A stretch of 64,000 bases of DNA from Thauera sp. K11 (GTDB lineage: Bacteria > Pseudomonadota > Gammaproteobacteria > Burkholderiales > Rhodocyclaceae), in contig NZ_CP023440.1 of assembly GCF_002354895.1 (NCBI RefSeq), forward strand, positions 1-64,000, in the 5' to 3' direction. Shown here piece by piece: positions 1 through 64,000 of this stretch. Position 1 is the first letter of the stretch, and every line of letters starts with the position of its first letter. Made by a program: the position numbers and the translations under genes. Under the pieces are notes generated by a model. The model was not told where the DNA came from. It searched no databases and was given only the letters and a program-made list of their open reading frames with translations.

Positions 1-1071
1 ATGGAACCCGCTGACACTGCGCACCGCACAACCTATGCAATTAAGCGTCAGTCGACCCAACGCGACGCCACCCCCGCCCCCGATCTCTTCGACAGCCTCG
101 AGCGCTGGCTCAACACACCTGACCTCGCCTATGCCTCCTGGCTCAATCACCAGAGGCTGCGTGCCTCCACGAAGACGGTCTACACGGCCATGTTCGGCCG
201 CTTCTGCCAATGGCTCCAGGCCCAGGGCCGCCGTCTGGACACGCTCGACGCCGACGACATCCGGCGCTTTCTCGACAGCGCGGGCAGCGCGCCGCGCCAG
301 CGGGCCCAGCGCGGGCGGCAGCGCCAGCAGTACGTGCGCCAGCTCGAGCGCGTGTTCGCGCATCTGGGCGCGCTGGGCTACCGCGGTGACAACGTCGGCA
401 GTCTCGCGGGCGCCGAACAGGTGGGGCAGGGCGACGATCAGCCGGGCCGGTTCCTAAGCGCGGCCGAATGCGAGGCGCTGATTGCGCTGCTGACGACGAC
501 ACTGGCGGACCTCGCGCAGGAGGGGAAGGGCGCCGAGGCGTGGATCGAGTACCGGGATCTGGCGCTGGTCGCGGTGATGCTGGGGGCAGGGTTGAAGGTG
601 CGGGATCTGGTGGGTCTGACGCTTAATTGCATTGATTTGGTGGAGGAACGCATCGAACTGAGCCGCCCGGGGTGCGCCCACCGTGCCCGCATCCTTGGCT
701 TTGCCGTCGCGCCGATCCGGGCGTGGCTCGCGCTCCAGGACCAGATCCACGGCGCCGCGGACGCGTCGCCCGTGCGCAAGGTGTTCGAGGCGGACCGCTC
801 GGCCGGCTTCGGACGCCTGAGCAAGAAGGTCACGCTCTCCGCCTCCTCGGTCCACCGCCGCACGCAGAAGCTGCTCGAGGAGGCGGGCATCACCGGCGAG
901 CGGGCGTGTGCGCAGACGCTGCGCAACACCTATGTGGGACTGCTCATCGACGGCGGCGCCACCGACGAGCAGTTGATCGACTATCTGGGGCTGCAGGCCT
1001 CGATTAGCGCACAACGCTTGCGCGCCAGTTTCGCGCGTGCAAAGGCTTTGCCGGCTGGGAGGCACTGTTGA
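1..1071 (+). CDS. Tyrosine recombinase-like protein with degenerate active site
   Basis: This 356-residue protein has the two-part layout of XerC/D-type phage integrases. An N-terminal core-binding (SAM-like) domain occupies about residues 40-130 and a catalytic fold about 150-345. The usual catalytic set (Arg, His-x-x-Arg, His/Trp, Tyr) is mostly missing. The first Arg box reads GAGLKVRDL, with Lys where Arg is expected. The second box reads QTLRNTY, so Arg is kept but the His is Gln. The nucleophile region reads SAQRLRASF, with no Tyr. It is therefore probably a non-catalytic partner or a relic, as seen where several recombinases work together. The ATG is the first base of the window, so the true start could lie upstream. 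Family call is firm; loss of activity is inference from the alignment by eye. Confidence 0.75.
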   Translation: MEPADTAHRTTYAIKRQSTQRDATPAPDLFDSLERWLNTPDLAYASWLNHQRLRASTKTVYTAMFGRFCQWLQAQGRRLDTLDADDIRRFLDSAGSAPRQRAQRGRQRQQYVRQLERVFAHLGALGYRGDNVGSLAGAEQVGQGDDQPGRFLSAAECEALIALLTTTLADLAQEGKGAEAWIEYRDLALVAVMLGAGLKVRDLVGLTLNCIDLVEERIELSRPGCAHRARILGFAVAPIRAWLALQDQIHGAADASPVRKVFEADRSAGFGRLSKKVTLSASSVHRRTQKLLEEAGITGERACAQTLRNTYVGLLIDGGATDEQLIDYLGLQASISAQRLRASFARAKALPAGRHC

Positions 1072-1706
1072 TCCGCCCCCACCTCACCGGCCGCCACTCA
1101 AGCATCGTGGGCTCCTCTGATGCTGAGTGGCGGGACGCAGCGCTGCAGGCGGCCACGTGACAAACCAGCGCCGCCGGCTGGCGAACCGGGAAGGTTGACG
1201 ACTGCTCTCGTGCCGCGACTACGATGGCCCCTGGCACGCAAGCAGCACGCTGCAAACGTCCAGGTCAGGCGGCACCGATCATCACAACGTTGTCACTTCG
1301 ACGCACATCGTTGCTTGCCACCGTCACCAGGAATCGGTCAAGTCGACGACCGCTACGGTCATCCAGGGTGCCGCGACATTATCCGAATGGGATGACGGCT
1401 TACGCCTGTCGTGCCCTCCCGTAATCGACCGAGACCGGGCATCCGGATTTCCCCGAAGCCGCCGGTGAGGCACGGTGGCCTTCTGTGAGTTTCGCTGCCA
1501 CGAAGCTGCCGTTCGTGACCTCACGACTACGGCCAGGAGCCGCCGTGCGGCCTGCATGCCGCGCTATCGCTCGAACGGCTGGCTCCACTTAGACTGCTGC
1601 CGTTCGGTCGGTGCGCGGTCCTTCTTGGTCAAAGGACGCCGAGAAGCTCGGGCTCGAAGCCGCAGCGACGCTGAAAGACCCTGCCTCCTCATCAGTGCGA
1701 ACCATG
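1072..1706. repeat. Gene-free stretch with degenerate intergenic repeat
   Basis: No convincing gene is seen in these 635 bases. About 1500-1540 resembles a stretch near 36010-36060: both carry a GTGACCTCAC core followed by a CGGCCA..GAGCCG segment. Similar GC-rich degenerate sequence recurs beside other recombinase or mobile modules in this window, so it is read as part of a dispersed repeat family rather than coding DNA. Confidence 0.4.
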
Positions 1707-2486
1707 TCAGGCCATGGCGCTGACACGCTGAATCATTGCCGCGCGTGCCTGGTCTAGCTTGTCCGCGTTGGTCTTGACCGAGAGCGCGCTGCGACTCTTG
1801 TTGCCGAGAAAGTAGGCGATCCGTTCAGCGTTAGCCCCGGACGGATGGGGTAGCCCGTCGAGGATGCGGTTCCGGTCCATCATCCCACGGTCGGCCAGGA
1901 AGTGCAGTGCTTCGGTGACCTTGTCGCCGAGCGGCACAAAGAGAGCGCTCGGCAGCGCCTTCGCATCCTCGCCGAAGTGGGTAATGAGCTGTTCGCGCAG
2001 AAGGGGCTGACGAGTCATGTTCGGCGTGCCGTTGTAGTTCTCGCCGCGTATGAAGACTGGGTTGCGTAGGACAGATGTGGTCTGCACAAGGTGGGCGGCC
2101 GAGCCGAACAGCGCGTCGCAGGTCGGAATCTTCAGCAGGCGATTGAGACCGATGCGGTCCAGCAGGTTGACCAGATTCGGCCGCATGGCCCCAGAGAACG
2201 CACCGGTCTGCTTGGCAGCGACCAAGGTGGTGACGAGGTCGCTGCCGCGATCCAGCTGCTTCCGTGCCTCCCTGAGTGCGTTCAGCATCTGAGTGCGCCC
2301 CGGTGTGATGCCGACGATTACTACGCGCGCCTGCGGATTAATGTACTCGAAGGGTGCGTAGCAGATCTCGATGTCGCCATCCCGCGCCAGGCGCAGCTTG
2401 TCATTCAGGCCTTGAGCACCGTCGAGTTCAGCGGCGGAGAGCGTGCGGATGACCGGGGCGAAGCGTTCGATGAGTTGTTTTTGCAT
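1707..2486 (-). CDS. Uracil-DNA-glycosylase-superfamily-like protein
   Basis: This 259-residue protein carries two blocks typical of the uracil-DNA glycosylase fold. One is a hydrophobic strand followed by GITPGRTQ (about residues 57-65), resembling the GxxPG water-activating loop. The other is a C-terminal LPHPSGANAER block, resembling the HPSP DNA-intercalation motif. Family members remove uracil or damaged bases from DNA, but several branches are uncharacterised, so the substrate here is unknown. It is the last gene of a leftward operon: 53 bases separate it from the DUF4258-like gene. No strong ribosome-binding site precedes the ATG. The company of a regulator and a toxin-like gene suggests a stress, phage-defence or selfish-module role, which is inference. 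Confidence 0.6.
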   Translation of the reverse strand: MQKQLIERFAPVIRTLSAAELDGAQGLNDKLRLARDGDIEICYAPFEYINPQARVVIVGITPGRTQMLNALREARKQLDRGSDLVTTLVAAKQTGAFSGAMRPNLVNLLDRIGLNRLLKIPTCDALFGSAAHLVQTTSVLRNPVFIRGENYNGTPNMTRQPLLREQLITHFGEDAKALPSALFVPLGDKVTEALHFLADRGMMDRNRILDGLPHPSGANAERIAYFLGNKSRSALSVKTNADKLDQARAAMIQRVSAMA

Positions 2487-2539
2487 GATGGGCTGGTGGG
2501 CTCCGAAAGTTGTATAGCGGGCAGGTTCAGTGTTTTGGG

Positions 2540-2812
2540 TCAGTGGCGGCGGATACGCTCGATACGGTGGGCAGTGGTGATGACCGTGTTGTCGGCTCCG
2601 ACCACGGCGTACACGTCGAGGTAGTCATCGATGACGGCGGCGAGCGGGCCGGCGTAGCTCTTGACCCGGCGGCGAGCGCGCTTGTCGAAGAAGATCTTCG
2701 AGGCTCCGTCGCCGGCCGGTTCTTCCGACCCGAACTTGAGCAGAAGGTCAATGACGAGCGGTGCAATGCCCCGCTGCTGGCTGCGGATCTTGGCGTGCTG
2801 GCTGGTGGTCAT
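2540..2812 (-). CDS. DUF4258-like small basic protein, possible toxin
   Basis: This 90-residue protein resembles the DUF4258 group, small proteins often found beside HTH regulators and thought to have an RelE/BrnT-like fold. It begins with a QHAKIRSQQRG segment, has a basic KRARRRVKSYAG centre and ends in an AHRIERIRRH tail. Its ATG overlaps the stop of the upstream XRE gene as ATGA, which implies translational coupling and fits a toxin-antitoxin-like pair. No catalytic residue can be assigned from sequence alone. The role as toxin is inference from size, charge and gene order; a conserved accessory protein of the operon is the alternative. Confidence 0.5.
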   Translation of the reverse strand: MTTSQHAKIRSQQRGIAPLVIDLLLKFGSEEPAGDGASKIFFDKRARRRVKSYAGPLAAVIDDYLDVYAVVGADNTVITTAHRIERIRRH

Positions 2813-3129
2813 GGCAGTACCTCCTCACTGGATCGTCTTGGGCGTTCGCTTGCGGTCATGGCGGATTCAAGACAGGGGGCAATTGCCTTCCAAGTGTTTG
2901 GGTAGTACTCCTCCATGCACATCGAAAAGAGGGCGATCGGATCGATTCCGAGTGCCTGCGCCATTGACCCGATCTTGTCGATTGGAAGGCGGCTCCTGCC
3001 CTGCTTGACCATCGTGATCATGTTCGGCCTCTCAAAGCCGACCTTCTCTGCGATGTCCTTCTGAAGCTGGCCGCTGGCTTCGATGCGGCTGGCGATATAC
3101 GTGGCGACGTTAGATCCGTGAGTACTCAT
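2809..3129 (-). CDS. XRE-family HTH transcriptional regulator
   Basis: This 106-residue protein has a Cro/C1-type helix-turn-helix at about residues 8-62. The LQKDIAEKVGF and MITMVKQGRSRLP helices are clear, followed by the usual GIDPIALF closing segment. The remaining 40 residues are family-unspecific. The gene overlaps both neighbours by four bases (ATGA at 3126-3129 and 2809-2812), so it sits in the middle of a translationally coupled operon. By analogy with similar modules it would repress the operon promoter and may neutralise the small protein encoded next. The HTH call is firm; the antitoxin role is inferred. Confidence 0.7.
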   Translation of the reverse strand: MSTHGSNVATYIASRIEASGQLQKDIAEKVGFERPNMITMVKQGRSRLPIDKIGSMAQALGIDPIALFSMCMEEYYPNTWKAIAPCLESAMTASERPRRSSEEVLP

Positions 3130-3875
3130 TGAACGTCCTCTGTTGCTTCCGGTTGAACATCCCCCTCTGGAAATCGCGTGGGAATGAACCGGCGCCTACG
3201 CCTCAGCCATTCCTTCGCATCTTCAGGTCTGACATACGTCCGGCCGCCTACCTTTATGGTCTTGAGGCGTTCGTCTTCCGCACGGGTGCGATGCGTGTAG
3301 TTGCGGACGCTTCGTTCCTGGATGTCGGCCAGGATCGCAATCTCCGAGAGGGAGAGTAGGTCGTAATCGATGCGCTCGAACATATGGCCCCAAAAGCGCA
3401 CATCGTCGGCGTCGTCCGATCCATTGCCAGGAACATCGAGCTTCCATCGGGCCATGAATCCGCAAAGCAACGTTTCCAGCGCCTTGCCTGTAACAATCAT
3501 GCCGCCGTACCGCGAGTTCGGATTCGCTTTTGCCGATGCAATATCGATGCCGTGAAACTCGTTTGCATAGACCAGTTCCATCCGGAACGAGATCGCCATC
3601 CGAAGATAGTCATCAAGAACCGAGCAGTCTGGCGGGAAAACACCGTCATTGGCGTAGTCGTAGATGACGCTGTAGGCCTTCCAGATTGGCATCTCGTCGA
3701 GCGCCTCCCCGAAGACACGCATCAGCGTCTCATCGTCCTCCGGGTCAGTCCCGACATACGTCTCGAGCATCTTGACGTGCGCTACAACACCGCCGAGGAC
3801 GATGCTCCGGATGTCCTCTTTGTCGAAACGGAGGATCTCAGGGGTGTCGTCGTAGAAGGTTACGCTGAGCTTCAT
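3126..3875 (-). CDS. Protein with C-terminal excisionase-type HTH domain
   Basis: This 249-residue protein is not recognised as a whole. Its last 70 residues contain a winged-helix DNA-binding module of the MerR/excisionase kind: LLSLSEIAILADIQERSVRNY as recognition helices, then a KVGGRTYVRPEDAKEWL wing-and-helix typical of Xis/AlpA proteins (about residues 172-232). The N-terminal 170 residues are acidic, lack recognisable motifs and may sense a partner or phage component. It is the first gene of the four-gene leftward operon and overlaps the XRE gene by ATGA. It could control the operon or act as a recombination directionality factor for a nearby recombinase. Start is the ATG at 3873-3875, just after an AT-rich promoter-like region. 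Confidence 0.5.
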   Translation of the reverse strand: MKLSVTFYDDTPEILRFDKEDIRSIVLGGVVAHVKMLETYVGTDPEDDETLMRVFGEALDEMPIWKAYSVIYDYANDGVFPPDCSVLDDYLRMAISFRMELVYANEFHGIDIASAKANPNSRYGGMIVTGKALETLLCGFMARWKLDVPGNGSDDADDVRFWGHMFERIDYDLLSLSEIAILADIQERSVRNYTHRTRAEDERLKTIKVGGRTYVRPEDAKEWLRRRRRFIPTRFPEGDVQPEATEDVQ

Positions 3876-3904
3876 AACTAAGTTCCAATGTGTTTGGATG
3901 TTTG

Positions 3905-3934
3905 AATGTTGAGCTACTTCTTACGAGAGGTCAA
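3905..3934 (-). promoter_or_regulatory. Possible promoter of the leftward four-gene operon
   Basis: On the minus strand TTGACC (3929-3934) and AACATT (3905-3910) are separated by 18 bases, ahead of the HTH gene. The adjoining 3880-3910 segment contains near-repeats of TGTTTGGA/TGTTTGAA that could be an operator for one of the two HTH proteins. The -35 box is good but the -10 box is poor, so this is tentative. Confidence 0.3.
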
Positions 3935-4522
3935 CATCTAATTCCAAATCATATGAAACTTTGAGTGTGGGAATGTGCTGATCGGGCCGGATCTATTCAG
4001 CACAAACGACGGATTTCATCCGTACGCCACGCGTGGTCGGATTGGCCGCTATCCGCCCAGCTAAAGGCTAAGGTCGCCTTCTTCTGGACACTGCGCATGG
4101 CCAAAGGAATCCGAGGATCCAAACACACGTTGCGCGAGACGCTGGACGGTCGAGGTCATGCTGTCCAATGGCTGGGCCGTCGAACATCCGTTGAGTCTGC
4201 CTTCGGTGGAGAAGGAACTCCCGAACGGCTAGTTCGTCCGGGAAGAAGCCCCCTAAAATTTGCCTGAGCGACCGTCAGCTCAGGGTCGGGATGCGACTGA
4301 CGTCTCTTCGAGTTCACCGCCGGAAAGCGGCCGCTGAAGTTTCACTTCCCGGAAGCAGCCGTTCGTAGCCGAGTGCTGACGACCCACAAGAGACGTTCGT
4401 CATCTCGGTGGCCCTGCGGCAGGTTTCAAAGCTGACCGGTCGGTCGTTCGCGAACTTCGGTCTGTAGCGTCTGGCGGGTGAGCGACCGCCGGCTTGGCGG
4501 CCGTCACTCACCCATTACCGGA
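3935..4522. repeat. Gene-free stretch ending in recombinase-associated repeat
   Basis: No credible gene is seen. The part at about 4310-4520 lies directly downstream of the small recombinase gene and contains GCCGGAAAGC and CTGCGGCAGGTTTC. The same strings recur in altered form near 47618 (CCGCCGGAAAGC) and 13430 (CTACGGCAGGTTTC). This links it to the dispersed repeat family described in the findings. The rest (3935-4300) shows no structure I can name. Confidence 0.4.
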
Positions 4523-5155
4523 TCACACCTCGGTGCGCTCCGCCATTTCCAGCGCGTCATCGACCTCGATCCCGAGGTATCGCACGGTACTCTCAATCTT
4601 CGTGTGACCAAGTAGCAACTGGACCGCACGGAGGTTCCCCGTGCGACGGTAGATCAACGAAGCCTTCGTCCGCCGCATCGAGTGGGTCCCGTAGGCGCTC
4701 GGGTCCAGACCGATTGACGTGACCCAGCCGTTGACGATTCTTCCGTACTGGCGGGTCGACAGATGTTCGGACTTATGCAGCCGGCTCGGAAACAGGAAGC
4801 TCTCGGAACGAAGCTTCGCCGCGCCGATCCAGTTCTTCAGCGCGCCTCGCGTCTGCTCGGTGATCTCGAACTGCACAGGACGCTGGGTCTTCTGCTGCAT
4901 AACCATTGCCCGCGAGGCAACCTGCTCGCCATGAGCGACATCACGTACCCGCAGTTTGACCAGATCGCAGCCGCGCAGCTTGCTGTCGATTGCCAGGTCG
5001 AAGAGCGCGAGGTCGCGCAGGTTCTCTGACAGTTGCAGGCGGACGCGGATCGCCCAGATCTCCTTGAGCTTCAAGGGCGCCTTCTGGCCAACGAGCTTGC
5101 CCCGGTTCCAGGGTTCACGCGTCGCAGCCGGCGGTGTGTTCGTCGTGGTGTTCAT
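4523..5155 (-). CDS. Small tyrosine recombinase/integrase, catalytic set intact
   Basis: This 210-residue site-specific recombinase lacks a large arm-binding domain. The catalytic residues expected for the family are visible in order: Arg in SKLRGCDL (about 59), His-x-x-Arg in GTHSMRRTKA (about 157-160), His in LLGHTKIES (about 181) and the Tyr nucleophile in TVRYLGIEV (about 190). It would cut and rejoin DNA through a covalent phosphotyrosine. It stands alone, with repeats on its downstream side. A near-identical copy of its last 30 codons survives as a fragment at 47679-47790, so this family has been active or duplicated here. The ATG is followed by a Thr/Pro/Ala-rich unstructured start. 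Confidence 0.8.
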   Translation of the reverse strand: MNTTTNTPPAATREPWNRGKLVGQKAPLKLKEIWAIRVRLQLSENLRDLALFDLAIDSKLRGCDLVKLRVRDVAHGEQVASRAMVMQQKTQRPVQFEITEQTRGALKNWIGAAKLRSESFLFPSRLHKSEHLSTRQYGRIVNGWVTSIGLDPSAYGTHSMRRTKASLIYRRTGNLRAVQLLLGHTKIESTVRYLGIEVDDALEMAERTEV

Positions 5156-5300
5156 GATGAACTCCTCTTCTCGGTTGAAGGGAGTTCCAGTGTGGAACGT
5201 AGAGCTTCTCCAGGAGAGTAGTCCGGTGTTGGTCGAGCGGTTGCTGAAAGACCCATAGCTGCCTGATGACCTTTCCTTGTGCGAAGGCGGCTTTCCGACC

Positions 5301-6197
5301 CTAACGCTGCCGCCCGTCAGAATCAGTCAGGCGTTCTCGCAGAAAATCGATGAAGCGTTGTGTCTTTGCCGGTATCAGGCGCGTTTCGGTCATCGCATAG
5401 ACCGGGGTTGCCGGCCCCTCCCAATCTGGAAGAACGCGACGTAGCCGCCCCTGAGCCAGGTCCTCCGCAACGATTTCAGCGGGCAGGAGGGCGACTCCTT
5501 GATCAAGCGTGCTCAGCCGCCGGATCAAGCCAACGCTATTGAGTTGAAACCGTCCGCCGACAGCAATCTCCATCGACTGATCTGCCTTGTGCAAGGCCCA
5601 CACATTGCCCTTAGCCGTGCGGAAACCGAGGCATTCGTGCTGCGCCAAGTCGGCAGGATCGGAGGGTTCGCCAAATTGCTCCAGATAGCGTGGCGAGGCG
5701 TAGAGGTAGCACGCCAAATTGGCTAACTGCCGCGCAATCAAATTCGAATTCGGTGGGTTACCCATCCGGATGGCAACATCGAAGGGCTCAGACACCAAAT
5801 CGACCAGGCGCGGCGTTAGGTCAAGATCGAAGCTGATGCCGGGATAGCGACGCGCGAATTCCGCGATCAGGGGCGCCAGATAGATATTCGCAAAATCCAC
5901 CGGCAATGAAGCGCGCAACACGCCACTCGGTTGCGCCAGCAACTCCCCAAGTTGCTCATGCGCCAATTTGGCCTCATCGACGATGCGTTTGCAGCGCTGG
6001 AAATAGATCTGGCCCGCCTCCGTCAGCTCGATCTTGCGCGTTGTCCGGTGCAGCAAACGCAGTCCGATGGCCTTTTCCAGCGAACTGATGCGGCGTGACA
6101 CCGTGGAATTGGGTATCCCGACCGCCTCGGCCGCACGGCGGAAACCCCGCGCCTTGACCACTTCGACGAACAAGGCCATGTCATTCAAGAGTTCCAT
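5301..6197 (-). CDS. LysR-family transcriptional regulator
   Basis: This 298-residue regulator shows the standard LysR plan: an N-terminal winged HTH (about residues 5-62, with GFRRAAEAVGIPNSTVSRRI as the helix pair) and a substrate-binding effector domain from about 90 to 290. It is the usual length. It is transcribed away from the Old Yellow Enzyme operon, the classic arrangement in which a LysR protein activates its divergent neighbour in response to a substrate or oxidant. The ATG is preceded by GGTGGAG eight bases upstream. The LTTR-type sequence in the shared intergenic region supports this. The effector cannot be deduced; related regulators answer to electrophiles or aromatic compounds. 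Confidence 0.85.
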   Translation of the reverse strand: MELLNDMALFVEVVKARGFRRAAEAVGIPNSTVSRRISSLEKAIGLRLLHRTTRKIELTEAGQIYFQRCKRIVDEAKLAHEQLGELLAQPSGVLRASLPVDFANIYLAPLIAEFARRYPGISFDLDLTPRLVDLVSEPFDVAIRMGNPPNSNLIARQLANLACYLYASPRYLEQFGEPSDPADLAQHECLGFRTAKGNVWALHKADQSMEIAVGGRFQLNSVGLIRRLSTLDQGVALLPAEIVAEDLAQGRLRRVLPDWEGPATPVYAMTETRLIPAKTQRFIDFLRERLTDSDGRQR

Positions 6198-6214
6198 TCC
6201 AAGTGCTCCACCAA

Positions 6215-6231
6215 TGGATCAATAATTTCCA
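6215..6231. promoter_or_regulatory. Possible LysR-type operator
   Basis: Between the divergent LysR and Old Yellow Enzyme genes lies TGGA-N9-TCCA, an imperfect palindrome within an AT-rich stretch. LysR-type proteins bind interrupted palindromes of about this length in such intergenic regions. Assignment rests on position and symmetry only. Confidence 0.3.
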
Positions 6232-6301
6232 TCTTAGCGGCTTTATCTCGAATTCACGTTGGAAGAAGATGCTTGCACACCAAACCACCGAGGATCGCAC
6301 C

Positions 6302-7372
6302 ATGAGCCAACTCTTCACGCCCGTTCAAATCGGCCGCTACACCTTGCCCAATCGCCTGGTGATGGCGCCGATGACCCGTTCGCGCTCCGACGACGACGGC
6401 GTCCCGAGCGACCTCGTTGTCACCTACTACGCCCAGCGCGCCGGCGCCGGTCTGATCATCAGCGAAGGGGTCTTCCCGTCGGCGATGGGCAAGGGCTATG
6501 TGCGCACGCCGGGGATCGCGACCGATGCCCAGGTTGCCGTCTGGAAGAAGGTCACCGAGGCCGTCCATGCCAAGGGCGGCCGGATCTTTATGCAGGTCAT
6601 GCACTGCGGTCGCATCTCGCATCCGTCGCTGCTGCCGAATGAAGCGCAACCGGTTGCTCCTTCCGCCATCAAGCCGGCCGGGCAGACGTGGACCGGCAGC
6701 GGCATGCAGGCGTTCGTCACGCCCCGCGCACTCAGCCTCGACGAGATCGCAGGCGTGATCGACGACTACCGTATGGCTACCCGCCGTGCCCTGGAAGCCG
6801 GTTTTGACGGCGTGGAACTGCACGCCGCCTCGGGTTATCTGCCGGAACAGTTCCTGTCCTCCGCCAGCAACCAGCGCCAGGATCAATATGGTGGCTCGGT
6901 GGAGAATCGCGCCCGCTTCGTATTGGAGGTGCTGGCAGCGATGGTTGCCGAGGCCGGCGGGGATCGTGTCGGGATCAAGATTTCCCCGGAAATGAACTTC
7001 AACGACATCGTCGATGCGAATCCGCAAGAAACCTACAGCTACCTGGTCGAGCAGTTGCATGGCTTCAATCTGGCTTATCTGCACGTCGCGCTGTTCGGCG
7101 CCAAGGTGGACTACCACGCGCTATTGCGCCCGCGTTTCAACGGTGCCTACCTGATGGGGAGCGGCCTTGACCAGCAGAGTGCCGAGGCTGCGCTGGCCAA
7201 TGGTCGGGCCGATGCGACGGTATTCGGCGGCGCCTTCCTGGCCAACCCCGATCTGCCGGAACGTTTCCGCCAAGGTAGCCCGCTCAATACCCCGGACAAG
7301 AACACCTTCTATTCGCCGGGTCCCCAGGGCTATACCGACTATCCGTTGTTGAGCGGCCTGAGCGCCAACTGA
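6302..7372 (+). CDS. Old Yellow Enzyme family alkene reductase
   Basis: This 356-residue FMN-dependent TIM-barrel oxidoreductase would reduce activated C=C bonds (enones, quinones, nitro compounds or esters) with NAD(P)H. Hallmarks are the N-terminal NRLVMAPMTRSRSDD block, the central HAASGYLPEQFLSSASN block and the FMN-binding YGGSVENRARF signature. In most members the substrate-binding pair is His-x-x-Asn/His; here the second position is Ser (HAAS). The catalytic Tyr of GYL is kept. The chosen ATG follows GAGGATCG; an in-frame extension to 6203 would add 33 residues of no family resemblance. It heads an operon whose next gene, pirin, begins 11 bases after its stop but is interrupted by a transposon. 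Confidence 0.9.
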   Translation: MSQLFTPVQIGRYTLPNRLVMAPMTRSRSDDDGVPSDLVVTYYAQRAGAGLIISEGVFPSAMGKGYVRTPGIATDAQVAVWKKVTEAVHAKGGRIFMQVMHCGRISHPSLLPNEAQPVAPSAIKPAGQTWTGSGMQAFVTPRALSLDEIAGVIDDYRMATRRALEAGFDGVELHAASGYLPEQFLSSASNQRQDQYGGSVENRARFVLEVLAAMVAEAGGDRVGIKISPEMNFNDIVDANPQETYSYLVEQLHGFNLAYLHVALFGAKVDYHALLRPRFNGAYLMGSGLDQQSAEAALANGRADATVFGGAFLANPDLPERFRQGSPLNTPDKNTFYSPGPQGYTDYPLLSGLSAN

Positions 7373-7383
7373 GGTATAGAGTC

Positions 7384-7404
7384 ATGAGCGATATCGCCCA
7401 GTTA
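7384..7404 (+). pseudogene. Pirin gene, 5' fragment (first seven codons)
   Basis: An ATG eleven bases after the Old Yellow Enzyme stop starts the peptide MSDIAQL. It is cut at 7404 by the left end of a Tn3-family transposon. The frame resumes exactly at 11242-11246 (the duplicated AGTTA) as QLHRMNIGSGF, the normal start of a pirin-like protein. The two parts were one gene before the insertion. Confidence 0.85.
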
Positions 7405-7442
7405 GGGGTCGCCTCAGAAAACGGAAAATAAAGCACGCTAAG
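7405..7442. repeat. Left 38-bp inverted repeat of the Tn21-type transposon
   Basis: The terminal repeat starts GGGGTCGCCTCAG and ends GCACGCTAAG. It matches the right-end repeat at 37 of 38 positions when reversed, and overlaps the tnpA stop codon as is normal for this subgroup. Confidence 0.93.
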
Positions 7443-7677
7443 CCGGTTGCAGCGGTCGTAGCGGCCTGAACTTGCCCGCGCCGATCTTGGCGCTGCTGCG
7501 CCAGAGGTAATCGCCGGTGAGGTTGATGTGCTCCCAACCGAGCGGCGACAGGTACTGCAACAGCGCGTCATCAACGGCATGGCCGTTGCCACGCAGCGCG
7601 TGCGCAGCCCGTTCCAGATAGACCGTGTTCCACAACACGACGGCAGCCGTTACCAGATTGAGGCCGCTAGCCCGGTA
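7438..7677 (-). pseudogene. tnpA: Tn21-type transposase tnpA, 3' fragment
   Basis: About 79 C-terminal codons of a Tn3-family transposase remain. The frame contains [19 protein letters not shown] and [16 protein letters not shown], conserved closing blocks of Tn21/Tn501 TnpA, and ends in LRPLQPA before a TAG within the inverted repeat. The 5' part (about 900 codons) is missing, cut exactly at the left end of IS1071 at 7678. Confidence 0.9.
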
Positions 7678-10600
7678 GGGGTCTCCTCGTTTTCAGTGCA
7701 ATAAGTGACGGTACGAAAAGCTAGCACTGGCGCGGAGGTGGTGTTGGTAGATCGTTGATTTCATTGACTTTCCTGTTCACTTTCAAATCTGCGATTCGTG
7801 GCGTCAAACCGTGGTCGGTTTCATCCATTGGTGCCAGTTATCGATGCATTTGGCCGCGAAGGCAGGATTTGGTCAGCATAGCGGTCAACCGGGAAGCGAA
7901 ACACACCCCGCAAGTTGATGCTCTCCAGCCTGGTGGGCGCAATCTTCCCGATCAGTTCCGGTGGAATGACCTGGCGGCGGTTCGACCAGCGATCCAGGAC
8001 CGCCTGCATCTGTGAGGTATTCCACGCCATCACGATGTTGGCCATCAGGCTCAACGCATCGGCCACAGCCTGCATTTCATCGACACGTTTGGCCTGCGCC
8101 GGGCTGATCCGGCCGGTATAAATGGCGCGCTTGAGGGCGTTAACAGCCTCGCCCCGATTGAGCACCCGGCGCAACTCGTTCCTGAAAGCGTCCTTGACAA
8201 AGTAGTCAGCCAAAAACGCCGTACGCAGCAACCGCCCCAATTGCACGCCAGCCTCATAGATTGGATCGCCCTGGGCGGCAGAACCGAACCGCGCAAGAGC
8301 TGCCACCGCACTGGCATGTCCGCTCATGACCGAGGCTGCCAGGTGCACCAGACTATCCCAATGCTTTTCGATCAAAGCGACGTCGACATTGGCTTCGCAC
8401 ACCGCAGCGATTTCTGCGGGCACTTTGGTGCCGCGTGGCACAAAGAGGTGGCGCTGTTTGAGTTCCTTCAACCGCGGGCAAAGATCAAAACCAAGCAAAC
8501 GGGCATGTGACATGGCAAAGTCGGTGTAGCCATGGGTATCCACAGCAAGCTGGCTGGTCTCCAGCTTTTCTTGGCGGATGACACCTTCAATGGCCACGCC
8601 CGCCTGGCGCTCATTGAGCACAAAGGGCTGCGCATGGAAGATGCCCCACCGGTCTTTTACATGGGAGTAGATTCCAATGGAAGGTGTGTTGCGCCGAGGA
8701 TCAAGCCGGGCTTGCCACACCCGTTTGGTGGTCTCCATGCTCATCATGTCAGAAGATGCCAAATCGGACCGCCCCCAGGTGGCGGCAATCGGGTGTCGCT
8801 GCATGAATTCCAGCACAGCCTGGCAGGCCTGGCTCAGACGCCGTTCGTCCCGCGCCCAGCGCATGGCCTGGCGAATGCTGGTGGCAGACAATTGCGGAAT
8901 CATGCGCGCGCATTCGACCGCAGTCAGACTGGTGCCGTGGGCCATGATGCCGGCATAGACCATCAGCAGCTCGTCGGTAGAGCGCGGCTCACGTCCGAGC
9001 ATGATCCAGCTAAAGCGCACCTGGGCGTCAACGGCCAGAATCACTTCCGGCAATTGAACCTCACCGATGCGGTGATCCAAAGCCGCGCGCAGCTTGGTCA
9101 CTTCTGGGTCTTCGTCCTCTGCGGGCAATGGCGACAAATGGAGTTCATCATCCACGCGCAGTACGCCACTGCGGGCTGCAGCGGCCACCGCATCGACACC
9201 GGCAGTTACTCTGGCCAGCAAAGGCTTCAAGAAAGTGGCAGCCTTGCTGGGTAACGATAGACGGGCATAGTGTTTCTTGGACTCTGCCTGCCAACGCTCG
9301 TCCGTGAAGAACAAGCGCGCACGACCCCGAAAGCTCAGGCTGTGCTCAATCCAGACCGAGCCATTGCGCACCGCGCGGCGCAGGGCAAACAGGGTGGCCA
9401 CCTCCAACGCCTGAAACGCCCGTTCCCGGTCTGGGCTGGAGATCGAAACCTGCCAGATCATTCCCAGACTTGGTGCCACCACTTCAACTGGCAGCTTTCT
9501 GGATCCTTTGAGATATAAAGCTTGCAGCTTGGCAAGGTACTCGATGGCAGGATGCTCGCCGGTGGCCTGCCAGGGCAGCTTTGCAATGGCGACGAGCAAC
9601 GACCGCACGGGGCGAATTCCATCAATCAATCCCTCGCGGACCAGGGAGGCCCTGCTCGGTGGTTTGCGTTTCTGGGTTTCGGTGATCAAGGCTTCAAGAC
9701 GGGCACGCAACTCAGCATCTGGCACCGCACCTTGCGCGCTCAAGGCAACAAGTTCGCCGAGCAGCGTTTTGTACATTGCGGCCCAATTGACGGTAGCGGG
9801 GACATCGGCGGCAGCCTGACGCCACAGATCGGCGATCCGGCGCTGCACCATAAGGATCAACTGGTCTGTGGTGGTGAACAGGCAATACCGAAGAAAGCAT
9901 GCGACCTCCACGGTGCGCGCTGGCTCTTTGATCTTGGCTCCGGCTGAGGGCGGCCTGGAGACAAGTCGGCGCGCGTAGCGGCGCAAGATGAGATCGGGGA
10001 TGTCTGCCAGGTGCTTATGAACGTCCAGCGTGTAAAGCAGGTCGATGCGCTCCAGTACCTCGCTGATTTGGCGGGTTGAGTGTTTCGCCGGTGCAGCCCA
10101 TAGCCAACTCTGCTGGGTTTGTCCATCTGGGCGCAGCTCTGAAACTGAGGCTCGCCAGCGATCAAGTGTTGCTGGATCAACGCTGGCGGCGATGGCGGTG
10201 CCTGTTTCAACTTCAAGCTGGGCAAGTGCCGCCGCAATCAGTGTCCGAATTGCCCGCTCGTGCACGATCACCAGCTTGTTCTTGTACAGCCATTGACGCG
10301 CCCGCACGAGTAGCTGATCGCGGTCGGCGCAGCGCGCCACTTCGTCGCGCAGTTCACGTACCAGTGAGCGGCGCTGGTGCTCGCTCATCCACTGGAATCC
10401 AAGGACCGTGCAGGCTACTTGTTGGTGATCGAATAGCGTGCGCCCGCGTTCATACATGGCTCTCAGCGAGGCGACTTCTGGTGCTGCAATGCCAAGCTCG
10501 TTGCCAAGGTGGCGCCACAAGGCTACTGGAATTACCCGAAAGGCACCGAGCAAACGCCCACTCATGCGCAGGAAACCAATATGGAGCGCCAGACCAAGCT

Positions 10601-10881
10601 TGTGGGAATCACCTCGGCGTGCATTGATTGCGTCGCGCTCGGCACCATCGAAGGTGAAAAATGCCTTCATCTCGAAGTCGCTGATATCGCGGGGGAGCCC
10701 ACGCATCCCCAAAAACGTTGTGTGCCAACCCTGCATCGTGAACCTCAAAAGTGGGAGGCCACCATACCCGTTTACAAAGCGAACAGGAAAGTCAATGAAA
10801 TCAACGGTCTACCCAGACCACCCCCGCGCCAGTGCTAGCTTTGCGTACCGTCACTTATTGCACTGAAAACGAGGAGACCCC
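7678..10881. mobile_element. IS1071
   Basis: This element is 3,204 bp long, the length I recall for IS1071, and begins and ends with GGGGTCTCCTCG. Its ends match inversely for about 110 bp, which is characteristic of this Tn3-class insertion sequence. IS1071 commonly brackets catabolic and resistance genes in betaproteobacteria. The bases flanking it (CGGTA at 7673-7677, GACAA at 10882-10886) are not a duplication. It therefore did not simply insert at this spot: an adjacent deletion, or collapse of a two-copy composite element, removed the interior of the mercury transposon. Confidence 0.95.
7821..10736 (-). CDS. tnpA: IS1071 transposase
   Basis: This 971-residue transposase of the Tn3 class moves IS1071 by replicative cointegrate formation. 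The sequence is full length and uninterrupted. It starts MQGWHTTFLGMRGLP; the N-terminal half holds the DNA-binding region and the C-terminal third the DDE catalytic core (segments LEVDTHGYTDF-like around residues 690-710 and the closing YADQILP). It is the only gene of the element; IS1071 carries no resolvase. An in-frame start four codons upstream exists, but the chosen ATG matches the family's usual N-terminus. It fills nearly the whole space between the long inverted repeats. Confidence 0.93.
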   Translation of the reverse strand: MQGWHTTFLGMRGLPRDISDFEMKAFFTFDGAERDAINARRGDSHKLGLALHIGFLRMSGRLLGAFRVIPVALWRHLGNELGIAAPEVASLRAMYERGRTLFDHQQVACTVLGFQWMSEHQRRSLVRELRDEVARCADRDQLLVRARQWLYKNKLVIVHERAIRTLIAAALAQLEVETGTAIAASVDPATLDRWRASVSELRPDGQTQQSWLWAAPAKHSTRQISEVLERIDLLYTLDVHKHLADIPDLILRRYARRLVSRPPSAGAKIKEPARTVEVACFLRYCLFTTTDQLILMVQRRIADLWRQAAADVPATVNWAAMYKTLLGELVALSAQGAVPDAELRARLEALITETQKRKPPSRASLVREGLIDGIRPVRSLLVAIAKLPWQATGEHPAIEYLAKLQALYLKGSRKLPVEVVAPSLGMIWQVSISSPDRERAFQALEVATLFALRRAVRNGSVWIEHSLSFRGRARLFFTDERWQAESKKHYARLSLPSKAATFLKPLLARVTAGVDAVAAAARSGVLRVDDELHLSPLPAEDEDPEVTKLRAALDHRIGEVQLPEVILAVDAQVRFSWIMLGREPRSTDELLMVYAGIMAHGTSLTAVECARMIPQLSATSIRQAMRWARDERRLSQACQAVLEFMQRHPIAATWGRSDLASSDMMSMETTKRVWQARLDPRRNTPSIGIYSHVKDRWGIFHAQPFVLNERQAGVAIEGVIRQEKLETSQLAVDTHGYTDFAMSHARLLGFDLCPRLKELKQRHLFVPRGTKVPAEIAAVCEANVDVALIEKHWDSLVHLAASVMSGHASAVAALARFGSAAQGDPIYEAGVQLGRLLRTAFLADYFVKDAFRNELRRVLNRGEAVNALKRAIYTGRISPAQAKRVDEMQAVADALSLMANIVMAWNTSQMQAVLDRWSNRRQVIPPELIGKIAPTRLESINLRGVFRFPVDRYADQILPSRPNASITGTNG

Positions 10882-11208
10882 GACAAGCCCTATGGCAGCA
10901 TCCGCCGCTATGGCGAGGCGGATGTAACGCGGGTGCGCTTCGTGAAATCAGCCCAGCGGCTGGGCTTCAGCCTGGATGAGATCGCCGAGCTGCTGCGGCT
11001 GGAGGATGGCACCCATTGCGAGGAAGCCAGCAGTCTGGCCGAGCACAAGCTCAAGGACGTGCGCGAGAAAATGGCTGACCTGGCGCGCATGGAGGCCGTG
11101 CTGTCTGAGTTGGTGTGCGCCTGCCATGCGCGAAGGGGGAACGTTTCCTGCCCGCTGATCGCGTCACTACAGGGTGGAGCAAGCTTGGCAGGTTCGGCTA
11201 TGCCTTAG
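10882..11208 (+). pseudogene. merR: Mercury-resistance regulator merR, 3' fragment
   Basis: About 108 C-terminal codons of MerR, the Hg(II)-responsive activator/repressor, remain: [15 protein letters not shown], the coiled-coil segment and the metal-binding region [16 protein letters not shown] with the Cys residues that bind mercury together with an upstream Cys in THCEEA. The N-terminal DNA-binding helices (about 36 residues) are missing, removed at the IS1071 end. It reads toward the transposon end, as in Tn21/Tn501, with its stop inside the inverted repeat. It is non-functional as a regulator, and no mer structural gene is present in the window. Confidence 0.93.
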
Positions 11209-11241
11209 CGTGCTTTATTTTCCGTTTTCTGAGACGACCCC
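11204..11241. repeat. Right 38-bp inverted repeat of the Tn21-type transposon
   Basis: This is the inverse of the left repeat with one mismatch. The next five bases, AGTTA, repeat the bases before the left end. Confidence 0.93.
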
Positions 11242-12053
11242 AGTTACACCGCATGAACATCGGCAGCGGCTTTCGCGCGTACTCCCTGCGGGGTGGCGAG
11301 ATGGCCGCACCGATCGATCCTTTCCTCGGTGTCGATCATGCCTGGATGAGTGCGGCGACCTTCCCGACGCATCCGCATGCCGGGTTCTCGGCGGTGTCCT
11401 ATCTCTTTCTCGATTCGGAAAGCGGCGTCAACAACCGGGATTCTCTCGGTACGCGCAACCTTATCCAGCCCGGGGGCCTGCACTGGACAGCTGCCGGTCG
11501 GGGCGTCGTGCACAGCGAGGTGCCGGCCGAAAGCGGCAAGACCGTGCATATGCTGCAAATCTTCGTGAATCTGGCGGTTGAACGGCAGGGTGCTGAAGCT
11601 TTTGCGCTCAGCCTTGAACCGCAGGATGTGCCGGTGGTGCATCTGCCGGGGATTAAGGTTCGCGTTCCCCTCGGCGCTTTTGGTGAAGCACGCTCCCCGC
11701 TGCGTCCGCCGACGGAGGTTTGCCTGCTCGATATCTCGCTGGATGAGGGCGCCAGTCTGTCCGTGCCGATTCCTGACGGTCACAGCGTTTTCATCATGCC
11801 GATCTTTGGCACGCTGGTGATTGATGGTCAAAGCTTTGCTGCCAATGAACCACGCTTGCCCGTGTTCCCGGCACAGGCCACGTTGCGTGAAATTGCGCTC
11901 CAGGCGAAGGACGGCAATGCCAAGGTGGTCGTATTTTCCGGAACGCCGCTACGTCAGCCGGTGCATTGGCAAGGGCCGATGGCGCTGGCGTCCGCTGAAA
12001 CTCTCGCTGACCGGATTGCCGCTTACCAACGCGGTGAATTTGGCTCGATTTAA
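11242..12053 (+). pseudogene. Pirin family protein, 3' fragment of split gene
   Basis: This encodes the pirin/quercetinase-like bicupin minus its first five codons, resuming in frame as QLHRMNIGSGF after the transposon. The metal-binding histidines (FPTHPHAGF) and the GRGVVHSE block of the N-terminal cupin are present, so only the extreme start is lost. Re-initiation at the ATG 11253-11255 would give a 266-residue, nearly complete protein. An alternative in-frame ATG at 11115 lies inside the transposon and would add 46 foreign residues. Pirins act as redox- or flavonoid-linked dioxygenases or cofactors. Whether it is still expressed depends on a promoter within the transposon. It was formerly the second gene of the Old Yellow Enzyme operon. 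Confidence 0.85.
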
Positions 12054-12122
12054 GTCATTGGGACTGCTTGCCAGTCCCGGTTGAAGGGGCGTACTGCCTC
12101 TAATTTCCCCAAGGAGAAAGCA

Positions 12123-12707
12123 ATGAGCTACGAAAAATTTAGTGCCGACAACGCCGCCATGCTGCTGATCGATCATCAGGTTGGCACCATGAGCTGGGTC
12201 CATTCGATTTCGTTCGACGACATGAAAATGAATGCCTTGATGCTGGCGCAATCGGCCCGCATCCTGAAAATGCCGGTCGTGCTGACCTCCAGCATGGAAG
12301 AGTACGCCCAGGGGCCGTTGCTGAGCGAACTGGAAAGCATCCTGCCCGCTGAATTTGCTGCGCGCATCAAGCGCTTCGGCATTGTGAACGCCATGGACGA
12401 CGGGAACTTCGCTGCAGCAGTCAAGGCGACTGGTCGCAAGAAGCTGATCATCGCGGGCGTCACCAATGACGTATGTACGGTCTATCCGGCACTGAGCCTG
12501 GTGCGTGATGGTTTCGAGGTGCAGGTCGTTGCCGATGCGGGCGGATCTCCCACCAAAATGGCTGACGATATCGCTTTGCGCCGAATGGAGCGCGCAGGCG
12601 TCACGCTGACCACGACCAACCAATTGATCGCCGAGCTTGCCGGTAGCTGGACAACGCCTGAAGGTGAGCAACTGATTCAGGTGCTGATACCTTCGCTCAA
12701 AGCTTGA
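12123..12707 (+). CDS. Isochorismatase-family cysteine hydrolase
   Basis: This 194-residue cysteine hydrolase has the isochorismatase fold. The expected triad is visible: Asp in MLLIDHQVG (near residue 17), Lys in GRKKLIIAG and Cys in GVTNDVCTVYPA. Relatives hydrolyse amides, nicotinamide, ureas or isochorismate; the substrate here is unknown. A strong AAGGAG seven bases before the ATG sets the start, rejecting an upstream in-frame start at 12081. It follows the pirin gene by about 70 bases and precedes the monooxygenase-like gene by 27, so it belongs to the same operon. The operon likely handles reactive electrophiles or aromatic breakdown products. Confidence 0.88.
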   Translation: MSYEKFSADNAAMLLIDHQVGTMSWVHSISFDDMKMNALMLAQSARILKMPVVLTSSMEEYAQGPLLSELESILPAEFAARIKRFGIVNAMDDGNFAAAVKATGRKKLIIAGVTNDVCTVYPALSLVRDGFEVQVVADAGGSPTKMADDIALRRMERAGVTLTTTNQLIAELAGSWTTPEGEQLIQVLIPSLKA

Positions 12708-12734
12708 ATGCGCCAAGCCGAATAGATTTCGATC

Positions 12735-13340
12735 ATGAGCGAACCGCAAACCCACCCCGTTCTGCTGCTGGTCAGCCGCCGTGCGAAACCCGGGCATGAG
12801 GCCGAGTTTGAATGGCTGATGGCCGAGTTCATTACTGCGGCAAAGGTCTTTCCCGGCTGCCTCGGCGCCCAACTGGTACACCCAGGCGACGACGAGGCGG
12901 TGGAGGATACGCTGTACCACGCCCTGATGGCGTTCAAGGACGCCGGCAGTCTTGAAGCTTGGCAGCAATCGGCTGAGCGGGCCGCCGGCACCGCCAGCAT
13001 TGCCCCCTATATCGATGGCCCGGCAGTGGTGCGCGGCATTTCAGGACTGGCGCACTGGTTTCAGCCTCAGCCCGGCCCCAAACAGGGCCAGCCGCCGCGC
13101 TGGAAAGTGGCGGTCGTCACCTGGTTGGGAATATTTCCGACGGTGTATCTGCTCTTTCTGCTGCTAGGGGAAGTGCTCGCGCCCTGGTCTCTATTCGCCC
13201 GAATTTTTCTCTTGACGGTGCTGGTCGTGATCATCATGACTTGGGGGGTTGCGCCACAGTTGACCCGCTTGCTCAGGCCTTGGCTTTTTCCTTCAGCGAC
13301 GCCCAAACTCAAAGGCGCTTCGGTTAACCGATCTCCTTAG
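12735..13340 (+). CDS. Antibiotic-biosynthesis-monooxygenase-domain membrane protein
   Basis: This 201-residue protein has an N-terminal ABM/dimeric ferredoxin-like domain (about residues 8-100: VLLLVSRRAKPGHEAEFEWL at the start, ISGLAHWF at the end). Two hydrophobic helices follow (about 124-145 and 155-175) with a basic C-terminus. Such domains oxidise quinols or aromatics without a prosthetic group. The fusion to two membrane helices, typical of a proteobacterial subgroup, places the domain at the inner membrane. It is the last gene of the Old Yellow Enzyme operon, 27 bases after the hydrolase. Chemistry on a quinone-like substrate fits the operon but is inference. Confidence 0.8.
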   Translation: MSEPQTHPVLLLVSRRAKPGHEAEFEWLMAEFITAAKVFPGCLGAQLVHPGDDEAVEDTLYHALMAFKDAGSLEAWQQSAERAAGTASIAPYIDGPAVVRGISGLAHWFQPQPGPKQGQPPRWKVAVVTWLGIFPTVYLLFLLLGEVLAPWSLFARIFLLTVLVVIIMTWGVAPQLTRLLRPWLFPSATPKLKGASVNRSP

Positions 13341-13694
13341 AGTGTTTCAGCGTCTGCAATCTGCGCGGCACCCATCATTCAATTGAACCAGCATCATCGG
13401 CAGTTCAGACCGCGTTGTGTGAATTGCCCCTACGGCAGGTTTCGGAGTGCAGCCGCCGTTTCAATGGAAGCTATCTGTACGTGGTGAGTTTCCGCTCCTG
13501 GCCGGGTTGAGCCAACGCGAGCTCCGAGTTGGCCTCCGTAAACCGGTCATCCAGGATAAGCCGACGAGGGAAGTCCTGACAGGGAAGCGGTGATGCAGAC
13601 GACGGCCCGAGCGCTTCGATGTGGGCCTGCGTGGTGCTCTTCAGCGCTTCGTCGATCAGCTCGCCCGATCGCAGTTGCCGACGAGCCCGCCGGG
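13341..13694. repeat. Junction region with dispersed repeat next to traC
   Basis: There is no complete gene. The segment 13488-13580 matches 47485-47580: both contain TCCTGGCCGGGT, GAGCCAA, CCGTAAACCGGTCATC and CGAGGGAA. On the minus strand both encode a similar peptide (DDRFT..N....LA.PGQ). On the traC side (13590-13698, minus) a short TTG-started frame overlaps the traC stop and encodes GELIDEALKSTTQAHIEAL before running into the repeat. It looks like the start of a further transfer gene cut off here. I read this as the left border of the IncP-like block. Confidence 0.5.
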
Positions 13695-16600
13695 TCAAGC
13701 GATCCGCGCCACACGCCTGGGCTGCAGCGGCGCGTGGATGTTGTGCTCCTTCTCCGGTTCCGGTGTGTGCTCGCGCTTCAGTTCGTCCTCGTGGATCACG
13801 CGGCTGACTTTAGCCTTCAACTGACGTTCAACGCCTTCGCGACCGAGCACGCTCCGTGTCGCCAGGTCATTGAAGTCGGTGTGCGCCTTCATGTGCTCGA
13901 GGGCCGCCATCTGCAGGTCGCTGAGCAGAGCGCCTTTCAGCTCCGCCACCTGCTGGCCGGTGAGCTTCACGCTCTCAGACGCCCCCTCAGACGCCTTCTG
14001 CGCATCCTCCAGCGCTTTGGTGGCGCGAAGGTGCGCCCGGTAGCGCTGCGGCGTAATGGGGGGCAACTCGGCGGGATAGGCGTTCTCGCCCGGTGCGAAG
14101 ATCGGCAGCAGCGCCTTGCCCCCCACGGCCTTCGCGGCTTCCTCGGCTTTCACCCGACCGGCATTGGTGCCCTGCGTGAGTTCCAGTTGCCGGTCGTCGT
14201 CCCCCAGGATGAGGACGGGCTTGTCGGGAAACGTCTCGTGCAACGCCCGGGCGACTGCAGCCAGGTTCCCCGAGTCGAACGCTGCGACCGTCGCAAAGCC
14301 CAGCACCTCGGCGTTGGTGGCCGCCGTCGCGTACCCCTCGGAGATGACGAGCGCCGGGGCACGGGCGAGCGCCTCCAGGCCGCCGACCGCATGAAAGCAC
14401 CCGTCCTTGCGGCTGTCCTTCGCAAAACGCTTGGTGCCATCCTCCTGGATGTACTGCATCGTCCACTGCTTGCCATGCACATCGTAGGCGGGGATGCAGG
14501 TGGTCTTCCCCTCCTTGTCGGTGAAGACCCCGGGGTGGACCTGGATTCCCTTGCTCCGGATATACGGGGTCGGCGCCACCACCGGCGCCAGATCGGCCAG
14601 CTGCTTCACCACGCGCTGCGCCGCCGCTTCGTGCGCGCGCTCCTGCTCGCGGGCGCGGGCGGCGAGCTTGCCCGCCGCCTCGGCCGCCCACCGGGCCTTC
14701 TCCTGGTCGTCGAGGACGTAGCCTTTCGACTTCCAGGTCATCGCGACCCCGGTGCGGTTGTTCTTGATGTAGCCGGCCGGGTGGCCGTCCAGGTGCGCGA
14801 CATAGAACCCCGCCTGCTCACCCTTGCGGTCGCCCTCGACGCCGATCCGGTGCGTCCTGCCGTCCATGATCGGGTGATCGCCGCTCAGCTCGCACCCCAC
14901 CGAGCGCAGCGCGTCGGTGAACTCGTCGCGCGGGCTCATCGCCGGCGCCTGCTGCGCCGACACGTTGTCGGGCAGCCAGCGCTGCAGCCGCTCCAGGTCG
15001 GCCTTCGGGCCGGCATACCAGGACCGCGCGGCCCTGTCCCACGCGGCGCCAGCAGCCTTCGCCGCGGCCCGCTCGCCATAGGGCACGGCCAGATAGATGC
15101 GGTCCTGACCGGCCTGCGGGCCGGCACGGGGGCCCTGGCGGGGCTCTGCGGCCGCCTGCATCCATTTGGCAAAGGGCGCCCCATTGACCCCTGGGGGCAG
15201 GTACCACGCCTGTTCCTGCCGGTCCCAGCGTGCCCCGAGCGCCTTGGCCTCGTCCTTGTCCTTGTATGGAACCTGCAGGTAGGTCCGCCCGGCCTGTGCC
15301 AGATGCTCGGCGCCGTGGCCTTGCCTATCCGCCGCGGCAAGCGTTGCATCGAGGTCCGCCGCCTTGCGCGCCGCTTCGGCCGCCCGGACGTCCTCGTCCG
15401 TGCGGTCCGGATCGCGCCGGACGCGATCCTCGTGCGCACGCGCCAGGATGGCTGCCCGCTCCTGCTCGTCGTCGCTCGAATGGGCGGCAATCACGGTCAG
15501 CCGGAACGCCAGATGCTCGGCCTTGCGGGCGCTTCCGAAGTCCTGCACGAACGCGAGACGTCCATCCTCGCGCTGGGCGTAGACGCTCCAGAGCCTGGGC
15601 GCCACCCCCACATCAGTCGCCGCCACGACGTGGGTGGCGCCGTTGAACGAGACCTCGGCGCTCGCCTGCACCACGACCTGGCCGTTCCAGTCGTGTGGCA
15701 AGGCAATGTCGAAGGCGTCACGCGCCGCGCGATCGAACGCCGCCCGATCGCCGGCCTTGCGCGCCTCGCCCACCATGGCTTCCTCGCGGAGCTGCTCGAG
15801 CGGCTCGATCGCCGCCGCGATCTTCGCGTCGAGCGCATCCGGATCCTGCGGCAGTGCATGCCGCGTCCAGAACGCGTTCTGCGTGTTGAGCGGCTGCATC
15901 GCGTCGAGGACTTCGGCGACGCGCTCGATCCGGGCGAAGTTCGCGGTCTCGAGGGCGCGCATCAGCGTGCCGTGCTCGAGCTGTTCCAGCGTCCACGTCT
16001 CGGCGACCTCCGGGGCCGCCTGTTGCGGTGCCTGCGCCATGTTCGTCTCCTGTCCTTGTTGCAGGGTCTGGAAGAGCTGTTCAGCCTTCAGGGCGAACGC
16101 CTGGGCCAGGCCCTTGCGCTCGAGATAGGGCTCGCCCATCCGCGAATCGGCCGGCTCGAGGCCAAACACGGGGGAGAGGCGGTCATGCGCCTTCTCCCGG
16201 AATTGACCAGGGTCATGACCGGTGACGTGCCCCACGGTCGTCAGGCCGCGGCTGCGCAAGGCTTCCGGCAGGGAAGCGCCCACAAAGGCCTCGAAGTGGC
16301 TGAAGGTCACTTCCGGGTCACCGAGGATTGCGTCGATGTCCACCGCCAACGCCCGGACGACGGCCGCCTCCCGGCGGGCATCCTCGAACGTGGCCGCGTT
16401 CAGCGGCGTGAAGGAACGTTCCTCGCCTTCGCGGCCCACATAGAAGAAGGTGGTGTCGCTGCGCGCGAGGCCCTGCCAGTCGGCAGGCAGCGGCTCGGCT
16501 GACGCCCAGCGGCGCAGCACGCTGGTGCTGTCGAGGAATGCGTCCGGATGCATCTGCTGTGCGGACGCACGCGCTGCATCGTCGTGCTCCAGACCCTGCA

Positions 16601-17501
16601 CCTGAACCTGCTGCTGCTGCTCGAAGGCCAGCACATAGTCCTTGATCTTCTCGGCCTCGGCCGCCGCCCGGAAAATCTCCAGCGGATCGTCCCGCAGCGC
16701 CTTGATCCATGAACCGACGTAGGCGGCGTGCTGCCCCGGATCGTGCCCGATGCCCAGCTCGTCGCCGAGGATCATCGAGGCGATCTCGGCGCGCAGCTCT
16801 TCTTTCGCGTACCCCTCGCTGCCGAACGGATGCGCGAGATCACGGGCGAGCCGGGACGCGTGCCCGGTCCAGTGCCCGAGCTCATGCAGGGCCGTCGCAT
16901 AGTAGGTGTCGGCGCCCGGAAACTGGCTGCGCTCGGGCAGGTGAATCGTGTCGGTCGCGGGCCGATAGAAGGCCCGGTTCTGCTCGCCGTGGCGGATCAC
17001 CGCCCCCGAGGCGGCCAGGATGTGCTCGGCCCGCTCGAGCGCATCCCACGCCGGCGCCGTGTGCGCCAGCGGCGGCAGACCGTCGATCTGCTCGGCATTG
17101 AACACGGTGGCGAAGAAAACGCGCGGGCGCTCGAGCTGGACGGTCTGCTTGACCGGCTCGCCGTCGCCATCAAGCACCGGGCGGCCCGCTTCGTCACGCC
17201 GGACCTGCTCTTCGCTGAACTGCCAGTACTGGACGGGCGTCCCTTTTTCGCCCTTGCGCACCTGGGCCCCAACGGCAGCGGCCTGCCGGTAAGTCATCCA
17301 CCGGTTGTCGGCGCGCCCCTGGCTCATCAGGTGAATCGCGTTAATGCCCTTGTAACGCTTGCCGGTGGTCGGATTGAGCGGCAGGACGGCGCCCGGCTCA
17401 CCGGGCGCCCACGGCCGCTGCCAGGGCGCGGTGCCGGCTTCGAGTTGGGCGATCAGGCGCTCAGCCACCGTTTCATGGAAGGGTTTCCGGGTCTCGGCCA
17501 T
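13695..17501 (-). CDS. traC: TraC-type DNA primase with ArdC/zincin N-terminus
   Basis: This is a 1268-residue conjugative primase. The N-terminus is an ArdC-like ssDNA-binding domain (about 5-130), then a metallopeptidase-like zincin segment with HELGHWTGH at 206-214 and a third acidic ligand near 236. Two DUF5710 repeats follow (about 730-850: TYLQVPYKDKDEAKALGARW, then IYLAVPYGERAAAK). A TraC-type Toprim primase region lies near 1000-1110, with SEGYATAATNAE and LILGDDDRQ as the acidic metal-binding motifs. It would prime complementary-strand synthesis in the recipient and may protect or chaperone incoming DNA. The upstream gene ends four bases before its ATG, and GGGAGG precedes the start. 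An internal ATG at 16040 with AGGAG suggests a shorter second product, as known for RP4 TraC1/TraC2. Confidence 0.88.
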   Translation of the reverse strand: MAETRKPFHETVAERLIAQLEAGTAPWQRPWAPGEPGAVLPLNPTTGKRYKGINAIHLMSQGRADNRWMTYRQAAAVGAQVRKGEKGTPVQYWQFSEEQVRRDEAGRPVLDGDGEPVKQTVQLERPRVFFATVFNAEQIDGLPPLAHTAPAWDALERAEHILAASGAVIRHGEQNRAFYRPATDTIHLPERSQFPGADTYYATALHELGHWTGHASRLARDLAHPFGSEGYAKEELRAEIASMILGDELGIGHDPGQHAAYVGSWIKALRDDPLEIFRAAAEAEKIKDYVLAFEQQQQVQVQGLEHDDAARASAQQMHPDAFLDSTSVLRRWASAEPLPADWQGLARSDTTFFYVGREGEERSFTPLNAATFEDARREAAVVRALAVDIDAILGDPEVTFSHFEAFVGASLPEALRSRGLTTVGHVTGHDPGQFREKAHDRLSPVFGLEPADSRMGEPYLERKGLAQAFALKAEQLFQTLQQGQETNMAQAPQQAAPEVAETWTLEQLEHGTLMRALETANFARIERVAEVLDAMQPLNTQNAFWTRHALPQDPDALDAKIAAAIEPLEQLREEAMVGEARKAGDRAAFDRAARDAFDIALPHDWNGQVVVQASAEVSFNGATHVVAATDVGVAPRLWSVYAQREDGRLAFVQDFGSARKAEHLAFRLTVIAAHSSDDEQERAAILARAHEDRVRRDPDRTDEDVRAAEAARKAADLDATLAAADRQGHGAEHLAQAGRTYLQVPYKDKDEAKALGARWDRQEQAWYLPPGVNGAPFAKWMQAAAEPRQGPRAGPQAGQDRIYLAVPYGERAAAKAAGAAWDRAARSWYAGPKADLERLQRWLPDNVSAQQAPAMSPRDEFTDALRSVGCELSGDHPIMDGRTHRIGVEGDRKGEQAGFYVAHLDGHPAGYIKNNRTGVAMTWKSKGYVLDDQEKARWAAEAAGKLAARAREQERAHEAAAQRVVKQLADLAPVVAPTPYIRSKGIQVHPGVFTDKEGKTTCIPAYDVHGKQWTMQYIQEDGTKRFAKDSRKDGCFHAVGGLEALARAPALVISEGYATAATNAEVLGFATVAAFDSGNLAAVARALHETFPDKPVLILGDDDRQLELTQGTNAGRVKAEEAAKAVGGKALLPIFAPGENAYPAELPPITPQRYRAHLRATKALEDAQKASEGASESVKLTGQQVAELKGALLSDLQMAALEHMKAHTDFNDLATRSVLGREGVERQLKAKVSRVIHEDELKREHTPEPEKEHNIHAPLQPRRVARIA

Positions 17502-17505
17502 GATC

Positions 17506-17787
17506 TCAGCCCTCCCGCGCGCGACCGGGGACGGCCGGCTCGATGCGCTCGAGCTGGCTCTCGAAGGCGTCGGCTTCGCTCAGGGCGTCCTCCACGAAGG
17601 CGCCCGCGCGCTCGGCCTCGAACGGATCGAACTCGACCCGGTAGCCGGGCGTCATCGCATCGACGAATTTCGCTGAAATCGCGGCGGCAATCGTGTCGCG
17701 GATCGTGCCGGAGGTCGTCCCGCTCGCAAGCTCCCGCGTATCGGCGGCGGTGGCGTCGGGATCGGGAATGGGAATGGGCTCGGTCAT
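17506..17787 (-). CDS. Small acidic transfer-region protein, TraD position
   Basis: This 93-residue acidic protein lies between traF and traC, the place of traD in IncP Tra1 operons. The start is set by AGAGGAG eight bases before the ATG at 17785-17787; a longer frame to 17880 has a low-complexity Arg/Pro-rich beginning and no ribosome-binding site. The sequence starts [11 protein letters not shown], contains a [20 protein letters not shown] helix and ends Arg-rich. No catalytic motif is visible. The short distance to traC implies co-transcription. Assignment as the TraD counterpart is by position and size only. Confidence 0.55.
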
Positions 17788-17892
17788 GGTCGGGACTCCT
17801 CTGCGTGCGGGGGGTGGAACGGTGGCGGGCGCCCTGGCGCGCCGCGTGGCGATGAACAGCGAGACGGCCGGCGCTTTCATACGGGCCTCCCG

Positions 17893-18480
17893 CTACCAGG
17901 TGAGCACCGGGGCCAGCGCCGTCACGATCTGAGCGCGGGGCAGGGGCCCGAAGTAACGCGCATCGAAGGACGTGGCGCTGATCTCCGACATCAGCAGGAC
18001 CTCCGAGGCCCCGAGCCGGTAAGGACCCGTCCGCCAGCGGGGCAGGGGCCGTCCGCCGACATCGGCCGCCCGCGGCGCCGTGAGCGCCAGCAGCACGCCA
18101 TTGACCGACACCCCCACATCGGACACCGCGATCTCGTCCCCCTGCGCGGCGACGAGGCGCTTCATCAGGTAGCCGTAACCGCCCGGGCAGAAGCCCGCGC
18201 CCAGATAGCCGCGCGCCCGGGCTTCATCGAAGAGCGGGGTGGGCGGGGGACAGACCAGCACATATGCGCCGGGCATCGCGGGCGCACGGCTCACCCGGTA
18301 GAGACCGACCGGAATGCTGCGCGTCGTGTTGATGCGCACGCCCGCCGCCTGGGCGAGCGCCGCCCCGGCGAGCACGACGACCCCCGCCAGCGCCAGGCCG
18401 GCAGCGATCCGGCCCACGGGCCCTGGCACCCGGTGCCGCCCGCGCCGCCTGCCGGGGGCGAAGGTCCGTGGCGCACTCAT
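17893..18480 (-). CDS. traF: TraF conjugal transfer peptidase (S26 family)
   Basis: This 195-residue protein has one N-terminal membrane helix (about 25-45) and the signal-peptidase-like catalytic pair: Ser in NTTRSIPVGLY and Lys in LMKRLVAAQGD. IncP TraF processes and cyclises the TrbC pilin, with cleavage on the periplasmic side of the inner membrane. The ATG overlaps the traG stop as ATGA (18477-18480), so translation is coupled. A longer open frame through this DNA to 20193 is an out-of-frame reading of traG and was not used. No trbC is present in the window, so its pilin substrate must be encoded elsewhere if the system works. Confidence 0.88.
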   Translation of the reverse strand: MSAPRTFAPGRRRGRHRVPGPVGRIAAGLALAGVVVLAGAALAQAAGVRINTTRSIPVGLYRVSRAPAMPGAYVLVCPPPTPLFDEARARGYLGAGFCPGGYGYLMKRLVAAQGDEIAVSDVGVSVNGVLLALTAPRAADVGGRPLPRWRTGPYRLGASEVLLMSEISATSFDARYFGPLPRAQIVTALAPVLTW

Positions 18481-20381
18481 AGCCGGATGGCCTCGCCCGT
18501 GTCGGCGAAAGAAACCAGGCGATCGGTGACCGCGGGCGCCGGCACCGCAGCCCGGGCGCGGAAAACCGGGTCCTTGAAGTAGAGCGGCTGCTTGCCGTAG
18601 ATCGCCGGAAACCCGGCCACATACACGACCATGTCGCCCGGAGCCTCGATGTGACCATCGGCGCCCTTGCGCGGACCGGGCATGCGCAGGCACTCGTCCG
18701 GCGTCAGCAGCGGCCGCTGCACTTCCTGGAAGGTGCGCGACACCTGGCCGAGCATCGCCGCGGTGCGCCGCCCGCTGGTGGTGACCTGCGCCTTGACCAC
18801 GGTGGTCTGCCCGGTGAGCCGTGACAGGTGCTCGGCGGTCTCGAGGCGATTGGGCGGATAGGCGTTCTGCACATGGCAGTTGGACGTGATCGTCTCGTCC
18901 GGCCCGTAGCCGGTCTCCCGGCTCTTCAACTGGTTGAGGTCCTGGCAGATCAGGTAGCACTTGATGCCGTAACCTGCCACGAAGGCGAGCGCCTCCTGCA
19001 GGATCGGCAGCCGCCCGAGGGCGGCGAACTCGTCGAGCATGAGCAGCAGCCGGTGCCGGTAGTGCGCCACCGGCCGGCCGTGCGCGAACGCCATCCGGTC
19101 GGCCAGGCGGCGCACCACCATGCTCACCAGGATGCGCACCAGCGGGCGCAGCCGATCCTTGTCGTTGGGCTGGGTGACGATGTAGAGCGTCACCGGATCG
19201 TCCGCGTGCATCAGATCGCGGATGCGAAACTCCGAGCGGCTGACGTTGCGCGCCACGACCGGATCGCGGTACAGGGCGAGGTAGGACTTCGCCGTCGAGA
19301 GCACCGAGCCGGCTTCCTCTTCCGGGCGATCCATCATGTCGCGTGCCGCGGAGGCGATCGCCGGGTGGGGCTGGCCGTCGAGGTGCCCGGTGGTGGCCAT
19401 TTCCATCCACAGCTCGCCGACATCGCGGTTCGGATCGGCCAACATTGCATCGACCGCCGGCAGCGTGGCCGAGACCCCATCGGCCTTCGCCTTGTAGAGC
19501 GCGTGCAGAATGACGCCCACCAGCAGCGCGAAGGCGGTTTTCTGCCAATGCGATTCGAGCCCCTTTCCGTTCGGATCGACGATCAGCGTCACCAGATTCT
19601 GGACGTCGCCCACCGCGTCTTCCGTCTCGAGCCGGATCTCGTCGAGCGGGTTCCAGCACACGCTGCCGCTGGCCGTGGCCGGCTCGAAGCGCAGCACCGT
19701 GTTGCGGGCATGCGCCTTGCGCCAGCCGGCGGTGAGCGCCCACAGCTCGCCCTTGAGATCCGTGACCACCGCGCTCGCCCCCCAGGACAGCAGCGTCGGC
19801 ACCACGAGACCCACACCCTTGCCCGAACGGGTAGGGGCGTAGGTCAGCACATGCTCGGGCCCGTCGTGGCGCAGGTAGTGAAACCGGCCACGCGCATCCT
19901 CCCAACCCCCGACATAGACGCCCGCCGAACGGCGGGCCGCCTCGCCGGTGAGGACGTCCCGCAGGGTGCGCGGTCGGGGCAGCAACCCGGCGGCCTCGAT
20001 GTCCGTCTTCCCGGCCCAGCGCGCCGAGCCGTGCAGCGTGGCATTCGCCCGCGACGAGTTGGACGACACGACTTTCGCCACCGCGACCCCGAAGAGCCCC
20101 AATGCCGACACCATCATGCCGACACTGGCCGCCTGCAGGAGCTCGTCCGGATAACGGGCCGACCAGTTCGAGGCCCACTCGAGGATCGCCCACGGCGCAT
20201 AGACGTGGTGCAGATGTTCGCCCAACTGCGCCGGGTAGCCGAAGCGGTGAGCGAAGAACTGGGTGGCCGACTGCAGGCCACCCGCGAGCGATACCGCGCC
20301 GAGCACGGGCAACAGCTTGCCGCCAGGCGCACGCCCGGCGCGCACCTGCGGACCGACCGCGTTGTTCACCTCGAGCTTCAT
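18477..20381 (-). CDS. traG: TraG type IV coupling protein
   Basis: This 634-residue VirD4/TraG ATPase links the relaxosome to the mating channel. Two N-terminal hydrophobic stretches (about 20-35 and 82-105) anchor it in the inner membrane. Walker A is APTRSGKGVGLVVPT (near 185) and Walker B LLLMLDEFAALG (near 445), with further conserved blocks KSYLALYRDPVVARN and GYGPDETITSNCH. The length equals that of RP4 TraG. It overlaps traI by four bases (20378-20381) and traF by four bases, giving a tightly coupled traI-traG-traF unit. Confidence 0.93.
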   Translation of the reverse strand: MKLEVNNAVGPQVRAGRAPGGKLLPVLGAVSLAGGLQSATQFFAHRFGYPAQLGEHLHHVYAPWAILEWASNWSARYPDELLQAASVGMMVSALGLFGVAVAKVVSSNSSRANATLHGSARWAGKTDIEAAGLLPRPRTLRDVLTGEAARRSAGVYVGGWEDARGRFHYLRHDGPEHVLTYAPTRSGKGVGLVVPTLLSWGASAVVTDLKGELWALTAGWRKAHARNTVLRFEPATASGSVCWNPLDEIRLETEDAVGDVQNLVTLIVDPNGKGLESHWQKTAFALLVGVILHALYKAKADGVSATLPAVDAMLADPNRDVGELWMEMATTGHLDGQPHPAIASAARDMMDRPEEEAGSVLSTAKSYLALYRDPVVARNVSRSEFRIRDLMHADDPVTLYIVTQPNDKDRLRPLVRILVSMVVRRLADRMAFAHGRPVAHYRHRLLLMLDEFAALGRLPILQEALAFVAGYGIKCYLICQDLNQLKSRETGYGPDETITSNCHVQNAYPPNRLETAEHLSRLTGQTTVVKAQVTTSGRRTAAMLGQVSRTFQEVQRPLLTPDECLRMPGPRKGADGHIEAPGDMVVYVAGFPAIYGKQPLYFKDPVFRARAAVPAPAVTDRLVSFADTGEAIRL

Positions 20382-22711
20382 CGACTGTGCCCTCCCGTAC
20401 GCTGGATCGTGCCGTGCGGCGACACGCTCACCGCATCGCCCCGCGGAACGCGGGACAGGCGCCGCGCCGTGGCCGCATCGACCGGCAGGACCAGCACGAC
20501 GTCCGCGCCCCGTTCCGCACCCGCATTCCCGCTCGCCCTTACACTCGACGCCGCATCGCCCGGCCTGAGAAGCGCCAGTGACTGACCGTCGACGGTGCGC
20601 AGACCGGCAAAGAAAATGACACCGGCACGCCCATCATAGAGGTCATGTTTCGGTATATCAATTCCTTTCTGCCGCTTTTCTTCGCGCTCTGCAATGTAGC
20701 GGCCGGCCGCGGCACGCTGCGCCGGTGTCATCCGGCCTGCGCGCAGTCCGCCGGCGCCGGCAACGCCCCGTCGCAGTGGGTGATCTGGTGCGGCTCCGCG
20801 CTGCTCCAGGTGATGAGGAACATCACCCGGCAGTAACACTTCACCTCCGCCGGCGAAGCGAACCACACCGAGTTCGGACAGGCCTCGCAGACGGTGCCGG
20901 GATGCGGGCGGCGGGACGCCTCCAGCGCGGCCAGGGTGGGGCTTTCCGGCGGCACGGGCGTGTGCGTCGACACCGGCGCCGGCGCGGTTCTCATCCGGTC
21001 GGTCACCGGATCGCTCGTCGGATCGACTGCCGTATCGATTGGCTCGGGCCCCAGCACCGCGAGGGCGGCCTCGATCAGCGCGTCCTCGCTCGGGATGTTC
21101 AGTGGATTCATGAGCCGTCTCCTGGGTGAAGAGCCGTTGCCGCCGCCCTTCCAGGGCGGGGTCGGCGAAGGTGAGGGGAAACCGGGCGTCCACCGCCACC
21201 CGGATGACCAGGGCCTTGAATTCGGGCGTGCCGCAGACGGTGATCTCGCCGCCATAGCGTGCCATCGCCAGGCCCAGCGCGACCTTGACGCCCTCGCGCG
21301 TGAGCGTGCGGGACACCTGCAGCCGGTCGCCGTCATCCCGCACCGCCGAGGATCCGGCCCGAAAGAGGATCGTGCCCTTCTTCGTGACGGTGTCCTGAAC
21401 GGGGTCCGGGCCCGGCCCCAACGGATCCACATTCGCGCCCGCTCCTGTTCCCGCGCCCGCGAGGGTGTTGCCCGTGAGCCCCTGCGCGGCCTCGCGGGCG
21501 CGCAGCGCCGCGAGCGCCTCGGCGTTGCCCTGCAGCGCTTCGTGCTTCAACCAGTCGGCCCACGTCCGCCGCCGGAAACCGTCGTAGAGCACGGCCCGCT
21601 CCCTGGCGTACGCCGTGTGGATCTGCGCGAGCCGCTCGCGCAGCGCGCGGCTCGCCTGCGCATACAGCAGCCTCTTGTCGATGCCCTTGCCGTCGGCCAC
21701 CCTGATCGTCGCCCGCCACAGCCGGTTCGCCCGCCGGGCGTCGTCGACGGCGCGCAGCTTGCGCCGCCGGGCGCTCGCCAGCGCCTCACTGCGCTGCGCC
21801 GATGAGCGCTGCTGCTCAGCCTGGTAGCGCACATGCAGCGCGGTGGTATCGATGCGCAGGCGGACCGGCGCCTTGCTGTAGTGCGGGCCAACGGCGGGGG
21901 AGGGGGAGGGCGGCCCGTCGGACGCCCCATCGGCGAGCACCTCGGTCGGCGCCTCGAACGGTCCCAGCCGCGCCTCCAGCGCCGGTTTCGACAGTTCGCG
22001 GGCCAGCGTGCTGGCTTTCACCCGCGTCCCGTCACGCGATTCAACGATGAGCCCGTTCCCGCGCGGGCGCAGCACGAGTCCGTTGTCCGACAGGACCTGG
22101 TGCAGTTGGGCCCAGGAATGCGCCCCCAGGAGATCCTCGAGGCACACCCGCCGCACCCAGCCGAGGAGCGACTCGACGCCGGCGTGGCGCTCCATGTCGG
22201 CCGCGCGCCCCTCGGCCACCGAACGGCGCGAGACATGGTTGTCCGTCTGCAGGCCGTACTCGCGCTCGAGCGTCGTACACAGATCCGCGAGCGTGCGGTA
22301 CGACTGGAACGGCTCGTGCAGCGTGCGCCGCTCCGGATGGATCTTGTTGATGGCGATGTGAAGGTGCACGTTGTCGGTGTCGTGATGCACCGCGCTCACG
22401 CGCTGGTGCTCCGCAAAACCCAGCCCGGCAGCGAGGCGCGCCTCGATCGCCTGCAGCGTCGCCGCCTCCGGTGCCTCGCCCGGCCGAAAGCTCACCAGCA
22501 GGTGAAACGTCTTGTCGCCCGCCGCGCGGGTGTTCTGCCGCTGGGTGGCCAGCACCTCGCCGATCACCGCCGGCAGCGTGGCGGCCGCGCAGTTCGTCAC
22601 GCGGATATCCCCAAGCCGCTCGGTCTTGTCCTGGGCGTCGGTCAGGTACGACACCAGCTCGGCGAAGTTGCTCCTGGCGAGCGTGCGCATCGGCACGTGC
22701 TTGGCGATCAC
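20378..22711 (-). CDS. traI: TraI relaxase, MOBP/IncP type
   Basis: This 777-residue relaxase nicks oriT and pilots the strand. The first 120 residues are very close to RP4 TraI, and the catalytic residues even fall at the RP4 numbers: Tyr22 (ELVSYLTD), Ser74 (HLLVSFRPGE) and His116/His118 (DTDNVHLHIAINK). A polyvalent LPD7-like segment lies at about 440-535. Residues about 535-660 are Arg/Gly/Pro-rich and coincide with another gene in a different frame. A conserved C-terminal piece follows (GLRTVDGQSLALL, LVLPVDAATARRLSRV). An ATG at 20729-20731 could also start that piece separately as 117 residues. Start ATG 22711 lies just after a KorB operator and the traJ stop. Confidence 0.92.
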   Translation of the reverse strand: MIAKHVPMRTLARSNFAELVSYLTDAQDKTERLGDIRVTNCAAATLPAVIGEVLATQRQNTRAAGDKTFHLLVSFRPGEAPEAATLQAIEARLAAGLGFAEHQRVSAVHHDTDNVHLHIAINKIHPERRTLHEPFQSYRTLADLCTTLEREYGLQTDNHVSRRSVAEGRAADMERHAGVESLLGWVRRVCLEDLLGAHSWAQLHQVLSDNGLVLRPRGNGLIVESRDGTRVKASTLARELSKPALEARLGPFEAPTEVLADGASDGPPSPSPAVGPHYSKAPVRLRIDTTALHVRYQAEQQRSSAQRSEALASARRRKLRAVDDARRANRLWRATIRVADGKGIDKRLLYAQASRALRERLAQIHTAYARERAVLYDGFRRRTWADWLKHEALQGNAEALAALRAREAAQGLTGNTLAGAGTGAGANVDPLGPGPDPVQDTVTKKGTILFRAGSSAVRDDGDRLQVSRTLTREGVKVALGLAMARYGGEITVCGTPEFKALVIRVAVDARFPLTFADPALEGRRQRLFTQETAHESTEHPERGRADRGRPRGAGARANRYGSRSDERSGDRPDENRAGAGVDAHARAAGKPHPGRAGGVPPPASRHRLRGLSELGVVRFAGGGEVLLPGDVPHHLEQRGAAPDHPLRRGVAGAGGLRAGRMTPAQRAAAGRYIAEREEKRQKGIDIPKHDLYDGRAGVIFFAGLRTVDGQSLALLRPGDAASSVRASGNAGAERGADVVLVLPVDAATARRLSRVPRGDAVSVSPHGTIQRTGGHSR
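20728..21111 (-). CDS. Gene nested out of frame inside traI, TraH position
   Basis: This 127-residue protein is read in another frame within the 3' part of traI. AGGAGACGGCTC directly precedes its ATG, a better site than most here. Its stop overlaps an in-frame traI ATG as ATGA. The N-terminal half is acidic and Pro-rich. The C-terminal half has an ordered Cys/His-rich block (TVCEACPNSVWF, VKCYCRVMFLITWS, ITHCDG) that looks like a small zinc site. RP4 places traH inside traI in the same manner, so this is the positional equivalent, although similarity to RP4 TraH was not checked. Coding is supported by the Cys pattern and the ribosome-binding site; the relaxase frame here is low-complexity. 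Confidence 0.72.
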   Translation of the reverse strand: MNPLNIPSEDALIEAALAVLGPEPIDTAVDPTSDPVTDRMRTAPAPVSTHTPVPPESPTLAALEASRRPHPGTVCEACPNSVWFASPAEVKCYCRVMFLITWSSAEPHQITHCDGALPAPADCAQAG

Positions 22712-22728
22712 AGGCGCGCCTTCGTCTC

Positions 22729-22741
22729 TTTAGCCGCTAAA
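22729..22741. promoter_or_regulatory. KorB-type operator between traJ and traI
   Basis: TTTAGCCGCTAAA is an exact 13-bp match to the IncP KorB operator consensus (TTTAGCSGCTAAA). It spans the traJ stop codon, 18 bases ahead of the traI start. KorB is the ParB-like global repressor of IncP plasmids. No korB is encoded in this window. Confidence 0.8.
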
Positions 22742-23191
22742 AGGCTCGCGCCCGGCCCGAGGCTGGACGACCTTCATCATCACTTCGCCCATCTGCTCCT
22801 GCGTGGCCTCGATGCGCGCGAGCACCGCGCGCAGCGTCGCCTCGCCGAACTGCGCGGTGCGCTCGTCGTTGGTGAGCCACAGCTTCAGGAGCCCGCCGAG
22901 GCGCCCCAGATCGCCATTGATCCGCGCGAGCTCGCGCACCTGCTCGTAATCGACCACCCCGCCGATGCGATAGCCCTGTCCGACCTCGCGCAGGAAACGG
23001 GCGACGCTCATGCCCGCGCGCTGCGCCTGCGCTTCGATCAGCGCCCTCTCGTCAGGCAATACCGGCACGCGCAGGTGATGGGCGCGCCGGGCGGCACCTT
23101 GCGGGGCGGCACCTTGCGGGGCGGCGCCCGGCGCCGCGCTTGCTGCTTCGGCCGCCGCCGGTCGGGCAGCGCGTTTCACCGTCCCATCCAT
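22730..23191 (-). CDS. traJ: TraJ oriT-binding relaxosome protein
   Basis: This 153-residue protein has a ribbon-helix-helix-type core (about 45-100: LRVPVLPDERALIEAQAQRAGMSVARFL, then REVGQGYRI) and a long helical C-terminus, as in IncP TraJ. It binds the inverted repeat near nic and recruits TraI. The N-terminal 40 residues are an Ala/Pro/Gln-rich extension with a repeated GAAPQ unit not expected in RP4. The ATG at 23191 has GCGAGG at correct spacing; a GTG two codons upstream is possible. The gene reads away from oriT, which lies immediately upstream. Confidence 0.82.
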   Translation of the reverse strand: MDGTVKRAARPAAAEAASAAPGAAPQGAAPQGAARRAHHLRVPVLPDERALIEAQAQRAGMSVARFLREVGQGYRIGGVVDYEQVRELARINGDLGRLGGLLKLWLTNDERTAQFGEATLRAVLARIEATQEQMGEVMMKVVQPRAGREPFSG

Positions 23192-23257
23192 CCTCACACC
23201 TCGCTGTGAATGCCGGCGGGAGCCGGCTGGGCCTCGCAGAGCAGGATTCCGTTGAGC

Positions 23258-23337
23258 GCCCCCGGCGCGAATAAGGCCAAAGCGAAGGGGGATGACCGGC
23301 TTGCCGGTTAGCCAACTTCGCCCATCCTGCCCGCCGT
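23258..23337. other. oriT with IncP-type nic site
   Basis: The block resembles RP4 oriT in order and sequence. GAATAAGG (23269-23276) comes first, then an inverted repeat ACCGGC-TT-GCCGGT (23295-23308, the TraJ-binding arm), then ACTTCGCCCATCCTGCCCG. In RP4 the cut is within ATCCTG/C, which corresponds to between 23329 and 23330 here. It lies between divergent traJ and traK, as in IncP plasmids. Transfer would lead with the strand read as shown. This is strong evidence that the block could be mobilised. Confidence 0.9.
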
Positions 23338-23388
23338 TCAGACCTCATGACGCCAGAAAGGGAACGCATCGCGGAACCGCATTTATCC

Positions 23389-23535
23389 GCATTCCTGCGC
23401 TAAACCATGACCGCATACTAGACGGATATAGCGAAATTGTGCAAGCTCATCCATAATCCCGTTGTCGTAGCGGCGGAATGCGCAGGAATTGCGCCTTTTT
23501 GCGCAGGGATTGCAGGTCGTAGCGCGCAGGAGTGC
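23389..23535. repeat. Iterated GCGCAGG repeats upstream of traK
   Basis: Three direct copies of GCGCAGGxxTTGC-like sequence start at 23480, 23501 and 23524 (about 21-23 bp apart). An inverted copy (GCATTCCTGCGC) lies at 23389-23400. In IncP plasmids TraK binds the traK leader of oriT and wraps it, so these are candidate TraK sites. Spacing near two helical turns supports cooperative binding. Confidence 0.5.
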
Positions 23536-23584
23536 ACGGAAATACGCGGAGTCGCGGACAGGCGGCCCGAAAGGAGGGATCAGG

Positions 23585-23962
23585 ATGACGACACGCTACA
23601 CCGAGGAACTGGCCGGCTGGGTGAGCCGGCGCGCCGCACCACGGCCGCGCCAGGACCGCAACATCGTCGCCTTCCTGGCCGTGAAGGAGGATGTCAGGGC
23701 GGCGCTCGAGGCCGGCTATGCCATGAAAACCATCTGGGCGCACCTCACCGCCACCGGACGCCTCGCCTGCCGCTACGAGACCTTCACCCAGCACGTCAAG
23801 CGCTACCTGCGCACGGCGCCCGCTGCCACAGGCTCACCGTCCCCGCCCGCACCGCCGGCGCCCACCCCACCGCCCGCACCGGGCGAACCCCGCAAGACGC
23901 CCCCACCCTCGGTGGGCGGCTTCACGTTCAATGCCACCCCGAAGACGGAGGACCTGTTCTGA
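23585..23962 (+). CDS. traK: TraK oriT-wrapping relaxosome protein
   Basis: This 125-residue protein matches the IncP TraK pattern: RYTEELAGWVSRR at the start, then VAFLAVKEDVRAALEAGYAM, KTIWAHL and TFTQHVKRYL. The C-terminus is Pro-rich (PPAPPAPTPPPAP) and ends in FTFNATPKTEDLF. TraK binds and bends DNA beside oriT to expose nic. AAAGGAGGGATCAGG before the ATG is one of the best ribosome-binding sites in the window and overrules upstream in-frame starts. The stop overlaps the traL start by one base (TGATG). Confidence 0.85.
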   Translation: MTTRYTEELAGWVSRRAAPRPRQDRNIVAFLAVKEDVRAALEAGYAMKTIWAHLTATGRLACRYETFTQHVKRYLRTAPAATGSPSPPAPPAPTPPPAPGEPRKTPPPSVGGFTFNATPKTEDLF

Positions 23963-24687
23963 TGGCAACGATCCACATGGTTCTGCAAGGCAAGGGCGGC
24001 GTCGGCAAGTCGATGATCGCGGCCGTCCTCGCCCAGTACAAGGCCGGCAAGGGACGGGCGCCGCTGTGCCTCGACACCGATCCGGTCAACGCCACGTTCG
24101 CAGGCTACGGGGCGCTCGGTGTGCAGCGCGTAAACATCCTCGAAGGCGACGAGATCAACACCCGGCACTTCGATGCGCTCATCGAGCAGATCGCCGCCGC
24201 CGAGGGCGATGTCATCATTGACAACGGCGCGAGCGCCTTCGTGCCGCTGTCGCACTACCTCATCAGCAACCAAGTGCCGGCCCTGCTGCACGACATGGGA
24301 CACGCGCTCATCGTGCACACCGTGATCACCGGCGGGCAGGCCCTGCCCGATACGGTCAGCGGCTTCGCCCAGCTCGCCGGCCAGTTCCCCGCCCAGTGTC
24401 AGTTCGTCGCCTGGTTGAACCCGTACTGGGGGCCCATCGCGCACGAGGGCAAGGGCTTCGAGCAGATGAAGGCGTACCTGAGCCACAAGGCGCGGGTGTC
24501 CGCCCTCATCCAGATCCCGCCGCTCAAGGAAGAGACCTACGGCCGCGACTTCGCCCAGATGCTGCAGGCACGGCTCACCTTCGACGAGGCGCTCGCCCTC
24601 AACACGCTGACGATCATGACGCGCCAGCGACTCAAGATCGTGAAGGGACAGCTCTTCGCCCAGCTCGACACGGCGGCGGTGCTGTGA
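23962..24687 (+). CDS. traL: TraL ParA-like ATPase of the transfer region
   Basis: This 241-residue P-loop ATPase has a deviant Walker A of the MinD/ParA kind (LQGKGGVGKSMIA, residues 8-20) and CLDTDPVNATF and DVIIDNGASAF acidic motifs. The length agrees with IncP TraL. Its exact job in transfer is unclear; it is not needed in all IncP backgrounds. It is coupled to traK upstream (TGATG) and to traM downstream (GTGA). A longer in-frame opening to 23437 passes through traK in a different frame and is not used. Confidence 0.87.
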   Translation: MATIHMVLQGKGGVGKSMIAAVLAQYKAGKGRAPLCLDTDPVNATFAGYGALGVQRVNILEGDEINTRHFDALIEQIAAAEGDVIIDNGASAFVPLSHYLISNQVPALLHDMGHALIVHTVITGGQALPDTVSGFAQLAGQFPAQCQFVAWLNPYWGPIAHEGKGFEQMKAYLSHKARVSALIQIPPLKEETYGRDFAQMLQARLTFDEALALNTLTIMTRQRLKIVKGQLFAQLDTAAVL

Positions 24688-25121
24688 AACCGGACTCGAT
24701 CGACACCCTGATCCGGGACATTGCGGTCCGGCACGGCATCGCCGTCGGCCGCGACGACCCGATCATGATCCTGCAGACGATGAACGCGCATCTGATGCGC
24801 GAGCACGCGGCCGCCCAGCAGGCAGCCCTCGATCGCTTCAGCGAAGAGCTCGAGGGCATCGCCCACCGCTGGGGCGAGGACGCCCGCAGCAAGGCCGAGC
24901 GCACGCTCAACGCCGCCCTCGACGCGAGCACGGACGCCATGAAAAGCGGCATGGAGGCGGGCGCGAAGGCCGCCGCCACCGCCGCTCGCCACGAGCTCGA
25001 TGCGGCGCTGGCGCAGCTTGCCGGCCCGATCCGCGAGGGCCGGCGCATTGCCACCCTGAACCTGATCGCCGCCGGCATGGCCGTGTTCGCGGCCGCGCTG
25101 GCGCTGCTATCAACACTGTGA
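24684..25121 (+). CDS. traM: TraM transfer protein
   Basis: This 145-residue protein starts at a GTG that overlaps the traL stop (GTGA). It is mostly helical: SIDTLIRDIAVRHGIAVG and a long charged coil (about 40-115) rich in Ala/Glu/Lys, ending in one C-terminal membrane helix (about 122-143, LNLIAAGMAVFAAALALLSTL). Size, position and tail anchor fit IncP TraM, which raises transfer efficiency and plasmid maintenance. It is the last gene of the traKLM unit. Confidence 0.8.
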   Translation: MKPDSIDTLIRDIAVRHGIAVGRDDPIMILQTMNAHLMREHAAAQQAALDRFSEELEGIAHRWGEDARSKAERTLNAALDASTDAMKSGMEAGAKAAATAARHELDAALAQLAGPIREGRRIATLNLIAAGMAVFAAALALLSTL

Positions 25122-25560
25122 GGCGGCCCACCGCAGCGGACGAAGGGCGGAGAAAGGGGAGGGTGGAGGCGGAGGGGTCCGGCCGGTAGCGAAGCTGCCG
25201 GCAGGTTCCGGGGAGGCCAAGCGCAGCGCGGCGGGGTGGGCGCAGCCGACCCCAGGAGGCAAGCGCAGCGCGCAGCGAAGGCGCCGGGCGCGGGCGGGCA
25301 GGGCGCAAGCCTTGCCCGAGGGCGCGCGCCGCGTGAGCGGGAACTCGAGCGCCCGGACCGCGCCCGGTGCCGCAGCGAAGTCCACCTCCCGGCCCGCGGG
25401 CCGGCCGATCAGTTCCCGCAGCGAACCCGCGACCGCGCGCTGCCCCTTGCCGCCACTGTCTGAGCCCGCAGAGGTGCCGCCAGACCGATGCGTGCATCGC
25501 TGAACCTTTCCGGACACAGCGCCCGCGCCTTTTCCGGCCCGGTTCCCGCCGGTTGAGCGC
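25122..25560. other. Gene-free GC-rich spacer after traM
   Basis: No credible gene is seen on either strand. The sequence is strongly purine-biased at first (GAAGGGCGGAGAAAGGGGAGG) and repeats AAGCGCAGCGC twice (about 25219 and 25261). Open frames on both strands are composition artefacts of high GC. Confidence 0.4.
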
Positions 25561-25573
25561 TTTAGCCGCTAAA
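25561..25573. promoter_or_regulatory. Second KorB-type operator
   Basis: TTTAGCCGCTAAA is identical to the site at 22729-22741 and matches the IncP KorB operator consensus exactly. It overlaps the stop codon of the KfrB-like gene. Two identical 13-bp sites 2.8 kb apart make chance unlikely. Confidence 0.8.
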
Positions 25574-25922
25574 GCGAGCGGGAGCGCCCGCGGCTGAGCT
25601 GGACCGTTTCAGCGGCCAGGCTGGCCCGGCCCTGCGCATCGTAGCCGATGCGCATCAGGCTGCCGATCTCGGGAGCCTTGTCGAAATCGGCGCGCGCATG
25701 CACAACATAGGTCTTGCCGGTCTGCTGGAACACGCCGTCCTTGTCGACGTGAACGATCATGCCGGTGCAGGTTGCGGTCTTGTCGGCCGGGCGGGCCAAA
25801 TACAAGTTGTAGATGCCAGGCTTCAGGGCGCCGGCCTTGTCGACCTTCTCGTTGCGCCATTGGCCCTCCTGCTCGCTTTGAACGATCCGGGAGCCATTCA
25901 TTATAAGAAGCCGCTGCTTCAT
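25569..25922 (-). CDS. KfrB-domain-like plasmid protein
   Basis: This 117-residue protein has the pattern of KfrB-type domains carried on IncP-like and other broad-host plasmids. It starts MKQRLLIMNGSRIVQSEQ, then GALKPGIYNLYLARPADK, then HVDKDGVFQQTGKTYVVHARADF, and ends with a basic tail. The function of such domains is unsettled; in IncP kfr genes they accompany partition or structural proteins. The gene faces the traKLM unit and ends on a KorB operator. The neighbouring radC-type gene is also read leftward but is separated by about 390 bases. Confidence 0.6.
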   Translation of the reverse strand: MKQRLLIMNGSRIVQSEQEGQWRNEKVDKAGALKPGIYNLYLARPADKTATCTGMIVHVDKDGVFQQTGKTYVVHARADFDKAPEIGSLMRIGYDAQGRASLAAETVQLSRGRSRSL

Positions 25923-26315
25923 TAAGTCCTCACAGTCCAGTGCACCGGGCGATTTCGATCGGAAAGTCGCGAAGTGTGCCGCAATGGAATGCGATGTGCA
26001 GCGGTGAAGCAGCGCGCAGGTGCCCTATGTGGCAGCGCCTGAAGCGCACCGTGTCGCCGTTTCGAGCGCGAGTGCGAGCGACAACAAGCGAACGCCTCTT
26101 GGCACCGGGCCCCGGCGTCAAAGACGTGCAATCGTGCTTCGACGGGCACGAAGCCGTCGGCGGTTTCTCGGGAATGCCAATCTTCAGCGCCGCGGGCAGG
26201 GCATCGCCCTGCCCGCGGCCGCGCCCATGGGATTTTCTCGTGTAGGCCTCTCCCACCCCACCGCGGGGCACCGAGAGGGCGTCGGCCGGACACGCGCGTG
26301 CCCGGCCGACGGGGA
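25923..26315. other. Gene-free stretch between KfrB-like and radC genes
   Basis: Open frames exist on both strands but have no ribosome-binding site, motif or plausible composition. Nothing recognisable is seen in this stretch. Confidence 0.35.
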
Positions 26316-26885
26316 TCAAAGCAGTCCGCGTTCCGCGAAACTGGTGGGCTTCGCCGTTCCGGCGACGATGAAGTGATCGCACACGCGCACATCGATCATG
26401 GCCAGAGCGTCCTTCAGGCTTTGGGTGAGCCGCTCGTCGGCCAGACTCGGCTCACCGCTGCCGCTCGGATGGTTGTGATACACGATGCACGCCGCAGCGT
26501 TTTTCAGCACCGCAGCCTTGACCAGTTCGCGCGGGTAGACGCTGGTCTGCGTCAAGGTGCCGCGAAACATGCGTTCATCCTCGATCAGTGCGTGCCGTGC
26601 ATCGAGCCAAAGTACGCCGAACACTTCATGCGGCAATTCGGCGCAATGCATCATCAGGTAGTCGCGCACGACCGACGGCGAATCGAGAACGGTCTCCGCC
26701 TGACGCAGCCGGCGGGCAAGAATGTCCCGCGCACGATCCAGAATCTCATCGTCGGACATCACCACTTTCAGGGCGAACTCCAGTTGAAGTCCTCCGCCTG
26801 CCTGTGGGTGAGCCTCGGGGGAGTTCGAGGGGGAACGCCTCGCATCGTTTGCCGGGGTGGGGTGGGTGAGCGTTGCTGCAGCCAT
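26316..26885 (-). CDS. RadC-type JAB-domain protein
   Basis: This 189-residue protein is almost all RadC/JAB1-MPN domain (about 55-189). The metal-binding JAMM motif is intact: HNHPSGSGEPSLAD with the preceding catalytic Glu in the EVFGVLWLD strand. Such genes are common on plasmids and integrative elements, where they are not required for DNA repair and have an unknown role. The ATG at 26885 follows AGGAGG; a longer in-frame opening to 26960 lacks one. The N-terminus (Thr/Pro/Ser-rich, 45 residues) is variable in the family. Confidence 0.85.
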   Translation of the reverse strand: MAAATLTHPTPANDARRSPSNSPEAHPQAGGGLQLEFALKVVMSDDEILDRARDILARRLRQAETVLDSPSVVRDYLMMHCAELPHEVFGVLWLDARHALIEDERMFRGTLTQTSVYPRELVKAAVLKNAAACIVYHNHPSGSGEPSLADERLTQSLKDALAMIDVRVCDHFIVAGTAKPTSFAERGLL

Positions 26886-26893
26886 GCCTGCCT

Positions 26894-27070
26894 CCTTTCG
26901 TCGTGGTTTCTGCCCATCGGAGCCGCCTCGCTGCCCCCGGAGCGGGGCGCACAAGGGCACCCGTCAAGGCCGCGCTCCGCGCGCCCCGAAGGGGTCGCCT
27001 TGACGCGTGACCGCGCCCGGCTACGGTGCAGCGAACAAAGGCGGCCCCGATGGGCAGTCACGACGAAAGG
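26894..27070. repeat. Inverted repeat of a gene leader beside radC
   Basis: 26894-26928 (CCTTTCGTCGTG...CCCATCGGAGCCGCCT) is repeated in inverse at 27039-27070, with a 3-bp gap and two or three mismatches. The first arm is the 5' leader of radC including its AGGAGG. The second arm faces the other way and leads into no intact gene. A duplicated leader whose gene has decayed is the simplest reading. Confidence 0.55.
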
Positions 27071-27680
27071 AAGATCGGCAGCAGGCAACGCGCCTTCACC
27101 CACCTCAGCTCGGCACGCGGGGCGCGAGCCCCGCCCTCCGTTCGCCCAGGGCGAACGCAAGCTGCCGCCCACCGGGCGGTGGTGGGACCGGGCCCGCGAC
27201 GCAGCCGCCGACGATGGGGCGCGTCAGGAAGAACGAGGCGAGGGGTCGGACAAAGGCGCCACCCCCCTGTCGGAAATTCGCGGGGCAGGCAGGGCTCCGG
27301 GCGTGCCGCTGGATGCAAACCGGCGAACCTCGAGGAGCGCGACAGGCCAACGATCACCAACCTGCGCTGCACGTGTCTGCCCCAGCAGATGTTCCCGATT
27401 CGCGACGTACTGCGTCACGAATCGGGCTGAACCCATTGCCGCACGGTGCTGCGCGTCAGCGACACCAGTGCCAGGCATGGGTACGCCATCGAGGCTGCAC
27501 CTTCTGCGACCGGCGGGCATCGCGCGCCGGGGGCTTGCAGCGCACGAGTTGATTGGGGCGCAGACCCGGGGTGAATACAATGTCTGAAATGTTGCATTGC
27601 AATACTGCGCAAGCGACAACGCTCCATTGCCGCTCGGAGTCTCAACCCACGTTCGTTGCGCCCATGGAAGGAAGACCGTC
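27071..27680. other. Gene-free stretch before the phasin gene
   Basis: No credible gene is seen over about 600 bases; the long forward frames have no coding character. Just before the phasin gene, at 27592-27602, lies the palindrome TTGCATTGCAA, a candidate operator for the polyhydroxyalkanoate repressor PhaR, which binds TGC/GCA-rich sites at phasin promoters. Confidence 0.35.
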
Positions 27681-28217
27681 ATGACCCCGTTCATCACCCC
27701 CGAGCGGTTCGCGAACCTCAACAAGACCCACCTGGAGAATCTCGTTGCCATCGCCAACAGCATGTTCTCCCGTGCCGACCACCTGAACGCCCTGAACGTC
27801 AACACCGCCTGCGCCATGATGGAAGACGGCGTTGCGGCGACGAGGACCCTGATGGCGTTGCGGGACGCGCAGAACCTCCCCGATCTGCAGGTCAAGCTGG
27901 CTGAGCCGATGATCGACAAGACGGTGGGCTACACGCGCGGCGTCTATGAGATCGCCGCCCATGGGCAGCAGGATTTCAACAGACTGTTCGAAAGCCAGTT
28001 CGACGAACTGAACAAGGCCTTCATGGTCGCGCTTGAGCAGGTTGCCAAGTCGGCGCCGGCGGGTTCCGACGCCGTGTTCGCCACGATCAGGTCTTCGGTC
28101 GAGACCGCCAACGAACTGATCGGCAATGCCTCCCAAGCCGCCAGGCAGGCCGCCGAAGCCGGAGTCCCTGCGCTGACCACGAGGGTTAAGGGCCCGTCCG
28201 ACAAGTCGGATGCTTAA
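27681..28217 (+). CDS. Phasin family protein
   Basis: This 178-residue helical amphipathic protein of the phasin_2 type coats polyhydroxyalkanoate granules. Typical features are the N-terminal TPERFANLNKTHLENL block, Ala/Glu-rich helices and no Cys or membrane segment. The start follows GGAAGGAAG with seven bases spacing; an in-frame upstream start at 27597 is less likely. Phasins stabilise storage granules and are usually controlled by PhaR. It has no operon partner here; the next gene is a broken one. It looks like native chromosomal DNA next to the plasmid-like block. Confidence 0.85.
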   Translation: MTPFITPERFANLNKTHLENLVAIANSMFSRADHLNALNVNTACAMMEDGVAATRTLMALRDAQNLPDLQVKLAEPMIDKTVGYTRGVYEIAAHGQQDFNRLFESQFDELNKAFMVALEQVAKSAPAGSDAVFATIRSSVETANELIGNASQAARQAAEAGVPALTTRVKGPSDKSDA

Positions 28218-28300
28218 TACCGCAACGTGCGAGGGGCTGAAGCGCCGTCTCCTGGCCTGATGCGAGGCCGTGCGGATGATCCGGACGGCCTCACGTCGTA

Positions 28301-29340
28301 TTGGAGGAAGGGAACCCGACGCTCTCGACGCGGCTCCACAAGCACGGCGAATCGCTACAACTGCTGCGCCACATGCAGGCGGAGGCCGAGGCCTGGCAGG
28401 CCGATTCGGGCACGCCCTTGCACCAGCCCTGGCCTGCCGAGGCACAGACGCTCGCCTATCAGGCGCTGACCCGGCTCGGCCGCACCTGGGACAACGAGAC
28501 AGACCCCTTGCGCAGCTTCCTGCGACCCGAGGCGCTGCGGCTCATCGACGAACTCGACAACGACGAGCTTGATCATTCTCGACGGGCCAAGATCGGCGAA
28601 CGCCTGGCCACCATTGGAGACCCCCGATCGGGCATCGGCGTGCATGACGGCACACCGGACATTGTCTGGCACGACATCGCCGAGGACCGTCAGGCGATGG
28701 CGCGCCTCGCCGTCGCGCCCTTCCGCATTGCGCGTTACCCGGTGACCTGGCGGCAGTTCCAGGCCCCCTCGATGCGGACGACGGTTACGATGATCCGCGT
28801 TGGTGGTCCGACTAGGTGCCGGCCGCCATTCCCCCCAGAATCGCTACCCTCAATTCTCCAACCGCCCGGCCAGGCGCGTGTCATGGTTCTACGCGTTCGC
28901 CTTCAGCCGCTGGCTGTCGGTCCGCCTTGCGATAGAACGACCGGCCGGATGGGAGATCCGCCTGCCGCTGGAGTGGGAATGACAACTGGCGGCCAGCGGC
29001 GGCGATGCGTCCTGCGACTACCCATGGGGCATCTGGTCGGAAAACCGCGCCGGGCATCGCCGAGGGCGACCTCGGGCGCATCATCGGCGTCGGCCATTAT
29101 CCGCGCGGCACCTGGCACGTCAGTGCCGGACACGACCCCCTCGACATGGCCAGCGAAGTTCTGGAGTGGTGCGCGAACCAGCACAATCTCGCAGGGGACA
29201 TGCCGGGGCGCCAAGGTGAAGAGTCGCAACGTGCGCTGCGCGGAGGCTCCGGGCACATTGACCGAGACCTGGCCCGGTGTACGGCACGGCTTGGCGATCA
29301 TCCACGCGGCCGTTACCCGAGCGTGGGCTTTCGTCAGTGC
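28301..29340 (+). pseudogene. Formylglycine-generating-enzyme/SUMF1-like gene, decayed
   Basis: Homology is spread over several frames. The first frame (28301 to about 28770) gives SFLRPEALRLIDELD, RLATIGDPRSGIGVHDGTPDIVWHD and FRIARYPVTWRQFQ, the start of an SUMF1/EgtB-type domain. A frameshift near 28770 moves it to a frame with DDGYDDPRWWSD, then a TAG at 28812. Further on, RRVSWFYAFAFSRWLS and IRLPLEWE precede a TGA where Trp or another codon is expected, then QLAASGGDASCDYPWGIWSENRA. Later pieces are in yet other frames. At least three lesions make it non-functional. Such domains oxidise Cys in sulfatases or, fused to NTPases, occur in signalling and conflict proteins; which one this was cannot be told. 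Confidence 0.75.
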
Positions 29341-29517
29341 CATTGCCCGCCCTCTTGTCCGCTATCCCGTCCGTCTACCTTGTTGTCCGCGAACGCGTTG
29401 ATCAAGCACGTTATCGGACATTGTCCAGCTTGACGGTCTAATGATCGTTTGACGGACAGGGCAGAGCAGGAGGAACCGGAGTATCCTTCGGTATTACTTC
29501 GCGATAAGAGAAGAGTC

Positions 29518-29790
29518 ATGGCAACCTCGCTCAAGATTGACGACGCGTTGAAAGGTCGCGTCCAGCAACTCGCCGGTCAGCGCCGCCGCTCGGCACACTG
29601 GATCATGCTTGAAGCGATCCAGCAGTACGTCGAGCGTGAGGAAGCCCGTGAACGCTTCAAACAGGAAGCCTTGGCATCGTGGGTGGCCTATCAAGAAACA
29701 GGCCAGCACCTGACAGGGCAGGAAGTTCGCACCTGGTTGAACACCTGGGGCACCGAAGACGAGACGACGGTGCCTGCGTGCCACACGTAA
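29518..29790 (+). CDS. RHH antitoxin (CopG/ParD type)
   Basis: This 90-residue protein starts with the ribbon-helix-helix motif (MATSLKIDDALKGRVQQLAGQ, SAHWIMLEAIQQYVERE) that binds operator DNA as a dimer. The C-terminal half is helical and acidic, as needed to wrap a toxin. AAGAGTC precedes the ATG at 29518; an in-frame ATG at 29449 would add 23 residues outside the family pattern. It overlaps the toxin gene by 13 bases. It should both neutralise the toxin and repress the pair. TTGACGG occurs twice upstream (about 29430 and 29449) and may form part of promoter or operator. Confidence 0.8.
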   Translation: MATSLKIDDALKGRVQQLAGQRRRSAHWIMLEAIQQYVEREEARERFKQEALASWVAYQETGQHLTGQEVRTWLNTWGTEDETTVPACHT

Positions 29791-30071
29791 TCGTTACCGC
29801 AGGCGCAGCGGAAGGCTTGGAGCGATGCCGCGAGTTCCTGGCCACCAAAGCACCTGAAGCCGCTCGGCGGGCGGGTCAGGCGATCGAGCGGCAATTGCGG
29901 CTGCTGGAAACAGCTCCCGACATTGGCAGACCGTTTCCTGACATGCCTGAACTGCGCGAGTTAGTGATTGCCTTCGGGGACTCCGGCTATCTCGCACTGT
30001 ATCGGCATGAACCGACCGTTGATGCGGTGTATGTCTTGGCATTCCGGCATCAGAAAGAGGCCGGGTACTAG
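29778..30071 (+). CDS. RelE/ParE-family toxin
   Basis: This 97-residue toxin starts at a GTG inside the end of the antitoxin gene. The fold signature is clear: ERCREFLATKAPEAARRAGQAI, LLETAPDIGRPFPD, LRELVIAFGDSGYLALYRH and the closing VYVLAFRHQKEAGY strand. ParE members poison gyrase, RelE members cleave mRNA on the ribosome; the ParE-like arrangement with an RHH antitoxin favours the first, but that is inference. The gene ends about 100 bases before hsdM, so the pair sits at the edge of the restriction-modification locus. Confidence 0.82.
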   Translation: MPHVIVTAGAAEGLERCREFLATKAPEAARRAGQAIERQLRLLETAPDIGRPFPDMPELRELVIAFGDSGYLALYRHEPTVDAVYVLAFRHQKEAGY

Positions 30072-30176
30072 CTCTCCGGGGATCACAAGCTGGCCTCTGC
30101 CTCTGCCCGGACGCTTTCCAACACCGATAGGGTCGGGCTGCAGCCCGACCTCATTTACCTTTTCGTACGAGCGACA

Positions 30177-31784
30177 ATGTCAGAAGAACAACGCCGGCAA
30201 CTCCAGCAGCAGCTCTGGAACATCGCCAACGCCCTCCGGGGGAAGATGAACGCCGACGAGTTCCGGGACTACATCCTGGGGTTCATCTTCTACAAATACC
30301 TTTCCGAGAAGATCGCCAGGTTTGGGGACGAAGTTCTCGAGGCGGACAAACTGAAGTTCACGGACCTCGACGAGGCGACCGAGGAAGGTCTTGCCATGGT
30401 CGAGGCCGTCCGCGAAGCGGCCGTGCAGGAGCTCGGGTACTTCCTGAAGCCGTCGGAGCTCTTCCATTCGCTCGCCCAGCGCGGAACCAACCGGCTCGAC
30501 GCCGGCGGGAATGGCGAGAGCTTCAATTTCATCCTCGGCGACCTCGCCAGGATCCTGAAGAACATCGAACAGAGCACCCTAGGCACCGACAGCGCCGACG
30601 ACTTCAGCAACCTGTTCGAGGACCTCGACCTCACCTCCTCGAAGCTTGGCGCCACCGAGAAGGCCAAGAACGACCTGGTCGCGAAGGTCCTCTCCCACCT
30701 CGACAAGATCGACTTCAACCTCTCCGACACGAACGCCGACGTGCTCGGCGACGCCTACGAGTACCTGATCGGCGAATTCGCCGCTGGCGCCGGGAAGAAG
30801 GCCGGGGAGTTCTACACCCCGCAACCCGTTTCCACCCTGCTCGCGAAGCTCGTGACGATCGGGAGGACGAAGCTGAAAAGCGCGTACGACCCGACGTGCG
30901 GCAGCGGATCGTTGCTGCTGCGCGTGAAACGTGAGGCCCACGGCGTCGACAAGATCTACGGCCAAGAACTGAACCGCACCACGTACAACTTGGCGCGGAT
31001 GAACATGATCCTCCACGGGGTCCACTACAGCGACTTCGACATCAGGCAGGAGGACACCCTGGAACACCCGCAGCACCTCGGGCTCCAGTTCCAGGCGATC
31101 GTCGCCAATCCCCCGTTCTCGGCCCATTGGAGCGCGAGCCCGCTCTTCATGAACGACGACCGGTTCAGCCAGTATGGGAGGCTCGCGCCGGCGAAGAAGG
31201 CGGATTTCGCCTTCGTTCAGCACATGCTGTCGCACTTGGCGGATGACGGCACCATGGCTGTAGTCCTCCCCCACGGCGTGCTTTTCCGCGGCGCGGCCGA
31301 GGGCGTGATCCGGCGTTACCTGATCGAGAAGATGAACTGCCTCGACGCAGTCATCGGCCTGCCGGCGAATATCTTCTACGGCACGGGCATTCCGACGTGC
31401 GTACTCGTCTTCAAACGCTGCCGGAAGAATCCCGATGATGTGCTCTTCGTCGACGCGAGCCAGCACTTCGACAAAGTGAAGACGCAAAACGTCATGCGTC
31501 CCGAACATATCAAGAAGATCATCGCGGCGTATAAGGCGCGCAAGGACGAGGAAAAGTACAGCCGGGTCGCCAGCCTGAAGGAGATCGCGGAGAACGACTA
31601 CAACCTCAACATTCCACGCTACGTGGAGACCTTCGAGGCAGAGGAGCCGATCGACCTCGAGGCGGTCGCTGCCGAACTGACCAAGCTCGAAGAGGAAAGC
31701 CGCAAGACGGACGAGACGATCGCCGCCTTCTGCCGCGAGCTCGGCATCACCCCCCGTTCAAGGCGTAGGAGGACGATCGGATGA
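30177..31784 (+). CDS. hsdM: Type I restriction-modification DNA methyltransferase HsdM
   Basis: This 535-residue modification subunit methylates adenine with S-adenosylmethionine and also forms part of the restriction complex. The N-terminal HsdM helical domain (LWNIANALRGKMNADEFRDYILG) is followed by the AGEFYTP block, the SAM-binding DPTCGSGSLLL motif (near 240) and the catalytic NPPF motif (near 312). All expected parts are intact. The stop overlaps the hsdS start (ATGA, 31781-31784). Because hsdS is split and hsdR is frameshifted, HsdM probably has no specificity partner from this locus. Confidence 0.93.
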   Translation: MSEEQRRQLQQQLWNIANALRGKMNADEFRDYILGFIFYKYLSEKIARFGDEVLEADKLKFTDLDEATEEGLAMVEAVREAAVQELGYFLKPSELFHSLAQRGTNRLDAGGNGESFNFILGDLARILKNIEQSTLGTDSADDFSNLFEDLDLTSSKLGATEKAKNDLVAKVLSHLDKIDFNLSDTNADVLGDAYEYLIGEFAAGAGKKAGEFYTPQPVSTLLAKLVTIGRTKLKSAYDPTCGSGSLLLRVKREAHGVDKIYGQELNRTTYNLARMNMILHGVHYSDFDIRQEDTLEHPQHLGLQFQAIVANPPFSAHWSASPLFMNDDRFSQYGRLAPAKKADFAFVQHMLSHLADDGTMAVVLPHGVLFRGAAEGVIRRYLIEKMNCLDAVIGLPANIFYGTGIPTCVLVFKRCRKNPDDVLFVDASQHFDKVKTQNVMRPEHIKKIIAAYKARKDEEKYSRVASLKEIAENDYNLNIPRYVETFEAEEPIDLEAVAAELTKLEEESRKTDETIAAFCRELGITPRSRRRRTIG

Positions 31785-32034
31785 GGAAGCCGAAGCTCCG
31801 GTTCGCCGGGTTCGAGGATGAATGGAAGCCGTTCCAGATAAAAAACGTTCTGCGCAAAGTATCGCGGCCTGTCGACGTCGTATCTTCCGGCGAATACCGC
31901 CAGATTGGCATTCGTTCCCACGGGAAAGGGATATTCCATAAGGCGCCGGTAACTGGAGCGTCGCTCGGAGACAAGCGAGTTTTCTGGGTTGAACCGAACG
32001 CGCTGGTCGTGAATATCGTGTTCGCTTGGGAGCA
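31781..32034 (+). pseudogene. hsdS: hsdS specificity subunit, 5' part
   Basis: The first 84 codons of the type I specificity subunit are present: PKLRFAGFEDEWKPFQIKNVL and FVEPNALVVNIVFAWE-like sequence of target-recognition domain 1. The frame is interrupted at 32034 by the IS21-type left end and would otherwise end at a TGA at 32054-32056. Joining base 32034 to 48010 gives NIVFAWEQAVAVTT and an uninterrupted 395-codon gene. Confidence 0.9.
32029..32034. repeat. Target duplication GGAGCA, left copy
   Basis: GGAGCA precedes the left end of the 16-kb insertion and recurs at 48004-48009 just after its right end. A 6-bp duplication is within the IS21-family range. Confidence 0.85.
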
Positions 32035-32184
32035 TGCGTATTCCGATCGTTCGTGACCGGTCAGTCCAGTTCGACGTGATCACCAGTTCCGATTCGTACT
32101 GATCAGTCGTCCCGGTGCTCGTGAGCACCAGGACGGCACCGTGACCGCTAAGCTGACGTCACGCTCATCGTTCCAGCGACATGA

Positions 32185-32937
32185 TCACGCGGGGGGCATC
32201 TTCCGCTTTGCCTGAAGCTTGCGCATGGATTCACCCTTGAGCGTAATCCGGTGCGCCTGATGCACCACGCGGTCAAGGATTGCGTCTGCCAAGGTCGGAT
32301 CGGGGAAGAACCCATGCCACTGGTCTGTTGTGAACTGGCTTGTGATCAGCAAGGATCCGGTACGCATCCGCCGATCCACCACATCCAGCAACACCTGCGC
32401 AGCTTGCGAAGAAATCTCGCTCAGACCGAAGTCGTCGATGATAAGCAAACTCGGTTTAATCAGACCGGCCTTGAGCTTAGGCAACGAACCGTCATGGCTG
32501 GCAACTGCGATCTCTTGATAAAGATCGCTCGCCCGGAAGAACGTAGCGGGTAAACGCTGTCGGCAAGCCTGAGAACCGAAGGCACATGCAAGCCATGTCT
32601 TTCCGACCCCCGTTGCGCCAAGGACGATCAAGTTAAGCTGCTGTCGAATCCATTCGCAACTGGCCAGCGAGGCGATGAACCCTTTGTCGATATCTCGCGA
32701 AGCTCGGTAATCGGCGTCTTCGAGCGATGCGGATTCAGGGAATCCTGCACTCCGCACGAGCCGCTTCAATTTCTTCGAGTCACGTTCAGAGGCTTCATGC
32801 TCGACAAGCAACCCGAATCGGTCATCGAAAGAGAGTTGGTGAAGCTTCGGCTGCTGCAACTGGACCGAATACGCTTCGGCCATCGACGTCAATCGCAATT
32901 CACGTAGGCGGGAGATGGTTTGATGGACGCCGCTCAT
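32185..32937 (-). CDS. istB: IS21-family helper ATPase IstB
   Basis: This 250-residue AAA+ ATPase, related to DnaA/DnaC, helps IstA choose targets. It starts MSGVHQTISRLRELRL with the usual N-terminal helix domain. The P-loop is VLGATGVGKTWLACAFG (near 113) and the Walker B region LLIIDDFGLSEI. The ATG overlaps the istA stop by four bases (32934-32937), the standard IS21 coupling. An in-frame opening to 33237 is an out-of-frame reading of istA. A perfect hairpin, GGTGCTC-GT-GAGCACC (32114-32129), lies downstream and may end transcription. Confidence 0.93.
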   Translation of the reverse strand: MSGVHQTISRLRELRLTSMAEAYSVQLQQPKLHQLSFDDRFGLLVEHEASERDSKKLKRLVRSAGFPESASLEDADYRASRDIDKGFIASLASCEWIRQQLNLIVLGATGVGKTWLACAFGSQACRQRLPATFFRASDLYQEIAVASHDGSLPKLKAGLIKPSLLIIDDFGLSEISSQAAQVLLDVVDRRMRTGSLLITSQFTTDQWHGFFPDPTLADAILDRVVHQAHRITLKGESMRKLQAKRKMPPA

Positions 32938-34475
32938 GTGTTTTCTCCAAAGTAGCTCGCACCCCGCACATTGTCGTGGGCTGGCCTCGGCGCCGTGCCG
33001 CTGACAGAGTGGGCGCGTTTGTCGGGTGCCTGCTTGAGAATGGAATCGAGGCTGCGCAATGCCGTAATGTTGAGCGATAGCGCATATGCACACGCCTCTT
33101 CGAAGCGTTGGTCGCCGTGGATACGAGCCAGATCGCGCATCCGCCGGGCTGCTTTCAGACCATTGACGGCATCGGATCGGTTTTCCAGGTGATGGCGAAT
33201 CATTGCCGCCGAGCCTTCCCCTACCGACTCGGCCCATAGCATGAGTGCCCTCGGTTCGCCCTCAAGCACGCGGACATGCGCTATCGGACGATGCTCAGGC
33301 AACGTCTGGACTGTGCCTTCGCATTGTGCCAATGCGTGCAAGGCAACGCGCTGGCCGCGATGCATGACCTCGAGCATCGATCCGGTGTAACGCAGATCGA
33401 CACGCTGTCCGCGCAACTCCGACGGCACGGAGTAGAAGCTCCGCGCATGTTCGACATGGTAATCGTCGCCAGCCCGCACCCCATATCGCCAATCGCATAA
33501 CTCGAAGGGAATGGGCGGCAGGCGCTTCAAAGTCGAACGCTCGGTTTTCTCAAATCGTTCGATGCGGGAGCCTGACATCTTCTTGAAGGGATGAGCGTTC
33601 AGCGTTACCACGAGCCTCCTGAGGGCGTCATTCAGTTCATCGAGGCTAAAGAATGTTCGGTCGCGAAGTGCGAACAACACCCAACGCTGTGCGATCTGCA
33701 CACCGACCTCGGCCTTCGCCTTGTCTTTCGCCTTCCTGACACGAGCTGGTAGTGCAGCGGTGTTGTAGTGCTGCAGGCACTCCCGGTAGGCCGGGTTGAT
33801 AACGACGCGATCCTTCTCACGCCGCCAGACAGCCGCCTTCAGGTTGTCCGGCACAACCCAGGCCGGCACGCCCCCCATTGCCGCAAAGCAATCGACATGG
33901 CATCTCACCCAATCAGGGGTTTTCTGCGAGGCGACTGCCTGCAGGTAGGTCAGGTTCGAGTAGCCAAGCACGGCAACGAAGATTTGCGCATAGATCGAGG
34001 GACCGCCGCTTCGATCCCTGATCTCGACTGTACGGCCGGCGAAATCGACGAACAACTTCTCACCCGGGCGATGGGCCTGACGCATCACGATATGTTGTCG
34101 CTTCGCCCACGCCCGGTAACCGGCAGTGAATTGCGAGTAGGCGATTCCCTCCGGGCACTGACTGCGCCACTCCCGCCACAGCTGCTCGAGTGTGGCGTCG
34201 GGGCGCTGCATCTCGGCGTGCACCCAATCCCAATCTGGCGCTCTCTTGCGTTGCGCGATGCTCTTGTTGCCAGTACCCAGAACCGCGTACCAGGCGTCGT
34301 CATCCAATGAATGAAGATCGGCACCAAAGGTGTCGCTTTTTCTGAGAATTCGGCGCATTTCGCGCACGGTGTTTGCGGAAACACCAACTGACCGTGCGAT
34401 GGCTCGGTTGGACTGTGAGGTATCGTAGAAGTGCAAACGCGCGATCTCGCGCTGTAGGTGGATAGGCAGACGCAA
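32934..34475 (-). CDS. istA: IS21-family transposase IstA
   Basis: This 513-residue DDE transposase has an N-terminal HTH (NRAIARSVGVSANTVREMRR, about 23-45), an integrase core (about 120-300, with FVDFAGRTVEI and VPDNLKAAV acidic motifs) and a C-terminal DNA-binding region. It starts at a TTG with GAGGAG eight bases upstream, which fits the usual N-terminal length. It is intact. With its helper it would bind the repeated terminal sites of the element, one of which is now far away. Confidence 0.9.
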   Translation of the reverse strand: MRLPIHLQREIARLHFYDTSQSNRAIARSVGVSANTVREMRRILRKSDTFGADLHSLDDDAWYAVLGTGNKSIAQRKRAPDWDWVHAEMQRPDATLEQLWREWRSQCPEGIAYSQFTAGYRAWAKRQHIVMRQAHRPGEKLFVDFAGRTVEIRDRSGGPSIYAQIFVAVLGYSNLTYLQAVASQKTPDWVRCHVDCFAAMGGVPAWVVPDNLKAAVWRREKDRVVINPAYRECLQHYNTAALPARVRKAKDKAKAEVGVQIAQRWVLFALRDRTFFSLDELNDALRRLVVTLNAHPFKKMSGSRIERFEKTERSTLKRLPPIPFELCDWRYGVRAGDDYHVEHARSFYSVPSELRGQRVDLRYTGSMLEVMHRGQRVALHALAQCEGTVQTLPEHRPIAHVRVLEGEPRALMLWAESVGEGSAAMIRHHLENRSDAVNGLKAARRMRDLARIHGDQRFEEACAYALSLNITALRSLDSILKQAPDKRAHSVSGTAPRPAHDNVRGASYFGENT

Positions 34476-34630
34476 GGGGGTAACTCCTCATGGGATGGCA
34501 CCGGCGGTGCTGACCGGGCCAGACAAAATCACCCCGTCCGCGCAAGTTCGTCGCATGATTGACGAACGTGAACGCGCAGCTCATACTGATCGGACAAGAT
34601 CCCACTTGTACCGGCAGCGATGCTGGCGCG

Positions 34631-34656
34631 ACGCCCGAGGCAGCCCCCTCGGGCGT
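34631..34656 (-). terminator. Hairpin after the HTH-like gene
   Basis: ACGCCCGAGG and CCTCGGGCGT form a perfect 10-bp stem with a 6-base loop, 27 bases past the stop of the leftward gene at 34683. There is no T-run, so it may be a weak or factor-assisted terminator. Confidence 0.4.
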
Positions 34657-34682
34657 TCGCGTCTACGAGGTGGAGAATCGAG

Positions 34683-34973
34683 TTAACTGGGAGAGATTCG
34701 TCCTCCTGCGGATGCGCCCATTCGGGTCGCAGAAAGCCAATCCGCGACATCCAGCGTCAAGGCAAACCACCCTCGGCGATTGGGTACAGTGAAGAGCGGC
34801 ACCATTACTTGACCACGTCGCCGTGCCTGTCTAAGTGATGCAACGCTTCGATGTCCTAGTGCCGCCGCGAGGGGCTCGCCGCCCAGCAGAGGACCGTGAA
34901 GGCGCAGGAGTGTCTCGCGCAATTCCTTGCGCAAGTGGGCCAGTGCTTCGGTCTGTTCAGGCAGCGAGTTCAT
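34683..34973 (-). CDS. Small AlpA/HTH-like protein
   Basis: This 96-residue protein starts MNSLPEQTEALAHLRKELRE. Its centre, LLGGEPLAAALGHRSVASLRQARRRGQ, followed by VPNRRGWFALTLDVADWL, matches the layout of short winged-HTH proteins that read a helix pair and then a wing with an aromatic residue. The ATG at 34973 is favoured over the longer frame to 35237, whose extra part overlaps the divergent gene. It is divergent from the next gene with a 97-base intergenic space. A regulator of that pair is likely; the target is unknown. Confidence 0.5.
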   Translation of the reverse strand: MNSLPEQTEALAHLRKELRETLLRLHGPLLGGEPLAAALGHRSVASLRQARRRGQVMVPLFTVPNRRGWFALTLDVADWLSATRMGASAGGRISPS

Positions 34974-35070
34974 CGAATACCTCAATGCGTTTGTCACGCA
35001 GTGTTCGTGACTGTCCACATTTTCTCCACCCGAACCGATAATTCGATTTTCTGTACTCCAGATAAGCCTT

Positions 35071-35850
35071 GTGCACACAATCATCAGACCAAAGGGGCGC
35101 GGTCGCCCGACCACCCAGCCTGTCGATCGCCTTCGGACACGACTTTGGTTTCGCGCGCTGCGGGACATATCTGGCCTGTCGTCCGCATACGCCATTGAGA
35201 TGGCGCTCGACGGGGACCGCGTCCGCAAACGCGACACAGACGTCGCTCGCCCCAGGAAGTGGGACGCTTACGAGAAAGGGACACGGGTCCCCAATGACCG
35301 GCCCGGACCGCGCAACGCTGTCGAGCAGGCGCAAGCCCGATTCCCGGGCACGTCGCGCTGGTTCCGTAGCCCGTTGTGGCGCTACCTGAAGAAGGAGCCG
35401 CTCGATGCAATGCAGTTTGAGGAGGCGCTACGCACCCTCGAACCGCCGGTTACGGCATTACTGTTTGAGGCGGAGCCGCGCGAACACGAGCAAGTGCCCC
35501 GTCAGCGTCCCTTTGACGATGAAAGTGCTCGACAACTCATCGCGCTCGGTAGCTTCGATGCGCTAGTTGCAGCTGTGCTGATGGCAGGTCTGTCGGAAGT
35601 CATCGCCTCGCCCGATCTTCGAGAACGGGCGTTGCACGTTTACGTTGGGATTCAGGCGAAGCTGCGAGAAACGCCCCTCTTGGAAGGCATCTATCCTGAG
35701 CTGTTCTCGCTGATCGACTCGCGTTGCAAGCACTGGATCTACTTAGCGCCCAATCAGCGAATGGATGTCGTGATCTTCTGGCAGGGAGTCGAGGCGGAGG
35801 ATGAACAGAGGATCTTTGGCGACGTCGGTGAGGATGGGATTGACTATTAA
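35071..35850 (+). CDS. Uncharacterised 259-residue protein
   Basis: I do not recognise this protein. It starts at a GTG (GTGCACACAATC) with a basic N-terminus (RPKGRGRPTTQPVDRLRTRLW) that reads like a DNA- or RNA-facing tail. A W/R-rich middle (KWDAYEKGTRVPND, TSRWFRSPLWRYLKKEPLD) and an acidic C-terminus follow. No signal peptide or membrane helix is present. It is divergently paired with the HTH-like gene and lies in the foreign DNA between istA and the IS5 element. Regulator-plus-effector is a possible role for the pair, but nothing in the sequence proves it. Confidence 0.45.
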   Translation: MHTIIRPKGRGRPTTQPVDRLRTRLWFRALRDISGLSSAYAIEMALDGDRVRKRDTDVARPRKWDAYEKGTRVPNDRPGPRNAVEQAQARFPGTSRWFRSPLWRYLKKEPLDAMQFEEALRTLEPPVTALLFEAEPREHEQVPRQRPFDDESARQLIALGSFDALVAAVLMAGLSEVIASPDLRERALHVYVGIQAKLRETPLLEGIYPELFSLIDSRCKHWIYLAPNQRMDVVIFWQGVEAEDEQRIFGDVGEDGIDY

Positions 35851-35879
35851 AACGGCTATCAGTCCTGACTAGCTGTTCG

Positions 35880-36180
35880 CGCCACTAAAAGTTCAACGGC
35901 AGCTTGCCGATTTGGCGAATTCACACTTCCGACCCAATCCGGCCAGTCAGCTCGCTCCCGAGCGGCCGCTCAGCCAAATCCCGTCTCTGCGAACTGGAAC
36001 TCTACAAAGCGGCCGTTGGTGACCTCACCCAATCGGCCACGAGCCGTCACTGGCCACCCAATCCGGATAGCGGCCATCCGGGCGAGGCGGTATGCTAGCG
36101 GTCTGTATGCGAAGTCGGTCGCCTCGACTCGGGAAGCTGTCGGCTGCTTCTGCCTCGTTATTCTGTGTTTCGCGTAATCT
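35880..36180. repeat. Degenerate GC-rich intergenic repeats
   Basis: There is no gene here. Units such as GCGGCCGTTGGTGACCTCAC (about 36010) and CCAATCGGCCACGAGCC recur in altered form near 1500-1540 and, more loosely, near 61200 and 62700. The unit CCACCCAATCCGG also occurs twice within this block in changed form. The array ends shortly before the left end of the IS5 element at 36203. Confidence 0.45.
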
Positions 36181-36275
36181 CTGCTTATAAACAGTATCTT
36201 ATGGGCGCCTCGAAAAACCTCTGCTCCGCCCGCCCTTGGTAAAATGGCTATCCGATTTTCGTGATTGAAACGGGT

Positions 36276-37691
36276 TCATAGCTCACCGTTTTCGATCATG
36301 CGGATCAGTGTTGAAATATCGACGCCGTAGTTCTTTTCCGGCTTTTCCGAATCGGTTGATTTTGGGATATAGGGCTTCGGCTCGGGAGCCGGTTTCGGCA
36401 CCATGCGAGCCAATGATTCCCCTATCTCGAAGTTCTTGAAGTTACCGGGTAGTCCGTACATCATGACCGGCTCCGGTTCCACCTGCCGGCGCTCCTTGCG
36501 CTCGAACTTTGGCCGCGACAGCTTGTGTTTATGAGCGCCCTCGGCGAACAGAATCTTGGCTCGAAGCGCCTCGAACGAGTAACCACGGCCAAGACGATTC
36601 ATGACGCGAATCAGGCTGTTTAGACTCTCGGTGTAGGCGTTCGTAACGGGATGATTGAAGTAATTGAGGATCGGCATTGTCCAGTTACCCCACGCCCGCT
36701 CGATGTCAGCGAAGGCGTCTGCAATCTCGGATGGAATGCTCTTCTGCCACTGGATGAACTTGGCTTGTGCCTCGTCTGGTGACGCGGCATCGTAGATGCC
36801 GAAGAATTGCTCCTTGAGTCGGTAGGCTTCACCAAGCTCCGGGTAGTTCTTCGTCCAGCCGTCAAGGTTCAACCGTTCCTTGTCGTTCAGGTCGCGCTCG
36901 CGCTTGAGCAACACGAAGCGGTCGTGCATCAACCCGCGACGTTGTTTTGGCGTCAAGGACTCGCGCAAGCTCTTTCTGACACGCTCCATCGCATCATTCG
37001 CCATACGGACGACGTGGAACTTGTCCACCACGATCTCGGCCTGCGGAATGACCGCTCGGACAGCATCGCGGTACGGCGTCCACATATCCATGGCGACGTA
37101 CTGGATGCGCTCCTTGCCTTCCAAGTGGTGCAGGAAGTGCACCACGGTATCCTTGTTGCGGTTCGGCAGTAGCTCGACGATGGTGTTGTTCTGGATGTTG
37201 GCGATCACGCCACGCGGCTTGATGAGATGGATTTCATCGATGCCCATCCACTTCGGCGTCTCGAATCGGATCGTCTTTTCCAACTCGTTCACATAGTCGC
37301 TGAACACGGATCGGACGGTGAACTCCGTGCAACCGACCTCTTCTGCGATGCTGGCAAAGGTGCGCTTAATGGCCTGCTTGCCCATCCACTGGGCAAGCCG
37401 CTTGGTCATCAAGCGTTTCTCGTCGATCTCGGGCAGCACCTCATAGAAGGTCTTGCCGCAACCCCGGCACTGATAGCGTCGGGTGTCGATGTATAGACCG
37501 ACCCGCCGCCCGTGCATAGGCAAGTCTTTGACCATTTGCTCCCGGCGACCAAAGCCTACGAGGTTGCTCGACTGGCAGTGCGGGCAGGACGTTGGCGCGT
37601 GCAGCGTTTCAACGTCGATGTGGTAATCATGCTCGTTCTCTTGGATGCTCAATACCTTATAGCAGGGAAGATTGAGGATGTTCGCTGGCAT
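36276..37691 (-). CDS. ISL3-family transposase
   Basis: This 471-residue transposase has an N-terminal zinc finger (CPHCQSSNL ... YQCRGCGKTF, about 37-86), an HTH, and the DDE core (KWMGIDEIHL, YVAMDMWTPYR, then the NHPVTNAYTESLNSLIRV Glu region). The C-terminal tail is Pro/Lys-rich and longer than in the shortest family members. It begins two bases after the stop of the preceding passenger gene, so its translation depends on the operon. This is an unusual arrangement in which cargo expression and transposition share one promoter. Confidence 0.92.
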   Translation of the reverse strand: MPANILNLPCYKVLSIQENEHDYHIDVETLHAPTSCPHCQSSNLVGFGRREQMVKDLPMHGRRVGLYIDTRRYQCRGCGKTFYEVLPEIDEKRLMTKRLAQWMGKQAIKRTFASIAEEVGCTEFTVRSVFSDYVNELEKTIRFETPKWMGIDEIHLIKPRGVIANIQNNTIVELLPNRNKDTVVHFLHHLEGKERIQYVAMDMWTPYRDAVRAVIPQAEIVVDKFHVVRMANDAMERVRKSLRESLTPKQRRGLMHDRFVLLKRERDLNDKERLNLDGWTKNYPELGEAYRLKEQFFGIYDAASPDEAQAKFIQWQKSIPSEIADAFADIERAWGNWTMPILNYFNHPVTNAYTESLNSLIRVMNRLGRGYSFEALRAKILFAEGAHKHKLSRPKFERKERRQVEPEPVMMYGLPGNFKNFEIGESLARMVPKPAPEPKPYIPKSTDSEKPEKNYGVDISTLIRMIENGEL

Positions 37692-37693
37692 GG

Positions 37694-38059
37694 TCAGGCT
37701 TTTCCATCAATCGCTTTGTTGCGATACTCTGCATATCCCAATTGGAAATGCTCTGCCAATGCCTCGCCATATGATCGTCTCGCGTCGGCGACCGCTTCGT
37801 TTTCAGGAATGTTTCGGCGCGCAGCTTCGTAGCCATTGCAATACGCGCCACTTGCGTCGATGAGACGGTCCATCACCTCTGCTACAAGCGGCCCCGGTTC
37901 CAGGCAAACAGCATTTCCGGCTACCTTATCAAGATCGACAGTGACAGAAACGTAACGATCTTCTTCCACGTCACCGAACAATGCCACGTCATCAGGTATG
38001 CCGCTGAGCGCTTCGCGGAGTTCGCCTACTGTCTGACAGGTGGAGTATCGTTTGGTCAT
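37694..38059 (-). CDS. Passenger gene, uncharacterised 121-residue protein
   Basis: This small acidic protein starts MTKRYSTCQTVGELREALSG. Its DDVALFGDVEEDRYVSVTVDLD segment looks like a beta-strand pair, and the C-terminal half is helical (GAYCNGYEAARRNIPENEAVADARRSYGEA split by turns). I do not recognise the family; the composition resembles small phage or plasmid proteins. It lies between the 64-residue gene (two bases apart) and the transposase (two bases apart). Confidence 0.6.
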   Translation of the reverse strand: MTKRYSTCQTVGELREALSGIPDDVALFGDVEEDRYVSVTVDLDKVAGNAVCLEPGPLVAEVMDRLIDASGAYCNGYEAARRNIPENEAVADARRSYGEALAEHFQLGYAEYRNKAIDGKA

Positions 38060-38061
38060 GG

Positions 38062-38256
38062 TTATTCCCAGTGCTGTTGTACAGGCGGTTCAGCCAGCAG
38101 GATGGATGCCGTTGCAGCAACCGAATCGCCTTCCTGATATGCCTGAATCAGTCGCCGCGTGCGCGGACTGATGAAGTCGGCTACCTGAATCTCCGTCCAT
38201 TCCTGTTCTTGCATCAAGTGCGCCTCAACCAGATCGCTGAAATCATCGAAGCTCAC
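38062..38256 (-). CDS. Passenger gene, 64-residue protein
   Basis: This is a very short acidic, helical protein (SFDDFSDLVEAHLMQEQEW, then ADFISPRTRRLIQAYQEGD). Its ATG overlaps the upstream stop as ATGA (38253-38256), the main evidence that it is real. No function can be assigned. Confidence 0.55.
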   Translation of the reverse strand: MSFDDFSDLVEAHLMQEQEWTEIQVADFISPRTRRLIQAYQEGDSVAATASILLAEPPVQQHWE

Positions 38257-38573
38257 GATGTCACCTCACCGTGGCGAATCCACTTGGGCTGAATATTCTT
38301 GATTGCCTCATTCAGCACGCCGTAGGCTCCGCTGGAGTGCGGGGCAAGCAACAGCGCCGCCGTCATCGCCGCAAACATCTCATCCGATACTTCTTGTAGC
38401 CGCTCGATTTCATCGCCGCGCAAATACCATTCACGCTCGAAGCGCTCTGCCTGTTCATTCGCATTAGCGAGGGCTTCCGCAAGCCGTTTGTTCTCCCGCT
38501 CAAGCTCGATCACGCGATCAATTCCATTGCGAGCGATCATCGCCACGTCCTGAATGGTCTGCTCGGTGGTCAT
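38253..38573 (-). CDS. Passenger gene, coiled-coil protein of 106 residues
   Basis: From MTTEQTIQDVAM the protein runs into a clear heptad coil (RVIELERENKRLAEALANAN, EQAERFEREWYLRGDEIERL, about 18-65), then a small hydrophobic segment and a basic tail. Coils of this kind often serve in phage or plasmid assembly or as dimerisation arms. The start at 38573 overlaps the preceding stop by four bases. Confidence 0.55.
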   Translation of the reverse strand: MTTEQTIQDVAMIARNGIDRVIELERENKRLAEALANANEQAERFEREWYLRGDEIERLQEVSDEMFAAMTAALLLAPHSSGAYGVLNEAIKNIQPKWIRHGEVTS

Positions 38574-38914
38574 GCCTTGCCCTCCGTGGCCGCCGTGTAA
38601 CCCCAACCAAGATCACGAAACATCTTCATGCCGCGCTCCGAAACCCGCCAGCCGCGTTTCTTGGCGCGAGGCTCATATTCCTCGACAAAAAACTCCGGCA
38701 CCGGCCCCCAGTGGCCGAGCGGGATCGTGCTGTACTCAGTCTTACCGATCAGTTCATCCGAGAAGAATTCGACCAGCATTTCGCCGCCCTTGCGACTGAC
38801 GATCTTGCCCACACGGCCAGCGTCCAGGTGTTTGCTGTCAGGATGCAAGACCACGAAGCAGCCCGGCTGGAACATCGCTTCTTGCTCTTTTGTCAGTTTG
38901 GCATCAGTCGTCAT
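38570..38914 (-). CDS. Passenger gene, SH3-like/KOW-like small protein
   Basis: This 114-residue protein starts MTTDAKLTKEQEAMFQPG. A block CFVVLHPDSKHLDAGRVGKIVSRKGG followed by EMLVEFFSDEL looks like the small beta-barrel of SH3/KOW-type domains. The C-terminus has RGWRVSERGMKMFRDLGWG, helical and basic. The start overlaps the end of the zinc-ribbon gene by 11 bases. Function is unknown; nucleic-acid or protein binding is plausible. Confidence 0.5.
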   Translation of the reverse strand: MTTDAKLTKEQEAMFQPGCFVVLHPDSKHLDAGRVGKIVSRKGGEMLVEFFSDELIGKTEYSTIPLGHWGPVPEFFVEEYEPRAKKRGWRVSERGMKMFRDLGWGYTAATEGKA

Positions 38915-39164
38915 ATTGACACTCGCATTCACAAGGGCGCCATTCGCAACGCGGGCAGAACCCCATCGCCATGACGGCCTGCTTGAGTTCAAAATGACAT
39001 TCAGGGCTTTCGGGATGGTTCAATACGCTGAATGCCGCGAGCGCCATCCGCTCCACCGACTTGTTTTCGTGTTGCCAACGATCGGCGTTGTTCTTTTCCA
39101 TCAAGCGCAGGCGGTCGATTTCCTTCTGCTGCTCGGCGATGACACGCTCCAATGCTTCACTCAT
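38904..39164 (-). CDS. Passenger gene, coil plus Cys-rich tail
   Basis: This 86-residue protein starts MSEALERVIAEQQKEIDRLR, a coil, and ends CPRCEWRPCECECQYDD. The four or five Cys residues in the tail suggest a zinc or metal site. The start overlaps the DUF551 gene stop by eight bases. The role is unknown. Confidence 0.55.
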   Translation of the reverse strand: MSEALERVIAEQQKEIDRLRLMEKNNADRWQHENKSVERMALAAFSVLNHPESPECHFELKQAVMAMGFCPRCEWRPCECECQYDD

Positions 39165-39723
39165 CGCCGTCTCTCCGCTTGGCCGATCCGTTGGCAATGA
39201 CCCACTGGGCGCAGCGCAGATCATCCGGGTTGTCGGCCATCAAAAATGCCTTAACCGCGCCCGCCTTCTTGCCGTTCACCTCTGGCCGAAACACGGTCAT
39301 GGACGTTTGCGTTCCGGTAGGCAGGGCATCCATGAGTGAGCGCAAGGCATCGGTTGCTTTTTGCTCGGCGGTCAGATCGCCCCAACCAATCAAGGCGCGC
39401 TCGATGCGAGCACGAATATCCTGCGGCAGATCGAGGGAAAGATTCTGGGCGTCAAGGCGCTTGATGTCTGCCAGCAGCGCCAGCAAATCGTCTTGCTGCC
39501 TTGTCGGATGCAGTCCCGCGTCACGAGGGTGCACAGCCCAATGCGTGGCATGCTTGCACACCTCTGGTTGATCCTCGGGGTCGGCATAGAAACACTCGTT
39601 CAATGTTTCCGCCTTCACATCGAATACCTGCTCTCCATTGAAGTCAGAGCCTTCGGTGTAGATCAACACCCGATCATGCTCATCGAGGTTCGGCATCCTG
39701 TCGGTCAACTTGATCCATTGCAT
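39157..39723 (-). CDS. Passenger gene, DUF551-containing protein
   Basis: This 188-residue protein's first 60-70 residues match DUF551, a short domain frequent in phages (MQWIKLTDRMPNLDEHDRVLIYTEG ... HATHWAVHP). The rest is helical and unfamiliar (LLALLADIKRLDAQN, ALRSLMDALPTGTQT). The ATG at 39723 lies two bases after the Fic-like stop. The phage-like domain suggests the cargo was assembled from prophage genes. Confidence 0.65.
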   Translation of the reverse strand: MQWIKLTDRMPNLDEHDRVLIYTEGSDFNGEQVFDVKAETLNECFYADPEDQPEVCKHATHWAVHPRDAGLHPTRQQDDLLALLADIKRLDAQNLSLDLPQDIRARIERALIGWGDLTAEQKATDALRSLMDALPTGTQTSMTVFRPEVNGKKAGAVKAFLMADNPDDLRCAQWVIANGSAKRRDGDE

Positions 39724-39725
39724 GG

Positions 39726-40526
39726 TTACGGCTCCATTCCGCTGTCGTGATCTCGATCCTCTTCTGGTGGAGGAAGAATTGCCTCTGCATCCGGGTGGCA
39801 CCCGGCGAGGAAATCCATCATCTCCGTGGCGTCCTTCGAGAGATAGAAGCGCACCATCTTCTCGTTGAACTCCTGCGCCTTGGCAGCGGGCACGCTGATG
39901 GCGTCGATGCCGTGAGACATGAGGACGCCGTTCATCATGAAGCGCGACGTGCGCTTGTTGCCGTCGAAGAAGAATTGCTGCAACGCGCCGAACAGAAAGA
40001 AAGCCGTTGCACGTTCAAATGGTTCGCACTCTTGCAGTGCTGACACGCCTTCGCTGAACACTCGGTTCAGTTCCGGTGCGCCGGGGAGTGTCGGCAGCGG
40101 TGTATAGCGTCCACGCTCGCCGAGGCCAACATCCGGGGTGTAGTTTGTCTCTTGACCTTCGCCACGAAACAATCCCCATTCCAAGGCTTCCTTGCGAGCG
40201 ACAATGCCGTTCAGTTCGATGAACACGGTCTTGGTGAGGGAAAACTGACCACTCTTGACCATCGACAGCAGGCGCTTGGAGCTTTCCGCGAGGTTCAGAA
40301 TTTGCTCTTGATCTGAAATCTTCCGTCCGCCGATAGTCACACCATCCAGCAGGGTCTTGACCTCGGGGAAGGTGAAGGGATTGCCTTCAAGCACCGAAGC
40401 ATCCCAGACGAACTCGGGCAGCATTTTGTGGAAGCGGAAACAGACCCGCTCAAGCGAGTGAGCCGGAACGGAAGTCGGTACTGCCGATCTGTCCCATCGG
40501 AAACCAAGCGCATCAAAAAGGGGCAT
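39726..40526 (-). CDS. Fic-domain protein with altered catalytic motif
   Basis: This 266-residue Fic-fold protein normally would transfer AMP or another nucleotide phosphate to target hydroxyls. The Fic motif reads QFFFDGNKRTSR (about 184-195), with Gln where the catalytic His normally stands; the Asp-Gly-Asn-x-Arg part is intact. Upstream a SVLEGN segment (44-49) matches the (S/T)xxxE(G/N) inhibitory helix seen in Fic proteins with an N-terminal lock. Loss of His makes AMP transfer unlikely; other Fic-like proteins with changed motifs do other chemistry or act by binding. The start follows GGAG at nine bases; an ATG five codons upstream is possible. It is the first gene of the cargo operon. 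Confidence 0.8.
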   Translation of the reverse strand: MPLFDALGFRWDRSAVPTSVPAHSLERVCFRFHKMLPEFVWDASVLEGNPFTFPEVKTLLDGVTIGGRKISDQEQILNLAESSKRLLSMVKSGQFSLTKTVFIELNGIVARKEALEWGLFRGEGQETNYTPDVGLGERGRYTPLPTLPGAPELNRVFSEGVSALQECEPFERATAFFLFGALQQFFFDGNKRTSRFMMNGVLMSHGIDAISVPAAKAQEFNEKMVRFYLSKDATEMMDFLAGCHPDAEAILPPPEEDRDHDSGMEP

Positions 40527-40561
40527 GTCGCCGCACTCCATCAATCATTGAAAACGGTTTT

Positions 40562-40590
40562 ATGATAGCAATACATAGCAGTCGCGTCAA
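40562..40590 (-). promoter_or_regulatory. Strong promoter of the ISL3 cargo operon
   Basis: On the minus strand TTGACG (40585-40590) and TATCAT (40562-40567) are exactly 17 bases apart, followed by the Fic-like start 36 bases downstream. It lies within 105 bases of the right transposon end and is the only good promoter seen for all eight genes, including the transposase. Confidence 0.65.
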
Positions 40591-40704
40591 TCGCAAAACA
40601 CGGATTGCAGGTGTAATTACATCGAGAGCTTAGGCAGGAAAATCAATCACGGAAAACGGATACCCGGTAAAATTACGACGTCCTGAACCCCGCAGCCTGC
40701 ACCG

Positions 40705-41742
40705 ATGAAATCGCGTAGCGCTATCAAGACTGACCTGTTCGCTGACGAGCATCACCGCAAGAAGATCGACGCGCTGGGCGACCCACTGGCCGACATCGAG
40801 TCGCACATCGACTTTGCGTCGTTGGCGGCCGAGGTGGATGAGGTGGCGCCGCGCCCGGTGAGCGCGCAGGGCGGGCGTCCGCCGTACCCGACCGAGACGA
40901 TGGTGCGGATCCTGGTGCTCAAGCGTCTGTACAACCTGTCCGACGAGCAGATGGAGTACCAGTTGCTCGACCGGATGAGCTACAAGCGCTTCTGCGGACT
41001 GGCGAACGCGACCCACGTCCCGGACCGCACCACGGTGTGGACCTTCGAGAACCGGATCGGTGAAGCTGGGGCGAAGGCTCTGTTCGATGGCGTCTCGGAG
41101 CAGTTGCTCAGGAAGGGTTTCATCGCGCGCGGCGGTCAGATCATCGACGCCACTTTGGTCCCCGCCCCCAAGCAGCACAACAGCCGAGGCGAGAAGGCGC
41201 TGATCGAGCACGGTGCGATGCCCGCCGACTGGAAGCCTGCGAAGCGCCGCCAGAAGGACCTCGACGCGACCTGGACCAAGAAGCACGGCACGAGCCACTT
41301 CGGCTACAAGCTCTCGATCAACGTCGACAAGAAATACAAGATCATTCGCCGAATCGAGACCGACACGGCCAGTACGCACGACAGCCAGCACTTCGACGAC
41401 GTCTTCGATGCGGGCAACACAAGTCGGGACGTCTATGCCGACCGGGGCTACCCGTCCGAGGCGCGTGAAGCCTGGCTCAAAGAGAACGGCTTCCGTAACC
41501 AGATCCAGAGGAAGGGCAAACGCAACAAGCCGCTGACCGAGTGCCAGCAGCGGCGTAACCAGCGCATCGCCAAAACGCGCGCCCGGGTCGAGCATGTCTT
41601 TGCCGCCATCGAGCAGATGGGCGGCAAGTTGCTGCGTACCATCGGCCAGGCGCGGGCGAACTTTGCGATGACGATGATGGCTGCCTGCTACAACTTGAAG
41701 CGGCTGGTCTACTTCCGGAAGGCCGGAATCGAGGCCTTCTGA
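40705..41742 (+). CDS. IS5-family transposase
   Basis: This 345-residue DDE transposase of the IS5 group has an N-terminal DUF772-like dimerisation region (TETMVRILVLKRLYNLSDEQMEYQL) and catalytic Asp/Glu blocks IIDATLVPAP, DVYADRGYPS and RVEHVFAAIEQM. All three acidic residues are present, so it may be active and could act on both element ends even though the ISL3 transposon separates them. Confidence 0.9.
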   Translation: MKSRSAIKTDLFADEHHRKKIDALGDPLADIESHIDFASLAAEVDEVAPRPVSAQGGRPPYPTETMVRILVLKRLYNLSDEQMEYQLLDRMSYKRFCGLANATHVPDRTTVWTFENRIGEAGAKALFDGVSEQLLRKGFIARGGQIIDATLVPAPKQHNSRGEKALIEHGAMPADWKPAKRRQKDLDATWTKKHGTSHFGYKLSINVDKKYKIIRRIETDTASTHDSQHFDDVFDAGNTSRDVYADRGYPSEAREAWLKENGFRNQIQRKGKRNKPLTECQQRRNQRIAKTRARVEHVFAAIEQMGGKLLRTIGQARANFAMTMMAACYNLKRLVYFRKAGIEAF

Positions 41743-41907
41743 CGCCCGAAATGGGCCGAATCGCCGATACCCGGGGCGATTCGAGGCAAAAACGGGGCAA
41801 CGTCGCCGAGAAACGCGGTGGTTTGCCAAAGGAATTGGACCGAATTCGGTCGCGGTCATCATTGCGCGGCGGGATTTACTGAAAACCTCGGGTTATTCGA
41901 GGTGCCC

Positions 41908-42241
41908 GATAGGCACTCGCAGGGGCGATCACGAGCGCATCGACCCGTTTGTTGTGAACAAGATCCTCGACGATCACAACCTGTTGCTCGAATGAAGTTT
42001 CCTGTGCTGCCGTTTTAACGATCAGTTCAATACCGAGTTCGATCTCCGCCTTTCGCGCACCCTTTTCCATTTCGATGAAAAACGGATTGGTCAGGGTTTT
42101 CATGACTAGCGCCACCCGCAATTTGGCAACGGGGGGCGGGGATGTGGGGATTGCTACCTCGGGTTCTCGATCGACACGCTCACCACACCCAGCAAGGACG
42201 AAAGACAGGACCAGGAAGGGAAGGCATCGGATCGGCCGCAT
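41908..42241 (-). pseudogene. Sugar-type ABC transporter binding lipoprotein, 5' fragment
   Basis: This encodes about 110 codons of a periplasmic-binding protein of the RbsB family: a lipoprotein signal (MRPIRCLPFLVLSFVLAGC, Cys being the lipid site), then KLRVALVMKTLTNPFFIEME and the first hinge segment KRVDALVIAPAS. The frame is cut at 41907 by the IS5 element, so the second lobe is missing. It probably belonged to a sugar or sugar-derivative transport operon; no permease or ATPase gene is in this window. Confidence 0.8.
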
Positions 42242-42250
42242 GAGCGTCAC

Positions 42251-43035
42251 TCTGAGAAAGGTAACAAATGTACCAGCTTCTTTCCGACCGGCCGAGTAGC
42301 TTGACTGCGGTCACGATCTCGACCACTTCGGCGGCCTGTCTCTTGGAGGCAATCAGGGTGGCCAGCAGCAACTGAAGTCAATATTGTGGATCGGGCATGG
42401 ACGTGCCATCGTGGCGGTCAATCCATCACTACGTCATTGCCTAGCAATGTTCGTTTACGAGGGCACGTCTTAGTAGCTAATGATACCCGCTCTCGTGCGT
42501 CACACCGGCTGGGGCTTCTTCAACGCCACGAGCCGCGCTAATCAAGGTGATCATCGTCACGAACCACGCGCATACAGCCTTTCGAGCAGCATTTGCACAA
42601 GCTTAGTCGTGGAAGCGTCTATCGAGCGAACTGCACCTGGACGAATATCGCCCCTCGATTTGAACGCGAGCCGGCTTCTGGCGCGCTTGGGCAGCGAGTG
42701 CGACTGTGGCGCCGGCAGTCGTCCTGGTGCTGAACCTGCGGGACATCGGCGATTTTGAGGCGCCGACATTGGAGCCGATCGCCCACCTGGATGCAGAGTC
42801 CGACGCCGCTGCATTATTGCGCACATTATCTTCCCGCGGACCACCGGTTGGTGCTTGGTGCCTGCCGGCCGGGGCAAACGGCGCTGGGCGGTAAATCGTC
42901 CCCGATGTAGTGCCGGGCATCCGGATGGACCGCGTCGAATTACGGGTCTATAATCGCGCGCCAGCCGCGTTGTGCAAGGGCGCCTGCGAATCAATCTGCC
43001 CTCGCAACGGGCCCGACCCGAGCTCCGAAATTAGC
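42251..43035. other. Gene-free stretch upstream of the diguanylate cyclase
   Basis: This stretch of nearly 800 bases has no intact gene. Short frames on both strands show fragments of coding-like sequence (for example a minus-strand STTKLVQMLLERLYARG near 42570-42620 and a plus-strand VVLVLNLRDIGDFEAPTLE near 42718-42775), which look like decayed genes I cannot identify. Confidence 0.35.
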
Positions 43036-44055
43036 ATGAACCTATCACAAACCAACGAAACCGCAGCCGCGGATCCCGGAGCACGCGCCCTCGGGTTTCT
43101 GGCTGAACACCGGCTCGCGCCCACTCCGGTCAATTACTGGGTTGCGCACGACTACCTCGGGGGCGATAACGCCGGGCTTGGCAGTGCCATTGACGAGGCG
43201 CTCGCGTCAGTCGTGGCGCTTGATGATTTCGTCGTGCGCGAGCTTTACGAGCAGCATGTGGCGGGCGAATCTTTTCGCCGCTTTCGTGGCATGGGCGAGG
43301 ATATCGACAAATTGCTCGGCGTCCTGCTCGACAATGTGCGCAACGCGGACCGCAACACGTCCGGCTTCCAGGCGTCGCTCACCGAAAATATCACCCGGCT
43401 CGACAAGTCGCAGGACCCGGTAGGCCTGCGCACGGTGGCGCAGAACCTGCTTCAGGCGACCGCGGCGGCCAATGCGAGCAATGCGGCCCTTCAGAAAGAC
43501 CTCGAGGCCACCGAGCTGGAGGCACAACTGCTGCGCAGCGAACTCGACAAGCACCGCCGCGAGGCGATGACCGACCCGCTCACCGGCCTCCTCAACCGCC
43601 GCGGCATGGAGATCGAGACCGCACGCATGATCGACTCCGCGCCCGATTCCGATGCGGCGATGCTGGTCATGGACATCGACCACTTCAAGAAGATCAACGA
43701 CACCTACGGCCACGCTGTCGGTGACGTCGTGATCCGCAAGGTCGCCGAGACGATAGCCGAAGTGGCCCCGGGCGAAGCGGTGACAGCCCGCTTCGGCGGT
43801 GAGGAGTTCGTCATCGTGCTGCCCGGTGCTTCGTGCGATACGGCCCGCACACTGGCCGAGAAGGTTCGCACCGCCATCGCGCGGCTGCGTCTTGTCCGGC
43901 GTCAAGACAAGCTTGCGATCGCGCCCTTCACAGTCTCGGTCGGCGTCGCCATGCGAGCGCCCGAGGAGCCGGTCGCGGCGCTCTTCGATCGCGCAGACAA
44001 GGCGTTGTACGAGGCCAAGCACGGTGGCCGCAACCGCGTCGTGACCGCCGCCTGA
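43036..44055 (+). CDS. Diguanylate cyclase (GGDEF)
   Basis: This 339-residue protein has an N-terminal helical sensor-like region without known domain (about 1-165, including a coil at 130-165), then a complete GGDEF domain (about 170-335). The active site is FGGEEF, in the accepted GG(D/E)EF form, with DPLTGLLNRRG and DIDHFKKINDTYGH upstream, so c-di-GMP synthesis from two GTP is expected. The product-inhibition site RxxD, five residues before the motif, is absent. It has no membrane segment, so it is cytosolic. The next gene begins 18 bases after its stop, making the two an operon of c-di-GMP functions. Confidence 0.9.
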   Translation: MNLSQTNETAAADPGARALGFLAEHRLAPTPVNYWVAHDYLGGDNAGLGSAIDEALASVVALDDFVVRELYEQHVAGESFRRFRGMGEDIDKLLGVLLDNVRNADRNTSGFQASLTENITRLDKSQDPVGLRTVAQNLLQATAAANASNAALQKDLEATELEAQLLRSELDKHRREAMTDPLTGLLNRRGMEIETARMIDSAPDSDAAMLVMDIDHFKKINDTYGHAVGDVVIRKVAETIAEVAPGEAVTARFGGEEFVIVLPGASCDTARTLAEKVRTAIARLRLVRRQDKLAIAPFTVSVGVAMRAPEEPVAALFDRADKALYEAKHGGRNRVVTAA

Positions 44056-44073
44056 GGTCGCGGACCGACCGCC

Positions 44074-46026
44074 ATGCCGCGATTCGAAGAGATCAAGCTT
44101 GCCGGGCAGTTGCCCAGCCCCAAGGGGGTCGCGCTGGCCATCATGAACCTGTGCGGCCGAGACGATACCACCATCGACGACATTGCCCGCCTGGTCCAGA
44201 CCGACCCCGCCTTGTCGGGGCGCCTGTTGCGGCTGGCCAACACTAGCGGCGGCGGGCATCGGCCAATAGCGGCCGTCAACGAGGCGCTGCTGCGCATCGG
44301 CATGAAGGCGGTCGGTCAGCTCGCGATGGGGTTCTCGCTCGTCGACCAGTTCAAGGAGGGGCCGTGCAAGGCGTTCGACTATCGCAGCTTTTGGTCGCAC
44401 TCCCTGCTCATGGCGCTGGCCGCGCGCGAACTCGGCCGCCTGACCCGTGTCGCCGCACCAGAAGATTTGTTCGCGTGCGGTCTGATGGCGAATATCGGTT
44501 CGCTGGCATTGGCGACCGCCTTTCCGGTCGAGTACTCGGCGCTGCTCGAGTCCGGCTCGCATGATCCGCTCGCGGCAGAGCGCGAGACCTTCGGTATCGA
44601 TCGGCGCGAATGCACCCTCGCGATGCTCGAGGACTTCGGCATTCCCAAGGCGCTCGCCGAGCCGGTCTTTTACCACCTCGCGCCCGACGAGTCCCAGTTT
44701 TCTGACGCTTCGAGACCGAGCAGACTGACCTGGCTGTTCCACACCGCGCACCACCTCGCTGATCTCGGCGTCGCCGCGGAGGCGACACGAAGCCAGCTTG
44801 CAGGTTCCCTGATACGACTCGGCGGGCGCTTCGAAATCGACGCCGACGGTACCGCGACGATGTTCGACCGTATCGTTGCCGAGTGGGACCAGTGGGCCAG
44901 ATTGCTGGAGATCCCGGCGACCTCGCTGCCCTCGTTCGAACGGATGTCGGAGACGCCACCGGTCGCCGCGGAGCCCGACGGCGCCGCATCTTCGGTGCGC
45001 GTCCTGATGGTCACCGCATGCCCGACCAGCGTGACCCCGATAAGCACCTTGCTGCAATCGGCCTTCGGCTATCGTACCTATCTGGCCGGGGATGGCGACG
45101 AGGGCTTGAGCATGGCGGTCGCCATGCTGCCCCATGTCGTCGTCGTTGACGCTGACACACCGAGCGCGAGCGCCCACGACTTCTGCCGCCGATTGCGTGC
45201 GACCGACTGGGGTAAGTCGGTATATCTGATCGTGATGACCGCCACCGTGGACGAACGCAATTTCGTCGCCGCGTTCGAAAGTGGTGCCGACACCTGCCTG
45301 TGCAAATCTCTCGGTGACGCCAGACTGCGCGCGGCCATGCGTGCGGCGCACCGCTACCTTGGCCTGCTCGACGCGTGGCAAACCGATCGCGTCCAGCTCA
45401 AGCAGATTGCCTCCGAGCTGGCGGTCAGCAATCGCAAACTCGAGCAGGTCGCGCGAACCGATCTGCTCACCGGATTGCCGAATCGCCGTGGCGGCATGGA
45501 GGCGCTGGCCCGGGCCTGGAGTGCATCGAACCGCTCGGGGGAGGCGTTGTGCGTAATGATGCTTGACATCGACTGGTTCAAACGCATCAATGACCGATAC
45601 GGGCATGCCTTCGGCGACCGCGTGCTTGAGCAGGTGGGCGCCGGCCTGCGTAGCGAGGCGCGCAGCAGTGACACGCTGTGCCGCATAGGCGGTGAAGAAT
45701 TCCTGGTCGTATGCTCAGGCTCCGACCTGCGCTCGACGATGACGGCAGCCGAACGGCTGCGGCGTGCGATCGCAACGCTGGGTCTCGTTGCCGGTGAGGG
45801 CGAGCAGGTCGAGCTCAGCATCAGCGTCGGCATCGCGCAAAAGGAAGCGGGCACCAGCAGCACGGATGTGCTGCTCGGAAACGCCGACAAAGCCCTGTAC
45901 GCGGCCAAGCACGCCGGGCGCAACCGCATCTGCGTGATGGCTCATGGCAAGCTACATCATGGCGGCGCCCCGGTGTCCGGCGAGGATCTCACACGAGGAA
46001 GTGGCGCGGCGCGGCCCAAGAAATGA
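44074..46026 (+). CDS. HDOD-REC-GGDEF signalling protein
   Basis: This 650-residue three-domain protein has an N-terminal HDOD domain (about 5-200, LAGQLPSPKGVALAIMNLC, then FWSHSLLMALAARELG), a response-regulator receiver (about 310-430, VVVDADTPS as the Asp region) and a GGDEF domain (about 455-615, IGGEEF with DLLTGLPNRRG and MLDIDWFKRINDRYGH). The receiver's phospho-acceptor context (VVVVDADTP) keeps an Asp. The combination couples a regulatory HDOD input to c-di-GMP synthesis. The last 30 residues are low-complexity and may be read into decayed DNA. It is transcribed with the upstream cyclase and followed by a receiver-domain relic and a YcgR-like gene. Confidence 0.88.
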   Translation: MPRFEEIKLAGQLPSPKGVALAIMNLCGRDDTTIDDIARLVQTDPALSGRLLRLANTSGGGHRPIAAVNEALLRIGMKAVGQLAMGFSLVDQFKEGPCKAFDYRSFWSHSLLMALAARELGRLTRVAAPEDLFACGLMANIGSLALATAFPVEYSALLESGSHDPLAAERETFGIDRRECTLAMLEDFGIPKALAEPVFYHLAPDESQFSDASRPSRLTWLFHTAHHLADLGVAAEATRSQLAGSLIRLGGRFEIDADGTATMFDRIVAEWDQWARLLEIPATSLPSFERMSETPPVAAEPDGAASSVRVLMVTACPTSVTPISTLLQSAFGYRTYLAGDGDEGLSMAVAMLPHVVVVDADTPSASAHDFCRRLRATDWGKSVYLIVMTATVDERNFVAAFESGADTCLCKSLGDARLRAAMRAAHRYLGLLDAWQTDRVQLKQIASELAVSNRKLEQVARTDLLTGLPNRRGGMEALARAWSASNRSGEALCVMMLDIDWFKRINDRYGHAFGDRVLEQVGAGLRSEARSSDTLCRIGGEEFLVVCSGSDLRSTMTAAERLRRAIATLGLVAGEGEQVELSISVGIAQKEAGTSSTDVLLGNADKALYAAKHAGRNRICVMAHGKLHHGGAPVSGEDLTRGSGAARPKK

Positions 46027-46028
46027 TA

Positions 46029-46290
46029 AAAATGTGAAAACCGTGGCTTTTCACGCTGGCGCCGATCGAGGCCTCCTTCCCGGCGGCAAGAGTGAAGTGC
46101 GCTTGCATCAGGACACCACTTCGGCTCTGGCGTGCCCAGCGCGAACAAGTACGTCAGTTCCTCCTCGCCGACGTCACCCGACACGACGATCACCGGTGCC
46201 TCGGGTGCCCTCGCGCGGATCTCGGCAAGGAACGTTGCGGCCGTTGTCGCCCGGCCGGCGATCCTTCAGGGTTTGCAAAAAGCTGTAATT
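46029..46290 (-). pseudogene. Response-regulator receiver fragment
   Basis: On the minus strand one frame reads GRATTAATFLAEIRARAPEA, then PVIVVSGDVGEEELTYLFALG, a typical piece of a receiver domain. It has no start or full domain; neighbouring frames lose the match. It is a remnant lying between the HDOD-REC-GGDEF gene and the PilZ gene. Confidence 0.5.
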
Positions 46291-46317
46291 GCGATTGGTA
46301 GAGGGAGATGTAAGGCG

Positions 46318-47115
46318 ATGAGCCAAAACGTGCGTGGAAGCAACTCGAATGACGACGTGGATGCTGATTCCTTGGTGAGTTCGTCGCCGCAAGCCGGCAT
46401 TCCGATCGGAAAACCACCGAGCACCGAACCGGCCATCTTCGGCTTCGACGACATGCATTTGGTCGTTGGAGACTGGTTGCAGGTCGAGTGTCCTGCGCCC
46501 TCGGGAATCGGACGCGTCTTCGTTCGTGTAGTGGGGTATGTGGAGGGCATCAGCCTGATCGTCACTGCGTCCTCCAAGAACGGCAAGCGGCTTAACATCC
46601 TGGAGAACGAGATCCTTACAATCCGCGTTTTTTCGCGGCAAAGCGCGTTTGCATTCCGGAGCTCCGTTCTCAGAGCATGCCAGGTGCCCTTTGATTACCT
46701 GCACCTGTCGTTTCCCGAAGTCGTGCATGGGCGCATGATTCGCAAATCCACTCGGGTGCGCATCGAGCTTGCCGTCACGGCCTTTGTACCCGCGGAAGGC
46801 CAAGGAGAAGGTGAATCTGCCCTTATCGAGAACATGAGCTCTACGGGGGCGCTGCTCGTAGCCAGCAAAGCGTTGGGCGCGACGGGCGATGCACTTCGTC
46901 TGGACTTCGAGGCGACGCTCCACGATGTGGACACGCCCCTGAGCGTCGAAGCCCTGTTGTTGAATGTGGTGCGAAGTGACGATCTGAACCGGGAGGGAAC
47001 CGAAGAGATGTTTCGACACGGAATGGAGTTTCGAAACCTCAAGGCAAGCGACCGCATGATTATCAAGAGCCTCGTCTACCAGCAGATCATCGAGAATCCG
47101 AACAGCATCGTTTAG
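46318..47115 (+). CDS. YcgR-like PilZ-domain protein
   Basis: This 265-residue protein has an N-terminal YcgR-type domain (about 45-135: LQVECPAPSGIGRVFVRVVGYVEG split over strands) and a C-terminal PilZ domain (about 138-250). The c-di-GMP-binding motif RKSTRVRIEL is close to RxxxR, and the D/NxSxxG motif is IENMSSTGALL. Such proteins bind c-di-GMP and brake the flagellar motor or adjust surface behaviour. The start follows GAGGGAG and an in-frame longer opening to 46132 is ignored. It is a natural receiver of the signal made by the two cyclase genes upstream. Confidence 0.85.
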   Translation: MSQNVRGSNSNDDVDADSLVSSSPQAGIPIGKPPSTEPAIFGFDDMHLVVGDWLQVECPAPSGIGRVFVRVVGYVEGISLIVTASSKNGKRLNILENEILTIRVFSRQSAFAFRSSVLRACQVPFDYLHLSFPEVVHGRMIRKSTRVRIELAVTAFVPAEGQGEGESALIENMSSTGALLVASKALGATGDALRLDFEATLHDVDTPLSVEALLLNVVRSDDLNREGTEEMFRHGMEFRNLKASDRMIIKSLVYQQIIENPNSIV

Positions 47116-47678
47116 TTACCCCGCATTTCTTACACCCCGGTGACTTGTCTCAAAAAGGCGCGCGATTTCGTTTAGATCCGCTTGGCGATGGCGTCTGGAG
47201 GTCGGTTGCGACACTTTCGTCCTTGATCGAGGTGCTGTCTTAGTACCTTCCGTCGGGATCGACAGCTTCGCAAAGCGTTTTCTGTCGTTCGTCGTCAGTT
47301 GGTTTTCAGCCACCCAGCGACCGAAACTGACCGAGTACTTACCTCGCCAAACACCTCTGCAATGGCCGGAGGCACCAGGAAAGGCTGCCCCTCGTCCGCG
47401 AAAACCGGCATCGGTAGGCGAATGGCTGCTCACTGGTGCATAGTCCAGATCAGGGGCGGCTTTTGGGAAAAATCGCCACCGGCAGGTCCTGGCCGGGTCG
47501 AGCCAAGACAGGGTTCAGGTTGGTTGCCGTAAACCGGTCATCTACGACCATCCAGCGAGGGAAATCCTGGCTGGATCTCCAACGGCTGGTGATGGCCGAT
47601 ACGACCCTTCCAGCATCCCGCCGGAAAGCAGCCGCCCGTCGCGTTGAAGGCTTTCTTCGGGCAGCCGCCGGGACACGA
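47116..47678. repeat. Gene-free repeat-rich stretch
   Basis: There is no gene here. The part 47485-47580 matches 13488-13580 (see the 13341 entry), and CCGCCGGAAAGC near 47618 matches 4318. The repeats lie immediately downstream of a recombinase fragment, just as at the intact recombinase gene. Confidence 0.5.
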
Positions 47679-47790
47679 TCAGATTTCGATCTGCTCAGAG
47701 ATCTCCAAGGCATCGTCGACCTCGATACCGAGGTACCGGACTGTCGATTCCAGCCTATGCCCGAGAAGAGTTCCCACGATTCCCCGGAGC
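47679..47790 (-). pseudogene. Small tyrosine recombinase, 3' fragment
   Basis: About 31-37 codons of the C-terminus remain: LLGHRLESTVRYLGIEVDD followed by ALEISEQIEI and a TGA. It is nearly identical to the end of the intact recombinase at 4523-5155 (LLGHTKIESTVRYLGIEVDD) and retains the His and nucleophile Tyr. The 5' part is absent. It shows that a second copy of this recombinase once lay at the right side of the 16-kb insertion. Confidence 0.85.
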
Positions 47791-47818
47791 AGTCGCCGAG
47801 CAAGTCACATCAAGGGGG

Positions 47819-47875
47819 GTGCGATGTGGTAACGCTGCTTCGGGCTACGCCCTTCGCAGCGTTACCACATCGCAC
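47819..47875. repeat. Perfect 20-bp inverted repeat (hairpin)
   Basis: Arms GTGCGATGTGGTAACGCTGC (47819-47838) and its exact inverse (47856-47875) enclose a 17-base loop that itself contains GGGC-TAC-GCCC. It is AT/GC balanced with no T-run. It lies between the recombinase fragment and the right end of the insertion. A cruciform, protein-binding site or recombination site is possible. Confidence 0.7.
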
Positions 47876-48003
47876 ATCAGGGATCAGACTATTTTGCCAA
47901 GAACTCAGCGAACCCAAGCGCACCCCTCAAAGCCGCTGATCATGACCATCAATCAGCGAGATCATGTCGTTGGACTGCTTGATCATGAAGAATGGAATCT
48001 GCA

Positions 48004-48009
48004 GGAGCA
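48004..48009. repeat. Target duplication GGAGCA, right copy
   Basis: This is identical to 32029-32034. The hsdS frame resumes from 48010. Confidence 0.85.
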
Positions 48010-48943
48010 GGCTGTAGCCGTCACGACCGACCGCGAGGAAGGGATGGTAGCCTCGCACCGGTTCCCGATGTACGTGGCCAAAGATTTCTTGGCAGAGCCG
48101 GAATTCATCCTCCGGCTTTTTCTGACCCACAAAGGCAAGAAGCTTCTCGAGCTCGCTTCCCCAGGCGGGGCCGGTCGCAACAAGACCCTCGGACAGAAGG
48201 AATTTGAGAGCCTCAAGATCGCCCTCCCCTCTCCTCCAGAACAAAGAAAAGTCGCCACCTTCCTGTTGGCCGTCGACGAGCGCATCGCCCAACTCAGAGC
48301 CCGTTACGAGTGGCTGACCAAGTACAAGAAGGGCGTCATCCGGAAGCTCTTCGCCCAGGATGTTCGCTTCAAGGACGCCGCGGGGTGTGAGTTTCCCGAT
48401 TGGCAGGAGTCATCTTTTGGCGAGGTGGCGGAACTGCGGAACTGGAAGTACGACCCAGATACTTCGGCCGAGGCGTTACGCTGCGTCGAACTCGAACACG
48501 TCTCACAGGAGACGGGGCGGCTGTTGGGCTACGTCGATTCAAAGCTACAGAGAAGCGTCAAGAACCGGTTCGCCGCTGGAGACGTGTTGTTCGGAAAGCT
48601 CCGGCCGTACCTCCGGAAGTATCTGAAGGCACCCTTCGATGGCGCATGCTCCACCGAGATATGGGTGCTGAACGGCAAGAAGGTGACGAACGATTTCTTG
48701 TTCTACCTCGTTCAATCCGAGAGCTTCATGACGACCGCGCAGATCTCGTCTGGATCGAAGATGCCGAGGGCCGACTGGGGAGTGGTTTCATCCGGCGAGG
48801 TAGCGTATCCGTGCCCCGAAGAACAGACCAAGATCGCCGGCTTCCTCTTCGCCCTGGACGCCCAGATCGCCTGCGCCGAGTCCCAGCTCGAATCTGCGAA
48901 GCGGTACAAGCAAGGTATCCTCAGGAATATGTTCATCCAATAA
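48010..48943 (+). pseudogene. hsdS: hsdS specificity subunit, 3' part
   Basis: About 311 codons form the rest of the specificity subunit: AVAVTTDREEGMVASHRFP of the first recognition domain, the conserved spacer (PEQRKVATFLLAVDERIAQL), the second recognition domain (SSFGEVAELRNWKYD onwards) and the second spacer (EEQTKIAGFLFALDAQIAC). The frame is open and could be restarted at an ATG inside the insertion, but the N-terminal 84 residues would be replaced by foreign ones, so recognition is probably lost. Hybrid specificity is not excluded. Confidence 0.9.
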
Positions 48944-48955
48944 GAAAAACCGTCC

Positions 48956-51798
48956 ATGACGACCCAGTCCGAATACCTCCTGGAAGAACGCCTCCTCAAG
49001 CAGCTCGAAGGCTTCGAGTACGAGCGCATCGCGGTCGACAACGAACCCGCCATGCTCGCGAATCTCAAGCGCCAGCTCGAGAAGCACAACGGCGGCGTGT
49101 CTTTCACGGCGGAGGAGTTCGAGCGGATCCTGAGCCACCTGAACACGGGCACGGTCGTCGAAAGGGCGAAGATCCTCCGGGACAAGTTCGTCTTGAAGCG
49201 CGACGGCGGGGAAACCCTGTACGTCAGCTTCCTGAACTGCGACGAATGGTGCATGAACGAGTTCCAGGTCACGCACCAGGTCAGCGCCGAGGGGAAACGG
49301 AAGAACCGTTACGACGTCACGATACTGATCAACGGCCTGCCACTCGTCCAGATCGAGCTGAAGCGGCGCGGGGCGGAACTCAAGCTCGCGTTCCACCAGA
49401 TCAACCGCTACCAGCACGAGTCGTACGACGCCGGCCACGGCCTTTTCCAGTACGTGCAGATCTTCGTGATCAGCAACGGCGTCAACACCAAGTACTTCTC
49501 GAACAACAAGCACCAGGCGTTCCAGCAGACGTTCTACTGGACCGACGCCGAAAACAAGCGGATTTCCGACCTGTCTGAGTTCGCTGGCACGTTCCTGAAG
49601 CCCTGCCACGTCGCGAAGATGATCACGCACTACGTCGTGATTACCGAGAGCGGCGTCCTCAAGGTGCTCCGCCCGTACCAGTTCTACGCGGTGGAGGGCC
49701 TCGTCGACCGGATCAAGAACAGCGATGAAGACGCGTACGTCTGGCACACGACCGGGTCGGGCAAGACGCTCACCTCGTTCAAGGCCAGCCAGATCATCCA
49801 GCGCCTCCCGAAGGTCAGCAAGGTCCTCTTCGTGGTCGACCGGAAGGACCTCGACTACCAGACCGCCCGGGAATTCAACGGTTTCTCCAAGGGCAGCGTC
49901 GACAGCACGGCGAACACCCGCCACCTGGTCGAACAGCTCAACGACGACTCGTGCAAGCTCATCGTCACGACGATCCAGAAGCTCAACAACGCTGTCCTGA
50001 AGGAACGCTACCTCGGGAAGATAGGGCACCTGAAGGACAGCAAGGTCGTCTTCATTTTCGACGAGTGCCACCGGAGTCAGTTCGGCGAGACTCACCAGAA
50101 CATCCGGAGGTTCTTCACCAAGGCCCAGATGTTCGGCTTCACCGGCACGCCGATCTTCGCCGACAACGCCAACGTCACGGCCGGGCTCACGAGGACGACG
50201 GCGGACCTGTTTGGGAAGTGCCTGCACAAGTACGTCATCGTCGACGCCATCAGGGACGAGAACGTCCTCCGGTTCTCAGTCGAGTACGTCGGCAAGTACC
50301 AGAAGAAGGAAGGCGCAAACGCGTTGGACATCGAGGTCGAGGACATCGACCGCAAGGAGATCCTCGAGAGCCCGCAGCGGATCGGGAAGATCGTCGACTA
50401 CGTCCTGGCGCACCACGCGCAGAAGACGAAACGCCCGGACTTCACGGCCATGTTCTGCGTGGGGAGCGTCGAGGTTCTGTGCAAATACTACGAGGCGTTC
50501 AAGGAGAAGCAGAAGGACGTGGCCAACCCTCTGCGGGTCGCGACAATCTTCAGCTACGCTGCCAACGAGGAGAACCCGCTGGCCAACGGCCTGCTGCCGG
50601 AGGAAAGCCCGGACGTCCCGACCGGCGCCAAGATCGATCAGAGCAGCCGCGACAAGCTCGACGCCTACATTGCTGACTACAACGCGGCCTTCGGGACCCA
50701 GTACTCCACGAACGACAGCCAGTCGTTCTACGGCTACTACCAGGACATCGCCAAGCGCGTACGCGAAGGAAAGATCGATGTCCTCCTCGTGGTGAACATG
50801 TTCCTCACCGGCTTCGACAGCCCCCGCCTGAACACCCTCTACGTCGACAAGAACCTGAGGTTCCACGGCCTCGTCCAGGCCTTCTCACGGACCAACCGGA
50901 TCCTGAACGATCGGAAATCGCAAGGCAACATCGTCTGCTTCCGGAACCTGAAGAAGGCCACCGACGAGGCGATCGCGCTCTTCTCGAACAAGGACGCCAA
51001 GGAAACGGTGCTCGTCGAGCCGTACGAGGACTACGTCGCCAAGTTCAACAAGGCGTCGATCGAGCTGCTCACCATCGCCCCGACCGTCGGCAGCGTGGAC
51101 GACCTTCCGGACGAGGACGCCCAGCTCGCGTTCGTCACCAAGTTCCGGGAGCTGATGCGCCTGAAGAACGTGCTCACGACCTTCGCCGAGTTCAAGGACG
51201 CCGACCTGACGCTCGAACCGCAGAAGTTCGAGGACTACAAGAGCAAGTACCTCGACCTCCACGACGCGGTGAAGAAGTCGAAGGACCCGGAGAAGACGTC
51301 CGTCCTCGAGGACGTCGACTTCGAGCTGAGCCTCATCCACCGTGACGAGATCAACGTCGCCTACATCCTCAACCTCCTCGTCTCGCTGAAGAAGCTCTCC
51401 CCGAGGAGGCGACCAAGCGGAAGAAGGAGATCCTCGAAGTCCTCGCCGGCGACGTGAATCTCCGCAGCAAGAAGGAACTCATCCAAGCGTTCATCGAGGA
51501 GAACTTGCCGAAGCTGAAGCCCGAAGAGGACGTCATCGGGGCGTTCGAGGGATTCTGGGACGGCAAGCAGAAGGAGGCGTTCGGGAAGCTCTGCCAGGAG
51601 GAGAACATCGACCCGGACGGTCTCCAGAAGATCCTGGGGACCTACGCGTTTGCAAACCGGCTCCCGCGTGAGCAGGAGATCGTCGGGACGCTGACCTACA
51701 AGCCGAAGATCCTCGAGCGGAAGTCGATCCTCCAGCGCGTCGCGGAGAAAATCCGGGCGTTCATCGACACGTTCATCGAAGGCATGGGCGGAGTCTGA
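48956..51798 (+). pseudogene. hsdR: Type I restriction subunit hsdR with frameshift
   Basis: Two frames together encode an HsdR translocase-endonuclease. The first (to 51457) has the nuclease region (YDVTILINGLPLVQIELKRRG, the D..ExK core, near 125-140), Walker A YVWHTTGSGKTLTSFKA (near 263), the IFDECHRSQFGE box and helicase motif VVNMFLTGFDSPRLNTLYVDK. Near 51398-51404 one G is missing: LKKLSP continues as RRRPSG instead of EEATKRKKEIL. The second frame (51405-51798) supplies DVNLRSKKELIQAFIEENL to the end. Restored, the protein is 947 residues. The shift removes only the C-terminal helical domain that docks on the methylase, but that domain is needed for complex assembly. A sequencing error cannot be ruled out. 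Confidence 0.85.
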
Positions 51799-52124
51799 GA
51801 GACGTATCAACTAACCCCCAACCATGTCCACGCACCAGAAAATCGCGGTGGCGACCGCCGCCGCCGGAGCGCGCCTCGTCTGATCAGCGACTTACGCGCT
51901 CATCTACGGACCGTCCGAACCTATCGCTGGTACCAACCCGGTGCTCGGCATCTTTCACGACCTGGTCGGGCGGTCGCTAAACGTGGCCTGCGACCCTCTT
52001 CCCTGGAGGTAGGGGCGTTCCGGACCTCCCCGCGGCCCCTGAAATAATAAATGCCTTTGTCCATCTTTACACCATGTGTAATCATGGAATTGACTTTTAT
52101 AATTCAAGGGATAAACTCCACACT
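51799..52124. other. Gene-free stretch with promoter of the HigBA pair
   Basis: Nothing is recognised up to about 52090. A perfect TATAAT -10 box lies at 52098-52103, 21 bases before the higB ATG, in an AT-rich pocket (GAATTGACTTTTATAATTC); the -35 region is poor. This is the likely promoter of the toxin-antitoxin pair. Confidence 0.45.
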
Positions 52125-52421
52125 ATGGAAGTTGAGTTCGACGACGACGACCTTGACAGGCTCGAAACCGACGCCCAGTTCACCGCCGGGCACCCTCAGG
52201 AAATCGTGAGCGCCTACCGGAGGCGGATGCAGCAGATCCGCGCGTTCCGAGACGAGCGCGACTTCTACGCGCTGAAAGCCTTGCACTTCGAGAAGCTCAA
52301 AGGGGACAGGGAGGGACAGCACTCGATCCGACTTAACAAACAGTGGAGGCTCGTCCTGGAGATCAGGGGCGAACACCCCTGCAAGGTCGTCGGCATCGTT
52401 GAAATCGTCGATTATCACTAA
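52125..52421 (+). CDS. HigB/RelE-type toxin
   Basis: This 98-residue RelE-fold protein of the HigB kind is placed before its antitoxin, as usual for higBA. The recognisable order is SAYRRRMQQIRAFRDERDFYALKALHFEKLKGDRE, split by turns, then HSIRLNKQWRLVLEIRG and the VVGIVEIVDYH strand. Arg/Lys/His residues for mRNA cleavage are present in the last third (R, R, H). The start is the ATG at 52125; the frame is open to 52074 but lacks family resemblance. The antitoxin follows after 15 bases. Confidence 0.85.
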   Translation: MEVEFDDDDLDRLETDAQFTAGHPQEIVSAYRRRMQQIRAFRDERDFYALKALHFEKLKGDREGQHSIRLNKQWRLVLEIRGEHPCKVVGIVEIVDYH

Positions 52422-52436
52422 TAGGTGGGGGAAATC

Positions 52437-53555
52437 ATGAACGCACGAGTACCCGCGGAAGTATTCCCGCCAGGAGAGTTCCTGCGCGAGGAGTTGGAGG
52501 CGCGGGACTGGAGCCAGCAGGAGCTCGCGGAAATCATGGGGCGCCCCCCGCGCCTCATCAGCGAGCTCATTTCCGGAAAGCGCGCTGTCACCCCGGAAAC
52601 CGCTAAGGGGCTGGCCGAAGCTTTCGGGACGTCGCCCGACTACTGGATGTCCTTGGAAAGCCAGTACCAGCTCTCCAAGGTGAAGACGGAGGACGGCATC
52701 GTCGCCAGGAAAGCCGCCCTGTACGGCAGGTTCCCCGTCAGGGAAATGATCCGGCGGGGCTGGGTCCAGGCCAGCGAGAGCGTCGAAGTCCTGGAGGCTC
52801 GTTTCTGCGATTTTTTCCGGATTCCGGACGTCAGCGTCCAGCCCGAGCTTGTCCATAACGCGAAGAAGACGCACGCGCACCTCGAGGCCACGCCCCTGCA
52901 GATGGCTTGGCTGTTCCGCGTCCGGACTTTGGCCGAGAAACAGGTCGTCCCCGCGTATTCCAGGGAGAAGCTGGCCGCTGCCGTCGAAAAGCTGAAAGCC
53001 CTCCTCCTCGCACCGGAAGAGGCGCGCCACGCACCGCGGATCCTGGCGGAGGCTGGCGTCCGGCTGGTTTTCGTAGAAGCCATGCCGGGGTCGAAGATCG
53101 ACGGGGCCACATTCTGGCTCGACGACGAGAAGCCCGTCATCGGTATGACTCTCAGGTTCGATCGCATCGACAACTTCTGGTTCGTGCTCCGACACGAGAT
53201 CGAACACGTGCTCCGTGAAGACGGGAAGGCTGACGCGGACGTGCTCATCGACTCGGACCTCGGCAGCGAAACGGACGGGATCGCCGAGTGCGAGGGACGA
53301 GCGAACGAAGCAGGGGCCGACTTCTGCGTACAGAAAGGACAGCTCGACGATTTCGTCGCCCGCGTCCAGCCGTACTTCTCCGAAAAGAAGGTCTTGCTCT
53401 TCGCGCAGCGTATCAACGTGCATCCCGGCCTCGTCGTAGGCCAGCTCCAGCGCCGTCTCAAGCGGCACGATTTTCTAAGGAAACACCAGGTGAAGGTTCG
53501 GGACTTCGCGCTCCAAGCCGCCGACTCGGACGGATGGGGTTCCTTTTCGGAATAG
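52437..53555 (+). CDS. HigA-type antitoxin fused to ImmA/IrrE metallopeptidase
   Basis: This 372-residue protein has an N-terminal XRE HTH (about 8-65, WSQQELAEIMGRPPRLISELISGKR) followed by an ImmA/IrrE domain (about 150-372) with the zinc motif RHEIEHVL (near 253). In such proteins the HTH binds the operon promoter and the peptidase may cleave a repressor or the antitoxin itself under stress. The start follows GGTGGGGG; it lies 15 bases from higB. It neutralises the toxin and probably controls the promoter at 52098. Confidence 0.88.
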   Translation: MNARVPAEVFPPGEFLREELEARDWSQQELAEIMGRPPRLISELISGKRAVTPETAKGLAEAFGTSPDYWMSLESQYQLSKVKTEDGIVARKAALYGRFPVREMIRRGWVQASESVEVLEARFCDFFRIPDVSVQPELVHNAKKTHAHLEATPLQMAWLFRVRTLAEKQVVPAYSREKLAAAVEKLKALLLAPEEARHAPRILAEAGVRLVFVEAMPGSKIDGATFWLDDEKPVIGMTLRFDRIDNFWFVLRHEIEHVLREDGKADADVLIDSDLGSETDGIAECEGRANEAGADFCVQKGQLDDFVARVQPYFSEKKVLLFAQRINVHPGLVVGQLQRRLKRHDFLRKHQVKVRDFALQAADSDGWGSFSE

Positions 53556-53570
53556 GATGAAGGAGGAAGA

Positions 53571-53793
53571 ATGTCCGCTTACGCCAACGAAGTTAAGGCC
53601 TATCTCGAGCGATACCAGAAGGAAGTCGACGGGAGCGGCCTGCTTGATCCGCACGCAGTCGCGGAATGGGCATACGGACGTCGACGTTTACAACGACAAG
53701 AACCCTGCGCAGGCGCCGATCCAAATTCCCTTGGATTTCACTCTCGACGTCGAAGAACTCCAGCTTCCGTACAAAGGGAAAAAGGCGGCCTGA
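53571..53793 (+). pseudogene. Small island gene, frameshifted and shortened
   Basis: The 5' frame gives MSAYANEVKAYLERYQKE, then DGSGLLDPHAVAEWAY. Around 53667 the homologous-looking reading moves to another frame (HTDVDVYNDKNPAQAPIQIPLD, FTLDVEELQLP) that ends at a TGA at 53791. Related small proteins beside type I loci are larger, so an internal stretch is probably missing too (inference). No function is known. Confidence 0.5.
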
Positions 53794-53839
53794 AGACGGA
53801 GCGCGATTCCTTTCTTACGACATCACCACAACCGGTTTC

Positions 53840-55099
53840 ATGTTCAGATACGCCGACAAGTCCTCCGGACTCCTCTTCTCCTCCCAAGGCCTCAGCGACC
53901 TGACGGCAAAACTCGCGAAGAGGCTCCGGGACGAGGTCGAGTCAATCGACGCGAACCGGCTCCTCAACACGGCGCCGGCCGATCTCGCCGCCTACCTGGC
54001 GGAGAAGTACCGCCTCGACCCACCGGCCCTCCGCCGGGACGAATGGAGCGCGGAAGAGTCCGAAACAAAAATCGACGTCAGCGGGGATCAGAACCGCTGG
54101 ATCAGCGACCGGAGCCGGCCCTTCTACGTCCCCGGCCAGAGGATCGACGTCGAAGTGCCGTTCGACGGGGATCCGGAGCTCTTCTACATCCGTCCGAGCC
54201 AGTTCTCGCTCTCCCCTCCCCGGGCCGCCGTCCGGGGACGGTCGCTTCTCCTTTCGTTCGAGATTCCGCATGAACAAGAGCGGGACGTCCGGTCGGAAAC
54301 TGACCGTTCCCTCGCCGAAATCGAGCAGAACCTCTCCCGGATCCGCGGCGAAGCGGACCAATACAACCGGAGCCTCCCCTACGAGGCGGAGACGGCGGTC
54401 TCGAACCGCCGTGCCCGGCTGCTCGCCAACCAGGGCCGCGTCGCGGCGCTCGGGATCCCGCTCAAGAAAAGGGCGGGAGCCCCTTCGACGTATGCCATAC
54501 CGGACGTGCGGAGGAGGATCGTCCCGACCCTGCCCCCGGCGGCCTCCGTCCCGTACGAGCCGGAGCCGGTCCTCGACGCCGAACACTACGAGCACGTGCT
54601 TTCGGTCGTACAGAACATGGTTCAAGTCATGGAACGGAGCCCGTCCTCGTTCGCCCATATGGGCGAAGAGGCTCTCCGCGACCACTTCCTCGTCCAGCTC
54701 AACGGGCAGTTCGAGGGGCGAGCGACCGGCGAGACCTTCAACGCCGGCGGGAAGACGGACGTCCTCCTGCGCGAGACCGGTCGGAACGTGTTCATCGCCG
54801 AGTGCAAGTTCTGGAAGGGGCCGAAGCACTACGCGGAAACCATCGACCAACTCCTCGGCTACTCGTCCTGGCGGGACGCGAAAACCGCGATCCTGGTATT
54901 CAACCGCGGGACGTCGACGTCGACCGTCCTCGACGGGGTAAGGGAACGGACTGAAGCGCACCAGTACTGGAAAAGGACCGTCGATTGGAAGCACGAGAGC
55001 GGCTTCCGGTACGTCTTCCACCACCCGGGCGACCGGAACCGGGAGCTCACCGTCACGGTGCTCGTGTTCGACGTTCCGTCGCCTTCTTCAACTGGCTAA
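53840..55099 (+). CDS. PD-(D/E)XK-type protein of the defence island
   Basis: This 419-residue protein is not a known named family to me. The C-terminal part carries a restriction-endonuclease-like core: GGKTDVLLRETG, then FIAECKFWKG (near 313-325), the D...ExK arrangement of PD-(D/E)XK nucleases, followed by a helix TIDQLLGYSSWRDAKT. The middle (about 155-210) is a charged coil (SLAEIEQNLSRIRGEADQYN). The N-terminal part is beta-rich and unfamiliar. The start is uncertain: no ribosome-binding site precedes 53840 and the frame is open upstream. The stop is only 20 bases before a transposon end. A nuclease or phage-sensing role is likely from context. Confidence 0.6.
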   Translation: MFRYADKSSGLLFSSQGLSDLTAKLAKRLRDEVESIDANRLLNTAPADLAAYLAEKYRLDPPALRRDEWSAEESETKIDVSGDQNRWISDRSRPFYVPGQRIDVEVPFDGDPELFYIRPSQFSLSPPRAAVRGRSLLLSFEIPHEQERDVRSETDRSLAEIEQNLSRIRGEADQYNRSLPYEAETAVSNRRARLLANQGRVAALGIPLKKRAGAPSTYAIPDVRRRIVPTLPPAASVPYEPEPVLDAEHYEHVLSVVQNMVQVMERSPSSFAHMGEEALRDHFLVQLNGQFEGRATGETFNAGGKTDVLLRETGRNVFIAECKFWKGPKHYAETIDQLLGYSSWRDAKTAILVFNRGTSTSTVLDGVRERTEAHQYWKRTVDWKHESGFRYVFHHPGDRNRELTVTVLVFDVPSPSSTG

Positions 55100-55116
55100 T
55101 TAAATAAACTCCAGTA

Positions 55117-55154
55117 GGGTTCGTCTCAGAAAACGGAAAACAAAGCACGTTAAG
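55117..55154. repeat. Solitary Tn21-type terminal inverted repeat
   Basis: Thirty-eight bases starting GGGTTCGTCTCAG and ending ACGTTAAG differ from the repeat at 11204-11241 at only a few positions. No partner repeat or transposase remnant lies near it, so it is an orphan end. Confidence 0.8.
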
Positions 55155-55476
55155 GCGATTGCATTTTTTGCAGCGCCCTGAGCTGTGCGCCGGGGGTAGA
55201 TGACCGCGGTGACAGGCGGACGACGGGTACGAGCATGGGTGCTCAACCTGGGCGATTCGGGAGCGAAGAAGCCGCCTCACCCGCAGGCACTGGGTAGAAA
55301 GTTTAAACGCTTAAACGGCGGTGCCGGTGTGGGACGCCGCCGCGTGCGCGCGGATCGGCAGCGACCTGCGCGGAGTGCGAGACTGGAGACGGACGCCCTG
55401 TCCGCGCGAGCGCCGCATCGTTGTCCTGTGTGCAAACCGCGTACGGGCGGCTGGCGGAACGGTGGCACCAGTCCGC
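55155..55476. other. Gene-free stretch with short inverted repeat
   Basis: No gene is seen. GTTTAA-ACGC-TTAAAC at 55301-55316 is a perfect 16-base inverted repeat that could be a protein-binding site. The rest is GC-rich without recognisable features. Confidence 0.4.
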
Positions 55477-55505
55477 ATTGGACACAACGGCACGGACTGT
55501 CCAAT
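55477..55505. repeat. ATTGGAC-N15-GTCCAAT repeat, copy 1
   Basis: This 29-bp inverted repeat has 7-bp arms. A second copy with the same arms and spacing and similar core (AACGGC) lies at 61074-61102. The two bracket the DUF4062-TPR gene and the Mrr-like gene. Confidence 0.6.
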
Positions 55506-55546
55506 AACAGCTATCAGCATGCAACGACATCGGGCAGCCGGCGCCG

Positions 55547-58306
55547 CTATGGCAACGGCAGCGTCGCCAGCGCGGCATCGAACATTGCAACATGGTCCTG
55601 ATTGGGATGCAGCCGTCCCTCCCGGTTGAGTTCCTGCAGAATCTCGCGGCCCCGCAGTAGAAGCTCACGCCGCTCCGCAACGGGTAACGCTTTATGGTTG
55701 CTGAGCTTCCCGCACGCTACAGCAACATCGACCTGCCACTGTGTGTTGGCCGGATCCCGCGTGGCTATCGCCTCGTGGATCTCCAGACTCTTTTGGAATG
55801 CCGCCAGCGCCTGCGCCCCGTCGCCTTGAGCCATCAGCACATCGCCGGTCCTCTGGTGTAGGACCGCCGTGTCACGCTTCCACTGCATGTTGGCCGGATC
55901 GACACCGGTGAGCGCCTCAGCGATTTCGAGGCTCTTGCGGAACGCTGCCAGAGCCCCCGCCCTATCGCACCGCATAACCTGTACATCGCCGATTCTCTGG
56001 TGACTGGCTGCCAAGGCGCGATGCCACTCCATGTTTGCCGGTTCACCTCGGGCCTGCGCCTCAGCGATCACCAAGGCCATTTGGTACGACGCCAGCGCCC
56101 CTCCGCTGTCGCCTTGTGCAACTAACACGTCGCCGATCTTCTGGTGGCTAATCGCCAAGGCGTGCTGCCACCCCAGGTTCGCCGGGTCGCGTCTGGCCAG
56201 CGCCTCACTGATCGCCAAGGCCATGCGGTACGACGCCAGCGCATCTCCCTTGTCACCCTGCGCCACCAGCACGTCGCCGACGCGTGCGTGGCTAGCTGCA
56301 ACGTCTTGCTGCCACTTCGTGTTGGCCAAATCGTGGTCGATTAACCCCTGGCCGATCGCCAAGGCCTTTCGGTACTCCGCCAGCGCACCTCCGCTGTCGC
56401 CTTGTACGACTAGCACGTCGCCGATCCTCTGGTAACTAACAGCAAGAGCGTGCTTCCACTCTGTGTTGGTCGGATCCCGCTCAGCCAACCTCTCGGCGAT
56501 CGCTCGTGCCTTGCGATACGCTGCTAGACCATTTGCTCTGTCGCCTTGCGCTAACAGCACATCGCCGATTCTCTGGTGGTTGGCCGCCACGTCATGCTGC
56601 CTCCTCGTGTTGGTCGGCTCACTCTCGGCCAGTGTCTCGGCGATTAACAGGCTCCTTCTGAACGCCGCGAGCGCCTCCACCCTGTTGCCCTGTGCTACCA
56701 GCACGTCGCCGATGCTTGTGTAGCTTGCCGCCACATCGCGTTGCAACTTCGTATTGCCCGGGTCGCGCCTAGCCAACGCCTCCGCGATCGTCTGGGTCTT
56801 ACGATACGCAGTCAAAGCCCCAAGTCCGTCGCCCTGCACCGCAAGCACATCGCCGACCCTGTCATGACTCAACGACAGGTCGCGTTGCCATTGGGTGTTG
56901 CCCGGATCTCGCCCTGTCAGCGTCCTGGCGATTTCCAGACCCTCGCGATACGCCACCAGCGCCCCCTCACCGTCGCCCTGCGCCACCAGCACGTCGCCGA
57001 TCTTGTTGTGGCTCACCAACTGGTCGCGTTGCCACTCGGTGTTGGCCGGCTCTAACTCGGTCAAACGTCGTACTAGAGAATCGCCCGCCACGTATTCCCG
57101 CTGGGCATCGGCTATCGAAGAGTAGATGTGCGCCCGATTGCCCTGTTCGATGTGAAACCAGAATGCTGCGTGCAGCGCTTGAGGCCAGTCCGGCTCGACA
57201 TCGAGGATCTCGGCATACAGTGCCCTGCTTTCGACATACGCCCCTTTCGTTCCATACAGTTCGGCGGTGCGCAGTAGCGGCTCAAGTTCGCTGCGGTTAC
57301 GCTCACGGACGGCTGCGGCACGAGTGCGCACCGACTGAAGGATGGATGTCTTCTGTGCCGCCATGTAGGCGATCGCCTCATCGACGCCTTGCTCGGCGAG
57401 GATTCGGCTCAGTTCCCGGAAAACACTGGTCGAATCGCCCCGCGCCTCGATTTCTGCAAACGAAGTGGCGAGTTCATCGACCCGCATCCGCCACATGGCG
57501 TGGGCAGCGTCGGCTGCCTCGCGCCGCTTCTGCCGTTCGCGCCAGTCGCTGGCCGTTTCGGCTTCGGCCAACTCCTGGCGATGGGTTTCTTCGATGGTCG
57601 TGAGCAGATGGGCGCGGATTTTCTCTGCATCCACGACGGCGGCTTGTTGCACGGTGGTCGTCAGGTGTTGGGTCGCCCACCAGCCACCCCCACTCAGCAT
57701 CAGCAGCCCAATCAAGACGGCGACGACGGCCTTCCACAGCCTGTGCTGCCGGATCTCGTCCGTGCGACGCAGTTTAGCGAGTTCGTCGCGCAGCTTGAGG
57801 ATGATGTTCTCGAGCGCGGTGTCGTCGGTGGCCGTGTGGCGCAGGTGGTTCTCACGAACGAGCCAGTCGAGATAGGCCTGCTGAAGCTTGCGCCGTTCGG
57901 CCTGCCAGTTCTGGACGGCAGCTGGCTCGAGACCTGCTGCATTCTCAGGAAGATCAAGTTCCGAGGTGGCATGGTCGCGCGAGCAATGGTCGCCGATGAG
58001 GACGACCCAGGTCTTCTTCCCTTTTCTATGGGCATGAAGCAGCTCGAACTGGGTGTACGAAACTCGACCGAACTCGGGATCAGCGTCGGGCGGCTCAGCG
58101 CCATACGCGTCGCCCACAAGCTGGATCATCCCCTCACAGCCATCGATCTGCTCGCGCAGCCATTGGCGCAACTCGCCATAGCCGGTCGGAAAATCATCCT
58201 GCGATACCGGGTCGTAGCCGAGCGTGCGGACCGTGCGGGCCACCCTCTGCCGTGCGCTGCGCAGCTCCACGCTGACCGCAGATAGAAAGACCCGGGGCCG
58301 ACTCAT
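55547..58306 (-). CDS. DUF4062-TPR membrane protein
   Basis: This 919-residue protein has an N-terminal DUF4062 domain (about 1-110: RPRVFLSAVSVELRSARQRV, then DDFPTGYGELRQWLREQIDGC), a Rossmann-like domain found at the front of signalling and conflict ATPases. A single membrane helix (about 192-212, WKAVVAVLIGLLMLSGGGW) and a charged coiled segment follow. Nine tandem 48-residue TPR-like repeats come next with a partial tenth (consensus SHxxIGDVLVAQGDxxGALA, then YRKxLxIAExL). No ATPase domain is present. The start at 58306 has GGGGG six bases upstream; an ATG two codons earlier is possible. Likely a sensor or scaffold; its family is poorly studied. Confidence 0.8.
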   Translation of the reverse strand: MSRPRVFLSAVSVELRSARQRVARTVRTLGYDPVSQDDFPTGYGELRQWLREQIDGCEGMIQLVGDAYGAEPPDADPEFGRVSYTQFELLHAHRKGKKTWVVLIGDHCSRDHATSELDLPENAAGLEPAAVQNWQAERRKLQQAYLDWLVRENHLRHTATDDTALENIILKLRDELAKLRRTDEIRQHRLWKAVVAVLIGLLMLSGGGWWATQHLTTTVQQAAVVDAEKIRAHLLTTIEETHRQELAEAETASDWRERQKRREAADAAHAMWRMRVDELATSFAEIEARGDSTSVFRELSRILAEQGVDEAIAYMAAQKTSILQSVRTRAAAVRERNRSELEPLLRTAELYGTKGAYVESRALYAEILDVEPDWPQALHAAFWFHIEQGNRAHIYSSIADAQREYVAGDSLVRRLTELEPANTEWQRDQLVSHNKIGDVLVAQGDGEGALVAYREGLEIARTLTGRDPGNTQWQRDLSLSHDRVGDVLAVQGDGLGALTAYRKTQTIAEALARRDPGNTKLQRDVAASYTSIGDVLVAQGNRVEALAAFRRSLLIAETLAESEPTNTRRQHDVAANHQRIGDVLLAQGDRANGLAAYRKARAIAERLAERDPTNTEWKHALAVSYQRIGDVLVVQGDSGGALAEYRKALAIGQGLIDHDLANTKWQQDVAASHARVGDVLVAQGDKGDALASYRMALAISEALARRDPANLGWQHALAISHQKIGDVLVAQGDSGGALASYQMALVIAEAQARGEPANMEWHRALAASHQRIGDVQVMRCDRAGALAAFRKSLEIAEALTGVDPANMQWKRDTAVLHQRTGDVLMAQGDGAQALAAFQKSLEIHEAIATRDPANTQWQVDVAVACGKLSNHKALPVAERRELLLRGREILQELNREGRLHPNQDHVAMFDAALATLPLP

Positions 58307-58585
58307 GGACATCCCCCATCGATCATGAGCGTTTCGAAAGTTGAGTCACGGAGTGCAGGCATTGCCTTGCGCACCTCACCAACTCACGACGAAAGCATAG
58401 TGCCATCAGATCGCCCACGGGGAACCGGGGACGATGATCGCGACGTCGACACCGATCGTCTCAGGAAGGAGGGCCCTGAGTGCGACCGGCAGGATATGCG
58501 CGACGACAGCCAATGCGAATTTATACGTGCTGTTGCATCGCTTCGATCCGTCATTGAACGCTTGACGTTTCCTGCGGGCGTCTAG

Positions 58586-59969
58586 CAGGGTGTTGAAAAT
58601 TGAACCGACACCTTCGGTTTCCAGCTTGGCTGGGAAAAATCGACGCTGAAGAACCCGGGCGTGGTTTGGCATGAAGCACTTTCCAGCCGTTTTTCGAGCC
58701 GATTCCGCTACCGCAATTCAGCAGCGCTCCCGTCGCTGCAAAGACGTTGTTTCCTATCCCATGCCGCACTTCGAATGGCGCGCGAGCGCCAACGAATTAC
58801 GACGCCAACAAATTGCCCAATCGCGTCAGGTTGTACGCGGCGAAATTGAGCAGCGCATGCGCGCGAATCTTGTCCAGGCCGCGTGCCATCAAACGGCGCA
58901 GCGTGCCGATGTCCTTCACCCAGCCGAAGGCTTCCTCGATCATCTTTCGACGACGCAGACTGACCGCGTAGCCTTCGGTGGCCTTGATGTGCTCGGGCAC
59001 GGAGCTGCTTTGGGTCTTGGCCGCTACGTGCGGGGTAATCCCCAGTGCCGTCAGGGTGCTCACGAATTCGGCAGTGTCGTAACCCCGATCTGCAGCGACG
59101 GTGGGTTTGCGGCTCCCGCTCGCCGGCTTGACGCTGCGCTTGACCATGACCAGCGCGACCTCACGTTCGGCGGTCCCGGTGGCTGGAGTCGTGTGCACAT
59201 CGACGATCAGCCCGTGCCGGTTCTCGGCCAGTGCATGCGTGGTGTAGCTCAGAAACGCCATACCGCCGCCCTTGCTCGCGAGCCGCGAATCAGGGTCGGT
59301 GCGCGAAACGTGCGTTGCGTTCGAGCGTTTCTTGCCCCGGAAATCGACCTCGGGGTTGCGCCCCTCACCGGGTCCGGGTGGCTCATCCGAGCCGTCGCGC
59401 GCGGCCATGCTCTTGTGCGAGGCCCACGCCCGCAGCAACGAGCCGTCGACGCTGAAATGCTCATCGGACACCAGCTCGACCCATTCGGCAATCGCCACCA
59501 CGCCGCCGAAGAACTCGCGCATCACGCTCTCCTTGAGCAGGCGCTCGCGGTTGGCCGAGAACGTCGAGTGATCCCAGATCGCCTCGTCCAGCGTCAGCCC
59601 GACGAACCAGCGGTACATCATGTTGAAGTCGATATGTTCGACCAGCGCCCGTTCCGAGCGGATCGAAAACAGACATTGCAGCAGCGAGGCCCGCAGCAAT
59701 CGTTCCGGCGCAATCGAGGGGCGTCCGCCTTCGGCATAGAGCGCATCAAAATGCGCAGACATCGAACGCAAAACCAGATCGGCGAGCACTTTCACGCGAC
59801 GCAGCGGGTGGTCTCGGGGAATTCGATCCTCGAGATTGACGTAGCTGAACAGGGGGCTTTGTTTATGGTCAGTGCCGCGCATCGGAACAATTGGAGTGGT
59901 AATGCAGATCGTATTGTAACGTCCGGGAAAGCCTTGCCAGTGCTCGGATCTGGCTAAATCAACAACCTG
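58586..59969. mobile_element. IS5-family insertion sequence
   Basis: This 1,384-bp element has ends CAGGGTGTTGA (left) and CAGGTTGTTGA (right, reversed). The adjacent bases, CTAG on the left and TTAG on the right, suit the YTAR target of IS5, with one changed base. One transposase gene on the minus strand fills most of it. Confidence 0.75.
58797..59882 (-). CDS. IS5-family transposase
   Basis: This 361-residue DDE transposase has an N-terminal DUF772 region (RPSIAPERLLRASLLQCLFSIRSE), then FSVDGSLLRAWAS and GRNPEVDFRGKKRSNATH, and the catalytic blocks TVAADRGYDTAEF and RRRKMIEEAFGWVKDIG. It is intact with no frameshift. The start is the ATG at 59880-59882. It is not the same IS5 type as the one at 36203-41907. 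Confidence 0.9.
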   Translation of the reverse strand: MRGTDHKQSPLFSYVNLEDRIPRDHPLRRVKVLADLVLRSMSAHFDALYAEGGRPSIAPERLLRASLLQCLFSIRSERALVEHIDFNMMYRWFVGLTLDEAIWDHSTFSANRERLLKESVMREFFGGVVAIAEWVELVSDEHFSVDGSLLRAWASHKSMAARDGSDEPPGPGEGRNPEVDFRGKKRSNATHVSRTDPDSRLASKGGGMAFLSYTTHALAENRHGLIVDVHTTPATGTAEREVALVMVKRSVKPASGSRKPTVAADRGYDTAEFVSTLTALGITPHVAAKTQSSSVPEHIKATEGYAVSLRRRKMIEEAFGWVKDIGTLRRLMARGLDKIRAHALLNFAAYNLTRLGNLLAS

Positions 59970-60074
59970 TTAGGAATTCACGGCGGATATTCCGTGCTGA
60001 TGTCATGATGAAGGCGCTGTCGAGCGAGCGGGCAGGCGAAGCACTTCAGATGGAATAAGGATGGTCGAGGAACA

Positions 60075-61025
60075 ATGAGTCGTCGTTACCGAAGATCCAG
60101 GCGCGAGCCTGGCCTGATCGAGATTGCCGCCACATCGGATTGGAAAGTTGCAGCGGGGATGGCTGCCGTTTGCGCCTTGGCGGCGACTGTCATCATTCCG
60201 GCCCTGTTCGGAGGAAGCCGGGTACTCGGTGGCCTCGTACTGATGTTGAGCCCGCTGGCATGGTTGATGGCAGCCGTCTTCGGCGTCATCGCGCTGTTCC
60301 GTTTCCTGAAACAACGCACCGCCGCGCCTCCCTCTACCGCCATACCCTCTCGTGTCGAGTGGCGTGAGCCCACCACAGTAGTCACCAGTGCGCCGCTCTC
60401 CGATCTCGACAGGGAACTGCTGTCCGGGACGCGGCAGCCGTCTCCTGCGGATACGCCCTCGGCACGACCGACTGCGTGGTCAAGAGAGGTCATCGATCGC
60501 ATCGAGTGGAAGCGCTTCGAGGATCTGTGCTGCGAGTTCTACCGGGTAAAAGGCATTCGTGCTGAGACCACCCGTCTGGGGGCGGACGGTGGCATCGACA
60601 TCCGCCTCTTTCAGGACGACGCCGATCCCCAGCGCTGCACGGCGGTCGTGCAGTGCAAGGCGTGGAATCAGGCCGTGGGCGTGAAGCCGGTGCGAGAGCT
60701 GCGGGGGGTGATGGCGCACGAGAAGGTCGAGAAAGCCTTCTTCATGGCACCCAACGGGTTCACCGACGACGCCAAGGCGTTCGCGCTGGAGAACCGCATC
60801 ACCTTGCTCGACGGCCGATTGTTTCTCGCGATGCTCGAGCGCTTGCCCGAGTCGCAACGCCAGGCGTTGCTCGAGTTCGCCACCACGGGCGATTGGACGA
60901 CCCCTACCTGTCCCAGTTGCGGCCTCAAGATGAGGGCACGCGACAGCAAGCGTGGTCGTTTCTGGGGCTGTGTCAGCTATCCGGGGTGCCGAGGCATGCT
61001 GCCGATGCGCGCGACCGCAGGCTGA
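60075..61025 (+). CDS. Membrane-anchored Mrr-like nuclease with zinc finger
   Basis: This 316-residue protein starts with two membrane helices (about 24-47 and 52-78) and a flexible linker. An Mrr-type restriction-endonuclease domain (about 140-265) follows: WKRFEDLCCEFYRVKG, then LGADGGIDIRLFQDD and VVQCKAWNQAVG give the D...QxK catalytic arrangement. The C-terminus is a topoisomerase-I-type C4 zinc finger (CPSCGLKMRARDS, FWGCVSYPGC). Mrr proteins cut modified DNA or respond to DNA stress; the membrane anchor suggests action on incoming DNA. AGGAAC precedes the ATG. The DUF4062-TPR gene is a neighbour across the IS5 element. Confidence 0.85.
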   Translation: MSRRYRRSRREPGLIEIAATSDWKVAAGMAAVCALAATVIIPALFGGSRVLGGLVLMLSPLAWLMAAVFGVIALFRFLKQRTAAPPSTAIPSRVEWREPTTVVTSAPLSDLDRELLSGTRQPSPADTPSARPTAWSREVIDRIEWKRFEDLCCEFYRVKGIRAETTRLGADGGIDIRLFQDDADPQRCTAVVQCKAWNQAVGVKPVRELRGVMAHEKVEKAFFMAPNGFTDDAKAFALENRITLLDGRLFLAMLERLPESQRQALLEFATTGDWTTPTCPSCGLKMRARDSKRGRFWGCVSYPGCRGMLPMRATAG

Positions 61026-61073
61026 AAATGGGCGGTGTCACACCGTGTGACACATCTGCGGCTGATCGGTGTC

Positions 61074-61102
61074 ATTGGACGAAACGGCGTCGACTGTCCA
61101 AT
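61074..61102. repeat. ATTGGAC-N15-GTCCAAT repeat, copy 2
   Basis: Same arms and spacing as the copy at 55477-55505. A second small palindrome, GTGTCACACCGTGTGACAC, precedes it at about 61035-61053. Confidence 0.6.
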
Positions 61103-61405
61103 GTCGCGCGCGGTGCGGCCGAAGGCCTCGAAGGTCCCGCGGGGAAGGAACGGCTGGATCCGACCCCTGGCCCGCCGGTCGCTGAGGCGAAGGCTGGGTG
61201 GCTCTTGCCCAAGTGAGCTGGCCGTTCGCGACCAGGGGTGCGCTCGTATCGATGTCGGCTCGCTTTACACTACCCGACGCCGCAATAGCTCGTTCGTAAC
61301 TATTTCATTGTTTTTAAATATCTCTTTTGATTTGGCACTCTCATTGCTTGCTGAAATCTATGCGCAGTGGAACTGCGAACTCCAACAACAACAAGGAGAG
61401 AGACG

Positions 61406-61561
61406 ATGACGGAGAGGATTCTGCCCTCACTGGCCACGGCGGGCCTCGCGCTGCCCATTGGTAGTCATGCCGCTGCGCTGGTTTCGTTCGTGGAGAGCGA
61501 TGAAAAAGTCGTCGGTACGTATATCGACACCAGCTCAACCTACGTCCGGATCGCTCGATAG
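61406..61561 (+). CDS. Short secreted peptide, possibly truncated
   Basis: This 51-residue product has a signal-peptide-like start (MTERILPSLATAGLALPIGSHAA) and a short mature part (LVSFVESDEKVVGTYIDTSS) without a sorting tail. AAGGAGAGAGACG before the ATG is a strong ribosome-binding site. It lies 11 bases before the PEP-CTERM gene, and may be a leader-like gene or the rest of a longer exported protein. Confidence 0.5.
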   Translation: MTERILPSLATAGLALPIGSHAAALVSFVESDEKVVGTYIDTSSTYVRIAR

Positions 61562-61572
61562 AGGAGACGCTC

Positions 61573-62277
61573 ATGCTGAATTTCAATCGTTTTGGCCTTG
61601 TCCTGACGCTGGCGATAGCCCTCCCGTTCACATCTCATGCCAGTCAGGTGACGTACTACTTTGGCGGCACCTTGAACTTCGCCGATCCACTCCTGAGCCC
61701 GACCTTCGATGTCGGCAACAGCTTCCACGGATCCTTGACCGTCGAGTCGACCGCCGTCGACATCGATCCCAACCCGCAGCGCGGCGTCTTCGGGCCTGGA
61801 CCCGCCTTTACCGTTGCCATAAACGGCATGACCTTTACCAAGGCAAGTATTGGCGGCACGGGCGGCGTAGCGGTAGGCAACGATCTAGGAGGACTCGACT
61901 CTGTATCGTGGAATTCGGAAGTTGCCACTGGCACGAGTGTGAATGGCTATACGCCGACGGGGTTTCACTTGCAGTTGCAGGACAACGAAGGCACGGTCTT
62001 CAGCAGCGATCAATTACCGACTGCCGGGATTGATCTGAGCCAATTCGAACTAGCAAGATTCGGACTGCTATTTCAGTACCTCAATCCGCTTGCCGTTCTT
62101 TTCGACAACGCGGAAATAGGTGGCGACCTTGATTACCTCAGCCTGACCGACCCCAATGCCGTGAATACGGTTCCTGAACCGTCTTCGCTGGCCTTGGGAT
62201 TGCTGGCCCTAGGCGGTTTAGCTGGCGGAAGAAGGTTTTTCGGTGCCGAGAATCGAGCAGGGGGCGAAAGAACTTGA
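61573..62277 (+). CDS. PEP-CTERM sorted exported protein
   Basis: This 234-residue exported protein has a signal peptide (about 1-23, ending SHAS), a beta-rich Gly/Asn/Thr mature part and the PEP-CTERM sorting tag at the C-terminus: VPEPSS followed by a short hydrophobic helix LALGLLALGGLAGG and a basic stop. Such proteins are processed by exosortase and belong to extracellular matrix or biofilm systems. GAGGAGACGCTC precedes the start. No exosortase gene is in the window. Confidence 0.88.
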   Translation: MLNFNRFGLVLTLAIALPFTSHASQVTYYFGGTLNFADPLLSPTFDVGNSFHGSLTVESTAVDIDPNPQRGVFGPGPAFTVAINGMTFTKASIGGTGGVAVGNDLGGLDSVSWNSEVATGTSVNGYTPTGFHLQLQDNEGTVFSSDQLPTAGIDLSQFELARFGLLFQYLNPLAVLFDNAEIGGDLDYLSLTDPNAVNTVPEPSSLALGLLALGGLAGGRRFFGAENRAGGERT

Positions 62278-62978
62278 GGTTCGCGGGCCGCTTCTGTTCT
62301 CACCACCAACGTCGATATAGCGAGGATTTCTTCGACATATGCCATCTTCGAAGAGTATTTAAAACGAAACACGGGCTTAAGCTTCGCGGGAAACGGCATA
62401 GAGCCATTATGGAACACCGCGTCGTCGGGCCATGACCATGCGGGGTCGTTTAGGGGCATGGCGCGGCGTGATTAGACAAAATGAACCATTTTGTCCAACG
62501 GCTGGGCGCCACCCTCAGCGACAACGCGGCTTCGAGCCCGTCCTTCTTACTGTACTTTGGACAAAACGGACAGGGGACTGACCGAATGGCAGCAGCCCAA
62601 GTGCGCGGCCGTTCGAGCGGCAGCTCTATCTGCGGGCCAAACGGCGGGGCGTGGCCGGGTCACGCCCTGAGCTTCGTTCCTGTCACCTGTCGTTCGCGAC
62701 CGGTTTGTAGCCGAGCCAGCTGTCCGGTCTGCGGCGACCGCTGACCCGCGATAGAAATAGCGGCTGATGACACGAGTGTTGGGTCTACCCCCTGTGCAGA
62801 AAAAGCAAGTCTGGTCAGTTGCAGAAAGCGTGAGCCGGCGGCGCTGGATTGCGAGCTCGGCGGACGGATTGCTAGCCGGGTTGCAAGGAATGTGAGCCTG
62901 GCGGTCTGGTCAGTTGCAGAAAATCTGAGCAGGAAACGGGCCTGGATTGCGAGCCGGGAGCGCTACGAGTGCAAGCCG
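62278..62978. repeat. Gene-free stretch with direct repeats
   Basis: There is no gene. At 62810-62856 and 62905-62954 two direct repeats share TCTGGTCAGTTGCAGAAA, a TGAGC step and CTGGATTGCGAGC. The alternating GAGCC/GCGAGC pattern resembles subterminal repeats of IS21-type elements, so they may be a relic of one. The segment 62480-62760 holds GTCCAAC- and CGGCCGTTC-type degenerate repeats. Confidence 0.45.
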
Positions 62979-63038
62979 CTACACATAGACGTCTTCGCGA
63001 AACCCCATCAGGCGTTCGAACCAATCCATCGGCGTCAC
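62979..63038 (-). pseudogene. Start of a gene cut after about 16 codons
   Basis: A frame beginning GTG or ATG five to fifteen bases after the phosphatase stop reads MDWFERLMGFREDVYV and ends at a TAG. The segment WFERL.GF looks like the start of a conserved hypothetical protein that accompanies such phosphatases (recalled, not checked). The remainder is missing where the direct repeats begin. Confidence 0.4.
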
Positions 63039-63042
63039 CTTG

Positions 63043-63600
63043 TCACGACCCAGCGCCGCGTCGGCGCGACAGGTTCAGGACATATTGTTCCTGTTCAGCA
63101 GTCTCGATCGCCCCGGGTCGCGCCGACCGGACGCGCCCGATCGCTTCGACCGCCGGCATTCCCAGTTCGACCAGGAGACGGGCCGCGACCGTCCCCGCAC
63201 GCCCGAGTCCGCCCCGGCAGTGCACCAGCACCCGGTGCCCGGCGAGCAACGCATTGCACAGCACCGGACCGCTCGTCTGCCAGCCCGCCTCGAATCGCGC
63301 GCCGGGCGGCTGAACGTCCGGGATCGGCAGGTGGTGCCAATCGAGGCCGCGAGCACGGATCTGGGCGCCGAGCTCGGGCACGCCGAGCAGCGCGAGTTCA
63401 TGCTCCTCGAGAAGGGTCACCACCGCGCGCGCGCCCCACGCGACGATCACACCCAGGTCGACCGCGAGATCCCGCTCCCAGCGGAAGTCGTACAGGCTGG
63501 GGCCGGTCTTGCCCGGGCAAAACGTGATCCCAATGCGGCCGCATTGCTCACCGGCGATCACCTCGTCAATGTGAAGCGGATCGCTGCGGCTCGTCCGCAC
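63043..63600 (-). CDS. Dual-specificity phosphatase-like protein
   Basis: This 185-residue protein of the CDKN3/dual-specificity phosphatase kind is intact at the active site: VLVHCRGGLGRAGTVAARLL is the HCx5R loop, and the general-acid region is IPDVQPPGARF. The start part (DPLHIDEVIAGEQCGRIGITFCPGK) matches prokaryotic relatives. These would remove phosphate from Tyr/Ser or other substrates. The start is a GTG at 63598-63600, tentatively chosen; the upstream DNA is the end of an IS66 element, so the original start or promoter may be lost. Confidence 0.75.
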   Translation of the reverse strand: MRTSRSDPLHIDEVIAGEQCGRIGITFCPGKTGPSLYDFRWERDLAVDLGVIVAWGARAVVTLLEEHELALLGVPELGAQIRARGLDWHHLPIPDVQPPGARFEAGWQTSGPVLCNALLAGHRVLVHCRGGLGRAGTVAARLLVELGMPAVEAIGRVRSARPGAIETAEQEQYVLNLSRRRGAGS

Positions 63601-63616
63601 GGGCGCGGCCTTTTCC

Positions 63617-64000
63617 GTAAGCGTCCGCCCAATGCCGTCTTTCCTTCGGCGTAGCCGTCGCTGACGATCACCCCCTTGGAGGGGGCACCCAACTTTGTGC
63701 CCACAATGGATTTCATGGACACAAACTTGGATCAACGCCCGCAGCGTGGCCCGCGCGGGCCGTACCGCCGCCACACGATCGAGTTCAAACGCGCCGTTGT
63801 CGAGCAGTCGCTGCAGCCGGGCGCCTCCGTGTCGCGACTCGCGCGCCAGCACGACATCAACGCCAACCAGATTTTCGCGTGGCGCAAGGCCTACCACGAA
63901 GGTCGCTTGGACGCGGCTGCGTTCGTACCGATCGTCCTCACCGACACCGACGGCTTGGACGCAACGGAGAGGCTCGATCCCCCGGCGGTCGCGTTCGGTC
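63617..64000. mobile_element. IS66-family element, left part
   Basis: The left end is GTAAGCGTCCGCCC at 63617, the GTAA-type end of IS66 elements, 17 bases before the phosphatase-like start (which it faces). The first gene, the small TnpA, begins at 63715 and continues past the window, so length and right end are unknown. Confidence 0.65.
63715..64000 (+). CDS. IS66-family TnpA (partial)
   Basis: The first 95 codons of the small accessory transposition protein of IS66 are present. The start reads MDTNLDQRPQRGPRGPYRRH, then the HTH EFKRAVVEQSLQPGASVSRL and ARQHDINANQIFAWRKAY, the typical IS66/IS3-like DNA-binding helix set. It runs off the right edge of the window, so the end is not seen. Confidence 0.75.
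   Translation, partial: MDTNLDQRPQRGPRGPYRRHTIEFKRAVVEQSLQPGASVSRLARQHDINANQIFAWRKAYHEGRLDAAAFVPIVLTDTDGLDATERLDPPAVAFG

Follow-up and report, generated by a model that had tools for sequence, protein, structure and literature searches.

The element and its gene array

Positions 36246-40665 of the window (the whole stretch of Thauera sp. K11 DNA that was analysed, 64,000 nucleotides) constitute an ISL3-family unit transposon of 4,420 bp. It lies between two perfect copies of an 8-bp target-site duplication, GGTAAAAT (36238-36245 and 40666-40673), and its terminal inverted repeats (IRs), GGCTATCCGATTTTCGTGATTG on the transposase side (36246-36267, + strand) and GGGTATCCGTTTTCCGTGATTG on the cargo side (40644-40665, - strand, given as the complement of the forward strand), agree at 19 of 22 positions. 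Target duplications of 8 bp and imperfect IRs starting with GG are hallmarks of the ISL3 family, and both are present here. An empty site was found in Aromatoleum aromaticum, where the joined flanks form one unbroken stretch of the IS5-like ISAzo41, and two further complete copies of the 4,420-bp unit, one on a plasmid of Acidovorax (6 mismatches) and one on a viral contig (4 mismatches), lie at unrelated sites. Because the empty site contains a single GGTAAAAT and the unit recurs at two places with other duplications, the insertion cannot be attributed to chance. The discrete mobile unit proposed in an earlier note on this DNA is thus borne out by its duplications, its ends, the empty site and the copies elsewhere.

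The element contains eight genes, all on the - strand, with the transposase gene tnpA last. From the first gene to tnpA, they are separated by gaps (+) or overlaps (-) of +2, -8, -11, -4, -4, +2, and +2 bp, and the tightly packed, co-directional array that the earlier note described therefore stands. The first gene encodes a Fic-fold protein of 266 aa (39726-40526), its start being set at the same ATG as in the Acidovorax copy (there is an in-frame TTG at 40544). Six small genes follow: g2 (39157-39723, 188 aa), g3 (38904-39164, 86 aa, with a Cys-rich C-terminal tail), g4 (38570-38914, 114 aa), g5 (38253-38573, 106 aa, coiled-coil-like by eye), g6 (38062-38256, 64 aa), and g7 (37694-38059, 121 aa, with an N-terminus that weakly resembles DUF6225 but falls short of the family cut-off). 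TnpA (36276-37691, 471 aa), whose stop codon is 30 bp from the element end, has the Pfam domains DDE_Tnp_ISL3 (PF01610, 1.9e-63), Zn_ribbon_ISL3, and HTH_Tnp_ISL3 (PF14690 and PF13542), and it belongs to the ISL3 family by its match to NF033550 (290.8 bits, cut-off 180).

Relatives of the element and their cargo

Six peptide patterns taken from this transposase were used to gather relatives. Among the 82 loci examined, 33 could be delimited and 49 yielded no ends, many contigs being incomplete, so the sample is one of resolvable elements. Two delimited loci proved spurious or out of register and were removed (L017 and L081), two were shifted by 8 bp (L037 and L077), and seven were added by hand (L007, L010, L012, L013, L018, L020, and L073), giving 38 delimited elements. 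Merging of near-copies (L013, L020, L072, and L083) left 34 distinct elements, of which 10, the one in the window included, form a lineage with the Gln-bearing Fic gene described below and 24 fall outside it. The duplications matched at 8/8 bases in 21 of the 38 elements and at 7/8 in 6; in the other 11 they matched at fewer bases or were not in register. Fifteen plasmid loci were also studied, of which four had no ends (L116, L124, L126, and L128), one had a spurious pair (L115), and 10 were delimited, five with 8/8 duplications (L119, L120, L121, L123, and L129) and five with 6, 2, 3, 4, and 5 of 8 bases (L117, L118, L122, L125, and L127, respectively). Of six viral loci, L168 had no ends and L167 a poor pair, and further transposase loci with short flanks stay outside the delimited set.

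All 38 delimited elements (34 distinct) carry cargo ahead of tnpA, and in 34 of the 38, this one included, the distance from the tnpA stop codon to the terminus is 30 bp. The identity of the genes ahead of tnpA varies, and cargo swaps occur inside the tnpA tree (36 rows; L059 and L067 were excluded for their broken transposase genes). A transposase-only element bounded by such ends, which the earlier note had named as evidence against its view, was not seen among the 38, in each of which 500 bp or more precede tnpA. By sequence comparison, then, these elements are mobile units with a single co-directional array, a fixed place for tnpA, and interchangeable cargo.

Outside the Fic lineage, toxin-antitoxin (TA)-like or restriction genes were identified with Pfam and PADLOC in 21 of 24 distinct elements (a raw count). 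The cargo includes MntA-HepT, AbiEii/DUF6036 nucleotidyltransferases, VapD-like proteins, Fic, and restriction-modification systems; L032, L048, and L074 have other cargo. Several assignments are provisional. The AbiEii match is below its cut-off in L046 and just above it in L051, L067 has a nucleotidyltransferase only, the HEPN gene of L018 is putative, and DUF86 is taken to be HepT-like. For L035 and L077, where a Cas2-like Pfam match fell below its cut-off, the name VapD is provisional, and L028 and L037 were assigned as VapD-like through 93-95% identity to L077. Protein P0176, which had no Pfam match, is ImmA/IrrE-like as read by eye. The 12 annotated plasmid loci include 5 in which the array upstream of tnpA shows neither a TA nor a restriction gene, and mercury genes were found in an element on a Lactococcus plasmid. 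Three unrelated cargo families share a short linker, GGRATGGARCC, at their ends; modules may be exchanged at a fixed slot, perhaps through it.

IR-like boxes, a putative cargo promoter, and a possible circuit

A candidate promoter, TTGACG-17-TATCAT (40590-40562, - strand), lies between two subterminal repeats that resemble the IRs: box 2 (40588-40609, - strand), at offset 56 from the cargo end, and box 3 (40542-40563, - strand), at offset 102. Box 2 overlaps the -35 hexamer (40585-40590) in its final three bases, TTG, and box 3 overlaps the -10 hexamer (40562-40567) in its first two, which are also the last two of the hexamer. By itself, a consensus scan gives no evidence, since the region held two promoter-like sites and shuffled sequences 1.7 on average; the evidence for the promoter is its conserved position in relatives. 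In the frame between the boxes, 15 of 36 distinct left ends reach a promoter match of at least 9/12 and 21 fall below it, whereas only 0 to 2 of the 36 reach it when the frame is slid by 2 to 12 bases. The single promoter-like site that the earlier note placed at the far end is thus supported, its position being kept in many relatives; by the note's reasoning, transposition would then be expressed only along with the cargo.

The boxes themselves recur in many, though not all, of the relatives. They cluster at +56 and +102 from the cargo end and resemble each element's own IRs; counting boxes of at least 14/22 near the cargo end over all 38 elements, near-copies included, we found 47 in the IR orientation and 1 in the opposite one, where the interiors of the elements would predict 1.6 per strand. 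Because choosing box places by their similarity to an element's own IRs would be biased, covariation was assessed at the fixed offsets 56 and 102, where, over 35 distinct elements, none of 2000 shuffles gave as good a fit between boxes and IRs as the true pairing within each element. The agreement persisted when the Fic clade was removed (23 distinct elements), and three control offset pairs gave no signal in the same shuffle test. The two boxes near the promoter thus change in concert with the IRs of their own element. The spacing departs in ten elements (L022, L030, L032, L042, L046, L048, L051, L056, L059, and L074), and some elements carry boxes at 46 or 112 instead. Among 10 later elements, scored at a threshold of 13/22 (L122, L125, L166, and L171 were left out), 8 carried one or both boxes at these offsets, in elements whose transposase identity ranged down to 45.6%: both boxes in L119, L121, L123, and L169, and one in L117, L120, L127, and L129. 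L118 and L170 had neither, their best matches being at 112 and 46.

The probable explanation places the element in a widespread lineage of ISL3-family unit transposons in which the frame is fixed, the cargo can be exchanged, and TnpA acts as a repressor. The frame runs from the cargo-side IR through box 2, the promoter, box 3, the cargo operon, and tnpA to a 30-bp interval and the second IR. We infer that TnpA regulates the cargo and itself jointly: with its zinc ribbon and HTH, it would bind the boxes as it does the IRs and switch off the promoter that serves both. When TnpA is scarce (e.g., after arrival in a new cell), cargo and transposition would be expressed together, and as TnpA accumulates, both would fall together. 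The cargo, which is mostly of the addiction or defence type, would help to keep the element or its replicon from being lost.

The boxes may instead be transposase-binding sites for an asymmetric transpososome, with several at one end and one at the other, the position of the promoter being incidental. Their retained IR orientation, their restriction to the cargo end, and their spacings of about 56 and 46 bp would suit such a complex. However, in many elements with unrelated cargo the final TTG of box 2 supplies the start of the -35 and the first AT of box 3 the end of the -10, and occupancy of boxes that share bases with both hexamers could hardly fail to block RNA polymerase. We therefore regard an incidental promoter as possible but unlikely; the two roles of the boxes can be compatible.

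Passenger genes of ISL3 elements are already known, as are TA genes within Tn3 transposons. Christie-Oleza et al. reportedly described ISPpu12 and isoforms with passenger genes in 2010. Like the element studied here, ISPpu12 and its isoforms add extra genes to an ISL3 transposase; according to PMC4133298, these are other cargo (a lipoprotein signal peptidase and a metal antiporter) and a separate regulator, tnpR. In Tn3-family transposons, TA genes, including one HEPN-Mnt case, lie within the transposition module, and their expression has been proposed to be coupled to that of the transposase (Lima-Mendez et al. 2020, PMC7157771); they mostly stand at the res site beside the resolvase. Resolvase models matched none of the eight proteins encoded here, and the element, with an ISL3 transposase only, is not a Tn3-type TA transposon. 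Its promoter lies between IR-like repeats, tnpA is last, and the cargo of its lineage also spans restriction systems and Fic. In the literature, we found no description of a cargo-tnpA operon in ISL3 elements with its promoter between IR-like boxes.

More broadly, and tentatively, ISL3 transposases could also serve to repress a portable cargo promoter made from copies of their own ends, giving a self-regulating platform for exchangeable addiction or defence modules, with cargo and transposition expressed in a joint burst on entry into a new cell and then silenced together. What would have been recorded as an insertion sequence with odd passengers becomes a predictable architecture, in which the transposase alone often leads to the ends, boxes, and promoter. 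Anything between box 3 and tnpA is then cargo, which offers a route to new TA, Fic, and restriction modules. Repression of its own cargo by a transposase becomes testable and, if true, would join addiction, defence, and mobility in one circuit. The question was posed by TA genes in the Tn3 transposition modules (PMC7157771), and ISL3 provides a case without a resolvase.

The cargo of this copy

The lasting cargo of this copy is a Fic-fold protein without its catalytic His. The protein matches phrog_11900 (7.5e-47), FICD by profile (2.1e-24), and, at 22.8 bits against a cut-off of 24, Pfam Fic; as sole query in PADLOC it gave a weak match to PDC-S04 (2.3e-5). Class II Fic proteins carry an inhibitory motif, [ST]xxxE[GN], and the Fic catalytic motif, HxFx[DE]GNxR, begins with the catalytic His. 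As in FICD and other class II proteins, an intact inhibitory motif (SVLEGN) precedes the Fic core; unlike in them, the core reads QFFFDGNKR, with Gln for the catalytic His and Lys for Gly. One could suppose an active class II AMPylase toxin held off by its own inhibitory motif, since Glu48 is invariant (46/46 aligned relatives), D-G-N-x-R is mostly retained, and the profile is FICD-like. However, Gln occupies the His position in 116 among the 120 homologues listed and in 45/46 aligned relatives, which makes an active enzyme improbable.

With median dN/dS values in the Fic lineage of 0.089 for the Fic-like gene and 0.069 for tnpA, both genes are, on these estimates, under purifying selection. 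The former value argues against the cargo being neutral passenger DNA, randomly acquired and retained until deleted, as does the raw count of TA-like or restriction genes in elements outside the Fic lineage. Neutrality would fit the frequent internal deletions and scars in g2-g7 and the mosaic nature of g2, in which residues 2-62 match DUF551 (26.4 bits, above the curated cut-off of 22) and, in a difference from DUF551 proteins, a separate C-terminal half follows; the two halves are found separately among 106 homologues. On balance, we doubt that the cargo as a whole is neutral.

The earlier note had regarded the seven cargo genes as a candidate for an undescribed system, and a conserved seven-gene system was not supported. 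In nine relatives of the Fic lineage (tnpA 89-93% identical), only the altered Fic gene and tnpA are always present, and g2-g7 are absent, truncated, or replaced, with deletion and replacement scars. Across 399 genomes of the order, g7 was matched in two (this one and a weak partial match) and g4 in three, the third match being a 27-residue scrap, and with the losses in the nine relatives these counts speak against a conserved set. The note had also held that finding its cargo genes only singly and in unrelated places would count against the idea, and this is partly the case: g4 stands apart from the ISL3 element on Sulfuricystis pSTJ1, and g3-g4 and g4-g5 pairs lie in two viral contigs (L174, g3 relative 73% identical; L175, g5 relative 60% identical), in whose fetched stretches no ISL3 gene was present. 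Despite the tight overlaps, the three complete copies at unrelated sites with 4-6 mismatches over 4,420 bp, and a g4 cluster that represents 488 contigs in the protein database, transport of the seven genes as a single multi-protein system is very improbable given the nine relatives, the g2 mosaic, the g4 genes found alone or in pairs, and the near absence of g7.

No domain-family model of a TA family or of a family of known function matched g2-g7, and g4 (57 homologues), which had been called KOW-like, matched no domain model at E 0.01. No named PHROGs function was obtained for these genes, and phage GenBank records gave no match; IMG/VR viral contigs did yield g4, twice alongside g3 or g5. 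On these comparisons, the six small genes come and go in the Fic lineage, and some are related to genes of phage and plasmid accessory regions. In one further locus (L038), a 62% relative of g6 lies directly upstream of a 62%-identical ISL3 transposase.

The element, its insertion site and its copies

The discrete mobile unit proposed in the earlier note was confirmed, its ends, its duplications and its eight-gene array all lying where they had been placed (36246-40665), and the tight packing of the genes was likewise found, with intergenic spacing spanning +2 (gap) to −11 bp (overlap). The window spans the first 64 kb of a contig of 140,963 bp, in a genome of two contigs. Because the joined flanks match one unbroken stretch of the IS5-like ISAzo41 from an Aromatoleum aromaticum plasmid (117 of 133 bases, 4 gaps), in which a single GGTAAAAT stands where the flanks join, we conclude that the ISL3 unit went into a pre-existing IS at its left end. 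This recipient is an ISAzo41-like element of the IS5 family (about 36203-41907; transposase, 40705-41742), divided by the ISL3 unit close to its left end.

The same 4,420 bp recur with 6 mismatches and the duplication GAGGAAAG on Acidovorax temperans plasmid pEP1 (locus L083, 8001-12420; NZ_CP117194.1), and with 4 mismatches and the duplication ATCAGCGA in an IMG/VR viral contig. As the three near-identical copies have different duplications and all seven cargo genes are full-length and open in each, this copy type is mobile and has recently spread. The Acidovorax copy lies beside type II CRISPR genes: cas9 and genes for Tn3 transposase flank it on one side, cas2 and a cas1 coding sequence on the other. 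At 390 bp, this cas1 is short and seems to have been interrupted or truncated when the element inserted.

Cargo content among related elements

That the seven cargo genes form a conserved set, as the earlier note had supposed, is contradicted by the relatives. A transposase scan of one-genome-per-species contigs gave 79 loci (best 80 of 86), and Fic was recognisable at 10 of them: nine with full or nearly full-length Fic at 85-94% (L004-L011 and L073) and one with a fragment (L062). None of the nine keeps the full set of g2-g7, the genes between Fic and the transposase gene tnpA. By DNA comparison, less than 100 bp separate Fic from tnpA in L006, L007 and L010; what is left elsewhere is the g2 start with a g2-g3 piece (L004), g4 with a split frame plus other pieces (L005), the g4 end with part of g5 (L008) or a g5 scrap (L011), while L009 has a shorter g2 with two other genes and L073 one other gene. 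In L084, on Sulfuricystis pSTJ1, most of Fic is gone and the slot holds a large Eco57I-type (IIG-like) restriction-methylase. Homologue searches agree with this comparison: the halves of g2 were found separately, its tail fused to a cation-efflux protein in P0228, and the g4 head and tail are fused to a transposase tail (P0177) and to another protein (P0176), respectively. A second context of g4 is among pSTJ1 accessory genes away from ISL3; it also occurs in eight viral contigs whose fetched stretches hold no ISL3 gene, once neighbouring g3 and once g5, the latter contig (L175) having primase- and methylase-like genes by eye.

Typed by Pfam, PADLOC and mutual similarity, 21 of the 24 distinct elements outside the Fic(Gln) lineage, to which the window's element belongs and in which Gln replaces the catalytic His of Fic, have toxin-antitoxin-like or restriction genes, some of these assignments being weak: nucleotidyltransferases with or without HepT/HEPN (8), DUF6036/AbiEii nucleotidyltransferases (4), VapD-like (4), restriction-modification (3), canonical Fic with HPFLDGNGR (1) and DUF2442 (1). 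The remaining three have TetR (L032), small unknowns (L048) and YopX (L074). Two loci from different bacteria, L016 and L072, have the same 3,275-bp element with different duplications; its cargo is a canonical Fic, with HPFLDGNGR and a KfrB tail, accompanied by two small genes.

Among 12 further plasmid loci, published annotation places such genes upstream of tnpA in seven: type ISP restriction enzymes (Pandoraea, Burkholderia multivorans), AbiEii (P. putida, Xanthomonas citri), DUF6036 (X. citri pv. phaseoli var. fuscans) and a nucleotidyltransferase with DUF86 (Aeromonas, Rhodanobacter). Delimitation gave no ends, or only ends with poor duplications, for four of these loci (Pandoraea, B. 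multivorans and the two from Xanthomonas). In the other five, no such gene is annotated upstream of tnpA, mostly hypothetical proteins being listed. The element on an Aeromonas caviae IncP plasmid (L119, 2824-7452, NZ_AP024949.1) has the perfect duplication GGAATTTC and adjoins qacEdelta1 and sul1; ahead of its tnpA stand the nucleotidyltransferase/DUF86 pair and five more genes. An ISL3-like element on a Lactococcus plasmid (L127, 1487-5350, NZ_CP042409.1) has a box at +56 and a duplication matching at 5/8 only, and merR-merA precede its tnpA.

The Fic clade of the transposase tree also contains L084, with its restriction cargo, and L012/L013, a pair with nucleotidyltransferase cargo, and MntA-HepT falls in separate places of the tree; cargo has therefore been exchanged. 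A possible cargo slot is marked by the motif GGRATGGARCC, which codes a C-terminal Gly-Met-Glu-Pro and stands at the end of the first cargo module in families unrelated to one another (the Fic lineage, HepT in L042 and L071, and AbiEii-like in L046 and L051). It occurs 11 times in sense, in the first modules of 11 of the 38 elements, near-copies included, and 0 times on the opposite strand in 126,479 bp. Three independent families are few, and the motif could be a ribosome-binding overlap common to them or a joint formed by recombination. Just upstream of tnpA, L012 and L013 contain GGGTATCCGGATTTG, the inverted repeat (IR) type of another ISL3 clade, possibly the fusion scar of two elements.

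Conserved frame and cargo-end boxes

The 38 delimited elements, 34 of them distinct, share a frame around this cargo. Distinct elements range from 1,649 to 6,250 bp (median 2,932). In 34 of the 38, the tnpA stop and the terminus are 30 bp apart; two others have 28 or 29 bp there, and the last two have broken transposase genes. In 29 of 34, open frames in sense take up a larger share of the cargo than those in antisense (medians 0.94 vs 0.72), a weak contrast, long antisense frames being common in such DNA.

Near the cargo end, 47 IR-like matches are oriented as the IR and one is reversed (1.6 expected per strand), with offsets peaking at 55-57 (16) and 101-103 (19). In the window element, the TTG of the −35 TTGACG ends box 2 and the AT closing the −10 TATCAT, 17 bp away, begins box 3. 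Of 36 distinct left ends, 15 score 9/12 or better for this geometry, as against 0-2 when the promoter frame is slid by 2-12 bases (a one-base slide is tolerated by the promoter score and unusable as a control). At fixed offsets, boxes score 18.49 of 30 against their own IRs and 15.84 against shuffled IRs (35 elements), or 16.57 and 14.29 without the Fic clade (23 elements), with 0 of 2000 shuffles as high in either case; three control offset pairs gave no own-IR excess. Ends and boxes change in concert, as would be expected if a single protein read both. Ten later-fetched elements were scored: both boxes are present in Aeromonas, Rhodanobacter, Pseudomonas syringae and one viral contig, one is at its predicted place in Burkholderia savannae, P. 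putida, Lactococcus and Lysinibacillus, and neither is in two; further delimited elements also depart from the box spacing or promoter geometry.

TnpA has a zinc ribbon and an HTH domain, and a consensus scan gave one co-directional promoter-like site in the whole element. If TnpA binds the boxes the way it binds the ends, it would cover the −35 and likely start site of this promoter-like site, and cargo and transposase expression would then rise and fall together. Toxin-antitoxin modules are described in Tn3-family transposons (PMC7157771), six Tn3-family transposons are reported elsewhere (PMC7371123), and the ISL3 element ISPpu12a has tnpR and two other genes (PMC4133298). The present arrangement was not found described for ISL3 elements in the titles and abstract starts of a full-text collection that covers few subscription journals, which is a weak indication of novelty.

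The Fic protein

The Fic protein of the element belongs to a large family: it has 2,367 homologues at E 1e-3, and 53 of 399 genomes from the order contain matches. Gln occupies the catalytic His position in 116 and LEGN is kept in 119 of the 120 homologues listed; an alignment of relatives (A2) has Gln in 45 and the inhibitory Glu in all 46. The profile matches FICD structures (2.1e-24), its Glu aligning to the IEGN motif and its Gln to the His of HPFIDGN. Across 10 elements, Fic has a median dN/dS of 0.089 (41 usable pairs) and TnpA one of 0.069 (45 pairs). The protein is thus maintained, and is probably not a standard AMPylase. Around ten Fic copies (L003, on the chromosome of the window's genome, and L091-L099), the 3-4 kb fetched for each hold no ISL3 transposase. 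On that chromosome, a Gln-type Fic gene (63%) has no ISL3 neighbours within the region covered (G000:C1:2326655-2327410), and a partial ISL3 transposase (47%) lies at G000:C1:2012112-2013023.
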